DNA from: Candidatus Nealsoniibacteriota bacterium | Lineage (GTDB): Bacteria > Patescibacteriota > Minisyncoccia > Minisyncoccales > PWPS01 | Assembly (NCBI GenBank): GCA_003551435.1 | Contig: PUMQ01000020.1 | Span: forward strand, 1-39,030 | Length of the DNA: 39,030 nt | Direction: 5' to 3' | Shown: positions 1 through 39,030 of the stretch, piece by piece | How positions within the stretch are numbered: position 1 is the first letter of the stretch | How the letters are laid out: every line of letters begins with the position of its first letter | Program-made: the position numbers and the translations under genes | The notes under the pieces: model-generated | Told to the model about the DNA's origin: nothing | Databases searched by the model: none | The model's input: the letters and a program-made list of their open reading frames with translations, nothing else

Positions 1-1
1 A

Positions 2-142
2 GAAGAGGGAGCGGATCTCGTTCCTTTTGAAGAAATCAAGGAAACGGCTCAAGAAGATGTTGCTCATATCATGGCAACAGACCAGCTTATCCGCGATTTT
101 GACAAAGCAAGAGAGGGTGTAGAGGTAAAAATAGCGGAGTAA
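2..142 (+). CDS. 3' end of an unidentified protein (partial)
   Basis: Only the last 46 codons are present, read in the second frame from the window edge to a TAA at 140-142. The visible tail is acidic and helical, contains the segment FEEIKETAQEDVAHIMATDQ, and ends VEVKIAE. It has no recognisable motif, so no function is assigned. It lies just before a terminator and a pilin-like/M23 gene on the same strand, so it could belong to the same secretion locus, but that rests on proximity only. The open frame and its fit to a stop directly followed by a terminator support it being a real gene end. Confidence 0.6.
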   Translation, partial: EEGADLVPFEEIKETAQEDVAHIMATDQLIRDFDKAREGVEVKIAE

Positions 143-152
143 GGCCCTGGGC

Positions 153-177
153 AAAGAGGTTTTTCCTCTTTTTTTTA
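153..177 (+). terminator. Rho-independent terminator after the partial gene
   Basis: A 7-bp hairpin (AAAGAGG, five-base T loop, CCTCTTT) runs into a T-rich tract of about eight bases. It sits 10 bases after the stop of the upstream partial gene, so the pilin-like/M23 gene probably has its own promoter. Confidence 0.75.
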
Positions 178-211
178 TTGCTTTTCTTTTCTTATATTGT
201 AAAATGTAAAA

Positions 212-3200
212 ATGAGAAAATTTGCTTTAGCAACTTGTTTTTTTCTTGTTCTGTTTCTCCCGGTTCTTTTTTCTTCTGCCCAAACAGAAGTCTCTTACCC
301 TCCTATTCCGGGAGTTATCTCTCCTCAAGAAATCAGGCAAGAAGTTCAAACGGAAGCGGAAGTTCTTCCTCTTTTTACGGCCTACCTTTTCCGCTTTCTC
401 TTAATTATTTCTTTTTTTGCTATTGTCGGAATAATTATGTATGCCGGAGGGTTGTATCTTCTTTCTTCCGGAAATCCGATAAAAACAAAAATAGCCCGCG
501 AGTGGATATTAAGCGCAATACAGGGCTCTCTTATAATCTTTACTTCTTACGCTCTCCTTTTCGCTCTTGACTCTCATTTTGTTCTATTCCGACTTAGAGA
601 CTTGGAAGAAACAAGAAGAATAGAGATGATTGACTTAGAGTGGGAGATAAGAAACGTTTACTACCAAATTCCCTTCGGCCTTCTTATAGAAGACGCTATT
701 TTAAACGACACGGCAAGAAACAAACTTTATGACGTACTGGATGCTACCAACAGAGCGGAAGCGGCTGCCGACGCAATAGCGGCGGGAAGCAGGCAACTTA
801 TGGCAATAATAGAGCTTTGTCCCCAAGGCAGGCCTTGTTGTGCCGAAGCGCCAATCTCTTCTCCGCAAACTCCTTTCAGAGAGCCAGAAGACGAAGACAG
901 ACTTTCTCCTCCAGAAGAAGATCCTTACCTTGATCCTGACGAGGCCAATTTTGAAGATACTCCCAATGACACTACTTTGGGTCCCGCTACCTATATAGAC
1001 GAAGAAGGAAACGAGTGGCTCTATGACCCCCAAACCGAAGATATTTATCTTTACGATCCTCAAAGCGACACTTGGGAGCGTACCGATCCTCCAGAAGGCC
1101 ATCTTTGGTATGAAGAAAGTTCTTTTCGAAACAAACAACAAAAAATAGGGTTTTTCCCCGGAATAATATTAGAGCAAAAAACCAGTGTGTTTAATATTTT
1201 TAGTAAACACAACCTCTCTGCTTTAAATTTTCTATCCTCACTTTTCTCTTCTTTTGGCAGAGGATTAGAAGTAATAGCGTCAGAAAATAATTATTTGCAT
1301 CCCTACCAAAATATTTCAGAAAGATATCTAAGACAGTCCGATCAAACCGCCGAAGAAATAGGAGAATCTGTGCGCCGAATACCGGGTCATTGGCACATAA
1401 GCCGCGATTACCAGGACGAAGACCTTGCTCTCCCTGATGAGGATATTCCCGATGAAGAAGATGTGCTTGATGAAGAGGTTCTCGATGAAGAAGATATGCC
1501 CGAAGAAGATGAGGAAGACGACCCCGCTCTTCTCTGTCCTTCTTGTCCTGATATCGCTCCTGCCGTACAGGCAAAAATCGCGGAAATACAAGGTTATATG
1601 AATATGCTTGAAGAACGGCTCGAAGCCCTTCTTGAAACAAAGGAACCCATAAAAGAGGACCTTTACCAACTTTACAAAGCAGTAATGCTAAAAAGCCTGG
1701 GGCATCGCCACCTTTCCGATTACAACTCTCTTCTTCTTGAGAGAAGGTATTATGAGAGAGAAGAGATAATAGTTGAAACCGACAGAACAAAAACGGAAAT
1801 AGGTCCCTATTCTTGGGATTGGCAACAGTGGGTTTATAACATTCTTTATCAGATCGAGATAGACGGAGAAGTAATTGAAGAAAACGATCCATTTACTTTT
1901 TATTTAAGAAGGCCCGAAGCAAATGATGTTATACACGACGCCTCAATGCTTGCTTCTTCCGCAAGAGAAGACGGAATACAGGATGCCGGAAGAGGTGTCG
2001 GCGTGCCGAGAAGGTTTGCTCCTCCTCCGCCGGATATAGGAACCTCCTTGTATTCTCCCGTGAACCCCGCTTCTTCCCGGATAACCAGTCCTTTTGGCAT
2101 GAGATATGACCCGTTCACGGGCGATTGGGTAATGCACAACGGAATTGATTTTGGAGCGCCGCGAAACACCCCAGTTTACGCATCGGAAAAAGGGGAAGTG
2201 GTTTTTTCCGGTTGGTCGGGCAACGAAACCGATGGATACGGGAAACTTGTCGCCATTTATCACAGACCTCATGAAGATAATGATCTCAACCGGGATGTTG
2301 TTACCTACTACGCCCACTTGGAGGCCGGTTCTCTCTTGGTAGAAGTAGGAGATGCCGTTACAAGAGGACAGCAAATCGCAGGAGTGGGAACCACCGGAAG
2401 GAGCACGGGCTATCACCTGCACTACGAAACACGAGTGAATGTCTCCTATCCTTTTCTAATGCACACCGGCTCTCCGGTAGACCCCGCGCCTTACATTGAC
2501 GCCGGAAGATGGTCTTTCTTCTCTCCCTCCGATTCGTTTTCTTACGAAAACAGTTCCGATAATGCCCGTTCTTATCTTCTCCGGGATCTTTTAAGTATCC
2601 TTTGTATCTCCGGTGTGTCCGCAAAAACAGACCTGGAAATTCTTAACGATTACCTTTTAGAGCACGGCATCAGTCCCCAAGATCTCTCCAGAGAGGAACT
2701 TAACGAGATACTTGAAGAACTGGGAATAGAACCGGGAGATATTGAATATTTTGACGCGCGAGAAATAGAGGTAAGAACCCCGAGTGATTATCTCACCTGC
2801 GGAATGGAAATTCCTGTTGGAGAAACTTTTGAGCTCACCTGGGAACACTTGGTGGATTTGCTTGACACAATAGATTACTACGTCTCGGAAGGAAGAAGGC
2901 TGATAGAACAACAGGCAAGAATGAATGCTCTGGCAGCGCCTTGCAGCTGCCCGTGTGTTGATCCTTGCTGTGATTGCGATCCTCCCGAGTGTGGAGCATG
3001 TGAATTAACCTGTAACTTGGGAGCGATAAGAGCTGCCCATGCCGACGTTTTAAGAACAAGGGCACTAATGAGAAGGATTGCCGCTCATATAAGGCTTTTA
3101 ACCTACGGCCACTTCAATACTCCCACAGAAGACGTTTGCCATCCTTTAAATGAAGATATAAGAGACGAAGAGGAAAAAATTCTCTGCCAGAGAGGGGGAA

Positions 3201-3463
3201 GCAAGCTTATCACCAAACACGAACTTATAACAAGAAAACTAAACTACTCAAGAACGGAATTTGACGAGTGTATGACCCGGCCCGAACACTTAGAGGACGT
3301 CCTGGAAGGAAGAAGGACCGGTAAAATGTCTTTCTTCGGCCCTCTGGTGGAAGAGTTAAATCTTCCACGATATACAAAAACAAAAATAGACGACATGGTT
3401 GTAAATACCAGCGACCTTAACTGGTTCTGTTGCACGGATTCACGCCTTATTGATGATGACTAA
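212..3463 (+). CDS. secreted membrane protein: pilin-like two-helix module + M23 peptidase domain
   Basis: A large envelope protein (1083 aa), probably part of a type IV secretion-like or wall-remodelling apparatus. Seen: a signal peptide (about 1-23); two hydrophobic helices (about 58-84 and 98-118) joined by a short basic loop containing GNPIK, the layout of T4SS_pilin/VirB2-like proteins; an Asp/Glu-rich linker (about 400-445); and an M23 (LytM) domain at about 618-745. The zinc and catalytic residues look intact: H642 and D646 in HNGID, H702 in YAHLE, and H735/H737 in HLHYE, so the domain should cut peptidoglycan cross-links. A cysteine cluster follows at 911-934. The C-terminal 350 residues match no family I recognise. 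The next gene repeats the signal plus two-helix design. The ATG at 212 directly precedes the signal peptide; an overlapping frame from 178 is a shadow. A role in T4SS assembly is inference. Confidence 0.85.
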   Translation: MRKFALATCFFLVLFLPVLFSSAQTEVSYPPIPGVISPQEIRQEVQTEAEVLPLFTAYLFRFLLIISFFAIVGIIMYAGGLYLLSSGNPIKTKIAREWILSAIQGSLIIFTSYALLFALDSHFVLFRLRDLEETRRIEMIDLEWEIRNVYYQIPFGLLIEDAILNDTARNKLYDVLDATNRAEAAADAIAAGSRQLMAIIELCPQGRPCCAEAPISSPQTPFREPEDEDRLSPPEEDPYLDPDEANFEDTPNDTTLGPATYIDEEGNEWLYDPQTEDIYLYDPQSDTWERTDPPEGHLWYEESSFRNKQQKIGFFPGIILEQKTSVFNIFSKHNLSALNFLSSLFSSFGRGLEVIASENNYLHPYQNISERYLRQSDQTAEEIGESVRRIPGHWHISRDYQDEDLALPDEDIPDEEDVLDEEVLDEEDMPEEDEEDDPALLCPSCPDIAPAVQAKIAEIQGYMNMLEERLEALLETKEPIKEDLYQLYKAVMLKSLGHRHLSDYNSLLLERRYYEREEIIVETDRTKTEIGPYSWDWQQWVYNILYQIEIDGEVIEENDPFTFYLRRPEANDVIHDASMLASSAREDGIQDAGRGVGVPRRFAPPPPDIGTSLYSPVNPASSRITSPFGMRYDPFTGDWVMHNGIDFGAPRNTPVYASEKGEVVFSGWSGNETDGYGKLVAIYHRPHEDNDLNRDVVTYYAHLEAGSLLVEVGDAVTRGQQIAGVGTTGRSTGYHLHYETRVNVSYPFLMHTGSPVDPAPYIDAGRWSFFSPSDSFSYENSSDNARSYLLRDLLSILCISGVSAKTDLEILNDYLLEHGISPQDLSREELNEILEELGIEPGDIEYFDAREIEVRTPSDYLTCGMEIPVGETFELTWEHLVDLLDTIDYYVSEGRRLIEQQARMNALAAPCSCPCVDPCCDCDPPECGACELTCNLGAIRAAHADVLRTRALMRRIAAHIRLLTYGHFNTPTEDVCHPLNEDIRDEEEKILCQRGGSKLITKHELITRKLNYSRTEFDECMTRPEHLEDVLEGRRTGKMSFFGPLVEELNLPRYTKTKIDDMVVNTSDLNWFCCTDSRLIDDD

Positions 3464-3486
3464 ACAGAACTAACGGTTATTTCCAT

Positions 3487-4554
3487 ATGAAGAAAATTTT
3501 GCTAATCACTCTTCTTTTCTCTTTTCTCTTTTCACCGCTTGCCGGTTCTTTTGTTTACACCGAAGAAGAAGCTCCGCGGAGACTGGAGGTTGAATACCCG
3601 GAAATAGGAGGGTTTAGGCCCGTTTATATGGAAAGAGACGCCTTACCGGAATATGTTATTTACATCGTCCAGTTTTTGATTTTTCTGGCAGCATCTATCA
3701 CGGTTTTTACCCTTGTTACGGGAGGGCTTATATGGGTGACGGCAGAAGGAGATCCGATGAAAGCAAAAGAAGGCAAAGAAAGAGTGGCTAGTTCCGTTTT
3801 CGGCCTTATTATCGTTCTTTCTTCCGTTGCCTTTTTGTCTGCGATTAGCCCTACTTTAATCGAGCTTGAACACCTAGAAGAAGTTGCCGAGATAGAAAGC
3901 CCTATTCCGCCGGGTATTTATCTTTCTTCGAGGGCTTACATAACAGAAGATTTAAAAGAAATGGGAGAGGATGTTTTTAGAATTACTTCCTCTAATAGAA
4001 ATCTAAGGGACATGGGAGAGGGTACCCGCTCTCTGCGTATTGTTAACCAGCTAAATGAAAGAGGGGAATTGATGGGCTATTATTATGGTGTAGTTATCCA
4101 TGAGTTGCCCGCCTTCAGGGGAAGATGTGAGTTTTTTATAAACGATAGCGTTAATCCGAGAGATTTCTCTATTCCGGAAGACATCGCTTCTATTACCATT
4201 ATTCGTATCAATGCCGATCCTCCGGAGACAGGAGAAGTAATGGCCTATGCTCGCCCCGATTTTAATGAAAATCATCCCTATCAAACGCTTCGTCTTTTCA
4301 CGGAAAGATTTACTCCCCTTAGTATAGGGGAGGTGTGGTCAATAGATATAGAGGGAAGCTACGGAGTGATACTCGGTTCGGGAGACAGTTGGCAAACAAC
4401 AGGAGACGGATGCGGAGTGTTTTTGGATTCCAAACCTCTTCCCGACCTAAAAGGCCATCACATGAATCGGTGTAATCCGAGAAGAGAGGTTCCCTATTAC
4501 GCCGCTTACGATTCGTGCGCTACTCACTACATCACCCTTCCTCTATTTAGATAA
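3487..4554 (+). CDS. pilin-like two-helix membrane protein with a large C-terminal domain
   Basis: A 355-aa protein starting 23 bp after the M23 gene and probably co-transcribed with it. Seen: a signal peptide (1-21), a helix at about 57-84, a short polar loop with EGDPMKAKEGKE, and a second helix at about 99-120. This is the fold plan of T4SS_pilin-type proteins, where the loop motif G-x-P-x-K is typical. Unlike an ordinary pilin of about 100-130 aa it carries about 230 further residues, presumably outside the membrane, with a few Cys residues near the end (DSCATHY). That extension is unrecognised. It could be a minor structural subunit of the same machine as its neighbour. The gene meets jag tail to tail, with 8 bp between the two stops. 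Function is inference. Confidence 0.75.
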   Translation: MKKILLITLLFSFLFSPLAGSFVYTEEEAPRRLEVEYPEIGGFRPVYMERDALPEYVIYIVQFLIFLAASITVFTLVTGGLIWVTAEGDPMKAKEGKERVASSVFGLIIVLSSVAFLSAISPTLIELEHLEEVAEIESPIPPGIYLSSRAYITEDLKEMGEDVFRITSSNRNLRDMGEGTRSLRIVNQLNERGELMGYYYGVVIHELPAFRGRCEFFINDSVNPRDFSIPEDIASITIIRINADPPETGEVMAYARPDFNENHPYQTLRLFTERFTPLSIGEVWSIDIEGSYGVILGSGDSWQTTGDGCGVFLDSKPLPDLKGHHMNRCNPRREVPYYAAYDSCATHYITLPLFR

Positions 4555-4562
4555 TAAATAAT

Positions 4563-5024
4563 TTAGCTAAATTTTTTCTTAATTACCACTCTCCTTTCAG
4601 GACCCTCCCCAATACTTTCTGTCATAACATCTTCTCTTTCGCTGAGCGCTGTATGAACTATTCTTCTTTCAAAGGAAGACATGGGAGGAAATCTTTTTTC
4701 CACCCCGGTGAGGGCCGTTTCATCTCCCGCCTCTTTGGCAAGTTCTCTTAGATAGTCCTCTTTTCTTTTCCGGTAGTCGTTAATGTCCAGCCTCACAAAA
4801 GAAGAGTGCTCCCCCCTTTTTCTGACAATCGCCTTTATCAGCCTTTCCGTTTCAATCAGCGTCTGCCCTTTTTCTCCTATTAATATCTGAGGGTTTCTCA
4901 TTTTTACATCTACGCGAAAAGAGCTGTCATCCTCCAAGTGAAAATCTACCTTTACATCAGGGTCTATAAAATAGAAAATTTCCTTGATTGTTTTTTTTAT
5001 TTCATCCATTTTTCTTTCTTTCAT
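4563..5024 (-). CDS. jag: Jag/KhpB-family RNA-binding protein (KH-R3H)
   Basis: RNA-binding protein of the Jag/KhpB/EloR family, which in other bacteria links RNA binding with cell elongation and lies downstream of yidC, as here. Seen: a KH-type segment whose GEKGQ loop (residues 50-54) matches the G-x-x-G motif, then an R3H domain (about 90-150) with the stretch FERRIVHTAL. The protein is 153 aa and lacks the N-terminal Jag_N domain found in Firmicutes homologues. The first ATG overlaps the 3' end of yidC by 23 bp. A second Met (codon 6) is an equally plausible start with an 8-bp overlap. Translational coupling to yidC is likely. Confidence 0.9.
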   Translation of the reverse strand: MKERKMDEIKKTIKEIFYFIDPDVKVDFHLEDDSSFRVDVKMRNPQILIGEKGQTLIETERLIKAIVRKRGEHSSFVRLDINDYRKRKEDYLRELAKEAGDETALTGVEKRFPPMSSFERRIVHTALSEREDVMTESIGEGPERRVVIKKKFS

Positions 5025-5712
5025 CTTCCTTTTTTACAATATACTGCTGAAACACGGAAAAAGCAACTGTTATCGTCCAGTAAAGCCCTATTACCGAGGG
5101 CAAGTTAAGAAGGATTATAAAAGTAAATCCCGGAAGGAAGTAAATCATGTGAGACTGCATTGCTTTGGCCATATCTCCTTTATCGGCGTCTTTTTTCTTT
5201 GAAGTTACCATTTTCATTTGTAAGTACTGTCCTGCCGCTGCCAAAATAGCCAAAATGACGTTGGGAGAAGACAGGTCTACCAGTCCCAAAAAAGTGTAGT
5301 TCACCGTCTCGGGAGTAGACACAAATCCGTAAAGATGCTTCATCTCTTCGCTTTCAATTCCTCTCCTGAATATTTGAAAAAGAGAGATAAGAATAGGAAG
5401 TTGAATAAATAAAGGAAGTATGCCCGAAAAGGGATTGACCCCCCTTTCCTTATAGAGCTCCATTATCTTTCGTGCCTGTTTTTCTTTATCATCTTTTAGT
5501 TTCTCTTGTATTTTCTTGACCTCCGGCTGTATGGTTTCCATCTCTTTTTGAGACCTGGCCGCCTTCATCCCGAGAGGGTATAACACCCCTTTGATAATAA
5601 GAGTCAGTAAAACAACCGCAACCCCGAGGTCGTAAAAAGGGATTACGTTGTAAAGAAAAATCAGCAAATTAAACAGCGGCTGATAGATCAAAATGTAGAT
5701 AATGTTGCCCAT
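5002..5712 (-). CDS. yidC: YidC/Oxa1-type membrane insertase
   Basis: Inserts proteins into the cytoplasmic membrane, alone or with SecYEG. The 236 aa contain about five hydrophobic helices, a charged cytoplasmic hairpin between helices 1 and 2 (about 50-90, rich in K and E), and the family segment FSGILPLFIQLPILISLFQI. It is the short, Gram-positive/CPR form without a periplasmic P1 domain. The positively charged residue expected in the hydrophilic groove appears as K41 (TLIIKGVLYPL), where Arg is usual. It sits in the conserved rpmH-rnpA-yidC-jag order. The N-terminus reads straight into the first helix with no lipoprotein signal. Confidence 0.95.
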   Translation of the reverse strand: MGNIIYILIYQPLFNLLIFLYNVIPFYDLGVAVVLLTLIIKGVLYPLGMKAARSQKEMETIQPEVKKIQEKLKDDKEKQARKIMELYKERGVNPFSGILPLFIQLPILISLFQIFRRGIESEEMKHLYGFVSTPETVNYTFLGLVDLSSPNVILAILAAAGQYLQMKMVTSKKKDADKGDMAKAMQSHMIYFLPGFTFIILLNLPSVIGLYWTITVAFSVFQQYIVKKEDERKKNG

Positions 5713-5720
5713 ATAGTTAA

Positions 5721-5747
5721 CCTATGGCTTATGGCTTATGATTATTG
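5721..5747. repeat. degenerate 7-bp tandem repeat (copy A)
   Basis: Between rnpA and yidC the sequence reads as heptamers CCTATGG, CTTATGG, CTTATGA, TTATTGT. It belongs to the repeat family also seen near 12217, 18709, 19732, 29620 and 32837. Confidence 0.6.
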
Positions 5748-5801
5748 TGGTTGTGTTACCCTCTCTCTCACGTGCACAGCTTCTCTGTTGTATCGGAGTC
5801 A

Positions 5802-6146
5802 TTAATCAAAAATAACTTTTGCTTTTTGAAAAACTTTTTTTATCTCCTCTTTAACTTCCCTGTATTTCTTCTCTTCTGCTTCTTTTTTTATTATAAATAT
5901 GCCGTCAAACCCTTTTTTAACGGAAGGAAAAATTTCTCTAACCACCTCTCTGAAAACTCTTTTCCCTCTATTTCTTTTGCTTGCTTTTTTTTCATGCTTC
6001 ACGGGGAAAATAAAAGCAAAACGAGAAATGGAAAGATTGTTTTTTTTTATTTTCAAAACAAAAAGGCGCCCTGGAAAAGTGGTCCCTTTTTGGAATACTT
6101 CTTGAATATCTTTTCTCTTTCTTAATCTATTCAAGACAGGCAACAT
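5802..6146 (-). CDS. rnpA: ribonuclease P protein component
   Basis: Protein subunit of RNase P, which assists the catalytic RNA in trimming tRNA 5' ends. The 114-aa basic protein shows the family signature as KRNRGKRVFREVVRE (about 57-71), matching the canonical RNxxKRxxRE, and the early RLRKRKDIQEVF segment that contacts the tRNA leader. Length is normal. It begins 6 bp after the rpmH stop codon, the usual rpmH-rnpA pairing. The RNase P RNA gene is not in this window. Confidence 0.95.
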   Translation of the reverse strand: MLPVLNRLRKRKDIQEVFQKGTTFPGRLFVLKIKKNNLSISRFAFIFPVKHEKKASKRNRGKRVFREVVREIFPSVKKGFDGIFIIKKEAEEKKYREVKEEIKKVFQKAKVIFD

Positions 6147-6152
6147 AAAGAG

Positions 6153-6287
6153 TCAGGCAGACAATTTTTTCCGCCCTTTCTTAATTCTCTTCTTGAGGAT
6201 ATTCCTTCCCGCCTTAGTTTTTTTTCTTACCAAAAATCCGTGCGTTTTTTTCTTTTTTCTTTTTTTTAAAACTCCTGAATAAGACAT
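6153..6287 (-). CDS. rpmH: 50S ribosomal protein L34
   Basis: A 44-aa, very basic protein. The reverse-strand translation begins MSYSGVLKKRKKKKTHGF, continues LVRKKTKAGRNILKKR and ends KKGRKKLSA, closely following the L34 consensus (K-R-T-H-G-F and K-G-R-K-x-L-S-A). L34 is a late-assembling large-subunit protein near the exit-tunnel region. The ATG lies 9 bp after the upstream membrane-protein gene and the TGA lies 6 bp before rnpA. The UGA stop shows the standard code is used. Confidence 0.95.
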   Translation of the reverse strand: MSYSGVLKKRKKKKTHGFLVRKKTKAGRNILKKRIKKGRKKLSA

Positions 6288-6296
6288 ATTTTCTTT

Positions 6297-6890
6297 TTAA
6301 ACACTTTTCCAATATTTTTTCCACAAAACGTCAATTCTATTTGTTGGCCCGTCTTCCTCTTTTGCATCAATCCAAAGTTCAAGTTCCCCTTGTCCGTCTT
6401 CCTCTTCTCCTAAGAAATAGGTTAATAGATATTGGCCGGACATTTCGTCAAGACCTCTAAATTCCGGCTCTCCGAGAACACCTTCTATTTCATCAAAAGT
6501 CATTCCCACTTGAATACCGAGCGTCTCCGCTCCGGGATAAAGAAAAATGTTGTTTACCACTCCTTCCTCTCCTGTGAAAACAAAGGCAGTATTAATATCT
6601 TCATAATACAAGGTTTTTCCCGCGTAATAATAAGGTGCGGGATGAGTTTCGTCCGGTTCTCCGTATTTTTCTACAATTTCAATCTCCGTTTTTCCAAGAT
6701 TGGTCAATACAGGGTCTTCATAAAAATCCTTGTCCTTCATGCTCTCCAACTCCTCCTTTCTTTCTTGTGTAATAACATCTTCCTCGGGAAGGATATCCAC
6801 CTCTTCTCTGTCTTTTGTAAAATAAAAGGCGACAAACAGCAAAACGATCACTGCCGCCGCTCCTATAACAATATACTTTTTTTTGTCCAT
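6297..6890 (-). CDS. membrane-anchored protein of unknown function (DUF4309/OmlA-like repeats)
   Basis: A 197-aa protein with one N-terminal membrane anchor (about 5-24, IVIGAAAVIVLLFVAFYF) and a mostly acidic extracytoplasmic part. Two segments look alike: EIVEKYGEPDE (about 73-83) and DEIEGVLGEPEF (about 133-144). Each reads as a helix leading into a G-E-P turn and resembles the repeat of DUF4309 and SmpA/OmlA-type domains that sense or bind at the envelope. That resemblance is by eye and tentative. It sits between rpmH and dnaA and heads the leftward ribosomal/RNase P/YidC operon, so it likely shares the origin-proximal promoter. No catalytic motif is visible. Confidence 0.7.
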   Translation of the reverse strand: MDKKKYIVIGAAAVIVLLFVAFYFTKDREEVDILPEEDVITQERKEELESMKDKDFYEDPVLTNLGKTEIEIVEKYGEPDETHPAPYYYAGKTLYYEDINTAFVFTGEEGVVNNIFLYPGAETLGIQVGMTFDEIEGVLGEPEFRGLDEMSGQYLLTYFLGEEEDGQGELELWIDAKEEDGPTNRIDVLWKKYWKSV

Positions 6891-6926
6891 ATATTTTGTA
6901 GGTTATGCTTATAAAATAGCTCCTCT

Positions 6927-6935
6927 ATTCTAGCA
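6927..6935 (-). promoter_or_regulatory. promoter of the leftward rpmH-rnpA-yidC operon
   Basis: Reverse strand reads TGC-TAGAAT, an extended -10 element, about 37 bp before the ATG of the membrane-protein gene. No clear -35 box is visible. It faces away from the dnaA promoter. Confidence 0.5.
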
Positions 6936-7027
6936 GAAAATTAAAAAAAAAGCGAATTAAAAATCGCTAACACTTCCTGATAGGAGAAATGCCTCTTTTT
7001 TAAAAAACCAATTTTCTTTTCCCCATT

Positions 7028-7076
7028 TTTTCCACAGCTTATTCCTATTTATCTTCTTTTTTACGTGTTTTCCACA
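7028..7076 (+). promoter_or_regulatory. two DnaA-box-like sites upstream of dnaA
   Basis: TTTTCCACA occurs at 7028-7036 and 7068-7076, one mismatch from the consensus TTATCCACA and in the same orientation. The second overlaps the expected -35 position of the dnaA promoter, which would suit autoregulation. The surrounding 6891-7122 spacer is AT-rich and separates divergent operons, so it may also be part of the origin. A small inverted repeat (AGCGA/TCGCT) lies near 6951-6969. Confidence 0.55.
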
Positions 7077-7088
7077 CCCTTTACTTTG

Positions 7089-7097
7089 TGCTATAAT
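7089..7097 (+). promoter_or_regulatory. dnaA promoter (extended -10)
   Basis: TG-C-TATAAT at 7089-7097 lies 25 bp before the dnaA ATG. No good -35 is visible; the DnaA-box-like site occupies that position. Confidence 0.6.
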
Positions 7098-7122
7098 CCC
7101 TCTAGTAAACTTAAAGGGTTTT

Positions 7123-8484
7123 ATGAAAAAAGAAAATATTTGGGAATCCGTTCTTGCTCAAATTAAGTTGGATATTTCAGAGGCAAGCTTTAATACTTGG
7201 TTTAAGCACACCAATATATCCACTTTAAAAAACAAACGGGCTGTTATCTCCGTGCCCAATACTTTTGTAAGAGATTGGTTACAGAGTAAATATAATAAAA
7301 CCATCTTAAAGGCTCTAAGGAGTTTAAATAAAGATATTAAAGAAGTTCAGTATACGGTCAACCCTTCAATCCAACAAGTAGAGACTCCAAATAAAAAAAG
7401 GAAGAGGGAAGAAGAAAATAATCTTAATCAAATGGAATTTCAAAATTTGATTATAGATTCGGAAACGGGATTAAATCCAAAATATACTTTTGAAAATTTT
7501 GTTATCGGCCCTTTTAATGAGCTTGCTCAGGCGGCCGGATACGCTGTTTCCGAAAACCCCGGCTCTCTTTATAATCCTCTTTTTATTTACAGTAAGACAG
7601 GACTGGGAAAAACCCATCTTCTTCAAGCAATAGGCAATAAAGCCAGAAAAAGACAAAAAAAGAAAAAGGTTTATTACACTCAAGCTCAGAAATTCATCTC
7701 CGAAATTATATCTTCTATTAGAAATAATAGAATGGAGGATTTTAAAAGAAGATATAAAGATGTGGATATTTTAATTATTGACGATATCCAATTTCTCTCA
7801 GGAAAAGAAAAAACACAAGAAGAGTTTTTCCATACTTTCAATGATCTGTATGAAAAGAATAAGCAGATTATTCTTTCCTCCGACCGCCCTCCAAAATCAA
7901 TAAGCGCCCTTGCAGACAGATTAAAATCAAGGTTTGAAGGAGGAATGATAGCGGATATCGATTATCCGGATACCGAAACAAGGGCCGCTATTTTCAAATC
8001 AAAAGCGCAGGAAAAAGATTTTTTTATTCCCGACGACGTTTGTTATTATATCGCGGAAAATATCCAACGTAATATACGCGAGCTTGAAGGAGTTTTAAAT
8101 AAACTAATTATCCAACAAAAAATCACAAAACTTCCTATTGATCTTAAAAATATAAAAAGCATATTAAAGGATATAAACCAGACATCTATGTACTCTTTGT
8201 CTTTTAATAAAATATTGAAAACTATTTCTAATTTTTACGATATTAGTGAAAAAGATCTATTGGGATCTTCCCGCAAGAAAGAAATAGTGAAAGCACGACA
8301 AATAATAATATACTTTTTAAGAAAAGAATTAAATTACTCTTATCCTTATATCGGAAAAAAAATAGGCGGCCGTGATCACACTACTGTTATTTATTCATTT
8401 TCTAAAATAGAAAAAGATATTAAAAGAAATGAAGATATAAAAGAAGAAGTTTCTTATATTAAAGAAACGCTGGCTTCCGCTTAA
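7123..8484 (+). CDS. dnaA: chromosomal replication initiator DnaA
   Basis: ATP-dependent initiator that binds DnaA boxes and melts the origin. The 453 aa show all four domains: domain I (about 1-75, beginning with the typical IWESVLAQIK pattern), a short lysine-rich linker, the AAA+ domain (about 120-335) with Walker B ILIIDDIQFL and the LKSRFEGG region, and the DNA-binding domain IV with GRDHTTVIYSFSKI (R417-T421). The P-loop reads SKTGLGKTH at 157-165, where GGVGLGKTH is usual, so the first glycine of G-x4-GKT is replaced by Ser; the codons read clearly. Position beside rpmH and dnaN is canonical. The long N-terminal extent and the ATG after an extended -10 promoter support this start. Confidence 0.97.
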   Translation: MKKENIWESVLAQIKLDISEASFNTWFKHTNISTLKNKRAVISVPNTFVRDWLQSKYNKTILKALRSLNKDIKEVQYTVNPSIQQVETPNKKRKREEENNLNQMEFQNLIIDSETGLNPKYTFENFVIGPFNELAQAAGYAVSENPGSLYNPLFIYSKTGLGKTHLLQAIGNKARKRQKKKKVYYTQAQKFISEIISSIRNNRMEDFKRRYKDVDILIIDDIQFLSGKEKTQEEFFHTFNDLYEKNKQIILSSDRPPKSISALADRLKSRFEGGMIADIDYPDTETRAAIFKSKAQEKDFFIPDDVCYYIAENIQRNIRELEGVLNKLIIQQKITKLPIDLKNIKSILKDINQTSMYSLSFNKILKTISNFYDISEKDLLGSSRKKEIVKARQIIIYFLRKELNYSYPYIGKKIGGRDHTTVIYSFSKIEKDIKRNEDIKEEVSYIKETLASA

Positions 8485-8682
8485 TTCACCCTTAATAACA
8501 AGTGAAGAAGTATGTATAAAAATATGTTAATAAGAGGGGGAAAAATTACTACCCGAAAATATACTCTTTTCTACTCTTTTTTTAAACACTCTTTTCTTTA
8601 CTTTTCCCCTTCTAAAATAAGTTAAAAATACAAATTATCCCAATAATTAACTATAATAAGATTATAAATTAATATTTTATTT
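8485..8682. other. candidate origin region between dnaA and dnaN
   Basis: A 198-bp AT-rich spacer. It holds three copies of ACTCTTTT (8563-8570, 8573-8580, 8588-8595), two spaced at exactly 10 bp, and a weak DnaA-box-like TTATCCCAA near 8635. Very AT-rich sequence follows up to dnaN, suited to duplex unwinding. TATAAT at 8652-8657 can serve dnaN. Origin function is inferred from the gene order. Confidence 0.45.
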
Positions 8683-9804
8683 ATGAAAATTACCATAGAC
8701 CAAAATAAATTTAATGAAGGGCTTAGTATCGTTGGTAGGGCATCATCAAAATCAATTACTCTTCCTATTTTAAAGAATATTCTTTTAAAAACAGAAAATA
8801 ATTTTTTAAACCTTTCTTCTACTGATTTAGAAATAGGAATTAAATGGTGGAATTTAGTAAAAGTGAATAAAGAGGGAGAATTAACAGTTCCCTACCATTC
8901 TCTTTCTTCTTTTATAAGTTTTCTTCCTTCTAAAAAAATAAATTTAAACAAAAAAGGAAATAATCTTCTTTTAGAGTGTGAAGAGTATAAAACGCAGATA
9001 AACGGGATTAGTGCAGAAGAGTTTCCTATTATTCCTCAAATTAAAGAAAAAGAGAAAGTTTTAATAGAAAGTAAAATTTTATGTGATAGCTTGCTCCAAC
9101 TTATAGATATCCCGTCGTTAACAAAAGTAAAACCGGAAATATCGGGAATTTTTTTCCTTTTTAATAAAGAGGAGTTAAAAATAGTGGCTACTGACAGCTA
9201 TCGCCTTGCGGAAAAAAAGATTATCCTTAAAAAAGACAATAAGAGTAGTTTTTCTTTTATAATTCCCCAAAGAACAGCAAGAGAGTTGGTAAATATTCTA
9301 AAGGAAGTAAAACAAGATATAGAAGTTATTTTCGGAGAAAATCAGATATTATTTAGAATAAAAATGAGTGATTTTAATCACCCTTATATCGAACTAACTT
9401 CAAAAGTTATTGAAGGAAGCTATCCTGATTATGAGAGTATTATTCCGGGTAAATATAACACTCAGATTATCCTTAACAAGGATGAGTTGTTAAATAAAAT
9501 AAAAGCGGCAAGTGTGTTTGTGGGGAAAATAAATGAAACGCATCTTACGATTTCTCCTAAAAAAGGAGAGATGGTTATAAAAAGCGAAGATGCGGATCTT
9601 GGAAATTATAATACAAAAATAAAAGGGAGAGCGGATGGAGAAGAAGTAAATATTTCCTTTAATTACCGCTTTCTTATAGATGGCCTTTCCAATATTAAAA
9701 GCTCTGAAGTTATATTGGAGTTTGTTAATGAGAATAGTCCGGGGGTAATTAAGCCGGTTGGGAAAAGTGATTTTGTTTATGTGGTAATGCCTATTAAAAA
9801 ATAG
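8683..9804 (+). CDS. dnaN: DNA polymerase III beta subunit (sliding clamp)
   Basis: Ring-shaped processivity clamp that tethers DNA polymerase and other replication proteins. Length (373 aa) fits the family. The three-repeat clamp architecture is recognisable from segments such as MKITIDQNKF at the start, LPILKNILL, TDLEIGI, TDSYRLAEKK near the middle (the conserved DSYR motif), EGSYPDYESIIP, and the C-terminal FVYVVMPIKK, matching the usual ending with V-x-P-M/I-x-x. The gene follows dnaA on the same strand in the normal order and ends 2 bp from the convergent stop of the penicillin-binding protein gene. Confidence 0.96.
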   Translation: MKITIDQNKFNEGLSIVGRASSKSITLPILKNILLKTENNFLNLSSTDLEIGIKWWNLVKVNKEGELTVPYHSLSSFISFLPSKKINLNKKGNNLLLECEEYKTQINGISAEEFPIIPQIKEKEKVLIESKILCDSLLQLIDIPSLTKVKPEISGIFFLFNKEELKIVATDSYRLAEKKIILKKDNKSSFSFIIPQRTARELVNILKEVKQDIEVIFGENQILFRIKMSDFNHPYIELTSKVIEGSYPDYESIIPGKYNTQIILNKDELLNKIKAASVFVGKINETHLTISPKKGEMVIKSEDADLGNYNTKIKGRADGEEVNISFNYRFLIDGLSNIKSSEVILEFVNENSPGVIKPVGKSDFVYVVMPIKK

Positions 9805-9806
9805 TT

Positions 9807-11684
9807 TCAGTTTAAAACAAAATCCATTATCTCTCTCCATATGGGGGTGGCAACAGTAATCCCCGGAGCGTTATTCATCGGGCTGTTATCGTTATTTCCC
9901 ACCCAAACGCCTACTACAATATCTGACGTGTATCCCAAACACCACGCATCTCTGAAGTTTTGAGTAGTACCTGTTTTTACGGCTACTCTGTGAAAGGGGA
10001 AGTAAAGAGGAGAAAAAGAGCCGAATACAGGAGCGCGTGCCTCGTTGTCTGAAAGAATATCGGTAATCTCTTTTGCCGCGTTAGCTTGCAAAACTCTTCT
10101 TGGAACGGAAGAGTTTTCTTCAATAACGTTTCCGTTTTTATCTTTTATTCTTAAGATAGGGACGGGAGGAACTCTATACCCTTCATTTGCAAACACCCCG
10201 TAGGCGGAAGTCATCTCAAGAAGCTTTACATCACCGCCTCCCAAAACAAGGGGAAGACCGTAAAAATCGGGAGAGTGCTCTAAATTTATACCGAAATTTC
10301 TGGCGTTTTCTACGCTTTTTCTTAATCCCGCATAATCTCTTAAAACTTTTACGGAAGGGATATTTAAAGACTGGGCAAGCGATTCTCTTAAAGTGACCTC
10401 TCCCCTAAACAAACCATCATAGTTTCTGGGAGTGTAAGGGCTTGCCGCTGTGCCGAAATTTGTTAGTTCGTCTATTACGGTGGTTGCACCGCTATAATTA
10501 TTTTCAAAAGCGGTAGCATAGACAAAAGGCTTAAAAGCAGAACCCGGCTGTCTGTTTCTTATCGATACGTTGGTGTAAGGATCAAACCTGCAGTTTACTC
10601 CCGGAGTACAGTCAGCTGGATACGGGTCTTGAAAGTAATCAGCAGATCCCACCATAGCCAAAATCTCTCCCGAGCGGGGATCTATAGCTACAAGAGAAGC
10701 GTTGTGTGCATTATACCTATAGTTATTTTGTACCTTTCGCTTAACAATTTCTTCAGCTTTTTTCTGTAGCTCAAAATCAATCGACGTGTGAATTTTTAAA
10801 CCCTCTTCTTCTAAAAACCCCTCTCCATATTTGTTCTCCAAAATCCCTTTAACATACATCACGAAGTGAGGAGCGCGGAGATAGTCACGAGAGAGATGAA
10901 AAACGGGCTCTTCTCCTTTTGCCTCTTCTAGTTCTTCTTCTGTTATAAGATTGGCGCGATACATCCTTTCTAAAAGGTTGTCCCTTCTTCTCATTAGTTC
11001 GTCTAAATTGGCTCCATAAGGAGAAAGGTAGCTGGGAGCCGGGATGAGAGAAACAAGAATTGCCGATTCGGATAAAGTCAACTCGTCGGTTGTTTTATTA
11101 AAATAGATTTTTGACGCCGCTTCTACTCCGTACGCGTTGGAGCCAAAGGGAATCTGGTTAAGATAGAACTCAAGGATTTCGTCTTTTGAATATCTTCTTT
11201 CGAGCTCCAAGGTGAGAACAATTTCTCTTATTTTCCTCATAACTTGCCTTTCCGGGGTGAGAAGAGCGGAGCGGACAAACTGCTGGGTAATAGTAGATCC
11301 CCCGGCAACGATTCTTCCGGCACGAATATTTAATATTGCCGAGCGAATTATTCCTTGAAAGTCTATTCCGTAATGTTCGTAAAAGGAAGAGTCTTCCGCA
11401 ACCAAAAGAGCGCCAATGAGGTGGCGGGGAACTTTGTCCAAAGAAATTATTTCTCTCTTTTCTTCTCCGTAAATCGTATAGAGCATATTTTCTCCCGTTC
11501 GGTCGTATATCTCTGTCGGTTCCGTGATGGGCCTGTCGGCGTAACGTTCGGGCCGGGGAAGGTCGCGGGCAAAGTAAACAAAAAGAAAAAGCAAAATAAA
11601 AGCGGCTCCAAGGAAAAATATTAAGAGGAGATAAAGAATATTACCGATTATCTTTTTTATTTTTTCTTTTCTTTTTTTTCTCAT
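9807..11684 (-). CDS. class A penicillin-binding protein (PBP1A-like, GT51 + transpeptidase)
   Basis: Bifunctional peptidoglycan synthase of 625 aa. Seen: a basic cytoplasmic N-terminus, one membrane helix (about 14-38), and a GT51 domain with the catalytic Glu in VAEDSSFYEHYG (E97) and GGSTITQQFVRS. The transpeptidase domain follows, with its serine in RQPGSAFKP, an SxN motif in QSLNIPS and KTG in VAVKTGTTQNF. It ends soon after the transpeptidase domain, without PASTA or other additions. With the M23 protein, it shows that the organism builds and trims its own wall. It is the last gene of the leftward ruvB-yebC-ruvC run, starting 36 bp after the ruvC stop. Confidence 0.95.
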   Translation of the reverse strand: MRKKRKEKIKKIIGNILYLLLIFFLGAAFILLFLFVYFARDLPRPERYADRPITEPTEIYDRTGENMLYTIYGEEKREIISLDKVPRHLIGALLVAEDSSFYEHYGIDFQGIIRSAILNIRAGRIVAGGSTITQQFVRSALLTPERQVMRKIREIVLTLELERRYSKDEILEFYLNQIPFGSNAYGVEAASKIYFNKTTDELTLSESAILVSLIPAPSYLSPYGANLDELMRRRDNLLERMYRANLITEEELEEAKGEEPVFHLSRDYLRAPHFVMYVKGILENKYGEGFLEEEGLKIHTSIDFELQKKAEEIVKRKVQNNYRYNAHNASLVAIDPRSGEILAMVGSADYFQDPYPADCTPGVNCRFDPYTNVSIRNRQPGSAFKPFVYATAFENNYSGATTVIDELTNFGTAASPYTPRNYDGLFRGEVTLRESLAQSLNIPSVKVLRDYAGLRKSVENARNFGINLEHSPDFYGLPLVLGGGDVKLLEMTSAYGVFANEGYRVPPVPILRIKDKNGNVIEENSSVPRRVLQANAAKEITDILSDNEARAPVFGSFSPLYFPFHRVAVKTGTTQNFRDAWCLGYTSDIVVGVWVGNNDNSPMNNAPGITVATPIWREIMDFVLN

Positions 11685-11720
11685 ACGTTAATTTTAAAAC
11701 AGAACTTCTCTTTTTTCAAT

Positions 11721-12209
11721 TCACTCAGCGGATAGAGGAGATTTTTCCTTAATAATTCCGCAAATAGCCGCTCCTAAGGCATCGGCGGCATCGCTTGGAG
11801 CCGGTTTCTCTTTTAAATTAAGCATTATCTTTATCATTTCCTGAACTTGCTTTTTATCTGCTCTCCCGTATCCGGTAATAGACATTTTAATCTCAAGGGG
11901 CGTAAACTCACAGACAGAGGTTCCTGTTTTTTCTGCAGTAAGCATAACGGCTCCTTTGGCTTGGCTTACGGGAATGGCTGTCTTTGAGTTTTTGAAAAAG
12001 TAAACGTTTTCTATTGCAAGAAGGTCAGGGGAAAATTCTCTTATCAAAGCATCTATTTTTGTGCTCAAATCATTAAGCCGCCGGGAAGGAGAAAGGGACT
12101 TGTCCGTTTCTACAACCCCGTATTTAAGACAGGTAAGAACACCCTCTTTCTCAGCCACTACTCCGTAGCCGGTTGTTGCTGTTCCGGGATCTATTCCTAA
12201 TGAAATCAT
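11721..12209 (-). CDS. ruvC: Holliday junction resolvase RuvC
   Basis: Endonuclease that cuts Holliday junctions symmetrically, acting with RuvAB. The 162 aa contain the RNase H-like acidic catalytic set: D7 in LGIDPGTATTG, the Glu in AIENVYFFKN, and the pair of Asp in SDAADALGAAI near the end. Length is normal. ruvB lies in the same leftward gene group, but ruvA is not in the window. A tandem heptamer repeat separates it from yebC. Confidence 0.95.
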   Translation of the reverse strand: MISLGIDPGTATTGYGVVAEKEGVLTCLKYGVVETDKSLSPSRRLNDLSTKIDALIREFSPDLLAIENVYFFKNSKTAIPVSQAKGAVMLTAEKTGTSVCEFTPLEIKMSITGYGRADKKQVQEMIKIMLNLKEKPAPSDAADALGAAICGIIKEKSPLSAE

Positions 12210-12216
12210 ATTATTT

Positions 12217-12288
12217 GACTTATGACTTATGACTTATGACCTATGACTTATGACTTCCCTGTCAACGGTTATTGGTCATTAGTCATTG
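12217..12288. repeat. degenerate 7-bp tandem repeat (copy B), overlapping the yebC stop
   Basis: The ruvC-yebC gap carries five in-phase units (ACTTATG three times, ACCTATG, ACTTATG). After a short break come GGTTATT, GGTCATT, AGTCATT. The stop codon and last codons of yebC lie inside the repeat. Confidence 0.75.
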
Positions 12289-12980
12289 CCTGTGTTTGTA
12301 TAAATCTCCTCTACTCTTTCGTGGGACTGAAGCTCTTTTAACAGCTCTTTATGACAGGGTTCTTTTGGATTAAGAACTGTTTTTGCTTTCCATCCTAAAT
12401 GAGAAGAGCTTATTTCCACACCTCTGCTTGAAAGGAGATTTTCTATCTTTTTAAATGATTCCGGGGAAGTAAAGAGAAGAAAAGAATTGTTCTTTTTTTC
12501 AACATCTTCCGCTCCCGCTTCTATCGCTTCTAACAAGGTGTTTTCTTCAAGGGACTCTCCTTTTATCTCTATTATCCCTTTTTGGGTGAACATCCACTTT
12601 ACAGAGCCCGGATCGGCAATCTTGTAGCCGTATTTTTTAAGTATCTCTTTAATCTCCGAGGAAGTGCGGCTCTTTTTGTCGGTGAATCCTTTAATTATTA
12701 CAGCGGCGTTTTCCGGGCCGAACAGCTCAAAGAAAAAGTCCTCTTCCTCCCCTCCTTCCGCGCCTCTTTCTATCGCCCTTTCTATTTTTTTTGACGGCAT
12801 GTCAGCCTCTTTTGCTTTTTCGATGGCAATGCGGAGAGAAGGGTTTGTTTGCGGGTCTTTCCCCTTTTCTTTTACGGCGGAGGCAATAAGGCGGGAAATT
12901 TTTGAAAAAGTAACGGCTTTTTTTTGATCTGCCGCTTCCTTTTTCCTTTTTATATTTTTAAAGTGGCTGTGTCCTGCCAT
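12279..12980 (-). CDS. yebC: YebC/PmpR/TACO1-family protein
   Basis: Member of the TACO1/YebC family, described in different bacteria as a transcriptional regulator and as a factor helping ribosomes through difficult (proline-rich) sequences. The 233 aa start with the family hallmark MAGHSHFKNIKRKKEAADQK and include the AIEKAKEADMPSKKIERAIE segment. Length is normal. The start overlaps the end of the lamin-tail gene by 23 bp, implying coupling. The C-terminus (NTGND) and TAA stop are written in heptamer-repeat DNA. Pairing with ruvC is common in bacteria. Confidence 0.95.
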   Translation of the reverse strand: MAGHSHFKNIKRKKEAADQKKAVTFSKISRLIASAVKEKGKDPQTNPSLRIAIEKAKEADMPSKKIERAIERGAEGGEEEDFFFELFGPENAAVIIKGFTDKKSRTSSEIKEILKKYGYKIADPGSVKWMFTQKGIIEIKGESLEENTLLEAIEAGAEDVEKKNNSFLLFTSPESFKKIENLLSSRGVEISSSHLGWKAKTVLNPKEPCHKELLKELQSHERVEEIYTNTGND

Positions 12981-13638
12981 TTTTTCCGTAAATTTTTCTT
13001 TTTAAATACAAAATGAGCAATGCGGCAAAAAAAGAAGTAATAATGGAGGTAAAAAAGGGACTGGTTTTTTCCTCCTCTTTCTCTTCTTGGTAAAAATCTT
13101 CTATCTGTAACGGAGAAGGGGAGGGAGGATAAAAGAAAAAGTCATCAAGAGAGTTTCCAGTCCGGAGATATTCGCCATCTTCTTTCGCCCTTTTTATTAT
13201 CTGGTCTTCTCCCGGATTGGGGAGGACGGTACCTGAAAAATAAGGGTCTTCTCCTTCTCCCCACCCGACAGCATCAAGAATATTTCCCTCGCGGTCAAAA
13301 AGAGCAATACTGTTGTTGTAAGAAAGATATTGGCCGGAAAGAATATCGGCGCCTTTTTCTTCAGGAAAAGCTTCGTTCCGGGAACTTGCCCACAAAAAGT
13401 ATCCTTTTTTGTCAATAACGCTGTTTTCGGGAAAAACCCTCACGGAGTAATCTCTCCCCGTAGAACTTTTTTTCCTCAATCTATATCCTGTTGCATCAAC
13501 GGGCCTTTCTCCCGGGTTATGGATTTTTATATAGCACTCGTCCGGGGTTTCTCCCTCAATTTGTATCTCCGTAATTATCAGAGACTCTGAAAAAAAGGGG
13601 AAAAAAAGAAAAAGAAAAAGGAGAGAGAGGGTACGCAT
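12958..13638 (-). CDS. membrane-anchored lamin-tail-domain (LTD) surface protein
   Basis: A 226-aa exported protein. Seen: a signal peptide (about 1-19, LSLLFLFLFFPFF); a domain at about 20-140 with the LTD pattern, namely IITEIQIEG at its start, a Y-IKIHNPGERPVDATGY core, SSRNEA and a FDREGNILDAVGWGE ending; a Pro/Glu linker; and a C-terminal helix (about 192-212) followed by a basic tail. This gives a type I-like anchored surface protein. LTD domains are often found on secreted nucleases and surface proteins, but no catalytic domain is present here. It lies within the ruvB-yebC operon, 5 bp after ruvB, although nothing links it to recombination. Confidence 0.8.
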   Translation of the reverse strand: MRTLSLLFLFLFFPFFSESLIITEIQIEGETPDECYIKIHNPGERPVDATGYRLRKKSSTGRDYSVRVFPENSVIDKKGYFLWASSRNEAFPEEKGADILSGQYLSYNNSIALFDREGNILDAVGWGEGEDPYFSGTVLPNPGEDQIIKRAKEDGEYLRTGNSLDDFFFYPPSPSPLQIEDFYQEEKEEEKTSPFFTSIITSFFAALLILYLKRKIYGKNGRTQPL

Positions 13639-13643
13639 AGCCG

Positions 13644-14657
13644 TTATTTTTTCGAATTTTTTTCTCTCAAATATTTTTTTGCCTTCTCCGTTGCCACCCT
13701 TCCTCGCGAAGTTCTTTGTATAAATCCTATCTGGATAAGATAAGGCTCGTAGATTTCAATAACCGTTTCTTCTTCTTCTAAAGAGGCGATAGCAAGCGAC
13801 TCAAGACCTACCGGGCCTCCGTTGAATTTTTTCAAAAGGGTTTCCAATACTTTTCGGTCTCCCGATTCCAACCCCATATGGTCAATGTCCAGGAAAAAAA
13901 GCGCTTTCTCCACTTCTTTTTTGGTAATCCTCCTGTTGTCCCCCACTTCCGCAAAATCACGAACTCTTTTTAAAAGGCGGTTTGCCACTCGGGGGTTAAA
14001 GCGTGATCGCGAGGCGATTGTCCCGATAGCCTCTTTTTCTATTTCTAGCTCCAAAAGTGACGCAGATCTTTTAATAATTGATTCAATCTCTTTTATGCTG
14101 TAAATATCAAGGCGAAAAATTCCACCAAAGCGGCCTCTTAAAGGGGAAGAAACAAGAGCCAGCCTTGTAGTTGCTCCGATAAGAGTAAAGCGGGGAAGCT
14201 TCAAATTCATTACTCTTGCCATAGGTCCTTTTCCGATAATGAGATTTAGTTTAAACTCTTCCATGGCCGGGTAAATAATTTCTTCGCAAGATTTATTCAT
14301 TCGGTGAATTTCGTCAACAAAAAGAATATCTCCTTCTCTAAGATTGGTGAGAATGGCCGCTAAATCACCGCTTTTTTTTATAGAAGGCCCCGCCACGGTG
14401 CGGATACCTGTTCCCATTTCTTTTGCCACAAGATAAGAGAGAGTCGTTTTTCCAAGGCCGGACTCGCCGTAGAAAAGAAGATGCTCTATGCAAGGATCTT
14501 TCCTTTTTTTAGCCGCTTCCGTAATGACACGGATGTTTTTTTTGACAGCTCCTTGGCCGATATACTCTCTAAAGCTTTGCGGTCTTAGAGCAAGATCAAG
14601 TGTTTTATCTTCTTCCGTGAAAATGGGGGACACATTCTTTCCTTTTTGAGGACTCAT
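13644..14657 (-). CDS. ruvB: Holliday junction branch-migration helicase RuvB
   Basis: AAA+ motor that drives branch migration with RuvA. The 337 aa contain LRPQSFREYIGQ (the usual N-terminal RuvB motif), Walker A GESGLGKTT, Walker B DILFVDEIHRM, sensor 1 LIGATTRLALVSSPLRGRFG, and the winged-helix end with PYLIQIGFIQRTSRGRVAT. The P-loop reads GESGLGKTT where GPPGLGKTT is common. Length is typical. The stop is 5 bp from the lamin-tail gene, and the gene follows the PilB-like ATPase on the same strand by 17 bp. Confidence 0.96.
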   Translation of the reverse strand: MSPQKGKNVSPIFTEEDKTLDLALRPQSFREYIGQGAVKKNIRVITEAAKKRKDPCIEHLLFYGESGLGKTTLSYLVAKEMGTGIRTVAGPSIKKSGDLAAILTNLREGDILFVDEIHRMNKSCEEIIYPAMEEFKLNLIIGKGPMARVMNLKLPRFTLIGATTRLALVSSPLRGRFGGIFRLDIYSIKEIESIIKRSASLLELEIEKEAIGTIASRSRFNPRVANRLLKRVRDFAEVGDNRRITKKEVEKALFFLDIDHMGLESGDRKVLETLLKKFNGGPVGLESLAIASLEEEETVIEIYEPYLIQIGFIQRTSRGRVATEKAKKYLREKNSKK

Positions 14658-14674
14658 ACAAAAGAGGATTATTT

Positions 14675-15982
14675 TTATGTAACCCGTTCCACCTCTTCCA
14701 TGGTGGTTTTCCTTTCCAGAACCTTAATAATACCGTCCTGCCTTATAGTAACCATTCCTTTTTCAACGGCCTTTTTTCTTGTTTCCGCAATAGAGGGAGA
14801 AGAAGAAAGGTATGTTTCCATTTCTTCGTCTATAAGAAAGGATTCGAAAATGCCCATCCGCCCCTTATACCCGGTAAAGCTGCACTCCTTGCATCCCACG
14901 CTTTTGGGAATCTCTACGGAAGAGGGAAAATCAAAGATCTCTTTTTTTACCGTTTCCATTTCTTTTTTCAACTCTTCCGCAAAAGAAGAAGTTGCCGTTT
15001 CGAATTTTACGCACTTGGGACAAACCTTTCTTACCAGTCTTTGGGCGATAACCATATTTATGGCGGGAGAAATATTGGCCGTTGTTTCTCCAAGAGCAAC
15101 CAATCTTGCTATGGCTCCGGGGGCGTCGTTCGTATGAAGGGTGCTAAAGACTAGATGTCCGGTGAGAGCGGCCTGCATTCCTATTTGAGCCGTTTCCAAA
15201 TCTCTTACCTCCCCGACAAGAATAACATCCGGGTCCTGGCGCACGATGGCTCTCAACCCATTTGCAAAGTCGTACCCTCTTTCTGGATTCACTTCGGTCT
15301 GCGATATTCCCTGGAGGTGGTATTCAATGGGATCTTCAATGGTAATTATCTTTACTCCCGGTTTGTTGATTGTCCTTAAAAAGGCATACAGAGTGGTTGT
15401 TTTACCCGAACCGGTAGGACCGGTAACAATTACCATCCCGTTCGGTTTTTCAATTTCCCTCTTGAAAACATGAAACAGATCTTCTCTTAAGCCGAGATCG
15501 TCAAAGTTAACCAGCTTTCTCGGGTCAAGAAGGCGCATAACGATAGTTTCTCCATACTCTGAAGGGAGGGCGGACATTCTCACTTCCACCTCTAAAGGAT
15601 TCTCCCGAAAAGGAACAACTATAGTAAATCTTCCGTCTTGAGGACGGTCTTCAATGTTTAGTTTTACCCCGGAAAGAAGTTTTATGCGGGAGGTTATTTT
15701 ACGGGCTATCTCCTTATCTAACGTAATTACGTCGTGAAGAATGCCGTCTAATCTTATTCTCATTTTCGCCCCTTCTTCTTCCGGCTCAAGGTGGATATCC
15801 GAGGATTTTGCAAAAAGAGATCCTGCGAGAAAAACCTCCAAAACCTGAGAAAGGTCTTTGTTTAAATAGGTTTCTATTTTTTCCCTTATTGAGATAAGAT
15901 TGTTAAGCTCTCTTTCTCCTTCTTTGACGATTTCGTGGGGAATTTTTACTTCTCCTATTATTTTTCTGGAATTTTCTGTCAT
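14675..15982 (-). CDS. pilB: PilB/GspE-family type IV pilus or type II secretion ATPase
   Basis: Hexameric cytoplasmic ATPase that powers pilus polymerisation or secretion. Seen: Walker A GPTGSGKTTTLYAF, an Asp-box/ITIEDPIEY segment, Walker B DPDVILVGEVRD, the His-box region TGHLVFSTLHTNDAP, and a CPKC...CKEC tetracysteine zinc site, all features of PilB/GspE. The open frame extends to an ATG at 16039, but a good promoter (16011-16039) covers that ATG. Transcription would start near 16004, so the Met at 15982 (MTENSRKII) is chosen, giving 435 aa. The extra 19 codons would encode an unlikely hydrophobic tail. No other pilus gene is adjacent. Confidence 0.9.
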   Translation of the reverse strand: MTENSRKIIGEVKIPHEIVKEGERELNNLISIREKIETYLNKDLSQVLEVFLAGSLFAKSSDIHLEPEEEGAKMRIRLDGILHDVITLDKEIARKITSRIKLLSGVKLNIEDRPQDGRFTIVVPFRENPLEVEVRMSALPSEYGETIVMRLLDPRKLVNFDDLGLREDLFHVFKREIEKPNGMVIVTGPTGSGKTTTLYAFLRTINKPGVKIITIEDPIEYHLQGISQTEVNPERGYDFANGLRAIVRQDPDVILVGEVRDLETAQIGMQAALTGHLVFSTLHTNDAPGAIARLVALGETTANISPAINMVIAQRLVRKVCPKCVKFETATSSFAEELKKEMETVKKEIFDFPSSVEIPKSVGCKECSFTGYKGRMGIFESFLIDEEMETYLSSSPSIAETRKKAVEKGMVTIRQDGIIKVLERKTTMEEVERVT

Positions 15983-16010
15983 AAAGGTTATTATTACAAC
16001 CAGCAATGTT

Positions 16011-16039
16011 AATTTAGCGCAATTCGGGCTTTTAGTCAA
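16011..16039 (-). promoter_or_regulatory. sigma-70-type promoter of the pilB-ruvB operon
   Basis: Reverse strand: TTGACT, 17-bp spacer, TAAATT. It lies between the divergent pilB and tsaE starts and decides the pilB start codon. Confidence 0.7.
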
Positions 16040-16045
16040 TTTTTT

Positions 16046-16525
16046 ATGAAAACGACGAAAAAAGAAATTTTAACCACTTCTCCTTCCCAAACGAAAAAAG
16101 AGGGAGAAATTTTAGGAAAAAAGGTTTCTTTGCAAGAGGAAGCGGTTTTTATTTCCCTAAAAGGATCTCTCGGGAGCGGGAAGACAACCTTTCTTAAAGG
16201 ATTTGCCAAGGGAATGGGGATAGAAGAAAAGGAGGTGACAAGCCCTACTTTCCTTATTTACAAAAAGCATAAAACAAAGAGCGGCAAGAATTTCTACCAT
16301 TTTGACGCCTACAGGGTAAAGGGAAAGGACTTGATTGCTCTCGGTTTTAAAAAGATAAAAGGAGAAAAGGAAAGCATTGTGGCAGTTGAGTGGAGCGAAA
16401 ATGTGGAAGAGATCCTTCCCGGAAAAAGAACGGAAATTGCTTTTTTTGTTTTAAGCCCGAAAGAAAGAAAGTTGATAATAAGGGACAATAGTGGTATAAT
16501 TCCCCGCGAATTTGGCTCTTCTTGA
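16046..16525 (+). CDS. tsaE: tRNA t6A-modification ATPase TsaE
   Basis: P-loop ATPase that activates the TsaB-TsaD complex making N6-threonylcarbamoyladenosine at tRNA position 37. The 159 aa show Walker A LGSGKTTFLKGF, a switch region with TSPTFLIYKKH, FYHFDAYRV, and the Walker B-like IVAVEWSEN. tsaD is encoded elsewhere in this window (35135-36280); tsaB and tsaC are not seen. The ATG at 16046 lies a few bases beyond the divergent pilB promoter. The 3' end of this gene contains a strong promoter for the following tRNAs. Confidence 0.93.
   Translation: MKTTKKEILTTSPSQTKKEGEILGKKVSLQEEAVFISLKGSLGSGKTTFLKGFAKGMGIEEKEVTSPTFLIYKKHKTKSGKNFYHFDAYRVKGKDLIALGFKKIKGEKESIVAVEWSENVEEILPGKRTEIAFFVLSPKERKLIIRDNSGIIPREFGSS
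16472..16500 (+). promoter_or_regulatory. strong promoter for tRNA-Ala/tRNA-Ser inside tsaE
   Basis: TTGATA, 17-bp spacer, TATAAT, with a TG one base before the -10. It lies in the last codons of tsaE, 33 bp before tRNA-Ala. Confidence 0.8.
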
Positions 16526-16533
16526 ATAACTTA

Positions 16534-16610
16534 GGGCCCGTAGCTCAGTTGGCCAGAGCGCTTGTATGGCATACAAGAGGCCACCGGTTCAAGTCCGGTC
16601 GGGTCCACCA
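16534..16610 (+). tRNA. tRNA-Ala (anticodon GGC)
   Basis: Full cloverleaf: 7-bp acceptor stem GGGCCCG with CGGGTCC (one G-U pair), D-arm GCTC/GAGC, anticodon stem CTTGT/ACAAG with loop ATGGCAT, and a T-arm around GGTTCAAGTCC. The CCA end is encoded. Confidence 0.95.
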
Positions 16611-16612
16611 AA

Positions 16613-16699
16613 GGAGGGGTCGGATAATTGGCTATTCCGCCGGTCTCGAAAACCGGTGACCGAAAGGTCGTGTGGGTTCGAGTCCCACCCCCTCCGCCA
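16613..16699 (+). tRNA. tRNA-Ser (anticodon CGA)
   Basis: Class II tRNA starting 2 bp after tRNA-Ala. Acceptor GGAGGGG/CCCCTCC, anticodon stem CCGGT/ACCGG with loop CTCGAAA, a long variable arm, and encoded GCCA end. It probably shares the tsaE-internal promoter. Confidence 0.95.
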
Positions 16700-16761
16700 C
16701 CTTTCGCCAAGATTACAAAGCGGCTTCCCAAAGCGATTACAATTTTTAGATATTTTTAAAA

Positions 16762-17127
16762 ATGTTCAATTTCAAGAAAAAGAAAGAAAATCTTCCGGAA
16801 AACTTTGACGAACTGATTAAAGAAATTCTTCTTTTAAAAAAAGAGAATAAAGAGTTAAAAAAAGAGTTGGCGAATGTAAGAGAAATCCAGCGCCTTTGCT
16901 TGCAAAAAGCGGAAATTATCAGGTTTAATCCTTTTTCTGAAGGAGGCGGGAATCAGAGCTTTTCTCTGGCTCTCTTGGATGATAATAATGACGGAGTCGT
17001 TGTTACCGCTCTTTATACCAAAGAAGGAAGCAGAGTTTACGGGAAGCCAATAAAAGAGGGAAAGTCGGAGTTTTCTTTGTCCGAGGAAGAGAAGAAAGCG
17101 ATTGAAAAAGCTTGCAAAAAAAATTAA
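16762..17127 (+). CDS. DUF4446-family protein
   Basis: A 121-aa protein with a lysine-rich start, a predicted coiled coil (about 15-45, LLLKKENKELKKELANVREI) and a C-terminal domain matching the DUF4446 pattern as I remember it. That pattern is RFNPFSEGGGNQSFSLALLD, then GVVVTALYTKEGSRVYGKPI, and a closing SLSEEEKKAIEKA. The family occurs in Firmicutes and CPR genomes and has no established function. It starts 62 bp after tRNA-Ser and its stop lies just before infB, so it is likely co-transcribed with infB. An unannotated role in translation is possible but not shown. Confidence 0.85.
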   Translation: MFNFKKKKENLPENFDELIKEILLLKKENKELKKELANVREIQRLCLQKAEIIRFNPFSEGGGNQSFSLALLDDNNDGVVVTALYTKEGSRVYGKPIKEGKSEFSLSEEEKKAIEKACKKN

Positions 17128-17131
17128 AAAA

Positions 17132-18622
17132 ATGAAGAAAGAAGAAAAAAAAGAAAAACCGCCGGTAGTTGTTGTTTTGGGGCATGTTGATCACGGTAAG
17201 AGCTCGCTTCTTGAAGCGATTAAGGGATTGAAGATTACCGAAAAGGAAGCAGGGGGAATTACCCAGCATATAGGCGCTTATATGGTCTCTCACCAAGGAA
17301 AAGAAATTACCTTTATTGATACCCCGGGACATGAGGCTTTTTTTGCGATGCGCTCAAGGGGGGCGAGGGTTGCCGATATAGGGATTTTGGTGGTAGCGGC
17401 CGATGAAAGCGTTAAAGAACAGACGAAAGAGGCCATCAATCACTTAAAAGAGGCCGAAATGCCGTTTTTTGTCGCTATAAGCAAAACGGATAAAAAGAAC
17501 ATTGATATTGAAAGGGTAAAACAAGACCTTTCCAAAGAAGGGGTTTTTGTAGAATCATACGGAGGGAATATTCCTTGTGTAAACATTTCCGCTAAAGACA
17601 AAACGGGAATTGAGGAGCTTTTGGAAGTAGCCCTTCTTCTTGCGGAAGTAGAAGAGGTAGATGGGAAAAAGAAAAAAAAGGAAGAAAAAACAGAAGGAGC
17701 GGTAATTGAAGTACAAAGAGATCCAAAAAAAGGGGTAACAGCCACCTTGCTTGTTAAAGAAGGAATTTTAAGAAAGGGAGATGCCGTCGCTACGGAGAGC
17801 TCTTATGGGAGAATAAGAATAATGGAAGATTTTATGGGGGAAAAAGTGGAAAAAGTGGGACCCTCAACACCGGTGAGTGTTACGGGGCTTAAAGGGTGTC
17901 CGGGAGTGGGAGAAAGCTTCTTTGTTTTCCAAGAACTTGAGGAAGCGAAAAAACTGGCATTTGGAGGAAAAAAGGAAGAAAAAAGCAATTCACTAGCTTC
18001 CGGAGAAAAATGCTTGAACATTATTCTTAAAGCGGATGTAACCGGTTCACTGGAAGCGATTAAAGAGTCTTTGGAGAAGTTTTCTTGGCCGGAAATAAGT
18101 GTTAATATAATTAGAGCCGACATAGGGAACGTAACGGAATCCGACATAGAATGTTCCAAAGCGACAGGAGCGAAAATACTCGCTTTCGGAGCAAAAGCGG
18201 ATAAGGCGGCAGAGAAGATGGCTATAAGAGAAAGGGTGGAGATAAGATCCTTTAACGTTATTTACGAATTATTAGAAGAGGTAAAAAAAGCAGCCGAAGA
18301 AATGTTAGAGCCAGAAGTGGTAAGAACGGAAACGGGAAAAGTGAAAATATTGGCTATTTTCCGTACTCAAGGAAACAGGCAGATACTCGGAGGAAAGGTT
18401 TTAGAAGGAGAAGTTAAAAAAGGAGATTTGGCAGAAATTAAAAGAGAAGATGAAAAGGTTGGCGAGGGAAAGCTCATCAATATCAAAAAAGAAGAAAAAG
18501 ATATGGAAAGAATTAGGGAAAACGAAGAGTTCGGAATGCTTTTAGAAAGCAGGGAAAGGGCCCGAGAGGAAGATATTATTGTTCTTTATAAAGAAGAAAA
18601 GAAAAAAAAGAAGCTGGAATAA
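17132..18622 (+). CDS. infB: translation initiation factor IF-2 (minimal form)
   Basis: GTPase that places initiator tRNA on the ribosome. The protein lacks the long N-terminal IF2N region and begins directly at the G domain: G1 GHVDHGKSS, G2 GGITQHIGAY, G3 DTPGHEAF, G5 SAKDKTG. The G4 motif reads SKTD (S117-D120) where NKID is near-universal. Domains II-IV follow, with LKADVTGSLEAIKESL in the third domain. A TTG at 17102 could extend it by 10 codons over the DUF4446 gene. I prefer the ATG at 17132, 4 bp after that stop, giving 496 aa. tRNA-Cys follows 4 bp after the stop codon. Confidence 0.95.
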   Translation: MKKEEKKEKPPVVVVLGHVDHGKSSLLEAIKGLKITEKEAGGITQHIGAYMVSHQGKEITFIDTPGHEAFFAMRSRGARVADIGILVVAADESVKEQTKEAINHLKEAEMPFFVAISKTDKKNIDIERVKQDLSKEGVFVESYGGNIPCVNISAKDKTGIEELLEVALLLAEVEEVDGKKKKKEEKTEGAVIEVQRDPKKGVTATLLVKEGILRKGDAVATESSYGRIRIMEDFMGEKVEKVGPSTPVSVTGLKGCPGVGESFFVFQELEEAKKLAFGGKKEEKSNSLASGEKCLNIILKADVTGSLEAIKESLEKFSWPEISVNIIRADIGNVTESDIECSKATGAKILAFGAKADKAAEKMAIRERVEIRSFNVIYELLEEVKKAAEEMLEPEVVRTETGKVKILAIFRTQGNRQILGGKVLEGEVKKGDLAEIKREDEKVGEGKLINIKKEEKDMERIRENEEFGMLLESRERAREEDIIVLYKEEKKKKKLE

Positions 18623-18626
18623 GAAA

Positions 18627-18698
18627 GGCCTGGTAGCCAAGTGGTAAGGCGACGCTCTGCAAAAGCGTTACACGCGGGTTCAATTCCCGCCCAGGCCT
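18627..18698 (+). tRNA. tRNA-Cys (anticodon GCA)
   Basis: Acceptor GGCCTGG/CCAGGCC, anticodon stem ACGCT/AGCGT with loop CTGCAAA, and discriminator U73 as expected for Cys. CCA is not encoded. It follows infB by 4 bp, so co-transcription is likely. Confidence 0.95.
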
Positions 18699-18708
18699 CA
18701 CAACTTTA

Positions 18709-18737
18709 GTAATTGACTGTCAATTGTCAAATGTCGT
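18709..18737. repeat. degenerate 7-bp tandem repeat (copy C)
   Basis: Between tRNA-Cys and tRNA-Leu the sequence reads in sevens as GTAATTG, ACTGTCA, ATTGTCA, AATGTCG. Confidence 0.55.
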
Positions 18738-18744
18738 CTCAATT

Positions 18745-18831
18745 GCCGGGGTGGCGGAATTGGTAGACGCGAGAGACTTAAAATCTTTTGGGGTTAAAAA
18801 CCCCTTGCGGGTTCGAGTCCCGCCCCCGGCA
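18745..18831 (+). tRNA. tRNA-Leu (anticodon UAA)
   Basis: Class II tRNA. Acceptor GCCGGGG/CCCCGGC, anticodon stem AGAGA/TCTTT with loop CTTAAAA, long variable arm (GGGGTT..AACCCC), T-arm GCGGGTTCGAGTCCCGC. CCA is not encoded. Confidence 0.95.
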
Positions 18832-18845
18832 CTCAGATTAAGAAC

Positions 18846-18880
18846 AAAAAAACAGAGAGCTAATACTCTCTGTTTTTCTT
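18846..18880. terminator. bidirectional Rho-independent terminator
   Basis: A 9-bp perfect hairpin (AACAGAGAG, loop CTAATA, CTCTCTGTT) is flanked by an A-tract on the left and a T-tract on the right. It can end both the rightward tRNA-Leu transcript and the leftward 3D-domain gene. Confidence 0.85.
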
Positions 18881-18889
18881 TACTCTTTT

Positions 18890-19528
18890 TTATTGAAGAA
18901 TTTCAATTTGTGTTCTTACTCTTCCGAAATTTGTCGCTTCCCATCTTGTAGGAAACCAGATGTCGATATAGCCATCGTGGGAAATGCCGTTATAAGGGGG
19001 AGAAAACCTGCTGTTCATTCTATCCTTGACCACAAACTCCTTGTCTCCGAAGTATTGGGGAATCCTTATTTTAGTCCCGAAGTCAAGAAAGTTTGCCGCT
19101 ACTATCCCGTCTCTAACCCATGTTCCAGAGGCGGTTATAAAAGGCTGACAGTTGGTCTGATCAACTGTGCTGGAGTACCCTGTTGCTTCCACGTATAGCA
19201 CCTTTTTAACTACCGGCTCGTTTTCTTCCTCTTTGTGATTTTCTTTTTCGTTTTTATCCTCCGTTTTTACCGCCAAAACTTGTGGTTTGTGATAAGTAGG
19301 AGGAGAAGTCGCAAGAAGATATCCGTTGCCCGAAATAGAGTCTTCGGATTTCAAATCTTTCTTAAGAGCACTTTCTAGAGGAGACAAAACGGCCATTTCT
19401 TTTTCGCCTTCTTCCGGTATAGCCCCTCCTTCCAAGAAAATAAAGAGGAGAGAAAAGGCGACAAACAGTACCGAGAAGAAGGCAATGTTAAGACTACCAT
19501 CATCGGAAGAACTACTTTGTTTAGTCAT
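18890..19528 (-). CDS. membrane-anchored 3D-domain (RlpA-like barrel) protein
   Basis: A 212-aa protein with an N-terminal membrane anchor (about 14-34, LNIAFFSVLFVAFSLLFIFL), a low-complexity Lys/Glu/Asn linker (about 85-108), and a C-terminal 3D domain. Visible hallmarks are YVEATGYSS, the IRIPQYFGDKEFVVKDRMN segment and YIDIWF with its aspartate. 3D (double-psi beta-barrel) domains occur in MltA, YuiC and related peptidoglycan-active proteins. The protein may therefore act on glycan strands outside the membrane, though activity is not proven. It is the last gene of a leftward run of tRNAs and closes on a bidirectional terminator. Confidence 0.8.
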   Translation of the reverse strand: MTKQSSSSDDGSLNIAFFSVLFVAFSLLFIFLEGGAIPEEGEKEMAVLSPLESALKKDLKSEDSISGNGYLLATSPPTYHKPQVLAVKTEDKNEKENHKEEENEPVVKKVLYVEATGYSSTVDQTNCQPFITASGTWVRDGIVAANFLDFGTKIRIPQYFGDKEFVVKDRMNSRFSPPYNGISHDGYIDIWFPTRWEATNFGRVRTQIEILQ

Positions 19529-19645
19529 AAACAGTATTTAGTTTTAATTTGTACGTCCAATAAAAAACTCCCGCTTTCAAGGGAGATTTTCGTATCTTAT
19601 CACGAAACGAAAAATAAGTCAAGGGTTTTTGGTGTTTTCCGAAGT

Positions 19646-19724
<79 letters not shown>

Positions 19725-19731
19725 ACATAAA

Positions 19732-19804
19732 CAACTTATAACCTGTAACCCACGACTATGACTTTTATTGGCCATCTGTCATTGGTTATTTGTCATTGGT
19801 CAAT
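19732..19804. repeat. degenerate 7-bp tandem repeat (copy D)
   Basis: Between tRNA-Gly and tRNA-Phe. A clear in-phase run is TTGGCCA, TCTGTCA, TTGGTTA, TTTGTCA, TTGGTCA, preceded by looser units (AACTTAT, AACCTGT, AACCCAC). Confidence 0.7.
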
Positions 19805-19807
19805 TAG

Positions 19808-19879
19808 TGCCGCGGGTCGGAATTGAACCGACGACCCCTTCTTTTTCAGAGAAGTGCTCTACCACTGAGCTACCGCGGC
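19808..19879 (-). tRNA. tRNA-Phe (anticodon GAA)
   Basis: Reverse strand: acceptor GCCGCGG/CCGCGGC, anticodon stem CTTCT/AGAAG with loop CTGAAAA, T-arm GTCGGTTCAATTCCGAC. CCA is not encoded. Confidence 0.95.
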
Positions 19880-19997
19880 TCTCCTACGCTTTAATCATTC
19901 ATTAAAGCTTCGGAAGAGCAAGCAACAACGATTTCACGCTGCTTGTCCTTCCGTAGCCCGAATGAGAATGAGGGCAAAGGAGGAAGCTACCGCGGCT
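19868..19997. repeat. duplicated 5' end of tRNA-Phe flanking a 104-bp spacer
   Basis: The 13-bp AGCTACCGCGGCT at 19868-19880 (the tRNA-Phe 5' end seen on + strand) recurs exactly at 19985-19997. The spacer contains a perfect 8-bp inverted repeat (GCTTTAAT/ATTAAAGC, about 19889-19909). No second intact tRNA can be folded from it. Confidence 0.6.
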
Positions 19998-20047
19998 TAG
20001 ACTTATTATAAGGCAAGATATTTTGTAAGTAAATGTTTAAATTTTTG

Positions 20048-20120
20048 TGGACGGTGCAGGACTCGAACCTGCGACCTTCTCGATGTAAGCGAGATGCTCT
20101 GCCAATTGAGCTAACCGTCC
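20048..20120 (-). tRNA. tRNA-Val (anticodon UAC)
   Basis: Reverse strand: acceptor GGACGGT/ACCGTCC, anticodon stem TCTCG/CGAGA with loop CTTACAT, T-arm GCAGGTTCGAGTCCTGC. CCA is not encoded. Confidence 0.95.
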
Positions 20121-20152
20121 TTATTTTTTTACTGTGTGCAGCACTGGATGTG

Positions 20153-20238
20153 TGCGCGGGAGAGGACTCGAACCTCCAAGCCCTAAAATGGGCACTACGA
20201 CCTCAACGTAGCGCGTCTACCTGTTCCGCCACCCGCGC
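20153..20238 (-). tRNA. tRNA-Leu (anticodon GAG)
   Basis: Reverse strand class II tRNA. Acceptor GCGCGGG/CCCGCGC, anticodon stem CTACG/CGTAG with loop TTGAGGT, long variable arm (GCCC..GGGC). CCA is not encoded. It starts 5 bp after rplS. Confidence 0.95.
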
Positions 20239-20243
20239 CCTTG

Positions 20244-20576
20244 TTACTTTATTTTTTTTCGGGCAACCCTCTTTGTTTTTTCTCTGATGTAGTAAGCCTT
20301 GGCCTTCCTTATTTTTCCTCCTTTAACTACCTCAATTTTTTCAATTGTCGGAGAGTGCAGGGGAAAGACCTTTTCTACTCCCACTTTGTCGATAACCTTT
20401 CTTACAGTAATTGTTCCTGAAAGACCCTTCCCGTGCTTTTTGGCAATAACAAGCCCTTCAAAAGACTGCTTTTTCCCGTTTATATTCTGGACAACTCGCA
20501 CAGTATTCCCGGTTTCAATTTGGGGAATATCTTTTTTTTCCTTTTCTTTTTTATATTCTTCCAGTTTTACAGACAT
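20244..20576 (-). CDS. rplS: 50S ribosomal protein L19
   Basis: Large-subunit protein at the subunit interface. The 110 aa match L19 in length and in the segments IETGNTVRVV, FEGLVIAKKHGKGLSGTITVRK, VGVEKVFPLHSP and the end AKAYYIREK. The usual trmD-rplS pairing is absent; here rplS follows an RluA-type pseudouridine synthase by 16 bp and is followed closely by tRNAs. All are on one strand, so they probably share a transcript. Confidence 0.96.
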   Translation of the reverse strand: MSVKLEEYKKEKEKKDIPQIETGNTVRVVQNINGKKQSFEGLVIAKKHGKGLSGTITVRKVIDKVGVEKVFPLHSPTIEKIEVVKGGKIRKAKAYYIREKTKRVARKKIK

Positions 20577-20592
20577 AATATTATTTTATTTA

Positions 20593-21279
20593 TTAATTTT
20601 CGACGGTAGAGAGCTTATCTAAAACAACTCTCAGATCAGAAGGAAGGTCGGCACGGAAAGTTTTTTCTCCCTGATGTGTTTTGATCCTTATCGTTTCTGC
20701 GTGCAAAAATTGCCTCTCTAATCCTTCCGGATCTTTTTGGTCTTTGAAGCGATAGAGCTTGTCTCCTGCGACCGGGTGTCCTATAAAAGAAAGATGGCAC
20801 CTTATCTGGTGCTTTCTCCCTGTTTTCGGGAACACTTCCAGCAAAGTGTGATTGGCAAATCTTTTGATTACTCTAAAAAAAGTTATCGCTTCCCGGCCCT
20901 TCTCATTTTCTGCTTCCGCCTTTTGTTTTTTTCTGTCTTTGGGGGAGCGGACGATAGATGTCCGTATTTCTTTTTCATTATCTTTTACTCTCTTGAAAAC
21001 AAGAGCAATGTATTTTTTTTCCGCACGGCGTTCGAACAACTCTCTTTGAAGAAAAAGCAAGGTTTTTTTGTTTCTGGCGAAAAGAACAACGCCGGAAGTA
21101 TCTTTATCTAGCCGGTGAACTGCTCCTTTTCTTTCCCCGCTTACTTTTTCAAGTTCTGGGAAGCGTCCTATTAACAAACTGGCGACGCTTTCTATTTCTT
21201 CTTTTTCGGAAAAAACAACAAGTCCCGGGGGCTTGTTTACAGCAATAATATCTTGGTCTTTATAAATTACTTCCATCAT
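20593..21279 (-). CDS. RluA/RluD-family rRNA or tRNA pseudouridine synthase
   Basis: Converts uridine to pseudouridine in structured RNA. The 228 aa contain the family active site VHRLDKDTSGVVLFA, with catalytic D58, followed by GRKHQIRCHLSFIGHPVAGD in the C-terminal part. It is short and has no N-terminal S4 domain, so the exact RNA target cannot be named. Two ATG codons lie at the start (MMEV); the first is used here. Downstream is rplS and upstream is tRNA-Val(GAC), which suggests a role with translation genes. Confidence 0.92.
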   Translation of the reverse strand: MMEVIYKDQDIIAVNKPPGLVVFSEKEEIESVASLLIGRFPELEKVSGERKGAVHRLDKDTSGVVLFARNKKTLLFLQRELFERRAEKKYIALVFKRVKDNEKEIRTSIVRSPKDRKKQKAEAENEKGREAITFFRVIKRFANHTLLEVFPKTGRKHQIRCHLSFIGHPVAGDKLYRFKDQKDPEGLERQFLHAETIRIKTHQGEKTFRADLPSDLRVVLDKLSTVEN

Positions 21280-21284
21280 AGCGG

Positions 21285-21358
21285 TGGGCTCGAGAGGACT
21301 TGAACCTCTGACCTTCTGCGTGTCGAGCAGACGCTCTAGCCAACTGAGCTACGAGCCC
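21285..21358 (-). tRNA. tRNA-Val (anticodon GAC), with unusual C33
   Basis: Reverse strand: acceptor GGGCTCG/CGAGCCC, D-arm GCTC/GAGC, anticodon stem TCTGC/GCAGA, loop TCGACAC, T-arm AGAGGTTCAAGTCCTCT, discriminator A73. The base before the anticodon is C and not the near-universal U33. The identity as Val follows from loop positions 34-36. Confidence 0.85.
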
Positions 21359-21367
21359 TTGTAGAAT

Positions 21368-21441
21368 TGGGCGCACCAGGACTCGAACCTGGAAACCACG
21401 AAGATATAAGCTTCGCGCTCTGCCGATTGAGCTATGCGCCC
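21368..21441 (-). tRNA. tRNA-Ile (anticodon UAU)
   Basis: Reverse strand: acceptor GGGCGCA/TGCGCCC, anticodon stem CGAAG/CTTCG with loop CTTATAT, T-arm CCAGGTTCGAGTCCTGG. It reads AUA directly, where most bacteria use a CAU anticodon modified to lysidine. CCA is not encoded. Confidence 0.93.
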
Positions 21442-21458
21442 TTTATCAAGCAAGGGAT

Positions 21459-21467
21459 ATTATAACA
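21459..21467 (-). promoter_or_regulatory. extended -10 promoter for tRNA-Ile, tRNA-Val and rluA-rplS
   Basis: Reverse strand TG-T-TATAAT, 17 bp before tRNA-Ile and directly after the ftsH stop. The -35 region falls in the A-rich ftsH 3' end and is weak. Confidence 0.6.
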
Positions 21468-21484
21468 CATGAAAAAGATTTTTT

Positions 21485-23347
21485 CTATTTTTTCTTTCCC
21501 TTTTTCTCTTTCTTTGCTTCTTTTCCGATGATTTTTTCGTACTCCTCTCTCTCCAAGGTCTCTTTCTCTATTAGGGTTTGAGCCACTTTTTCCAGCAATT
21601 TTTTTCTTTTTTTAACTATTTCCTCGGCTTGCTTGACGGCTTCTTTAATAAAAAGCATAACTTCGCGGTCTATCTTGGCGGCTGTTTCTTCAGAGTAATT
21701 TTTTTCTTCTGCGATTTCTCTTCCCAGAAAAACATGTTCTCTTTCTCCTCTGAAGTGGACCGGCCCTAAAGAAGACATCCCGAACTCTTTCACCAGTTTC
21801 CGCGCGTAGGCGGATGCTCTTTCCAGATCATTTACCGCTCCGGTGGAAACTTCTCCGAATATCTTTTTTTCCGAAACGTATCCACCCAGTAAGACGGCCA
21901 TTTCGGAGATAAATTCGGACTTTCTCTTAATTCTGTTTTCTTCCGAAGGAATTTTAATAGTATATCCTCCCGCCTGTCCGCGGGCAACAATGGATATTTT
22001 TCTTACCGGCTCGGCATGGGGAATAAAAGAAGAAACCACAGCGTGGCCCGCCTCATGATAAGCTCCTAGCTCTTTTTCTTTGTCACTCATTGCGTGGCTT
22101 TTTCTCTCGGGCCCAAGAAGAACTTTTTCAATTGCTTCCAGAAACTCAAGCTGGCTTGTTTTTGTTTTGTTTTTTCTTGCGGCAAGAAGAGCTGCCTCGT
22201 TTGCCAAATTGGAAAGATCCGCTCCCGAAAAGCCGGGAGTCCGCTCTGCTACTTCTTTAAGATCCACATCCGGAGCAAGAGGCTTCCCCTTAACGTGTAT
22301 TCTTAAAACGCTTTCCCTTGATTTCTTATTGGGGGAATCAAGCGTTATTTTCCGGTCAAATCTTCCGGGGCGGAGAAGAGCGGAATCCAAAACATCGGGA
22401 CGGTTTGTACTCGCCAAAACCACTATTTTTGTGTCTTGCTGGAATCCGTCCATTTCCGAAAGTATCTGATTAAGTGTTTGCTCTCTTTCGTCGTGTCCTC
22501 CCCCAAGCCCGGTTCCCCTTGCTCTTCCAATGGCGTCCAGTTCGTCTATATAGACAATGCAGGGCTGTCTTTTTTTGGCGTTGGAAAAAAGATCCCTTAC
22601 TCTTCCACTTCCTACACCGACAAACATTTCGATAAATTCCGATCCGGAAATCTCAAAGAAAGGAACATTCGCCTCTCCGGCCACTGCGCGTGCAAGCAGC
22701 GTTTTTCCGGTTCCGGGACCTCCCATTAGCAAAACGCCTTTCGGTATGCGCGCTCCCAGCTTTAAAAACTTTGAAGGATTCTTCAAAAATTCAACCACTT
22801 CCTTTAACTCCTCTTTTACTTCTTCCAATCCTGCCACATCGTTGAAAGTTACTCCCGATTTCGGAGTTCCTTCTTCTCCGAAAACCCGTGCTTTTGCCTT
22901 TGAAAAATCAAAAGCCTGCATCGCCCCTCCTTTCGCTTGCTTGAAAATGGAACGGAAGATAAAAAGAAGAAAAAGTAGGGGCAGAGCGATAATGGCAAGT
23001 GTTAAAACGAAAGACCAATCCGGCTCTTCTCTAAAATTAATATCCACTTTTCTTATCTGTTCGGGTTCCGCCCCCCAGTGGGTAAGCGATTCAAACAAGG
23101 AAACATCAGGTTCCTTTTTAGCTGTTGCCACGCGTTCGTCTTCCAAAACAACCTCAATATTCGCTCCAATAACAGTTATCTGTTCTACCTTTTCTTCGTT
23201 TACTTTTTCCGCTAAGCGGGGAAGGGAAATTTCTTCCACTTCTCGGAAGATATCGGAAGCTATTATCCCGAATAAAACAACTACCGCAAGAAGCAGAAGA
23301 ACAAAAGAAGCTATATTTTTACTGAAAGATTTTGTATTTTTTTTCAT
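21485..23347 (-). CDS. ftsH: ATP-dependent membrane zinc metalloprotease FtsH
   Basis: Membrane-bound AAA+ protease that degrades unassembled membrane proteins and some cytosolic regulators. The 620 aa show two membrane helices (about 12-30 and 112-132) around a small external domain, Walker A GGPGTGKT (209-216), Walker [11 protein letters not shown], the second region of homology with LLRPGRFDR, and the zinc site HEAGH (431-435). The C-terminus is highly basic. Length is normal. The P-loop begins GGPGTGKT where GPPGTGKT is usual. It heads the leftward run toward tRNA-Ile, with a possible regulatory hairpin upstream (about 23446-23476). Confidence 0.97.
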
Positions 23348-23445
23348 AGCGCTGGAAATATAGCATAAAAAAAGGTATTTTTAAAGGGTGCCCGGATTTA
23401 CGAGATTTTGCAAGGCCTGACCTCACAAACCTTACTCCACAAAAA

Positions 23446-23476
23446 GGTGAAGGGAGCAACCCCCTTCATATTTTTA
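23446..23476. other. hairpin with flanking T/A tracts upstream of ftsH
   Basis: GTGAAGGG, loop AGCAACC, CCCTTCA, followed by TATTTTTA on + and, on the reverse strand, CCTTTTTG. It resembles a terminator in either direction, but no transcript clearly ends here. It could be an attenuator in the ftsH leader or a decayed repeat. Confidence 0.35.
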
Positions 23477-23486
23477 TGCAATGAAA

Positions 23487-23515
23487 TTGACTGTATTTGC
23501 TTATTTTATTATAAT
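23487..23515 (+). promoter_or_regulatory. consensus promoter of tRNA-Arg(UCU)
   Basis: TTGACT, 17-bp spacer, TATAAT; the -10 ends 9 bp before tRNA-Arg. It is the best sigma-70-like promoter in the window. Confidence 0.85.
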
Positions 23516-23524
23516 ATGTGGCAA

Positions 23525-23598
23525 GCCCTTGTAGCTCAACAGGATAGAGCAGGACCCTTCTAAGGTCAAGGTTGGAGGTTCGAGCCCTCCCAAGGGCA
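23525..23598 (+). tRNA. tRNA-Arg (anticodon UCU)
   Basis: Acceptor GCCCTTG/CAAGGGC, anticodon stem GGACC/GGTCA (27-43 is a G-A mismatch), loop CTTCTAA, T-arm GGAGGTTCGAGCCCTCC, A73. CCA is not encoded. Confidence 0.93.
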
Positions 23599-23607
23599 CT
23601 ACTTCCT

Positions 23608-23628
23608 GTGCAGGGTCTGACCCTGCAC
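23608..23628. repeat. perfect 21-bp palindrome after tRNA-Arg
   Basis: GTGCAGGG, TCTGA, CCCTGCAC: an 8-bp stem with a 5-base loop, 10 bp after tRNA-Arg and without a T-tract. Its core GGTCTGACC relates to the palindromes at 23413 (AGGCCTGACCT) and 31552-31589. Confidence 0.7.
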
Positions 23629-23709
23629 CGCTCATGACTATCTCATACTAACAAGACAGAGCACCCATTTGTGGCGAATTCCTTCGCTCTTCCCTTTTTC
23701 TATATTTCG

Positions 23710-23718
23710 TGATAGAAT
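23710..23718 (+). promoter_or_regulatory. extended -10 promoter of the HNH genes, suggesting a leaderless mRNA
   Basis: TG-A-TAGAAT ends 6 bp before the ATG of the first HNH gene, so transcription would begin at or next to the start codon. Confidence 0.5.
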
Positions 23719-23724
23719 TGAGTA

Positions 23725-24201
23725 ATGGTTATAACTTCGTGTAAAGTATGTGGGAAGAGGTTTGAGACAAGAAACTGGCTTGTACAGCGAGGTTGGGGCA
23801 GGCATTGTTCTAAAAAATGCCGCGATGAAGCGCAGAGAAAAGGCAAGTTTGTAAAATGTGATACATGCGGAAAAAGAATCTGGAGAGTACCGGCCGAGGT
23901 AGAGGCCTCTAAAAGCGGAAGGTTTTTTTGTGATAAATCATGTCAGACAGTGTGGCGGAACAAATTCTATTCTGGGAAAAATCATGCTCTTTGGACAGGC
24001 GGCTCTAATTCATATAACAGAAGAAAATTGTTGAAAACTGGTATACCGGTTGCATGTAAATTATGCAATGAAAAAGATAGAAGGGTTTTACAAGTTCATC
24101 ATATAGACAGCAATAGAGAAAACAATGAGGCTGATAATTTGATGTGGTTGTGTATGAATTGTCACAGGCTTGTTCATTTACATAACGTTTCTGTCTCGTA
24201 A
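23725..24201 (+). CDS. HNH endonuclease with two zinc fingers (paralogue 1)
   Basis: A 158-aa putative DNA endonuclease. Seen: two N-terminal Cys4 fingers (C6/C9/C28/C32 and C45/C48/C69/C73), each CxxC followed about 20 residues later by CxxxC; a linker with Trp-Gly; then an HNH core with CKLC (111-114), HHIDSNRENNEADNL (H125, H126, N134, N138) and LCMNCHRLVH. This is the layout of free-standing HNH nucleases of phage or homing type, in which the fingers bind DNA. Codon choice looks different from neighbouring housekeeping genes. It lies between tRNA-Arg(UCU) and tRNA-His, next to a same-length paralogue. The target site is unknown. A defence or homing role is inference. Confidence 0.85.
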   Translation: MVITSCKVCGKRFETRNWLVQRGWGRHCSKKCRDEAQRKGKFVKCDTCGKRIWRVPAEVEASKSGRFFCDKSCQTVWRNKFYSGKNHALWTGGSNSYNRRKLLKTGIPVACKLCNEKDRRVLQVHHIDSNRENNEADNLMWLCMNCHRLVHLHNVSVS

Positions 24202-24202
24202 C

Positions 24203-24679
24203 ATGCCAAAACCTAATACGATATGCAAATACTGTTCTACTCCCTTTTATGCAAGACCAAACTGGCTACGGAAAGGAATTGGTAAATACTGCTCTACTGA
24301 ATGCGCACATAAAGCGCAACGAAAAGGAAGATTTGTTGATTGTTTCGTTTGTGAAAAAACTGTATGGAGAAAACCGAGACAACTTAAACTTTCAAAAAGT
24401 AAAACTTACTTTTGTTCTAAAAAGTGTATGATAAGCAAGCTTAATAACAGATATGGTCCAGAGCATCCTAGCTGGAAGAGTGGGAAATATGTTAACAGGA
24501 AGTTGATTTTAAAGGGCAACAAAGATCCAATTTGTCGTAAATGCGGAAGAGATGATAAGAGAATTCTACTTATACATCATCTAGATGGTGATCAGGCTAA
24601 CAATGATCTTTCTAATCTTACGTGGTTGTGCTATAATTGTCACTGGTTAGTTCATGTTCATGGAGAAAGTGTTTCTTGA
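24203..24679 (+). CDS. HNH endonuclease with two zinc fingers (paralogue 2)
   Basis: Also 158 aa and alignable end to end with the previous gene. It has CKYC and CSTEC (C8, C11, C30, C34), CFVC and CSKKC (C47, C50, C71, C75), a shared AQRKG segment, then CRKC, HHLDGDQANNDLSNL and LCYNCHWLVH. Both proteins end in SVS. By eye they share well under two-thirds of residues, so the duplication is old or the copies were acquired together. The open frame extends 11 codons upstream into gene 1; the ATG at 24203, one base after the gene 1 stop, is chosen because it gives the matching N-terminus and avoids overlap. It ends with TGA, 8 bp before tRNA-His. Confidence 0.85.
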   Translation: MPKPNTICKYCSTPFYARPNWLRKGIGKYCSTECAHKAQRKGRFVDCFVCEKTVWRKPRQLKLSKSKTYFCSKKCMISKLNNRYGPEHPSWKSGKYVNRKLILKGNKDPICRKCGRDDKRILLIHHLDGDQANNDLSNLTWLCYNCHWLVHVHGESVS

Positions 24680-24687
24680 GTGAACAT

Positions 24688-24767
24688 GGTGGGCGTAGCT
24701 CAATTGGTAGAGCACCGCGTTGTGGTCGCGGAGGAATTTTTTGCGGGTTCGAGCCCCGTCGCCCACC
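24688..24767 (+). tRNA. tRNA-His (anticodon GUG) with an 11-nt variable loop
   Basis: Acceptor GTGGGCG/CGCCCAC with an extra 5' G pairing C73 (the G-1 identity element of tRNA-His). Anticodon stem CCGCG/CGCGG with loop TTGTGGT; T-arm GCGGGTTCGAGCCCCGT. Between the anticodon and T stems lie 11 bases (AGGAATTTTTT), where about 5 is normal. Confidence 0.88.
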
Positions 24768-24780
24768 AGAAAAACGCAAA

Positions 24781-24814
24781 AAAATACCCGAGGGGCAATC
24801 CCCGGGTATTTTTA
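24781..24814. terminator. bidirectional terminator between tRNA-His and tRNA-Arg(CCU)
   Basis: ATACCC..GGGG, loop CAAT, CCCC..GGGTAT with a 2-base bulge, followed by TTTTT and preceded by an A-tract. It separates convergent tRNAs. Confidence 0.8.
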
Positions 24815-24824
24815 TGGAATGTTG

Positions 24825-24897
24825 TCTCCCCGGCAGGACTCGAACCTGCATCTTCGCATTAGGAGTGCGGAGCTCTATCCTGTTGAGCTACAGGGAG
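24825..24897 (-). tRNA. tRNA-Arg (anticodon CCU)
   Basis: Reverse strand: acceptor CTCCCTG/CGGGGAG (one U-G pair), anticodon stem CCGCA/TGCGA (27-43 mismatch as in tRNA-Arg UCU), loop CTCCTAA, T-arm GCAGGTTCGAGTCCTGC. CCA is not encoded. Confidence 0.92.
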
Positions 24898-24913
24898 CTG
24901 GGAGTGTTTTAGC

Positions 24914-25975
24914 TTACTTCTCAATTAATCTTAAGCTGAGACGATGTTCGGAAGCGTTGATAGCGAGAATTTTAAAATCGTATGTTTTTTCTATCTCAAG
25001 TTTCTCTTCCATTTTTTCTCTGGTCTGGAACTCGGAAATATGGCACAGTCCTTGAATGCCTCCTTTAATCTCCACAAAAGCTCCGAAAGACATAAATTTA
25101 GAGACGGCACCCTTAATTACGTCCCCCTCTTTATAGTTTTTTTCCACCTCTTTCCAGGGGTCTTTTTTTAACGCTTTCAAAGAAAGAAAAATTTTGCCGT
25201 TTTCTATTTTTATTATCTTCGCTTTTACTTTCTCTTCTTCTTTCAAGATATCGTGAGGGCTCTCCACCAAACTCCAGTCCATTTCCGATATGTGGATAAG
25301 TCCTTCAATTCCTTCTCCGAAACGTATGAAGGCCCCGAAGTCCACAATTCCCGTTACCTCTCCCTCAACAACATCCCCTTCCTTGTAGTCACCGATGGGA
25401 ACTTCACTTTTTTCTTCCTCTTTTGCCTTTTCCGAAAGAATGATTTTTTCTCCCTCCTTGGAGAGGTCAAGAATGCGGACGTTCATCTCCTTTCCTATAA
25501 ATTTCTGAAGCTCTTTTAATACCTTTGCCGAATCGCCTCCTTCCACTCGCGGATAGTTTTCCGAAGAGAGCTGGGAAGAGGGAATAAAGGAAGGTATTCC
25601 CGATATTTTAGAAAGAAGCCCTCCTTTGTTGGCCCCTTCTATTTTCACGGTAATTGTCTCGTTATTTTCTTTTTGCTTTTCAAGCGTTTCCCAAGCCATA
25701 TCCTTTTTCGCCTGTATTCGGGAACACTCCACGTACCCGTCTTCCGAATCAAGCGAAACAATTTTTACAGTAATGGGATCTCCTTGTTTAAGGTCCTTAA
25801 GCTCGTCTTTTACCGCTTGAAACTCTCTTCCGTAAATTATTCCGGTTCCGAAAGAACCAAGGTCAACAAAAGCAGCAGCGCGTCCTTTTCCCGCTACCTT
25901 TGCTTCTACAATTTCCCCTTCTTTGGGAATTTCAAGCAAGTTTTTTTCTTTTAGTTGTTGTTTCATAGCCCCCAT
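24914..25975 (-). CDS. rpsA: S1-domain RNA-binding protein (ribosomal protein S1-like)
   Basis: A 353-aa protein with four S1 (OB-fold) repeats: about 19-88 (GEIVEAKVAGKG), 104-175 (degenerate), 197-265 (GDVVEGEVTGIVDFGAFIRF) and 281-350 (GDVIKGAVSKFMSFGAFVEI). Repeats 3 and 4 are closest to the consensus, each with HISE after the core. Ribosomal S1 helps bind mRNA, which would matter where Shine-Dalgarno sites are scarce, as here. E. coli S1 has six repeats; four-repeat forms occur in Gram-positives. Two ATG codons (25975 and 25966) are possible starts. It is followed on the same strand by tRNA-Arg(CCU). Confidence 0.85.
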   Translation of the reverse strand: MGAMKQQLKEKNLLEIPKEGEIVEAKVAGKGRAAAFVDLGSFGTGIIYGREFQAVKDELKDLKQGDPITVKIVSLDSEDGYVECSRIQAKKDMAWETLEKQKENNETITVKIEGANKGGLLSKISGIPSFIPSSQLSSENYPRVEGGDSAKVLKELQKFIGKEMNVRILDLSKEGEKIILSEKAKEEEKSEVPIGDYKEGDVVEGEVTGIVDFGAFIRFGEGIEGLIHISEMDWSLVESPHDILKEEEKVKAKIIKIENGKIFLSLKALKKDPWKEVEKNYKEGDVIKGAVSKFMSFGAFVEIKGGIQGLCHISEFQTREKMEEKLEIEKTYDFKILAINASEHRLSLRLIEK

Positions 25976-25990
25976 ATTTTACATAATTTC

Positions 25991-26050
25991 TTGCTTTTTG
26001 CAATAGACGTGGTAAAATTCGGTAGACAACAAGGAGGTGTAATCGTGTAA
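25991..26050 (+). promoter_or_regulatory. promoter and strong SD with a start-stop element before the MBL-fold gene
   Basis: TTGCTT, 16-bp spacer, TAAAAT (25991-26018) is a weak promoter. A perfect SD-like AAGGAGGTG follows at 26031-26039. The first start codon at good spacing is GTG at 26045, immediately followed by TAA. The gene's ATG at 26061 is 21 bases beyond the SD. Confidence 0.5.
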
Positions 26051-26060
26051 AATAAAAGAA

Positions 26061-26735
26061 ATGCATATTACTTGGTACGGCCAATCTTGCTTTAAAATTG
26101 TTTTCCAAGGACAAAAGAAGTCGCATCAGCGGTCTTCTTTAATGATAGACCCTTTTGGAAAAGAAGTGGGATTAAAACTTCCCAAGCAGGAGGTGGACAT
26201 TCTTTTAATTACTCACGAACACGCCGACCACAACAACAGGGAAGTTGCAAAAAAAGACACTTTTGTAATTGATTCTCCCGGAGAGTACGAGCTCCGAGGC
26301 ATTTTTATGCAGGGAATTCCCTCTTTTCATGACAAGAAAAAGGGGAAAGAGAGAGGGAAAAATACGATTTACACTATTGAGTCGGAAGATGTTAGGGTGT
26401 GTCATCTGGGTGATTTCGGGCAAGATGAGCTTACCGATGAGCAACTCAAGGATATCGGGGAGATAGACGTACTTATGATTCCCGTGGGAGGGGTTTATAC
26501 CATAAACTCTCAAGAAGCGACAAAAATAATATCTCAAGTAGAGCCGAGAATAGTTATTCCCATGCATTACCAAATACCCGGATTAAAAGTTAAGTTGAGT
26601 GATTTAGGACACTTCTTAAAAGCAATCGGAGAAAAAAAAGCCGTTCCCGAAGAAAAAATTGTTGTTCAAAAGAAAAATCTTACTACGGGAGAAATGAGGG
26701 TTGTTCCCCTTTCTCCCCAATCCAAGAACGCCTGA
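26061..26735 (+). CDS. metallo-beta-lactamase-fold hydrolase (UPF0173/L13-like)
   Basis: A 224-aa metal-dependent hydrolase of unknown substrate. Seen: MHITWYGQSCFKI at the start, MIDPFG, the metal motif THEHADHN (H52, H54, D56, H57), a later VCHLGDFGQDEL carrying the next metal ligand, and IPMHYQIPG with a late His. This order matches the small cytoplasmic 'L13' beta-lactamase-superfamily proteins (UPF0173 group), not true beta-lactamases. It has no signal peptide. It is followed by a small membrane protein and gyrA on the same strand. The in-frame TAA at 26040-26042 fixes the start at this ATG. Confidence 0.9.
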   Translation: MHITWYGQSCFKIVFQGQKKSHQRSSLMIDPFGKEVGLKLPKQEVDILLITHEHADHNNREVAKKDTFVIDSPGEYELRGIFMQGIPSFHDKKKGKERGKNTIYTIESEDVRVCHLGDFGQDELTDEQLKDIGEIDVLMIPVGGVYTINSQEATKIISQVEPRIVIPMHYQIPGLKVKLSDLGHFLKAIGEKKAVPEEKIVVQKKNLTTGEMRVVPLSPQSKNA

Positions 26736-26744
26736 AAGGTTAAA

Positions 26745-27131
26745 ATGATTAAGAAGTTACAAAGCCTTCCGCTTGGAAAGCGCAAAATAATTCTTTACAC
26801 GGTGACAGGGGTAATAGCCCTTTTGCTTGTTACTTTCCAAATTTTCTCGGCGGTGGAGAAAACAAGAGAAGCAAATTTCAAAGGATTTTTCTTTCCCGAG
26901 GAGAGCGACATCACTTCTGAAATAAGAGAAAGGCAGGAAGAGATGATAAAAACCTATCAAAGCGCCAAAGAAGGCGTTTCCGAAGCGCTTGATCTGGAAA
27001 AAACGGTTGAAAAGATGATAGAAGAAGGAGAATTGACCCAAGAAGAGGCGGAATCCTTATTTAAAGAAAAGAAAGAAGAAACAAAGGAAGAAGAATTACT
27101 TAAAGAAGAAAATGGCCAAAAAAAAGAGTAA
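26745..27131 (+). CDS. small single-pass membrane protein with an acidic coiled coil
   Basis: A 128-aa protein without a recognised family. Seen: a basic N-terminus (LPLGKRK), one membrane helix (about 14-36, [19 protein letters not shown]), and a long charged helical tail rich in Glu and Lys (about 55-128). The tail probably forms a coiled coil; its side of the membrane is not clear, though the positive N-terminus suggests the tail is outside. The 3' end overlaps the start of gyrA by 20 bp in another frame, so the two are likely translationally coupled. No enzymatic motif is visible. Confidence 0.7.
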
Positions 27132-29619
27132 CGACAAAAAAAATATTTCCGGCAAAAAGCCAAACTCTCCTGCAGAACAGGACGCGGCTACGAGCATAGG
27201 TTACGTAAAGCAGCGGGACATAGTAGAGGAGATGAGCGAGTCGTATATTGATTACGCTATGTCCGTTATAGTCGGAAGAGCCCTTCCGGATGTTCGGGAC
27301 GGGTTAAAGCCGGTTCATCGGAGAATTCTCTATGCGATGAGAGAAGACGGGATAGTACACGGAGGGAAGTATAGAAAGTCGGCAAGCGTGGTGGGATCGT
27401 GTCTTGCCCGCTATCATCCCCACGGGGATATGGCGGTCTACAACTCGCTGGTGATTATGGCGCAAGATTTTTCCATGCGTTATCCTCTTGTTCAAGGCCA
27501 AGGCAACTTTGGTTCGGTCGATGGCGACCCCCCGAGTGCGATGCGTTACTCGGAAGCCCGTTTGAGTAAAATAGGAGAGGCAATGCTAAATGATATCCAC
27601 AAAGATACAGTGGATTTTATTGTGAACTACGACGGGACAAGAAAAGAGCCCACTGTGCTTCCTTCTCCTGTGCCTCAGCTCTTGCTTAACGGTTCTTTGG
27701 GTATAGCGGTCGGGATGGCTACCAACATACCTCCGCACAATATAGGGGAGATTATTGATGCCACAACTTACCTTATTGACAATCCGAAGGCGGATACGGA
27801 AGACCTTTTCCAGTTCGTAAAAGGGCCTGATTTTCCCACCGGAGGAGAGATATACAATAAGGAAGAAATTATTGCCGCTTACTCTCAAGGAAAGGGCTCA
27901 ATCACCGTTAGGGGAAAAGCGGAGATTACTGAAGATAAAAAGAAAACACAGATTATTATTACCGAAATACCCTACCGCGTCAGGAAAGCCAAGCTGGTGG
28001 AAGACTTCGCTCTTCTTGTTCAAAAGAAAAAGCTGGACGGAGTGAAAGATATCAGGGATGAGTCGGACAGAGAAGGGATGCGTATTGTTCTTGAGCTCAA
28101 AGCGGGAGCTTATCCGAGAAAGATTCTCAACCGCCTTTACACTTTCTCCTCTCTTCAGGATACATTCCATCTTAATATGATTGCTCTTGTTGACGGGGTC
28201 CAGCCACGAGTAATGGGTTTGGCTGAGCTTTTGAGTTACTATGTAGACCACCGCAAGAGTGTGGTAACCCGAAGAACAAAATTTGATTTGGAAAAAGCAA
28301 AAGAAAGGGAGCACATCCTTGAAGGGTTGCACAAAGCGCTTTCTCACATAGACGAAGTAATAAAGACCATTAAAAAGTCTGCCAGCCGGGATGATGCGGA
28401 AAAGAACCTAAAAAAGAAATTCAGCTTTACCAAGATTCAAGCGGTAGCTATTTTAGAGATGCGCCTTCAGAAACTGGCAAAAATGGAAAGAGAGGAGATA
28501 GAAAAAGAGCTTAAAGAAAAAAAAGCTCTCATAAAAGAGCTTACCGCTATTTTAAAGAGCAAAAAGAAGATTGACGAGGTAGTAAAAAAAGAGCTTCTGG
28601 AAATGAAGGAGGTGTTCGGAGACGAGAGAAGAACGACGGTTCGCGAGGAAGGGCTAAGAAAGACGGAGGATTTAGACCTTATCCCTCAAGAGCCGACAAT
28701 AGTAACCATTACCCAAGGGGGGTACATAAAGAGAGTTAATCCGGCGACCTATAAAGCCCAACAAAGAGGAGGGAAAGGAATGTTGGGAATGAAAACGGGC
28801 CAGGATGATGTTGTCGATCACTTTATTGAAGCGATGACTCATGATTTCCTTCTGTTTTTTACAGATAGCGGAAAGGTGTTCCGCGTTCCGGTATACCAAG
28901 TGCCGGAAGGCGCTAGGGCGACAAGAGGAAGGGGGTTAATGAATTTTTTGGAAATATCCTCCGAAGAGAAGGTGATGACGGTTATTCCGCTTGAAAATAA
29001 GGAGGCGGAAGGAGGTAAAAACCTGGTAATTGCCACAAAAAAGGGAATCATCAAAAAAACACCGCTTAAAGAATTTGATAACATTCGCCGTTCGGGACTT
29101 ATTGCTATTACCCTGCGCAAAGGAGACGAAGTTTGCCGGGTGAGAAAAACTTCCGGAACGGACGAGATATCTATTGCCACAAAAAAAGGGCAGCTTATCC
29201 GCTTTAACGAGAAAGATGTACGAAAAATGGGCAGGCCGGCGGCGGGGGTGAAGGGTGTTAGCCTAAAGAAAGGAGATACGGTTGCCGATGTGGCGGTAAT
29301 TGGGAAAGAAGATCTCAAAAAAGCATTCCTTTTTCTTATGACAGAAAACGGGTACGGGAAAAAAATAAGGGTAAAAAACTACCGTCCGCAAAAGAGAGGA
29401 GGAGTAGGAGTAAAGACGGTAAAAAATACCGAAAAAGTAGGAGAGATTATTTCAATAAGGGTTATTATAGAAGAAGGCGACCTTATTGCTATTTCCCGAA
29501 AAGGGAAGGTTATCCGGATGAAGCTTGAGAACGTTCCCGAGCAGTCCCGGGTAACCCAAGGAGTGAGACTGATGAAACTGGACAAGGAAGACAAACTGGC
29601 ATCCGTGATATGCATTTAA
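27112..29619 (+). CDS. gyrA: DNA gyrase subunit A
   Basis: Breakage-reunion subunit of gyrase, which with GyrB introduces negative supercoils. Length is 835 aa. Seen: an N-terminal lysine-rich lead of about 30 aa; the winged-helix core with [20 protein letters not shown]; catalytic Tyr in AMRYSEARL (Y146); an ExxxR-rich coiled-coil tower; and a C-terminal beta-pinwheel starting at the GyrA box QRGGKGMLG. The quinolone region reads [10 protein letters not shown] (102-111): Met107 and Asn111 replace the usual Ser83 and Asp87 (E. coli numbering). gyrB is not in the window. The ATG is nested in the previous gene. A heptamer repeat follows the stop. Confidence 0.97.
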
Positions 29620-29670
29620 CAAATAACCAATGACAAATGGCCAATGACCGACAACCAAGGAAGTCATGAG
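29620..29670. repeat. degenerate 7-bp tandem repeat (copy E)
   Basis: Directly after the gyrA stop, in phase: AACCAAT, GACAAAT, GGCCAAT, GACCGAC, AACCAAG. It is the reverse-complement orientation of copies B and D. Confidence 0.7.
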
Positions 29671-29684
29671 CCATATAAATCGAT

Positions 29685-30182
29685 ATGAGCGATTTCTTAA
29701 ATCCCAAAAAAATCATAGAAGAGCTTCCTCTTGAAGAAGAGATGAATATTGCCGATTTCGGGTGTGGATCGGGCGGATGGGTTATTCCCCTTGCAAAAAA
29801 AATAAAAAGTGGGAAAATATATGCACTGGACGTTTTAAAAGAAGCTCTTTCCGCTCTAAGAAGCAGTGCGGAGATGGAAAAGGTTTACAATATTCGCTTG
29901 TTGGAGTGTGATCTGGAAAGAGGAACGCCTCTTCACAGTGATTACTTTGATCTGGTCATTATGTCCAATCTTCTTTTTCAAACAGAAGACAAAGATGCGG
30001 TCATAAGCGAGGCACGGAGAGTTTTAAAGAAGAAAGGCCGCTTGCTTGTTGTTGATTGGTCCATAAAAGAAGATGTTGCCGAAGAGTTAATCAATGAAAA
30101 AATAAAAGAAAAAGGATTTCTTTCTATTAAAAAATTTGATGCGGGTGATTCCCACTTCGCAATACTTTATGAAAAAAAATAA
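29685..30182 (+). CDS. class I SAM-dependent methyltransferase
   Basis: A 165-aa cytoplasmic protein. It has motif I as NIADFGCGSGGW (about 21-32), an acidic motif II end (IYALDVLKEAL), DYFDLVIMSNLLFQT as the motif IV region, and a VLKKKGRLLVVDW strand typical of the Rossmann fold. It is small, without a target-recognition domain, so the substrate (protein, small molecule or RNA) cannot be told. Its last 14 bases overlap the start of the first pilin-like gene, suggesting coupling and possibly modification of the pilin or its assembly, but that is inference. Confidence 0.88.
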   Translation: MSDFLNPKKIIEELPLEEEMNIADFGCGSGGWVIPLAKKIKSGKIYALDVLKEALSALRSSAEMEKVYNIRLLECDLERGTPLHSDYFDLVIMSNLLFQTEDKDAVISEARRVLKKKGRLLVVDWSIKEDVAEELINEKIKEKGFLSIKKFDAGDSHFAILYEKK

Positions 30183-30540
30183 AAGCGGACTCACAATATT
30201 ATTTTTACTTTTTCTTCTAATAGTTCCTGTTTTTGTTTCCGATGCAGTTACTATTCCAAACCCCCTCAGATACGGCACTTTCCCAGAGCTCATCCACGCC
30301 GTGGTAAGCTTTATAAGGAACGTCGCTCTTATAATCGCTCCCATTATTTTTATAACCGCCGGACTGATGTATTATTTTGCAGGAGGTGATCCGGAAAAAG
30401 CAAAGACGGCTACCAATCTCATAAAGTGGGCGGTGATTGGGCTTGTTATTATACTCATCGCTAACGGTATTACCGCTGTTATTAAAGACATTATGGGGGT
30501 GGAAGACGTGGTATTTATTCTAAACTTTTTTGGAGCGTAA
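30169..30540 (+). CDS. T4SS pilin-like protein 1
   Basis: A 123-aa small exported protein from the ATG at 30169. An upstream ATG in the same frame at 30136 would add 11 unlikely residues inside the methyltransferase gene. Seen: a signal peptide (about 1-27), a first helix (about 44-70, NVALIIAPIIFITAGLMYYF), a short loop with GGDPEKAKTATNLIKWA, and a second helix (about 82-105). The G-x-P-x-K/A-x-x loop is the hallmark of PF18895-type (T4SS_pilin, VirB2/TrbC-like) proteins common in CPR genomes. It is probably a surface or secretion filament subunit. Pilin 2 follows by 12 bp. Confidence 0.82.
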   Translation: MKKNKSGLTILFLLFLLIVPVFVSDAVTIPNPLRYGTFPELIHAVVSFIRNVALIIAPIIFITAGLMYYFAGGDPEKAKTATNLIKWAVIGLVIILIANGITAVIKDIMGVEDVVFILNFFGA

Positions 30541-30552
30541 AAAACATATTTT

Positions 30553-30867
30553 ATGGGAAAAAAGATAAATTACAAAATATTTTTTATTGCCATTCTGCTT
30601 TTGCTCCCCTTTACAGTTCTTGCCATCGAGTCGGGAGATGATGTTATTCGGATACTGCAAAACATAACAAACTGGCTTTGGAGAGTTTTTCTGATAGCCA
30701 CCGTAATAGCTTTTCTTGCCGCCGGTTTTTTCTACTTTACTTCAGCTGGAAATCCCGACAAAGTCTCCAGGGCGCACAGAATGGTTTTGTACGGAGTCAT
30801 AGGAGTGGTGGTTGCCCTTTTGTCTGCGGGAATGGTTTCTCTGATAGAAAGCTTTCTTGAGACGTAA
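30553..30867 (+). CDS. T4SS pilin-like protein 2
   Basis: A 104-aa protein with the same plan as its neighbours: signal peptide (about 1-24), helix (about 42-66), loop with SAGNPDKVSRAHRM, helix (about 78-101). The close sequence kinship of the loops (GGDPEKAK, GNPDKVSR, GGEETKIN) shows the three are paralogues. It lies between pilin 1 and a promoter for pilin 3, with no gap or terminator after pilin 1, so pilins 1 and 2 share a transcript with the methyltransferase. Confidence 0.82.
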   Translation: MGKKINYKIFFIAILLLLPFTVLAIESGDDVIRILQNITNWLWRVFLIATVIAFLAAGFFYFTSAGNPDKVSRAHRMVLYGVIGVVVALLSAGMVSLIESFLET

Positions 30868-30872
30868 AAGCG

Positions 30873-30900
30873 TTGACTCCTTTTCAATATATAGTATTAT
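30873..30900 (+). promoter_or_regulatory. promoter of pilin 3
   Basis: TTGACT, 16-bp spacer, TATTAT. The predicted transcript would have a leader of about 105 nt before the pilin 3 ATG. Confidence 0.7.
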
Positions 30901-30921
30901 CAATAAAGCGTAAAAAAAACG

Positions 30922-30997
30922 AAAGGTCGTGGAGAAAACAAACCTTTGTTAAAATTTTGCCAAACGGAACACTTTGTGGCACGTCAAAAGTTTTAAC
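30922..30997 (+). promoter_or_regulatory. structured 5' leader of pilin 3
   Basis: Two nested pairings: AAAGG/CCTTT (30922-30926 with 30943-30947) and a long stem pairing GTTAAAATTTTG (30948-30959) with CAAAAGTTTTAAC (30985-30997), with GCCA/TGGC inside. It may control translation or stability of pilin 3. No riboswitch family was recognised. Confidence 0.5.
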
Positions 30998-31012
30998 AGA
31001 GTGAGATAAAAA

Positions 31013-31336
31013 ATGAAAAAACTTCTTTTAATTTCTCTAATAGTGTTATTGGCTTCTCCCGTATTTCTGTTTGCCCAACCACCGGAGCTTATAACCCACC
31101 CCGAACAAGTGATTCAGCTCCTAAACAGGATACTAAATTACGTATGGACTATTTTGGGAATCCTGGTTGTGCTTCTCCTTCTTTATGCCGGTTTTAATTT
31201 TGTTACTGCCGGTGGAGAGGAGACAAAAATTAACAAGGCGAAGGATATGGTGAAGTGGTCGCTAGTTGGTATCATAGTAATGCTTCTTTCCGGAGGTATT
31301 ATGCTTTTAATCGAAAACTTTCTTCGGGGAGCTTAG
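31013..31336 (+). CDS. T4SS pilin-like protein 3
   Basis: A 107-aa protein with a signal peptide (about 1-21, LLLISLIVLLASPVFLFA), a first helix (about 43-66), a loop GGEETKINKAKDM, and a second helix (about 77-103). It has its own promoter and a long structured leader, unlike pilins 1 and 2, so it may be expressed differently (for example as the major subunit). The ATG lies 6 bases after GTGAG, a weak SD. A terminator follows, then tRNA-Leu(UAG). Assignment as a pilin is by fold plan and loop motif, not by detected homology. Confidence 0.82.
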   Translation: MKKLLLISLIVLLASPVFLFAQPPELITHPEQVIQLLNRILNYVWTILGILVVLLLLYAGFNFVTAGGEETKINKAKDMVKWSLVGIIVMLLSGGIMLLIENFLRGA

Positions 31337-31357
31337 CTTAAAATCAAAGGAAAAAAC

Positions 31358-31388
31358 AACACCTCGGGTTTTGTTCCGGGGTGTTTTG
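31358..31388 (+). terminator. Rho-independent terminator after pilin 3
   Basis: 10-bp stem AACACCTCGG/CCGGGGTGTT (one T-G pair) with loop GTTTTGTT and a short TTTT tail, 21 bp after the stop. Confidence 0.7.
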
Positions 31389-31390
31389 TG

Positions 31391-31396
31391 TATAAT
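31391..31396 (+). promoter_or_regulatory. -10 element for tRNA-Leu(UAG)
   Basis: TATAAT 18 bp before the tRNA, directly after the terminator stem. The -35 is weak. Confidence 0.5.
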
Positions 31397-31414
31397 AGAG
31401 AAGGGCTCTTCAAA

Positions 31415-31499
31415 GCCCTCGTGGCGGAATTGGCAGACGCGCATGGTTTAGGACCATGTCCCGCAAGGGGTGGAGGTTCAAATCCTCCCGAGGGCACCA
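31415..31499 (+). tRNA. tRNA-Leu (anticodon UAG)
   Basis: Class II tRNA. Acceptor GCCCTCG/CGAGGGC, anticodon stem CATGG/CCATG with loop TTTAGGA, long variable arm, encoded ACCA end. Confidence 0.95.
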
Positions 31500-31502
31500 C
31501 TT

Positions 31503-31589
31503 TAATTATCGGAGGTAATTATCGGAGGCCGGGTTTCCGATACAAAATACAAAGGTCCGACCTTCGCAGAATTGCAGAGGTCGGACCTT
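31503..31589. repeat. palindromic repeat cluster after tRNA-Leu
   Basis: First a 12-bp direct repeat AATTATCGGAGG (twice within 31504-31527) and the inverted TATCGGA/TCCGATA. Then a perfect 12-bp stem AAGGTCCGACCT/AGGTCGGACCTT (31552-31589) with an inner GCA/TGC. Each arm is itself a near-palindrome AGGTCNGACCT. No T-tract follows, so a simple terminator is less likely than a repeat element. Confidence 0.7.
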
Positions 31590-31604
31590 CGTAATCGTAA
31601 ACTG

Positions 31605-32060
31605 TTAAATGTCTATCTTTCTTTTTTTCTCCCTCTCTATTTTGGGGGCTTTTATTACAAGTATTCCTTCTTTTATATCCGCCTGAATTCGCGAGGGGTC
31701 CGTTTCTTCGGGAAGGATTACCTCTCTGCGAAAGTTTCCGAAAAAGCATTCTTGAGTGTAAAAACCTTTAATCTCTCTTTTCTCCGGCCTTTCTCTTTTT
31801 CCTTTTACAATAACCATGTCTTTTTCGGTAATAATTTCCAAGTCATCCTTTTTTATGCCGGCAATCGGTGCTTGGATAACGATCTCCTCTTCTGTTTCAT
31901 AAACGTCTATAGCAAGGATTCCTTCTTTTTTAAGCCACGCTTTCTCTTTTGAAGGGGCGGGCTGTTCCTTTTCTTTTTTTTCCTCTTTCGTGTCGTTTTC
32001 AAGAGGTTCCGTTTCCCACTCTTTTTCTTTTTTATCGGATGGATTGTTTTCTTTTTTCAT
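31605..32060 (-). CDS. small heat shock protein (Hsp20/alpha-crystallin)
   Basis: ATP-independent holdase chaperone of 151 aa. After a charged, low-complexity N-terminal arm (about 1-45, mostly Lys/Glu) lies the alpha-crystallin domain: GILAIDVYETEEEIVIQAPI at its start, DLEIITEKDMVIVKG, GNFRREVILPEE, and the closing GILVIKAPK. The C-terminal tail (ERE-KKRKIDI) ends with an I-x-I motif that docks to neighbouring subunits. No CIRCE or other heat-shock operator is visible; a promoter with an extended -10 is listed separately. Confidence 0.93.
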   Translation of the reverse strand: MKKENNPSDKKEKEWETEPLENDTKEEKKEKEQPAPSKEKAWLKKEGILAIDVYETEEEIVIQAPIAGIKKDDLEIITEKDMVIVKGKRERPEKREIKGFYTQECFFGNFRREVILPEETDPSRIQADIKEGILVIKAPKIEREKKRKIDI

Positions 32061-32085
32061 ATTTTTAAATTTTGTTTACAGCTTT

Positions 32086-32114
32086 AAAATACCACTTTTG
32101 AAGGGAAAACACAA
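32086..32114 (-). promoter_or_regulatory. hsp20 promoter
   Basis: Reverse strand TTGTGT, 17-bp spacer, TATTTT with TG-G before the -10. It ends 26 bp before the hsp20 ATG. Confidence 0.5.
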
Positions 32115-32118
32115 ATGC

Positions 32119-32829
32119 CTATCTAGGAAAGGAAACACTTTTTATCTCTTTTGCCTTGCTTATTCCGAAAGAGAGAATTAAGGAAAGGGAAACAAGGAGA
32201 GTTATAATAAGAAAAAAAGCGAGGGGGTCTTCTATTCGCATCGCTAAAATATTGTAAGTTCCGTGAAACAGGGTGACAACTAAAAATCCCGAGAAAATAA
32301 AAAATTTGTTTAAAAACCTGTATCCGTAGATCAGGAAAACTCCCAGAATTCCCGAGGCGAGGGCGTGAAAGAAGGTGGCGCTTATAAAGCGCAGAACAGA
32401 TATTTTAAACATTCCCAAGGCGGTAGTATCGGCAGAAAAAAGAAGAAGAAAATTTTCCAAAGCGGCAAAACCCATGGCTGCCGTTATCATGTAAATAATA
32501 ATGTCCATCGGTTCGTCAAGTTCGGTGTGGCGCTTAACGGTAAAGAAAAAAGCCAAATACTTTAAAAACTCTTCGGAAAAAGCGATAATAATAAATTTTT
32601 GAAAAAGAAGAAAGAAAATGGGAGAAAAGTATACATATTCCGGCATCTTGGCGAAAAAAGAAAAAACATTTATCTGAAAGAAATATCCCGCGACTCCCAA
32701 AAGAGCTCCCATAGAAAAGACGTAAGCGACTACTCTTTTTGGTTCCGGATGGACATCTTTTTTTAGAAAATAAAGAAGCCAGACAAAACTTGGGAGAACG
32801 GCGAAAACAAAAAGGGAGAAATAAAGCAT
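32119..32829 (-). CDS. PrsW-family intramembrane metalloprotease
   Basis: A 236-aa integral membrane protein with about seven hydrophobic segments. The PrsW/CPBP-type motifs are in order: SEEFLKY (E86, E87, K90), AALENFLLL (E125, N126), FFHALASG (H155) and LFHGTYNI (H189, N193). In B. subtilis PrsW starts cleavage of the anti-sigma factor RsiW. Here no sigma or anti-sigma gene is nearby, so the substrate is unknown. The four intramembrane motifs look intact, so activity is plausible. It lies between hsp20 and a heptamer repeat. Confidence 0.85.
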   Translation of the reverse strand: MLYFSLFVFAVLPSFVWLLYFLKKDVHPEPKRVVAYVFSMGALLGVAGYFFQINVFSFFAKMPEYVYFSPIFFLLFQKFIIIAFSEEFLKYLAFFFTVKRHTELDEPMDIIIYMITAAMGFAALENFLLLFSADTTALGMFKISVLRFISATFFHALASGILGVFLIYGYRFLNKFFIFSGFLVVTLFHGTYNILAMRIEDPLAFFLIITLLVSLSLILSFGISKAKEIKSVSFPR

Positions 32830-32836
32830 ACAAGAT

Positions 32837-32886
32837 AACTATTAACCATTGACAATTGACAACTGGCCGCTGTCACATGTCAAAAT
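32837..32886. repeat. degenerate 7-bp tandem repeat (copy F)
   Basis: Between the PrsW gene and valS, in sevens: AACTATT, AACCATT, GACAATT, GACAACT, GGCCGCT, GTCACAT, GTCAAAA. Confidence 0.65.
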
Positions 32887-32889
32887 TTT

Positions 32890-35133
32890 TTACTGCGGCC
32901 ATTTTTCTATTAAAAGAAACTCTTCGCTTCCGGGGCTTTTGGGAAGGATAGCCCATATCTCTTCTGTTAAGAAAGGCATGAACGGATGAAGGAGTTTAAG
33001 CTGCTCGATTAGCTGAAGGTAGAGATTCCGGGAGGCGGAAAGGCGCTCTTCTTCTCTTCCTTCATGGATACTTTGCTTGCTTTCCTCAATTATAACATCG
33101 GCAAAGGTGTGCCAGAAGTAATGGTATAACTTTTCTGCCGCCAGATAGAGGCGGAAATTTTCTATGTCTTTGGAAACTTCTTTTACGTGTTTTGAAAAAT
33201 TTTTATAAGAGAGAGAATCTTTTCCAAGGAGGGGTGTGTTTTTGGAAGTGATTTTTTCCAATTCTTTTTTATTTTCGGGCAAAATGGAAAGAACAAAGCG
33301 AGAAGCGTTCCATATCTTATTTGCAAAGTGTTTTTGTGCTTTGATTTTCGACTCGGACATTTTTACATCGTTTCCCGGAGCGGAACCCATGATAAGAGAC
33401 ATGCGGAGAGCATCCGTCCCGTATTTTTCCGCCAAATTTACCGGGTCCAGGGCGTTTCCCAGCGACTTACTCATTTTTTGACCCTTTTCGTCCCGGACTA
33501 TTCCGTGAAGATATACGCAGTGGAAGGGAATTTCTCCCTTAAGGGTGGTGGTCATTAGAATCATTCTTGCCACCCAGAAGAAAAGAATATCGTACCCGGT
33601 TGCAAGGACGGTTGTCGGATGATAGTTTTTTAGATCTTTTGTTTTTTCGGGCCACCCGAGGGTGGAAAAAGTCCAAAGACCGGAAGAAAACCAGGTATCC
33701 AAAGTATCGGGATCTTGCTTCCACCCTTCTTTTTCCGGCGGACTTTCTCCTACATGTATATTATCGGCTTGATTATGATCTTCGGTTTGTGGTTTTTGTT
33801 TACGGTAGTAAACGGGAATTCGGTGTCCGAACCATATTTGCCTGCTTATGCACCAGTCGTGCAGGTTTTCAATCCAGTGGAAGTATGTCTTTTCAAATCT
33901 TTTGGGAACAATGCTTATCCACCCTTTCTTTACGGAAAGAGACATTAGTTTTTTAAGGGTGGTTTTCTCCCCCTTTTTTACGAAAGAAAGAGTGGAGTAA
34001 GGAAAAGAAAACTCTTTGTCTACATCAATAAACCACTGCAGCTTGGGGAGAGGCTCAATAATTCCTCCTGTCCGTTCCGCTTTAGCGATGCTTTGCTTTA
34101 TCTTCTCTTCTCGGAGAAGAAGGTTTTCTTTTTTAAGTCTTTCAACAATCTCTTTTCTTGCTTCTTTTGCCTTTTTTCCGGAAAAGGGAGGGTAGTTTTC
34201 GTTAATTTTTCCGTACTCGTTTATAACCTGTTTTGTTTCAAGGTTGTGGCGTTTGGCGATTCCCCAATCAGCAAGGCTGTGAGCCGGAGTCACCCCCAAG
34301 GCGCCGGTTCCGAAACTTGGATTAACGGCTTTGTCGCCGACAACTTTTATAATAAGAGGGGTGCCTACGAAATTTACCGAGAATTTTTTCCCGATATACT
34401 TTTTATAGCGTCCGTCTTTCGGATTTACGGCAATGGCCGTATCTCCCAGCTTTGTTTCCGGTCTTGTAGTGGCAATTGGAATAGGAAAACCTTTCTCATA
34501 GTAAAAAGTGTAAAGGACCCCTTCGGTTTCTTCGTGGTTTACTTCGTCGTCCGAAACGGTGGTCTGCCCCTTAGGGTCCCAGTTGACAATTCTTACTCCT
34601 CTGTAAATAAGGCCAAGGTCGTAGAGCTTTTTAAAAGCGGTAGCGACGGCTTTATTTCTTTCTTTATCTAGGGTATAAGCCTCTCTGCTCCAGTCCAAAG
34701 AAGCTCCCATTTTTTTAAGCTGTCCTAAAATAGTGCTTCGGCTTTCAGCGGCAAAGCGGTTAACTCTCTTTAAAAATTCTCTTCTCCCCAAATCATGCCG
34801 GTTTTTCTTTTCTTGCTTTTCAAGAAGTGCTTCCACTTTCGATTGGGTAGCGATTGCCGCGTGGTCCGTGCCGGGAATCCAGAGGGTGCGACGCCCTTTC
34901 ATTCGGTAAAAACGGGTCAGAATATCTTCCGTGGTGATTCCCAGAGCGTGTCCGATATGCAAAACGCCGGTTACGTTTGGCGGAGGAAGGACCATTGAGA
35001 AATAAGGAGCTCTGGGAGTGGTCTTTTTTCTTTCAAGACACACATCGGGATTAAAAAAACCGCTTTTTTCCCACTTTGAATAAATTCTTTTTTCCACTTT
35101 TCTAGGATCGTAATTTTTCGCTAGGTTTTTCAT
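32890..35133 (-). CDS. valS: valyl-tRNA synthetase (compact)
   Basis: Class I synthetase charging tRNA-Val; two valine tRNAs are in the window. Seen: the HIGH motif in VTGVLHIGHALG, ATRPETKLGDTAIAVNP in the editing (CP1) domain, KMSKSLGNALDP near the C-terminal half, and an anticodon-binding end PFMPFLTEEIW. With 747 aa it is much shorter than the roughly 900-950 aa of E. coli-type ValS, and it stops soon after the anticodon domain, without the coiled-coil C-terminal arm. The frame extends to an ATG at 35151 inside tsaD. I prefer the ATG at 35133, one base past the tsaD stop (TAACATG), the same join as in the HNH pair. Confidence 0.95.
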   Translation of the reverse strand: MKNLAKNYDPRKVEKRIYSKWEKSGFFNPDVCLERKKTTPRAPYFSMVLPPPNVTGVLHIGHALGITTEDILTRFYRMKGRRTLWIPGTDHAAIATQSKVEALLEKQEKKNRHDLGRREFLKRVNRFAAESRSTILGQLKKMGASLDWSREAYTLDKERNKAVATAFKKLYDLGLIYRGVRIVNWDPKGQTTVSDDEVNHEETEGVLYTFYYEKGFPIPIATTRPETKLGDTAIAVNPKDGRYKKYIGKKFSVNFVGTPLIIKVVGDKAVNPSFGTGALGVTPAHSLADWGIAKRHNLETKQVINEYGKINENYPPFSGKKAKEARKEIVERLKKENLLLREEKIKQSIAKAERTGGIIEPLPKLQWFIDVDKEFSFPYSTLSFVKKGEKTTLKKLMSLSVKKGWISIVPKRFEKTYFHWIENLHDWCISRQIWFGHRIPVYYRKQKPQTEDHNQADNIHVGESPPEKEGWKQDPDTLDTWFSSGLWTFSTLGWPEKTKDLKNYHPTTVLATGYDILFFWVARMILMTTTLKGEIPFHCVYLHGIVRDEKGQKMSKSLGNALDPVNLAEKYGTDALRMSLIMGSAPGNDVKMSESKIKAQKHFANKIWNASRFVLSILPENKKELEKITSKNTPLLGKDSLSYKNFSKHVKEVSKDIENFRLYLAAEKLYHYFWHTFADVIIEESKQSIHEGREEERLSASRNLYLQLIEQLKLLHPFMPFLTEEIWAILPKSPGSEEFLLIEKWPQ

Positions 35134-35134
35134 G

Positions 35135-36280
35135 TTACCGCATTTTATCATAAATTTTTATATTTGCATTCGCTTCTATTTTTTGAGAGTCTTTTGCCGG
35201 CTTTTCCAGAGCTGCTGCTGCCCCGACAATCTCCGCATTATCCGTGGCGAGTCGTATGGAAGGGAGGAGTACTTCAATTCCCGGAAACTCTTTTTCCATT
35301 TTTTTTACTTTTTTCTGTAGTGTTTTGTTGGCGGTTACCCCTCCTCCTAAAATGATTGTTTTAGCTCTGTATTCTTTTACTGCTTTTTTGAGCTTAAAAA
35401 CAAGGACATCGGTTATTGCTTCCTCTATTTCTTTTGCCATCTCCGCTTTGTATTTCTTGCTTTTTTTTGTTCTCTCGTTCCGGGAAAGAAAGTCATAAAG
35501 GACAGCCGTTTTTAGTCCGGAAAAGCTGAAATCGTAGTTTTTACTATACATCATCGGGCGAGGCAAGTTAATTTCGAATTTTGGATTTTGGATTTCGGAT
35601 TTCCATAACTCGGCTTGCCGAGCTATGGCTGGTCCTCCCGGGTATCCCAATCCCAAAATGCGAGCCGCTTTGTCAAAACATTCCCCGGCGGCGTCGTCTC
35701 TCGTTTTCCCGATAAGCTCAAAAGAAGAAAAAGAGTTTGCAAGAACAAGCTCGGTATGCCCTCCGCTGGCGACAAGCGCCACTGCCGGAAATTTAATTTT
35801 TTCTTTTTCAAAAAGAAAAAAGAAGAGGTGTGCTTTGATGTGGTTTATCGGGATAAGGGGAACGTCAAGACAAAGGGAAAGCGCTTTGGCAAAATTTACT
35901 CCTACCCAAAGACACGGCTCAAGTCCGGGACCGGTGGTAACGGCAACGGCATCTATTTTCTTTATTTTATTTTTCTTTAAAAAATTTTCTGTTTCTTTAA
36001 GCAGAAAGGACTCTCTTGAAAGAATTTTCCCAATTTCTTTAGAATTGCTTGTGATTCCTTTTTCCAAGAGAGAAGCTTTTTTTAAAGCTTTTTTCATTAC
36101 CGGAATAAGATTTTTCTGGTGTTCTCTTTTTGCTTCCGTAGGGTAAACGCCTCCCCATTTTTTATGTATTTCTGTCTGTGAAGAAAGAGCGCTTCCCAGC
36201 ACCTTTACCCTACCTTTTTCTTTTTCTACAACGGCCACTCCAGTGTCGTCGCAGGAAGTTTCAATGGCTAAAATAATCAT
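35135..36280 (-). CDS. tsaD: tRNA N6-threonylcarbamoyladenosine synthase TsaD (with inserts)
   Basis: Catalytic subunit of the t6A complex with TsaB and TsaE. At 381 aa it is longer than the usual 330-345. Conserved parts are IETSCDDT, the metal site NHIKAHL (H147, H151), ASGGHTEL, GYPGGP, and ATDNAEIVG with the last metal Asp. Two insertions stand out: about 71-103, a Lys/Glu-rich helix before the TTGPGL motif, and about 224-237 (ELWKSEIQNPKFEI), which is written in heptamer-repeat DNA. TsaE is encoded at 16046-16525. The start matches the usual MI-x-LAIETSCDDT. Confidence 0.94.
   Translation of the reverse strand: MIILAIETSCDDTGVAVVEKEKGRVKVLGSALSSQTEIHKKWGGVYPTEAKREHQKNLIPVMKKALKKASLLEKGITSNSKEIGKILSRESFLLKETENFLKKNKIKKIDAVAVTTGPGLEPCLWVGVNFAKALSLCLDVPLIPINHIKAHLFFFLFEKEKIKFPAVALVASGGHTELVLANSFSSFELIGKTRDDAAGECFDKAARILGLGYPGGPAIARQAELWKSEIQNPKFEINLPRPMMYSKNYDFSFSGLKTAVLYDFLSRNERTKKSKKYKAEMAKEIEEAITDVLVFKLKKAVKEYRAKTIILGGGVTANKTLQKKVKKMEKEFPGIEVLLPSIRLATDNAEIVGAAAALEKPAKDSQKIEANANIKIYDKMR
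35570..35627. repeat. heptamer repeat and inverted repeat inside tsaD
   Basis: On the reverse strand about five in-phase heptamers (GAAATCC, GAAATCC, AAAATCC, AAAATTC, GAAATTA) encode SEIQNPKFEI. They abut an 11-bp inverted repeat, CATAACTCGGC (35604-35614) with GCCGAGCTATG (35617-35627), one mismatch. Confidence 0.7.
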
Positions 36281-36330
36281 AAAAAGTCTTGTTTAGCTTT
36301 TGCAAAACCGCGGTTAAGCAATAATTTCTC

Positions 36331-36359
36331 TTGATTATTTCCGTATTTTATACTAAAAT
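36331..36359 (+). promoter_or_regulatory. promoter reading through 60-bp repeats toward tRNA-Glu
   Basis: TTGATT, 17-bp spacer, TAAAAT. The -10 sits in an imperfect palindrome (CCGTATTTTA/TAAAATACCG), so a weaker leftward promoter for tsaD may overlap. Confidence 0.55.
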
Positions 36360-36390
36360 ACCGCTTGTGAAAACAGGGAGAACGAGAAAT

Positions 36391-36523
36391 TACGCGCGAA
36401 GCGCAGAGATATACCTTGTCATTTGAAATTTAAAATTTGAAATTTAAAATTACACGCGAAGCGCAGAGATATACCTTGTCATTTGAAATTTAAAATTTGA
36501 AATTTAAAATTACACGCGAAGCG
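36391..36523. repeat. two and a fraction copies of a 60-bp tandem repeat
   Basis: Units at 36391-36450 and 36451-36510 are nearly identical, and the start of a third runs to 36523. Each has a mini-hairpin CGC-GAA-GCG and an A/T-rich 14-bp sub-repeat (TTTGAAATTTAAAA). The hairpin flank differs among copies (GCGC..GCGC, ACGC..GCGC, CACGC..GCGTG). Confidence 0.85.
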
Positions 36524-36532
36524 TGATAGTAT

Positions 36533-36607
36533 GGCCCCATCGTCTAGTCTGGCTTAGGACGCCAGGTTTTCATCCTGGTAACACCGGTTCAAATCCGGTT
36601 GGGGTCA
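36533..36607 (+). tRNA. tRNA-Glu (anticodon UUC)
   Basis: Acceptor GGCCCCA/TGGGGTC, anticodon stem CCAGG/CCTGG with loop TTTTCAT, T-arm ACCGGTTCAAATCCGGT. CCA is not encoded. Confidence 0.94.
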
Positions 36608-36615
36608 CAAATCAA

Positions 36616-38709
36616 CTACTCCAAGTGAAGATTCTGTCTTATGGAATCCACTCTCTTTTTCAAAGAAGGGTGGTTTTTTAATTGAGAATCTTTTAAGAGA
36701 ATTTCTTTGGCGGATTCTCTTGCCTTTTCTACTAGAGAACGGTCTCTTAGCGCATCCATGGTAAAGTCGGGAATTCCCCACTGCCTTTTTCCAAAAAAGT
36801 CTCCCGGTCCGCGCAGTTCTAAATCTTTTTCCGCAAGATCAAAACCTGACTTGGAGGAAAGAAGCGCCTCCAGTCTTTTTTTTATTTTCTCGCTCCAAGA
36901 GCTTGCAAAAAGAAAGCAGTAAGACTGAAAATCTCCTCTTCCCACTCTTCCGCGGAACTGGTGAAGCTGGGCGAGGCCGAACATTTCCGCTCCTTCAATA
37001 ACCATTATGCCGGCGTTCCTTATATCAACTCCTACTTCTACTACCGAAGTGGAAACGAGGATATCCGTTTTCTTATTCTTGAAATCCTTCATTATTTTTT
37101 CCTTTTCCGCGGACTTCATTTTTCCGTGCAGCATTTCTATCTTAAACTCGGGGAAGATTTCCTTGGCGAGGTGCTCTTTTTCTTCTTCTACCGACTTTAA
37201 ATTTCCCCAAACGGAATTTTCTTTGTTTGCCGCCTCTTCTATTCGCGGACAGATAAAAAAAGCCTGTCTTCCTTCCTTTATCTCCTTTCTTATAAAACTA
37301 TACGCCTCATCCCTTTTCTTGGGAGGAACAAGCTTGGTAATTATCGGCTTTCTTTCCTCGGGCATCTCGTCTATTACAGACAGTGAAAGATCTCCGTAGA
37401 GGGTGAGAGCCAGTGTTCGGGGAATGGGAGTGGCGGTCATAGAGAGAAGGTGCGGTATCCCGGAGGACTCTTTAAGGCACAGTTTTGCTCTTTGCTTTAC
37501 CCCGAAGCGGTGCTGTTCATCCAGAATAACAAGGGCGAGGTTTTTGAATTTTACCTTGTCTTGTATTAAAGCATGAGTTCCTATTAGAAAGGAAAGCTCT
37601 CCTTTTTTTGTTTTTTCAATCAGTTTTTCCTTTGATATTTCCACAGTATCTCCTTTTAGCTTTTTTGAGCGGAGCTTGTCTTTTTTTCCGGTAAGAAGGC
37701 CGACGTCTATTTTAAAGCGCCAAAGGAGCTTTGCTATTTCGTCAAAGTGTTGGCGGGCAAGAACTTCGGTGGGAGCCATTAAAGTTGCTTGATATCCCGC
37801 TTTGATGACCGCCAAAACAGCAATTACCGCCACTATTGTTTTTCCCGAGCCGACATCTCCTTCCAAAAGACGGTTCATCGGTGTTTCTTTTTCCATGTCT
37901 TTGAGTATCTGCCAGGCGGCTTTTTTTTGTGCTTGTGTCAATTGAAACGGAAGCCCGGAAACAAGGTCTTGTATTTTTTCTACCTGAGAGGGAACGGGAA
38001 CTCCCTTTTGTTGTGATAAGAATATTTTTTGAATTAAGAGGGATGCTTGCAAAAGAAAAACCCTTTCAAAAGAAATTCTTTTTTGTGCTTTCTTGGCGGA
38101 GGCAAGAGAAGAAGGAAGGTGTATCTCTTGCAAGGCTTTAGGAAAAGAGTAAAGCTTATTTTTCTCTACTATCTCTTGGGGGAGCGTTTCTTTCATCTTT
38201 ATCTTTTCTAAAACGGATTTGATAATAAAACTGAGCCATTTGGAAGAAACTCCGCCCGTCTCCGGGTAAATAGGAACAATCTTATTTCTCAAAGAGGACT
38301 CTTTTTCAAATTTTTCGTAGAAAGGATTTACAAACTGCAGCCCCTCCTTAGTGCGAATTACTTTTCCCGATATGAGAATTTTTTCTCCTTTTTTTATCGC
38401 TTTTGAGAGGTACGGCTGGTTAAACCAGACAACCTTTATCTCCCCGGTAGAGTCTTTTACTGTGGCTCTGGAATAAGAGAGGCGGCGGTAGGCCGTTCTT
38501 CCCGAGGAGATGGCTGAAACTTCTCCCGTAACGGTATATCTTCCTTCGTGAAATATGGAAGACACGGATGTTCTTTTTGAAAAATCCTCGTAGCGGTAAG
38601 GAAAGTGGAAAAGGAGGTCGCCGGCTGTTTTTACTTTCAGCTTTTCCAGCCTTTTTTGGTAAACCGGCCCTATATTTTGAATTTGAGAAACGGGGGTAGA
38701 GAAATTCAT
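36616..38709 (-). CDS. recG: ATP-dependent DNA helicase RecG
   Basis: Double-stranded DNA translocase that remodels stalled replication forks and Holliday junctions. The 697 aa show the N-terminal wedge/OB-fold part (FPYRYEDFSKRT and the strand-rich region to about 190), Walker A EGDVGSGKT, the DEQH box VILDEQHRFGVKQR, MTATPIPRTLAL, and the helicase C domain with STSVVEVGVDIRNAG and QFRGRVGRG. The long frame runs on to an ATG at 38781, but that piece lies in the antisense of tRNA-Arg(GCG). The Met at 38709 (MNFSTPVSQI) is therefore the start. tRNA-Arg lies 14 bp upstream on the same strand, so they may be co-transcribed. Confidence 0.96.
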   Translation of the reverse strand: MNFSTPVSQIQNIGPVYQKRLEKLKVKTAGDLLFHFPYRYEDFSKRTSVSSIFHEGRYTVTGEVSAISSGRTAYRRLSYSRATVKDSTGEIKVVWFNQPYLSKAIKKGEKILISGKVIRTKEGLQFVNPFYEKFEKESSLRNKIVPIYPETGGVSSKWLSFIIKSVLEKIKMKETLPQEIVEKNKLYSFPKALQEIHLPSSLASAKKAQKRISFERVFLLQASLLIQKIFLSQQKGVPVPSQVEKIQDLVSGLPFQLTQAQKKAAWQILKDMEKETPMNRLLEGDVGSGKTIVAVIAVLAVIKAGYQATLMAPTEVLARQHFDEIAKLLWRFKIDVGLLTGKKDKLRSKKLKGDTVEISKEKLIEKTKKGELSFLIGTHALIQDKVKFKNLALVILDEQHRFGVKQRAKLCLKESSGIPHLLSMTATPIPRTLALTLYGDLSLSVIDEMPEERKPIITKLVPPKKRDEAYSFIRKEIKEGRQAFFICPRIEEAANKENSVWGNLKSVEEEKEHLAKEIFPEFKIEMLHGKMKSAEKEKIMKDFKNKKTDILVSTSVVEVGVDIRNAGIMVIEGAEMFGLAQLHQFRGRVGRGDFQSYCFLFASSWSEKIKKRLEALLSSKSGFDLAEKDLELRGPGDFFGKRQWGIPDFTMDALRDRSLVEKARESAKEILLKDSQLKNHPSLKKRVDSIRQNLHLE

Positions 38710-38723
38710 GACGAAAGATAATG

Positions 38724-38795
38724 TGTCCCCGCGAGGACTCGAACCTCGATTACAGCCTCCGCAAGGCTGCGTTTTATCCATTAAACTACGGAGAC
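38724..38795 (-). tRNA. tRNA-Arg (anticodon GCG)
   Basis: Reverse strand: acceptor GTCTCCG/CGGGGAC, D-stem GTTT/AAAC, anticodon stem CAGCC/GGCTG with loop TTGCGGA, T-arm CGAGGTTCGAGTCCTCG. Most bacteria read CGC/CGU with an inosine-modified ACG anticodon, so GCG is unusual. CCA is not encoded. Confidence 0.92.
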
Positions 38796-38850
38796 GGCTG
38801 TTTAAAGCGCAGAAGTATTATACTTAAATTACAGCATTATTGCAATTTTT

Positions 38851-38906
38851 ACGGAGTTCCGAATTTTGCAACTCTGCATGGCGACACCTGGTGTCAACAT
38901 GCAGAG
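38851..38906. repeat. nested inverted repeat between tRNA-Arg(GCG) and tRNA-Ser
   Basis: Outer perfect stem CTCTGCATG (38872-38880) with CATGCAGAG (38898-38906). An inner hairpin GACAC-CTG-GTGTC (38883-38895) can form a cruciform. A further GAGTT/AACTC pair lies just upstream. No T-tract follows. Confidence 0.7.
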
Positions 38907-38928
38907 GTATAGATATTTTAGGGAAAAG

Positions 38929-38937
38929 TGATATAAT
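38929..38937 (+). promoter_or_regulatory. extended -10 promoter of tRNA-Ser(GCU)
   Basis: TG-A-TATAAT, 9 bp before the tRNA. No good -35 is seen. Confidence 0.65.
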
Positions 38938-38946
38938 AAGCGCGCG

Positions 38947-39030
38947 GGAGAGGTCGGATAACGGTTATTCCACGAGTTTGCTAAACTCGCGCCCTAACGG
39001 GCTTGAGGGTTCGAATCCCTCCCTCTCCGC
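38947..39030 (+). tRNA. tRNA-Ser (anticodon GCU), at the window edge
   Basis: Class II tRNA. Acceptor GGAGAGG/CCTCTCC, anticodon stem CGAGT/ACTCG with loop TTGCTAA, variable arm GCCC..GGGC, T-arm GAGGGTTCGAATCCCTC, discriminator G73. The sequence ends one base later, so an encoded CCA cannot be judged. Confidence 0.93.

Follow-up and report, generated by a model that had tools for sequence, protein, structure and literature searches.

A tandem pair of zinc-finger HNH nuclease genes in a Patescibacteriota genome as a probable homing element that splits and replaces tRNA-His

To our knowledge, homing that replaces one end of a gene has so far been known only from a yeast element, which acts on FBA1. 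In these WHO elements of Torulaspora and Lachancea yeasts, a zinc-finger homing nuclease cuts the essential gene FBA1, and the 3' end of the gene is replaced with the element's own resistant version, the old end being left behind as a fossil (PMC7282813). WHO elements are allele-specific, they occur in tandem clusters and as pseudogenes, and their nuclease is derived from an intein (PMC7282813). Other homing enzymes are associated with RNA genes. SegB of phage T4 is a free-standing GIY-YIG homing endonuclease encoded between tRNA-Arg and another tRNA gene, and it cuts within tRNA genes (PMC2988022, PMC13096335). Endonucleases of group I introns in tRNA anticodon regions, such as the tRNA-fMet enzyme, are listed in PMC3984707. 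Finally, LAGLIDADG endonucleases encoded in rRNA insertions of CPR bacteria are site-specific homing enzymes widespread in these organisms (PMC11270868); the main text of that paper mentions neither tRNA nor HNH.

The locus described here belongs to a 39,030-nucleotide stretch of a Candidatus Nealsoniibacteriota genome, which we analysed as a whole and refer to as the window. Between tRNA-Arg(UCU) (23525-23599), the left flank of the target locus outside the element, and an intact resident tRNA-His(GUG) (24688-24768), both located with ARAGORN, there are two open reading frames, HNH-A (23725-24201) and HNH-B (24203-24679), all four genes being on the plus strand. Each frame encodes a protein of 158 residues, and the start codon of B follows the stop codon of A after a single nucleotide, so this arrangement is as an earlier note on the same DNA had described it. 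That note had also seen two Cys4 fingers and an HNH core in each protein, and Pfam, alignment and modelling agree: both proteins carry two treble-clef fingers of the CxxC...C form and a complete core (HH...D...N...NLxxLCxNCHxxxH) with an intact catalytic motif. Most of the finger and HNH motif residues are invariant among 25 relatives, in which the catalytic motif is conserved as well. B is a diverged partner of A (44% identity over 156 residues), and in the Pfam HNH scan A scores above and B below the cut-off. An AlphaFold model (pLDDT 86) resolves the fingers into two modules, has a looser linker and folds the HNH core as beta-beta-alpha; the beta-beta-alpha metal fold and the HNH catalytic residues place both proteins in the HNH superfamily. 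A and B are the only two copies in the 599-kb genome, which is rated 100% complete, and a scan of genome_contigs with a single protein as the query gave no match. PDB sequence and fold searches returned nothing beyond weak HNH and zinc-finger matches. Among phage proteins, phrog_1271, a group of zinc-finger HNH endonucleases, matches A and B over both the fingers and the HNH region (E values of 2.5e-18 and 7.8e-17), and phage tblastn matches are 25-36% identical.

By its ORF content, the interval between the tRNAs holds the two HNH genes only, without an integrase, cargo, antitoxin or immunity gene. No group I intron RNA was found around the nuclease genes, an Rfam scan of 23300-25000 yielding three tRNAs and one sub-threshold match. 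The tRNA-fMet intron endonuclease was reportedly described by Bonocora and Shub in 2001. As with the intron-borne enzymes listed in PMC3984707, the target here appears to be the anticodon region of a tRNA gene; those enzymes, however, sit in a self-splicing intron that removes the damage, whereas here no intron was found and the damage would be repaired by a replacement tRNA sequence. The LAGLIDADG enzymes are similar in that conserved RNA genes are targeted in the same kind of bacteria, but they represent a different nuclease family and are intron-borne in rRNA genes (PMC11270868).

Upstream of HNH-A lies a leaderless-type promoter (23690-23718, plus strand) made up of TTCCCT (23690-23695), 17 nt, and TAGAAT (23713-23718), with 6 nt left to the ATG. 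Such a promoter had been considered possible from the window alone, and it turns out to be a family-wide trait: among 32 loci, most have exactly 6 nt between the end of the -10 box and the ATG. In 16 of the 32 loci (0.7 expected) a CCACA motif occurs near the left end of the element. Since CCACA is complementary to the anticodon sequence TGTGG, it may represent an operator-like half-site.

A strong homologue of the nuclease is present in 20 of 247 genomes of the order (~8%), scattered over many families, and further homologues occur across the class and the phylum. In all 46 nuclease loci with a visible neighbour, whether from the order, the class or the phylum, the gene that follows on the same strand is tRNA-His, and the nuclease frame either ends just before it or runs through it. 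The upstream tRNA-Arg is a constant neighbour within the order only, where Arg(UCU)-His adjacency is also the rule in nuclease-free genomes. We considered the tRNA-Arg/tRNA-His interval as the target and rejected it, since outside the order tRNA-His alone is constant. Because tRNA-Arg does not constantly accompany the nuclease there, its anchor is, as judged from gene neighbourhoods, tRNA-His and not the Arg-His interval as such.

Many of the nuclease loci have, upstream of the nuclease, a fossil of the 5' half of tRNA-His that ends just after the anticodon (TGTGG). The search for fossils used 109 tRNA-His sequences in local alignments, and dinucleotide shuffles served as the control. Their alignment scores reach 74, compared with shuffle maxima near 30, and full-length tRNA queries stop matching at tRNA nucleotides 36-37, after TGTGG. 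With a profile of the 5' half, a fossil was detected in 13 of 53 nuclease loci and in 0 of 67 loci without a nuclease (Fisher p=1e-5), the fossils that pass the profile threshold amounting to about a quarter of the nuclease loci only. In family f8, the fossil of G238 is identical at 36 of 36 positions to the intact tRNA-His of the nuclease-free genome G236, whereas the resident tRNA-His of G238 is only 64% identical to that of G236 and resembles the type of other families. When the filled G238 locus is compared with the empty G236 locus by BLASTN, the alignment runs from the upstream gene through tRNA-Arg into the 5' half of tRNA-His and stops at the fossil end. In several genomes both halves of the resident tRNA-His are foreign to the family, and the whole tRNA-His has therefore probably been copied in. 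The tRNA-His genes fall into two D-arm classes, GCTYA and GTGTA. As called by reading the alignments, the classes of fossil and resident differ in 11 of 15 clear fossils, in both directions; in the other four, two pairs differ in the 18/55 subtype and two do not differ. Simple duplication of the resident tRNA-His was rejected as an origin of the fossils, since it would not produce class differences between fossil and resident.

In the window, a candidate fossil of the tRNA-His 5' half lies at 23637-23674 (plus strand). The ATG usual as a leader precedes it (23634-23636), and its last five nucleotides are TGTGG (23670-23674). The 5'-half profile matches at 23657-23674 and reaches its last position. 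This match is not significant in a scan of the whole window (E=6.5); in a test confined to the spacer, its score was reached by none of 2000 shuffles at the expected place and by 5 of 2000 anywhere. The distance from the fossil to the ATG is 50 nt, compared with 49 nt in the sister locus of G106 (L075), where the fossil is clearer (score 42 against a shuffle maximum of 31). The identification of 23637-23674 as an eroded tRNA-His fossil is thus supported at the level of sequence comparison, and, judging by the erosion, the insertion in the window is old. For the window as for G106, fossil and resident apparently share a D-arm class, and replacement by another type is not visible there; the 5' half of the window's resident tRNA-His is 97% identical to that of the nuclease-free congener G006. 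The mobile element itself would extend from 23675 to 24725 (plus strand), running from its left end across both nuclease genes and including the 5' half of the resident tRNA-His as far as TGTGG (24721-24725). We placed its ends using the fossil breakpoint in relatives and the filled/empty comparison of G238 and G236. A pair that had seemed merely wedged beside tRNAs would, given the upstream fossil, have been inserted into tRNA-His and have replaced it.

The explanation we favour, with a probability of roughly three in four, is that the pair constitutes a homing element which splits tRNA-His at the anticodon loop, turns the 5' half of the recipient gene into a fossil and supplies a tRNA-His of its own. 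According to this scheme, the zinc fingers would read the D-arm/anticodon region of the tRNA-His gene, and the nuclease would introduce a double-strand break into a sensitive allele at the anticodon loop. Repair would then copy the donor locus, with the donor fossil and the 3' half of tRNA-His as the homology arms. The recipient would retain its own 5' half, now a fossil, and would gain the nuclease gene or genes and a complete tRNA-His of the donor type, which would restore the essential tRNA and would no longer be cut; the supplied tRNA-His is, in other words, probably cleavage-resistant. In the window the unit would consist of two diverged nucleases, possibly acting as a heterodimer. Such an element would share with WHO the zinc-finger nuclease, the replaced end of the target, the fossil of the displaced end, the allele specificity, and the tandem copies and pseudogenes (PMC7282813). 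It would differ in acting on the tRNA-His gene of bacteria and not on FBA1 of eukaryotes, in leaving a 5'-half fossil where WHO displaces a 3' end, and in using an HNH nuclease instead of an intein-derived one. It would therefore work like WHO without belonging to the WHO sequence family, its nuclease being of the HNH type. As in WHO, a fossil of the displaced end is found beside the nuclease and the resident allele usually differs from it, although in the window this difference is not visible. In the open-access literature we found no description of this arrangement in the phylum.

An ordinary free-standing, intronless homing endonuclease like SegB, sitting between tRNAs, cutting in or near tRNA-His and spreading by co-conversion without splitting or replacing the tRNA, is an alternative that we regard as unlikely. 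The free-standing nuclease gene next to tRNA-Arg and another tRNA gene is indeed just what is described for SegB in the parts of the sources available to us (PMC2988022, PMC13096335), and most loci have no fossil (neither alignment nor profile search found one in L070-L072 of family f33), that of the window being eroded. However, SegB is a phage GIY-YIG enzyme, whereas A and B are of the HNH type and contain no GIY-YIG domain in the Pfam scan, and splitting and replacement of a tRNA are not described for SegB in those parts (PMC2988022, PMC13096335). Co-conversion alone also sits poorly with fossils that share an anticodon breakpoint and are absent from the 67 nuclease-free loci, with the type switches between fossil and resident, and with a filled/empty alignment that ends precisely where the fossil ends.

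Presence of the nuclease is patchy. Homologues are missing from all seven congeners and from all eight other members of the family, and the inspected loci, examined for empty sites as the earlier note had suggested, have the Arg and His tRNA genes adjacent, 3-62 nt apart, with nothing between them. The short-spacer pair is found in the same rpsA and/or ftsH neighbourhood in L050, L051, L053 and L054, and also in L049 and L055, which are partial contigs. L052 likewise has the two tRNAs as neighbours, but with their order reversed. Presence and absence at a fixed site thus vary among homologous genomes, as is the case for homing genes. Decayed copies with internal stops occur at L074, L110, L111, L113 and L114 and as one copy in L109, and a scrap remains in L087. 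Patchiness, decay and empty sites would be anticipated for a selfish gene tied to one site, but not for a housekeeping gene. The suggestion that the pair is a mobile homing unit is strongly supported by the empty sites, the decayed copies and the discordant host and element tRNA types.

These observations bear on a second alternative, namely a domesticated, mainly vertically inherited nuclease serving tRNA-His gene maintenance or tRNA processing. Consistent with it are the one fixed position throughout the phylum, the ordinary codon usage and a moderate correlation between nuclease and gyrA identity (rho 0.39). The atypical codon choice attributed to the pair earlier is not borne out, as its usage fits that of the other genes in the window (p=0.31 and 0.15); a G+C deviation is confined to B (0.36 compared with a mean of 0.42). 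Elsewhere in the window, at 7123-9804, two ORFs of 453 and 373 aa have a G+C of 0.30-0.32, compared with ~0.42 in the rest. The earlier note had taken conserved synteny across distant lineages combined with housekeeping-like codon usage as evidence against mobility. Both the phylum-wide fixed position and the ordinary codon usage are indeed seen, but so are patchy presence, decay and empty sites. Strong carriers making up ~8% of the order, absence from all congeners, decayed copies, and fossils accompanied by a foreign replacement tRNA make domestication improbable in our view. A defence or toxin module at a tRNA hotspot, also proposed in the earlier note, finds no support and is the most improbable of all, for although it is generally known that some defence systems use HNH nucleases and that tRNA genes are hotspots for islands, the unit is fixed to one tRNA in one orientation, has no cargo, antitoxin, immunity gene or integrase, and finds its best family match in a phage HNH endonuclease (phrog_1271).

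Returning to the proposed tRNA-His homing element, much of the inheritance of the nuclease may nevertheless be vertical, given the gyrA correlation and the fact that the AU test rejects a single nuclease clade for the order only marginally (p=0.045). Sequence identity alone gave no clear signal of recent horizontal transfer, nuclease identity being close to gyrA identity; the tRNA fossils are more informative in this respect. In 6 of 25 genomes (G179, G106, G188, G251, G357 and G483; loci L263, L267-L271 and partner pieces), gyrA contains a long insertion, probably an intein, that keeps the reading frame and lies at about residue 110-158.

A recent tandem duplication as the origin of A and B, already doubted from the spread of their differences, is rejected by the AU test, in which they do not form one clade (p=0.011). 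In the tandem pair of G106, a genome from another family, the sister of A is the upstream copy and that of B the downstream one (supports 100/99 and 98/96). The tandem pairs of G483 and G536, genomes of different families, likewise group A with A and B with B, on branches of their own. In the window A and B are separated by 1 nt, the other four tandem pairs have short gaps too, and no fossil lies between the members in any of them. Fossils between tandem members are a trait of WHO clusters that is absent here; the trait concerns cluster formation and not a single insertion. Because of this absence, the A/B pair would not have arisen by two insertions of the WHO kind, barring the deletion of a fossil. 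That the copies were passed on as pairs in two lineages, together with the lack of a fossil between them, suggests that the two genes of a tandem pair possibly function as one unit, for example as a heterodimer.

Weaker relatives of the nuclease are linked to other tRNA genes. They lie immediately 5' of tRNA-Ser(UGA) (L117-L127, L288-L290) and of tRNA-Leu(UAA) (L088, L089, L092, most of L128-L146, L157, L158) and 3' of tRNA-Thr(UGU) (L130, L133, L147), and tRNA-Pro is followed by longer proteins that have two fingers and PF18780, a repeat associated with homing (L150, L152, L155). A 5' fossil of tRNA-Leu is significant in 3 of 21 Leu loci (L132, L134, L157), candidate fossils of the Ser and Thr subfamilies are not significant against shuffles, and at the Pro-type locus L090 the fossil score is only marginally above its shuffles. 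The tRNA-His site, too, is occupied by a two-finger relative with the homing-endonuclease repeat (HNH_repeat, PF18780). In G032, G050, G113 and G114, an open frame of 400-odd aa with the same fingers passes in frame through tRNA-His (L061, 2650-3882, minus strand; L062, 8807-10030, plus strand; L082, 1474-2682; L083, 1474-2718). These frames combine two zinc fingers, the PF18780 repeat (found by search in G032 and G050) and a Vsr-like IEFFG segment, they leave tRNA-His intact, and their length changes come in multiples of three; a structure model (pLDDT 47) is uninformative. No second tRNA-His was found in G032, G050 or G114. It is tempting to speculate, with about an even chance of being right, that a whole class of homing elements directed at tRNA genes is present in the small-genome bacteria of this phylum. 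Each lineage would be specialised on one tRNA (His, Leu-UAA, Ser-UGA, Thr-UGU or Pro), would split its gene and replace it with a cleavage-resistant version, and would so drive the turnover of essential tRNA genes. The extreme form would be that of G032, G050 and G114, where the sole detected tRNA-His lies in frame inside the nuclease frame. If the proposed tRNA-His homing element is real, gene-end-replacing homing exists in bacteria and acts on tRNA genes, which would explain the several incompatible tRNA-His types among close relatives in the order. There would also be natural pairs of sensitive and resistant tRNA alleles, compact nucleases of 158 aa specific for a tRNA gene, and genomes that tolerate an enzyme attacking their one tRNA-His gene.

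The resident tRNA-His of the window has a variable loop of 11 nt (ARAGORN), compared with ~5 nt in congeners, which agrees with its earlier description as abnormal. As the only tRNA-His detected in a genome rated 100% complete, it must work despite this loop. Loop expansion does not look like a general mark of resistance, for the window alone has it, and the nuclease-side tRNA-His of G179 shows an odd T-loop instead; in the window it may reflect a chimeric or resistant allele. G179 has two tRNA-His genes (L297, L300), the one beside the nuclease with the aberrant T-loop (ATCGTGA) and the other elsewhere in the genome. G18/U55 variants were likewise discarded as a resistance marker, being unspecific and common in nuclease-free genomes too. 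In the GTGTA class, 17 tRNA-His genes without the nuclease have G in place of U at nucleotide 55, and each of them also has A and not G at 18, whereas 40 others have the usual G18/U55; the change (in tRNA-His of L189, L193, L209, L214-L216 and others) looks like a swap of a near-universal tertiary pair.
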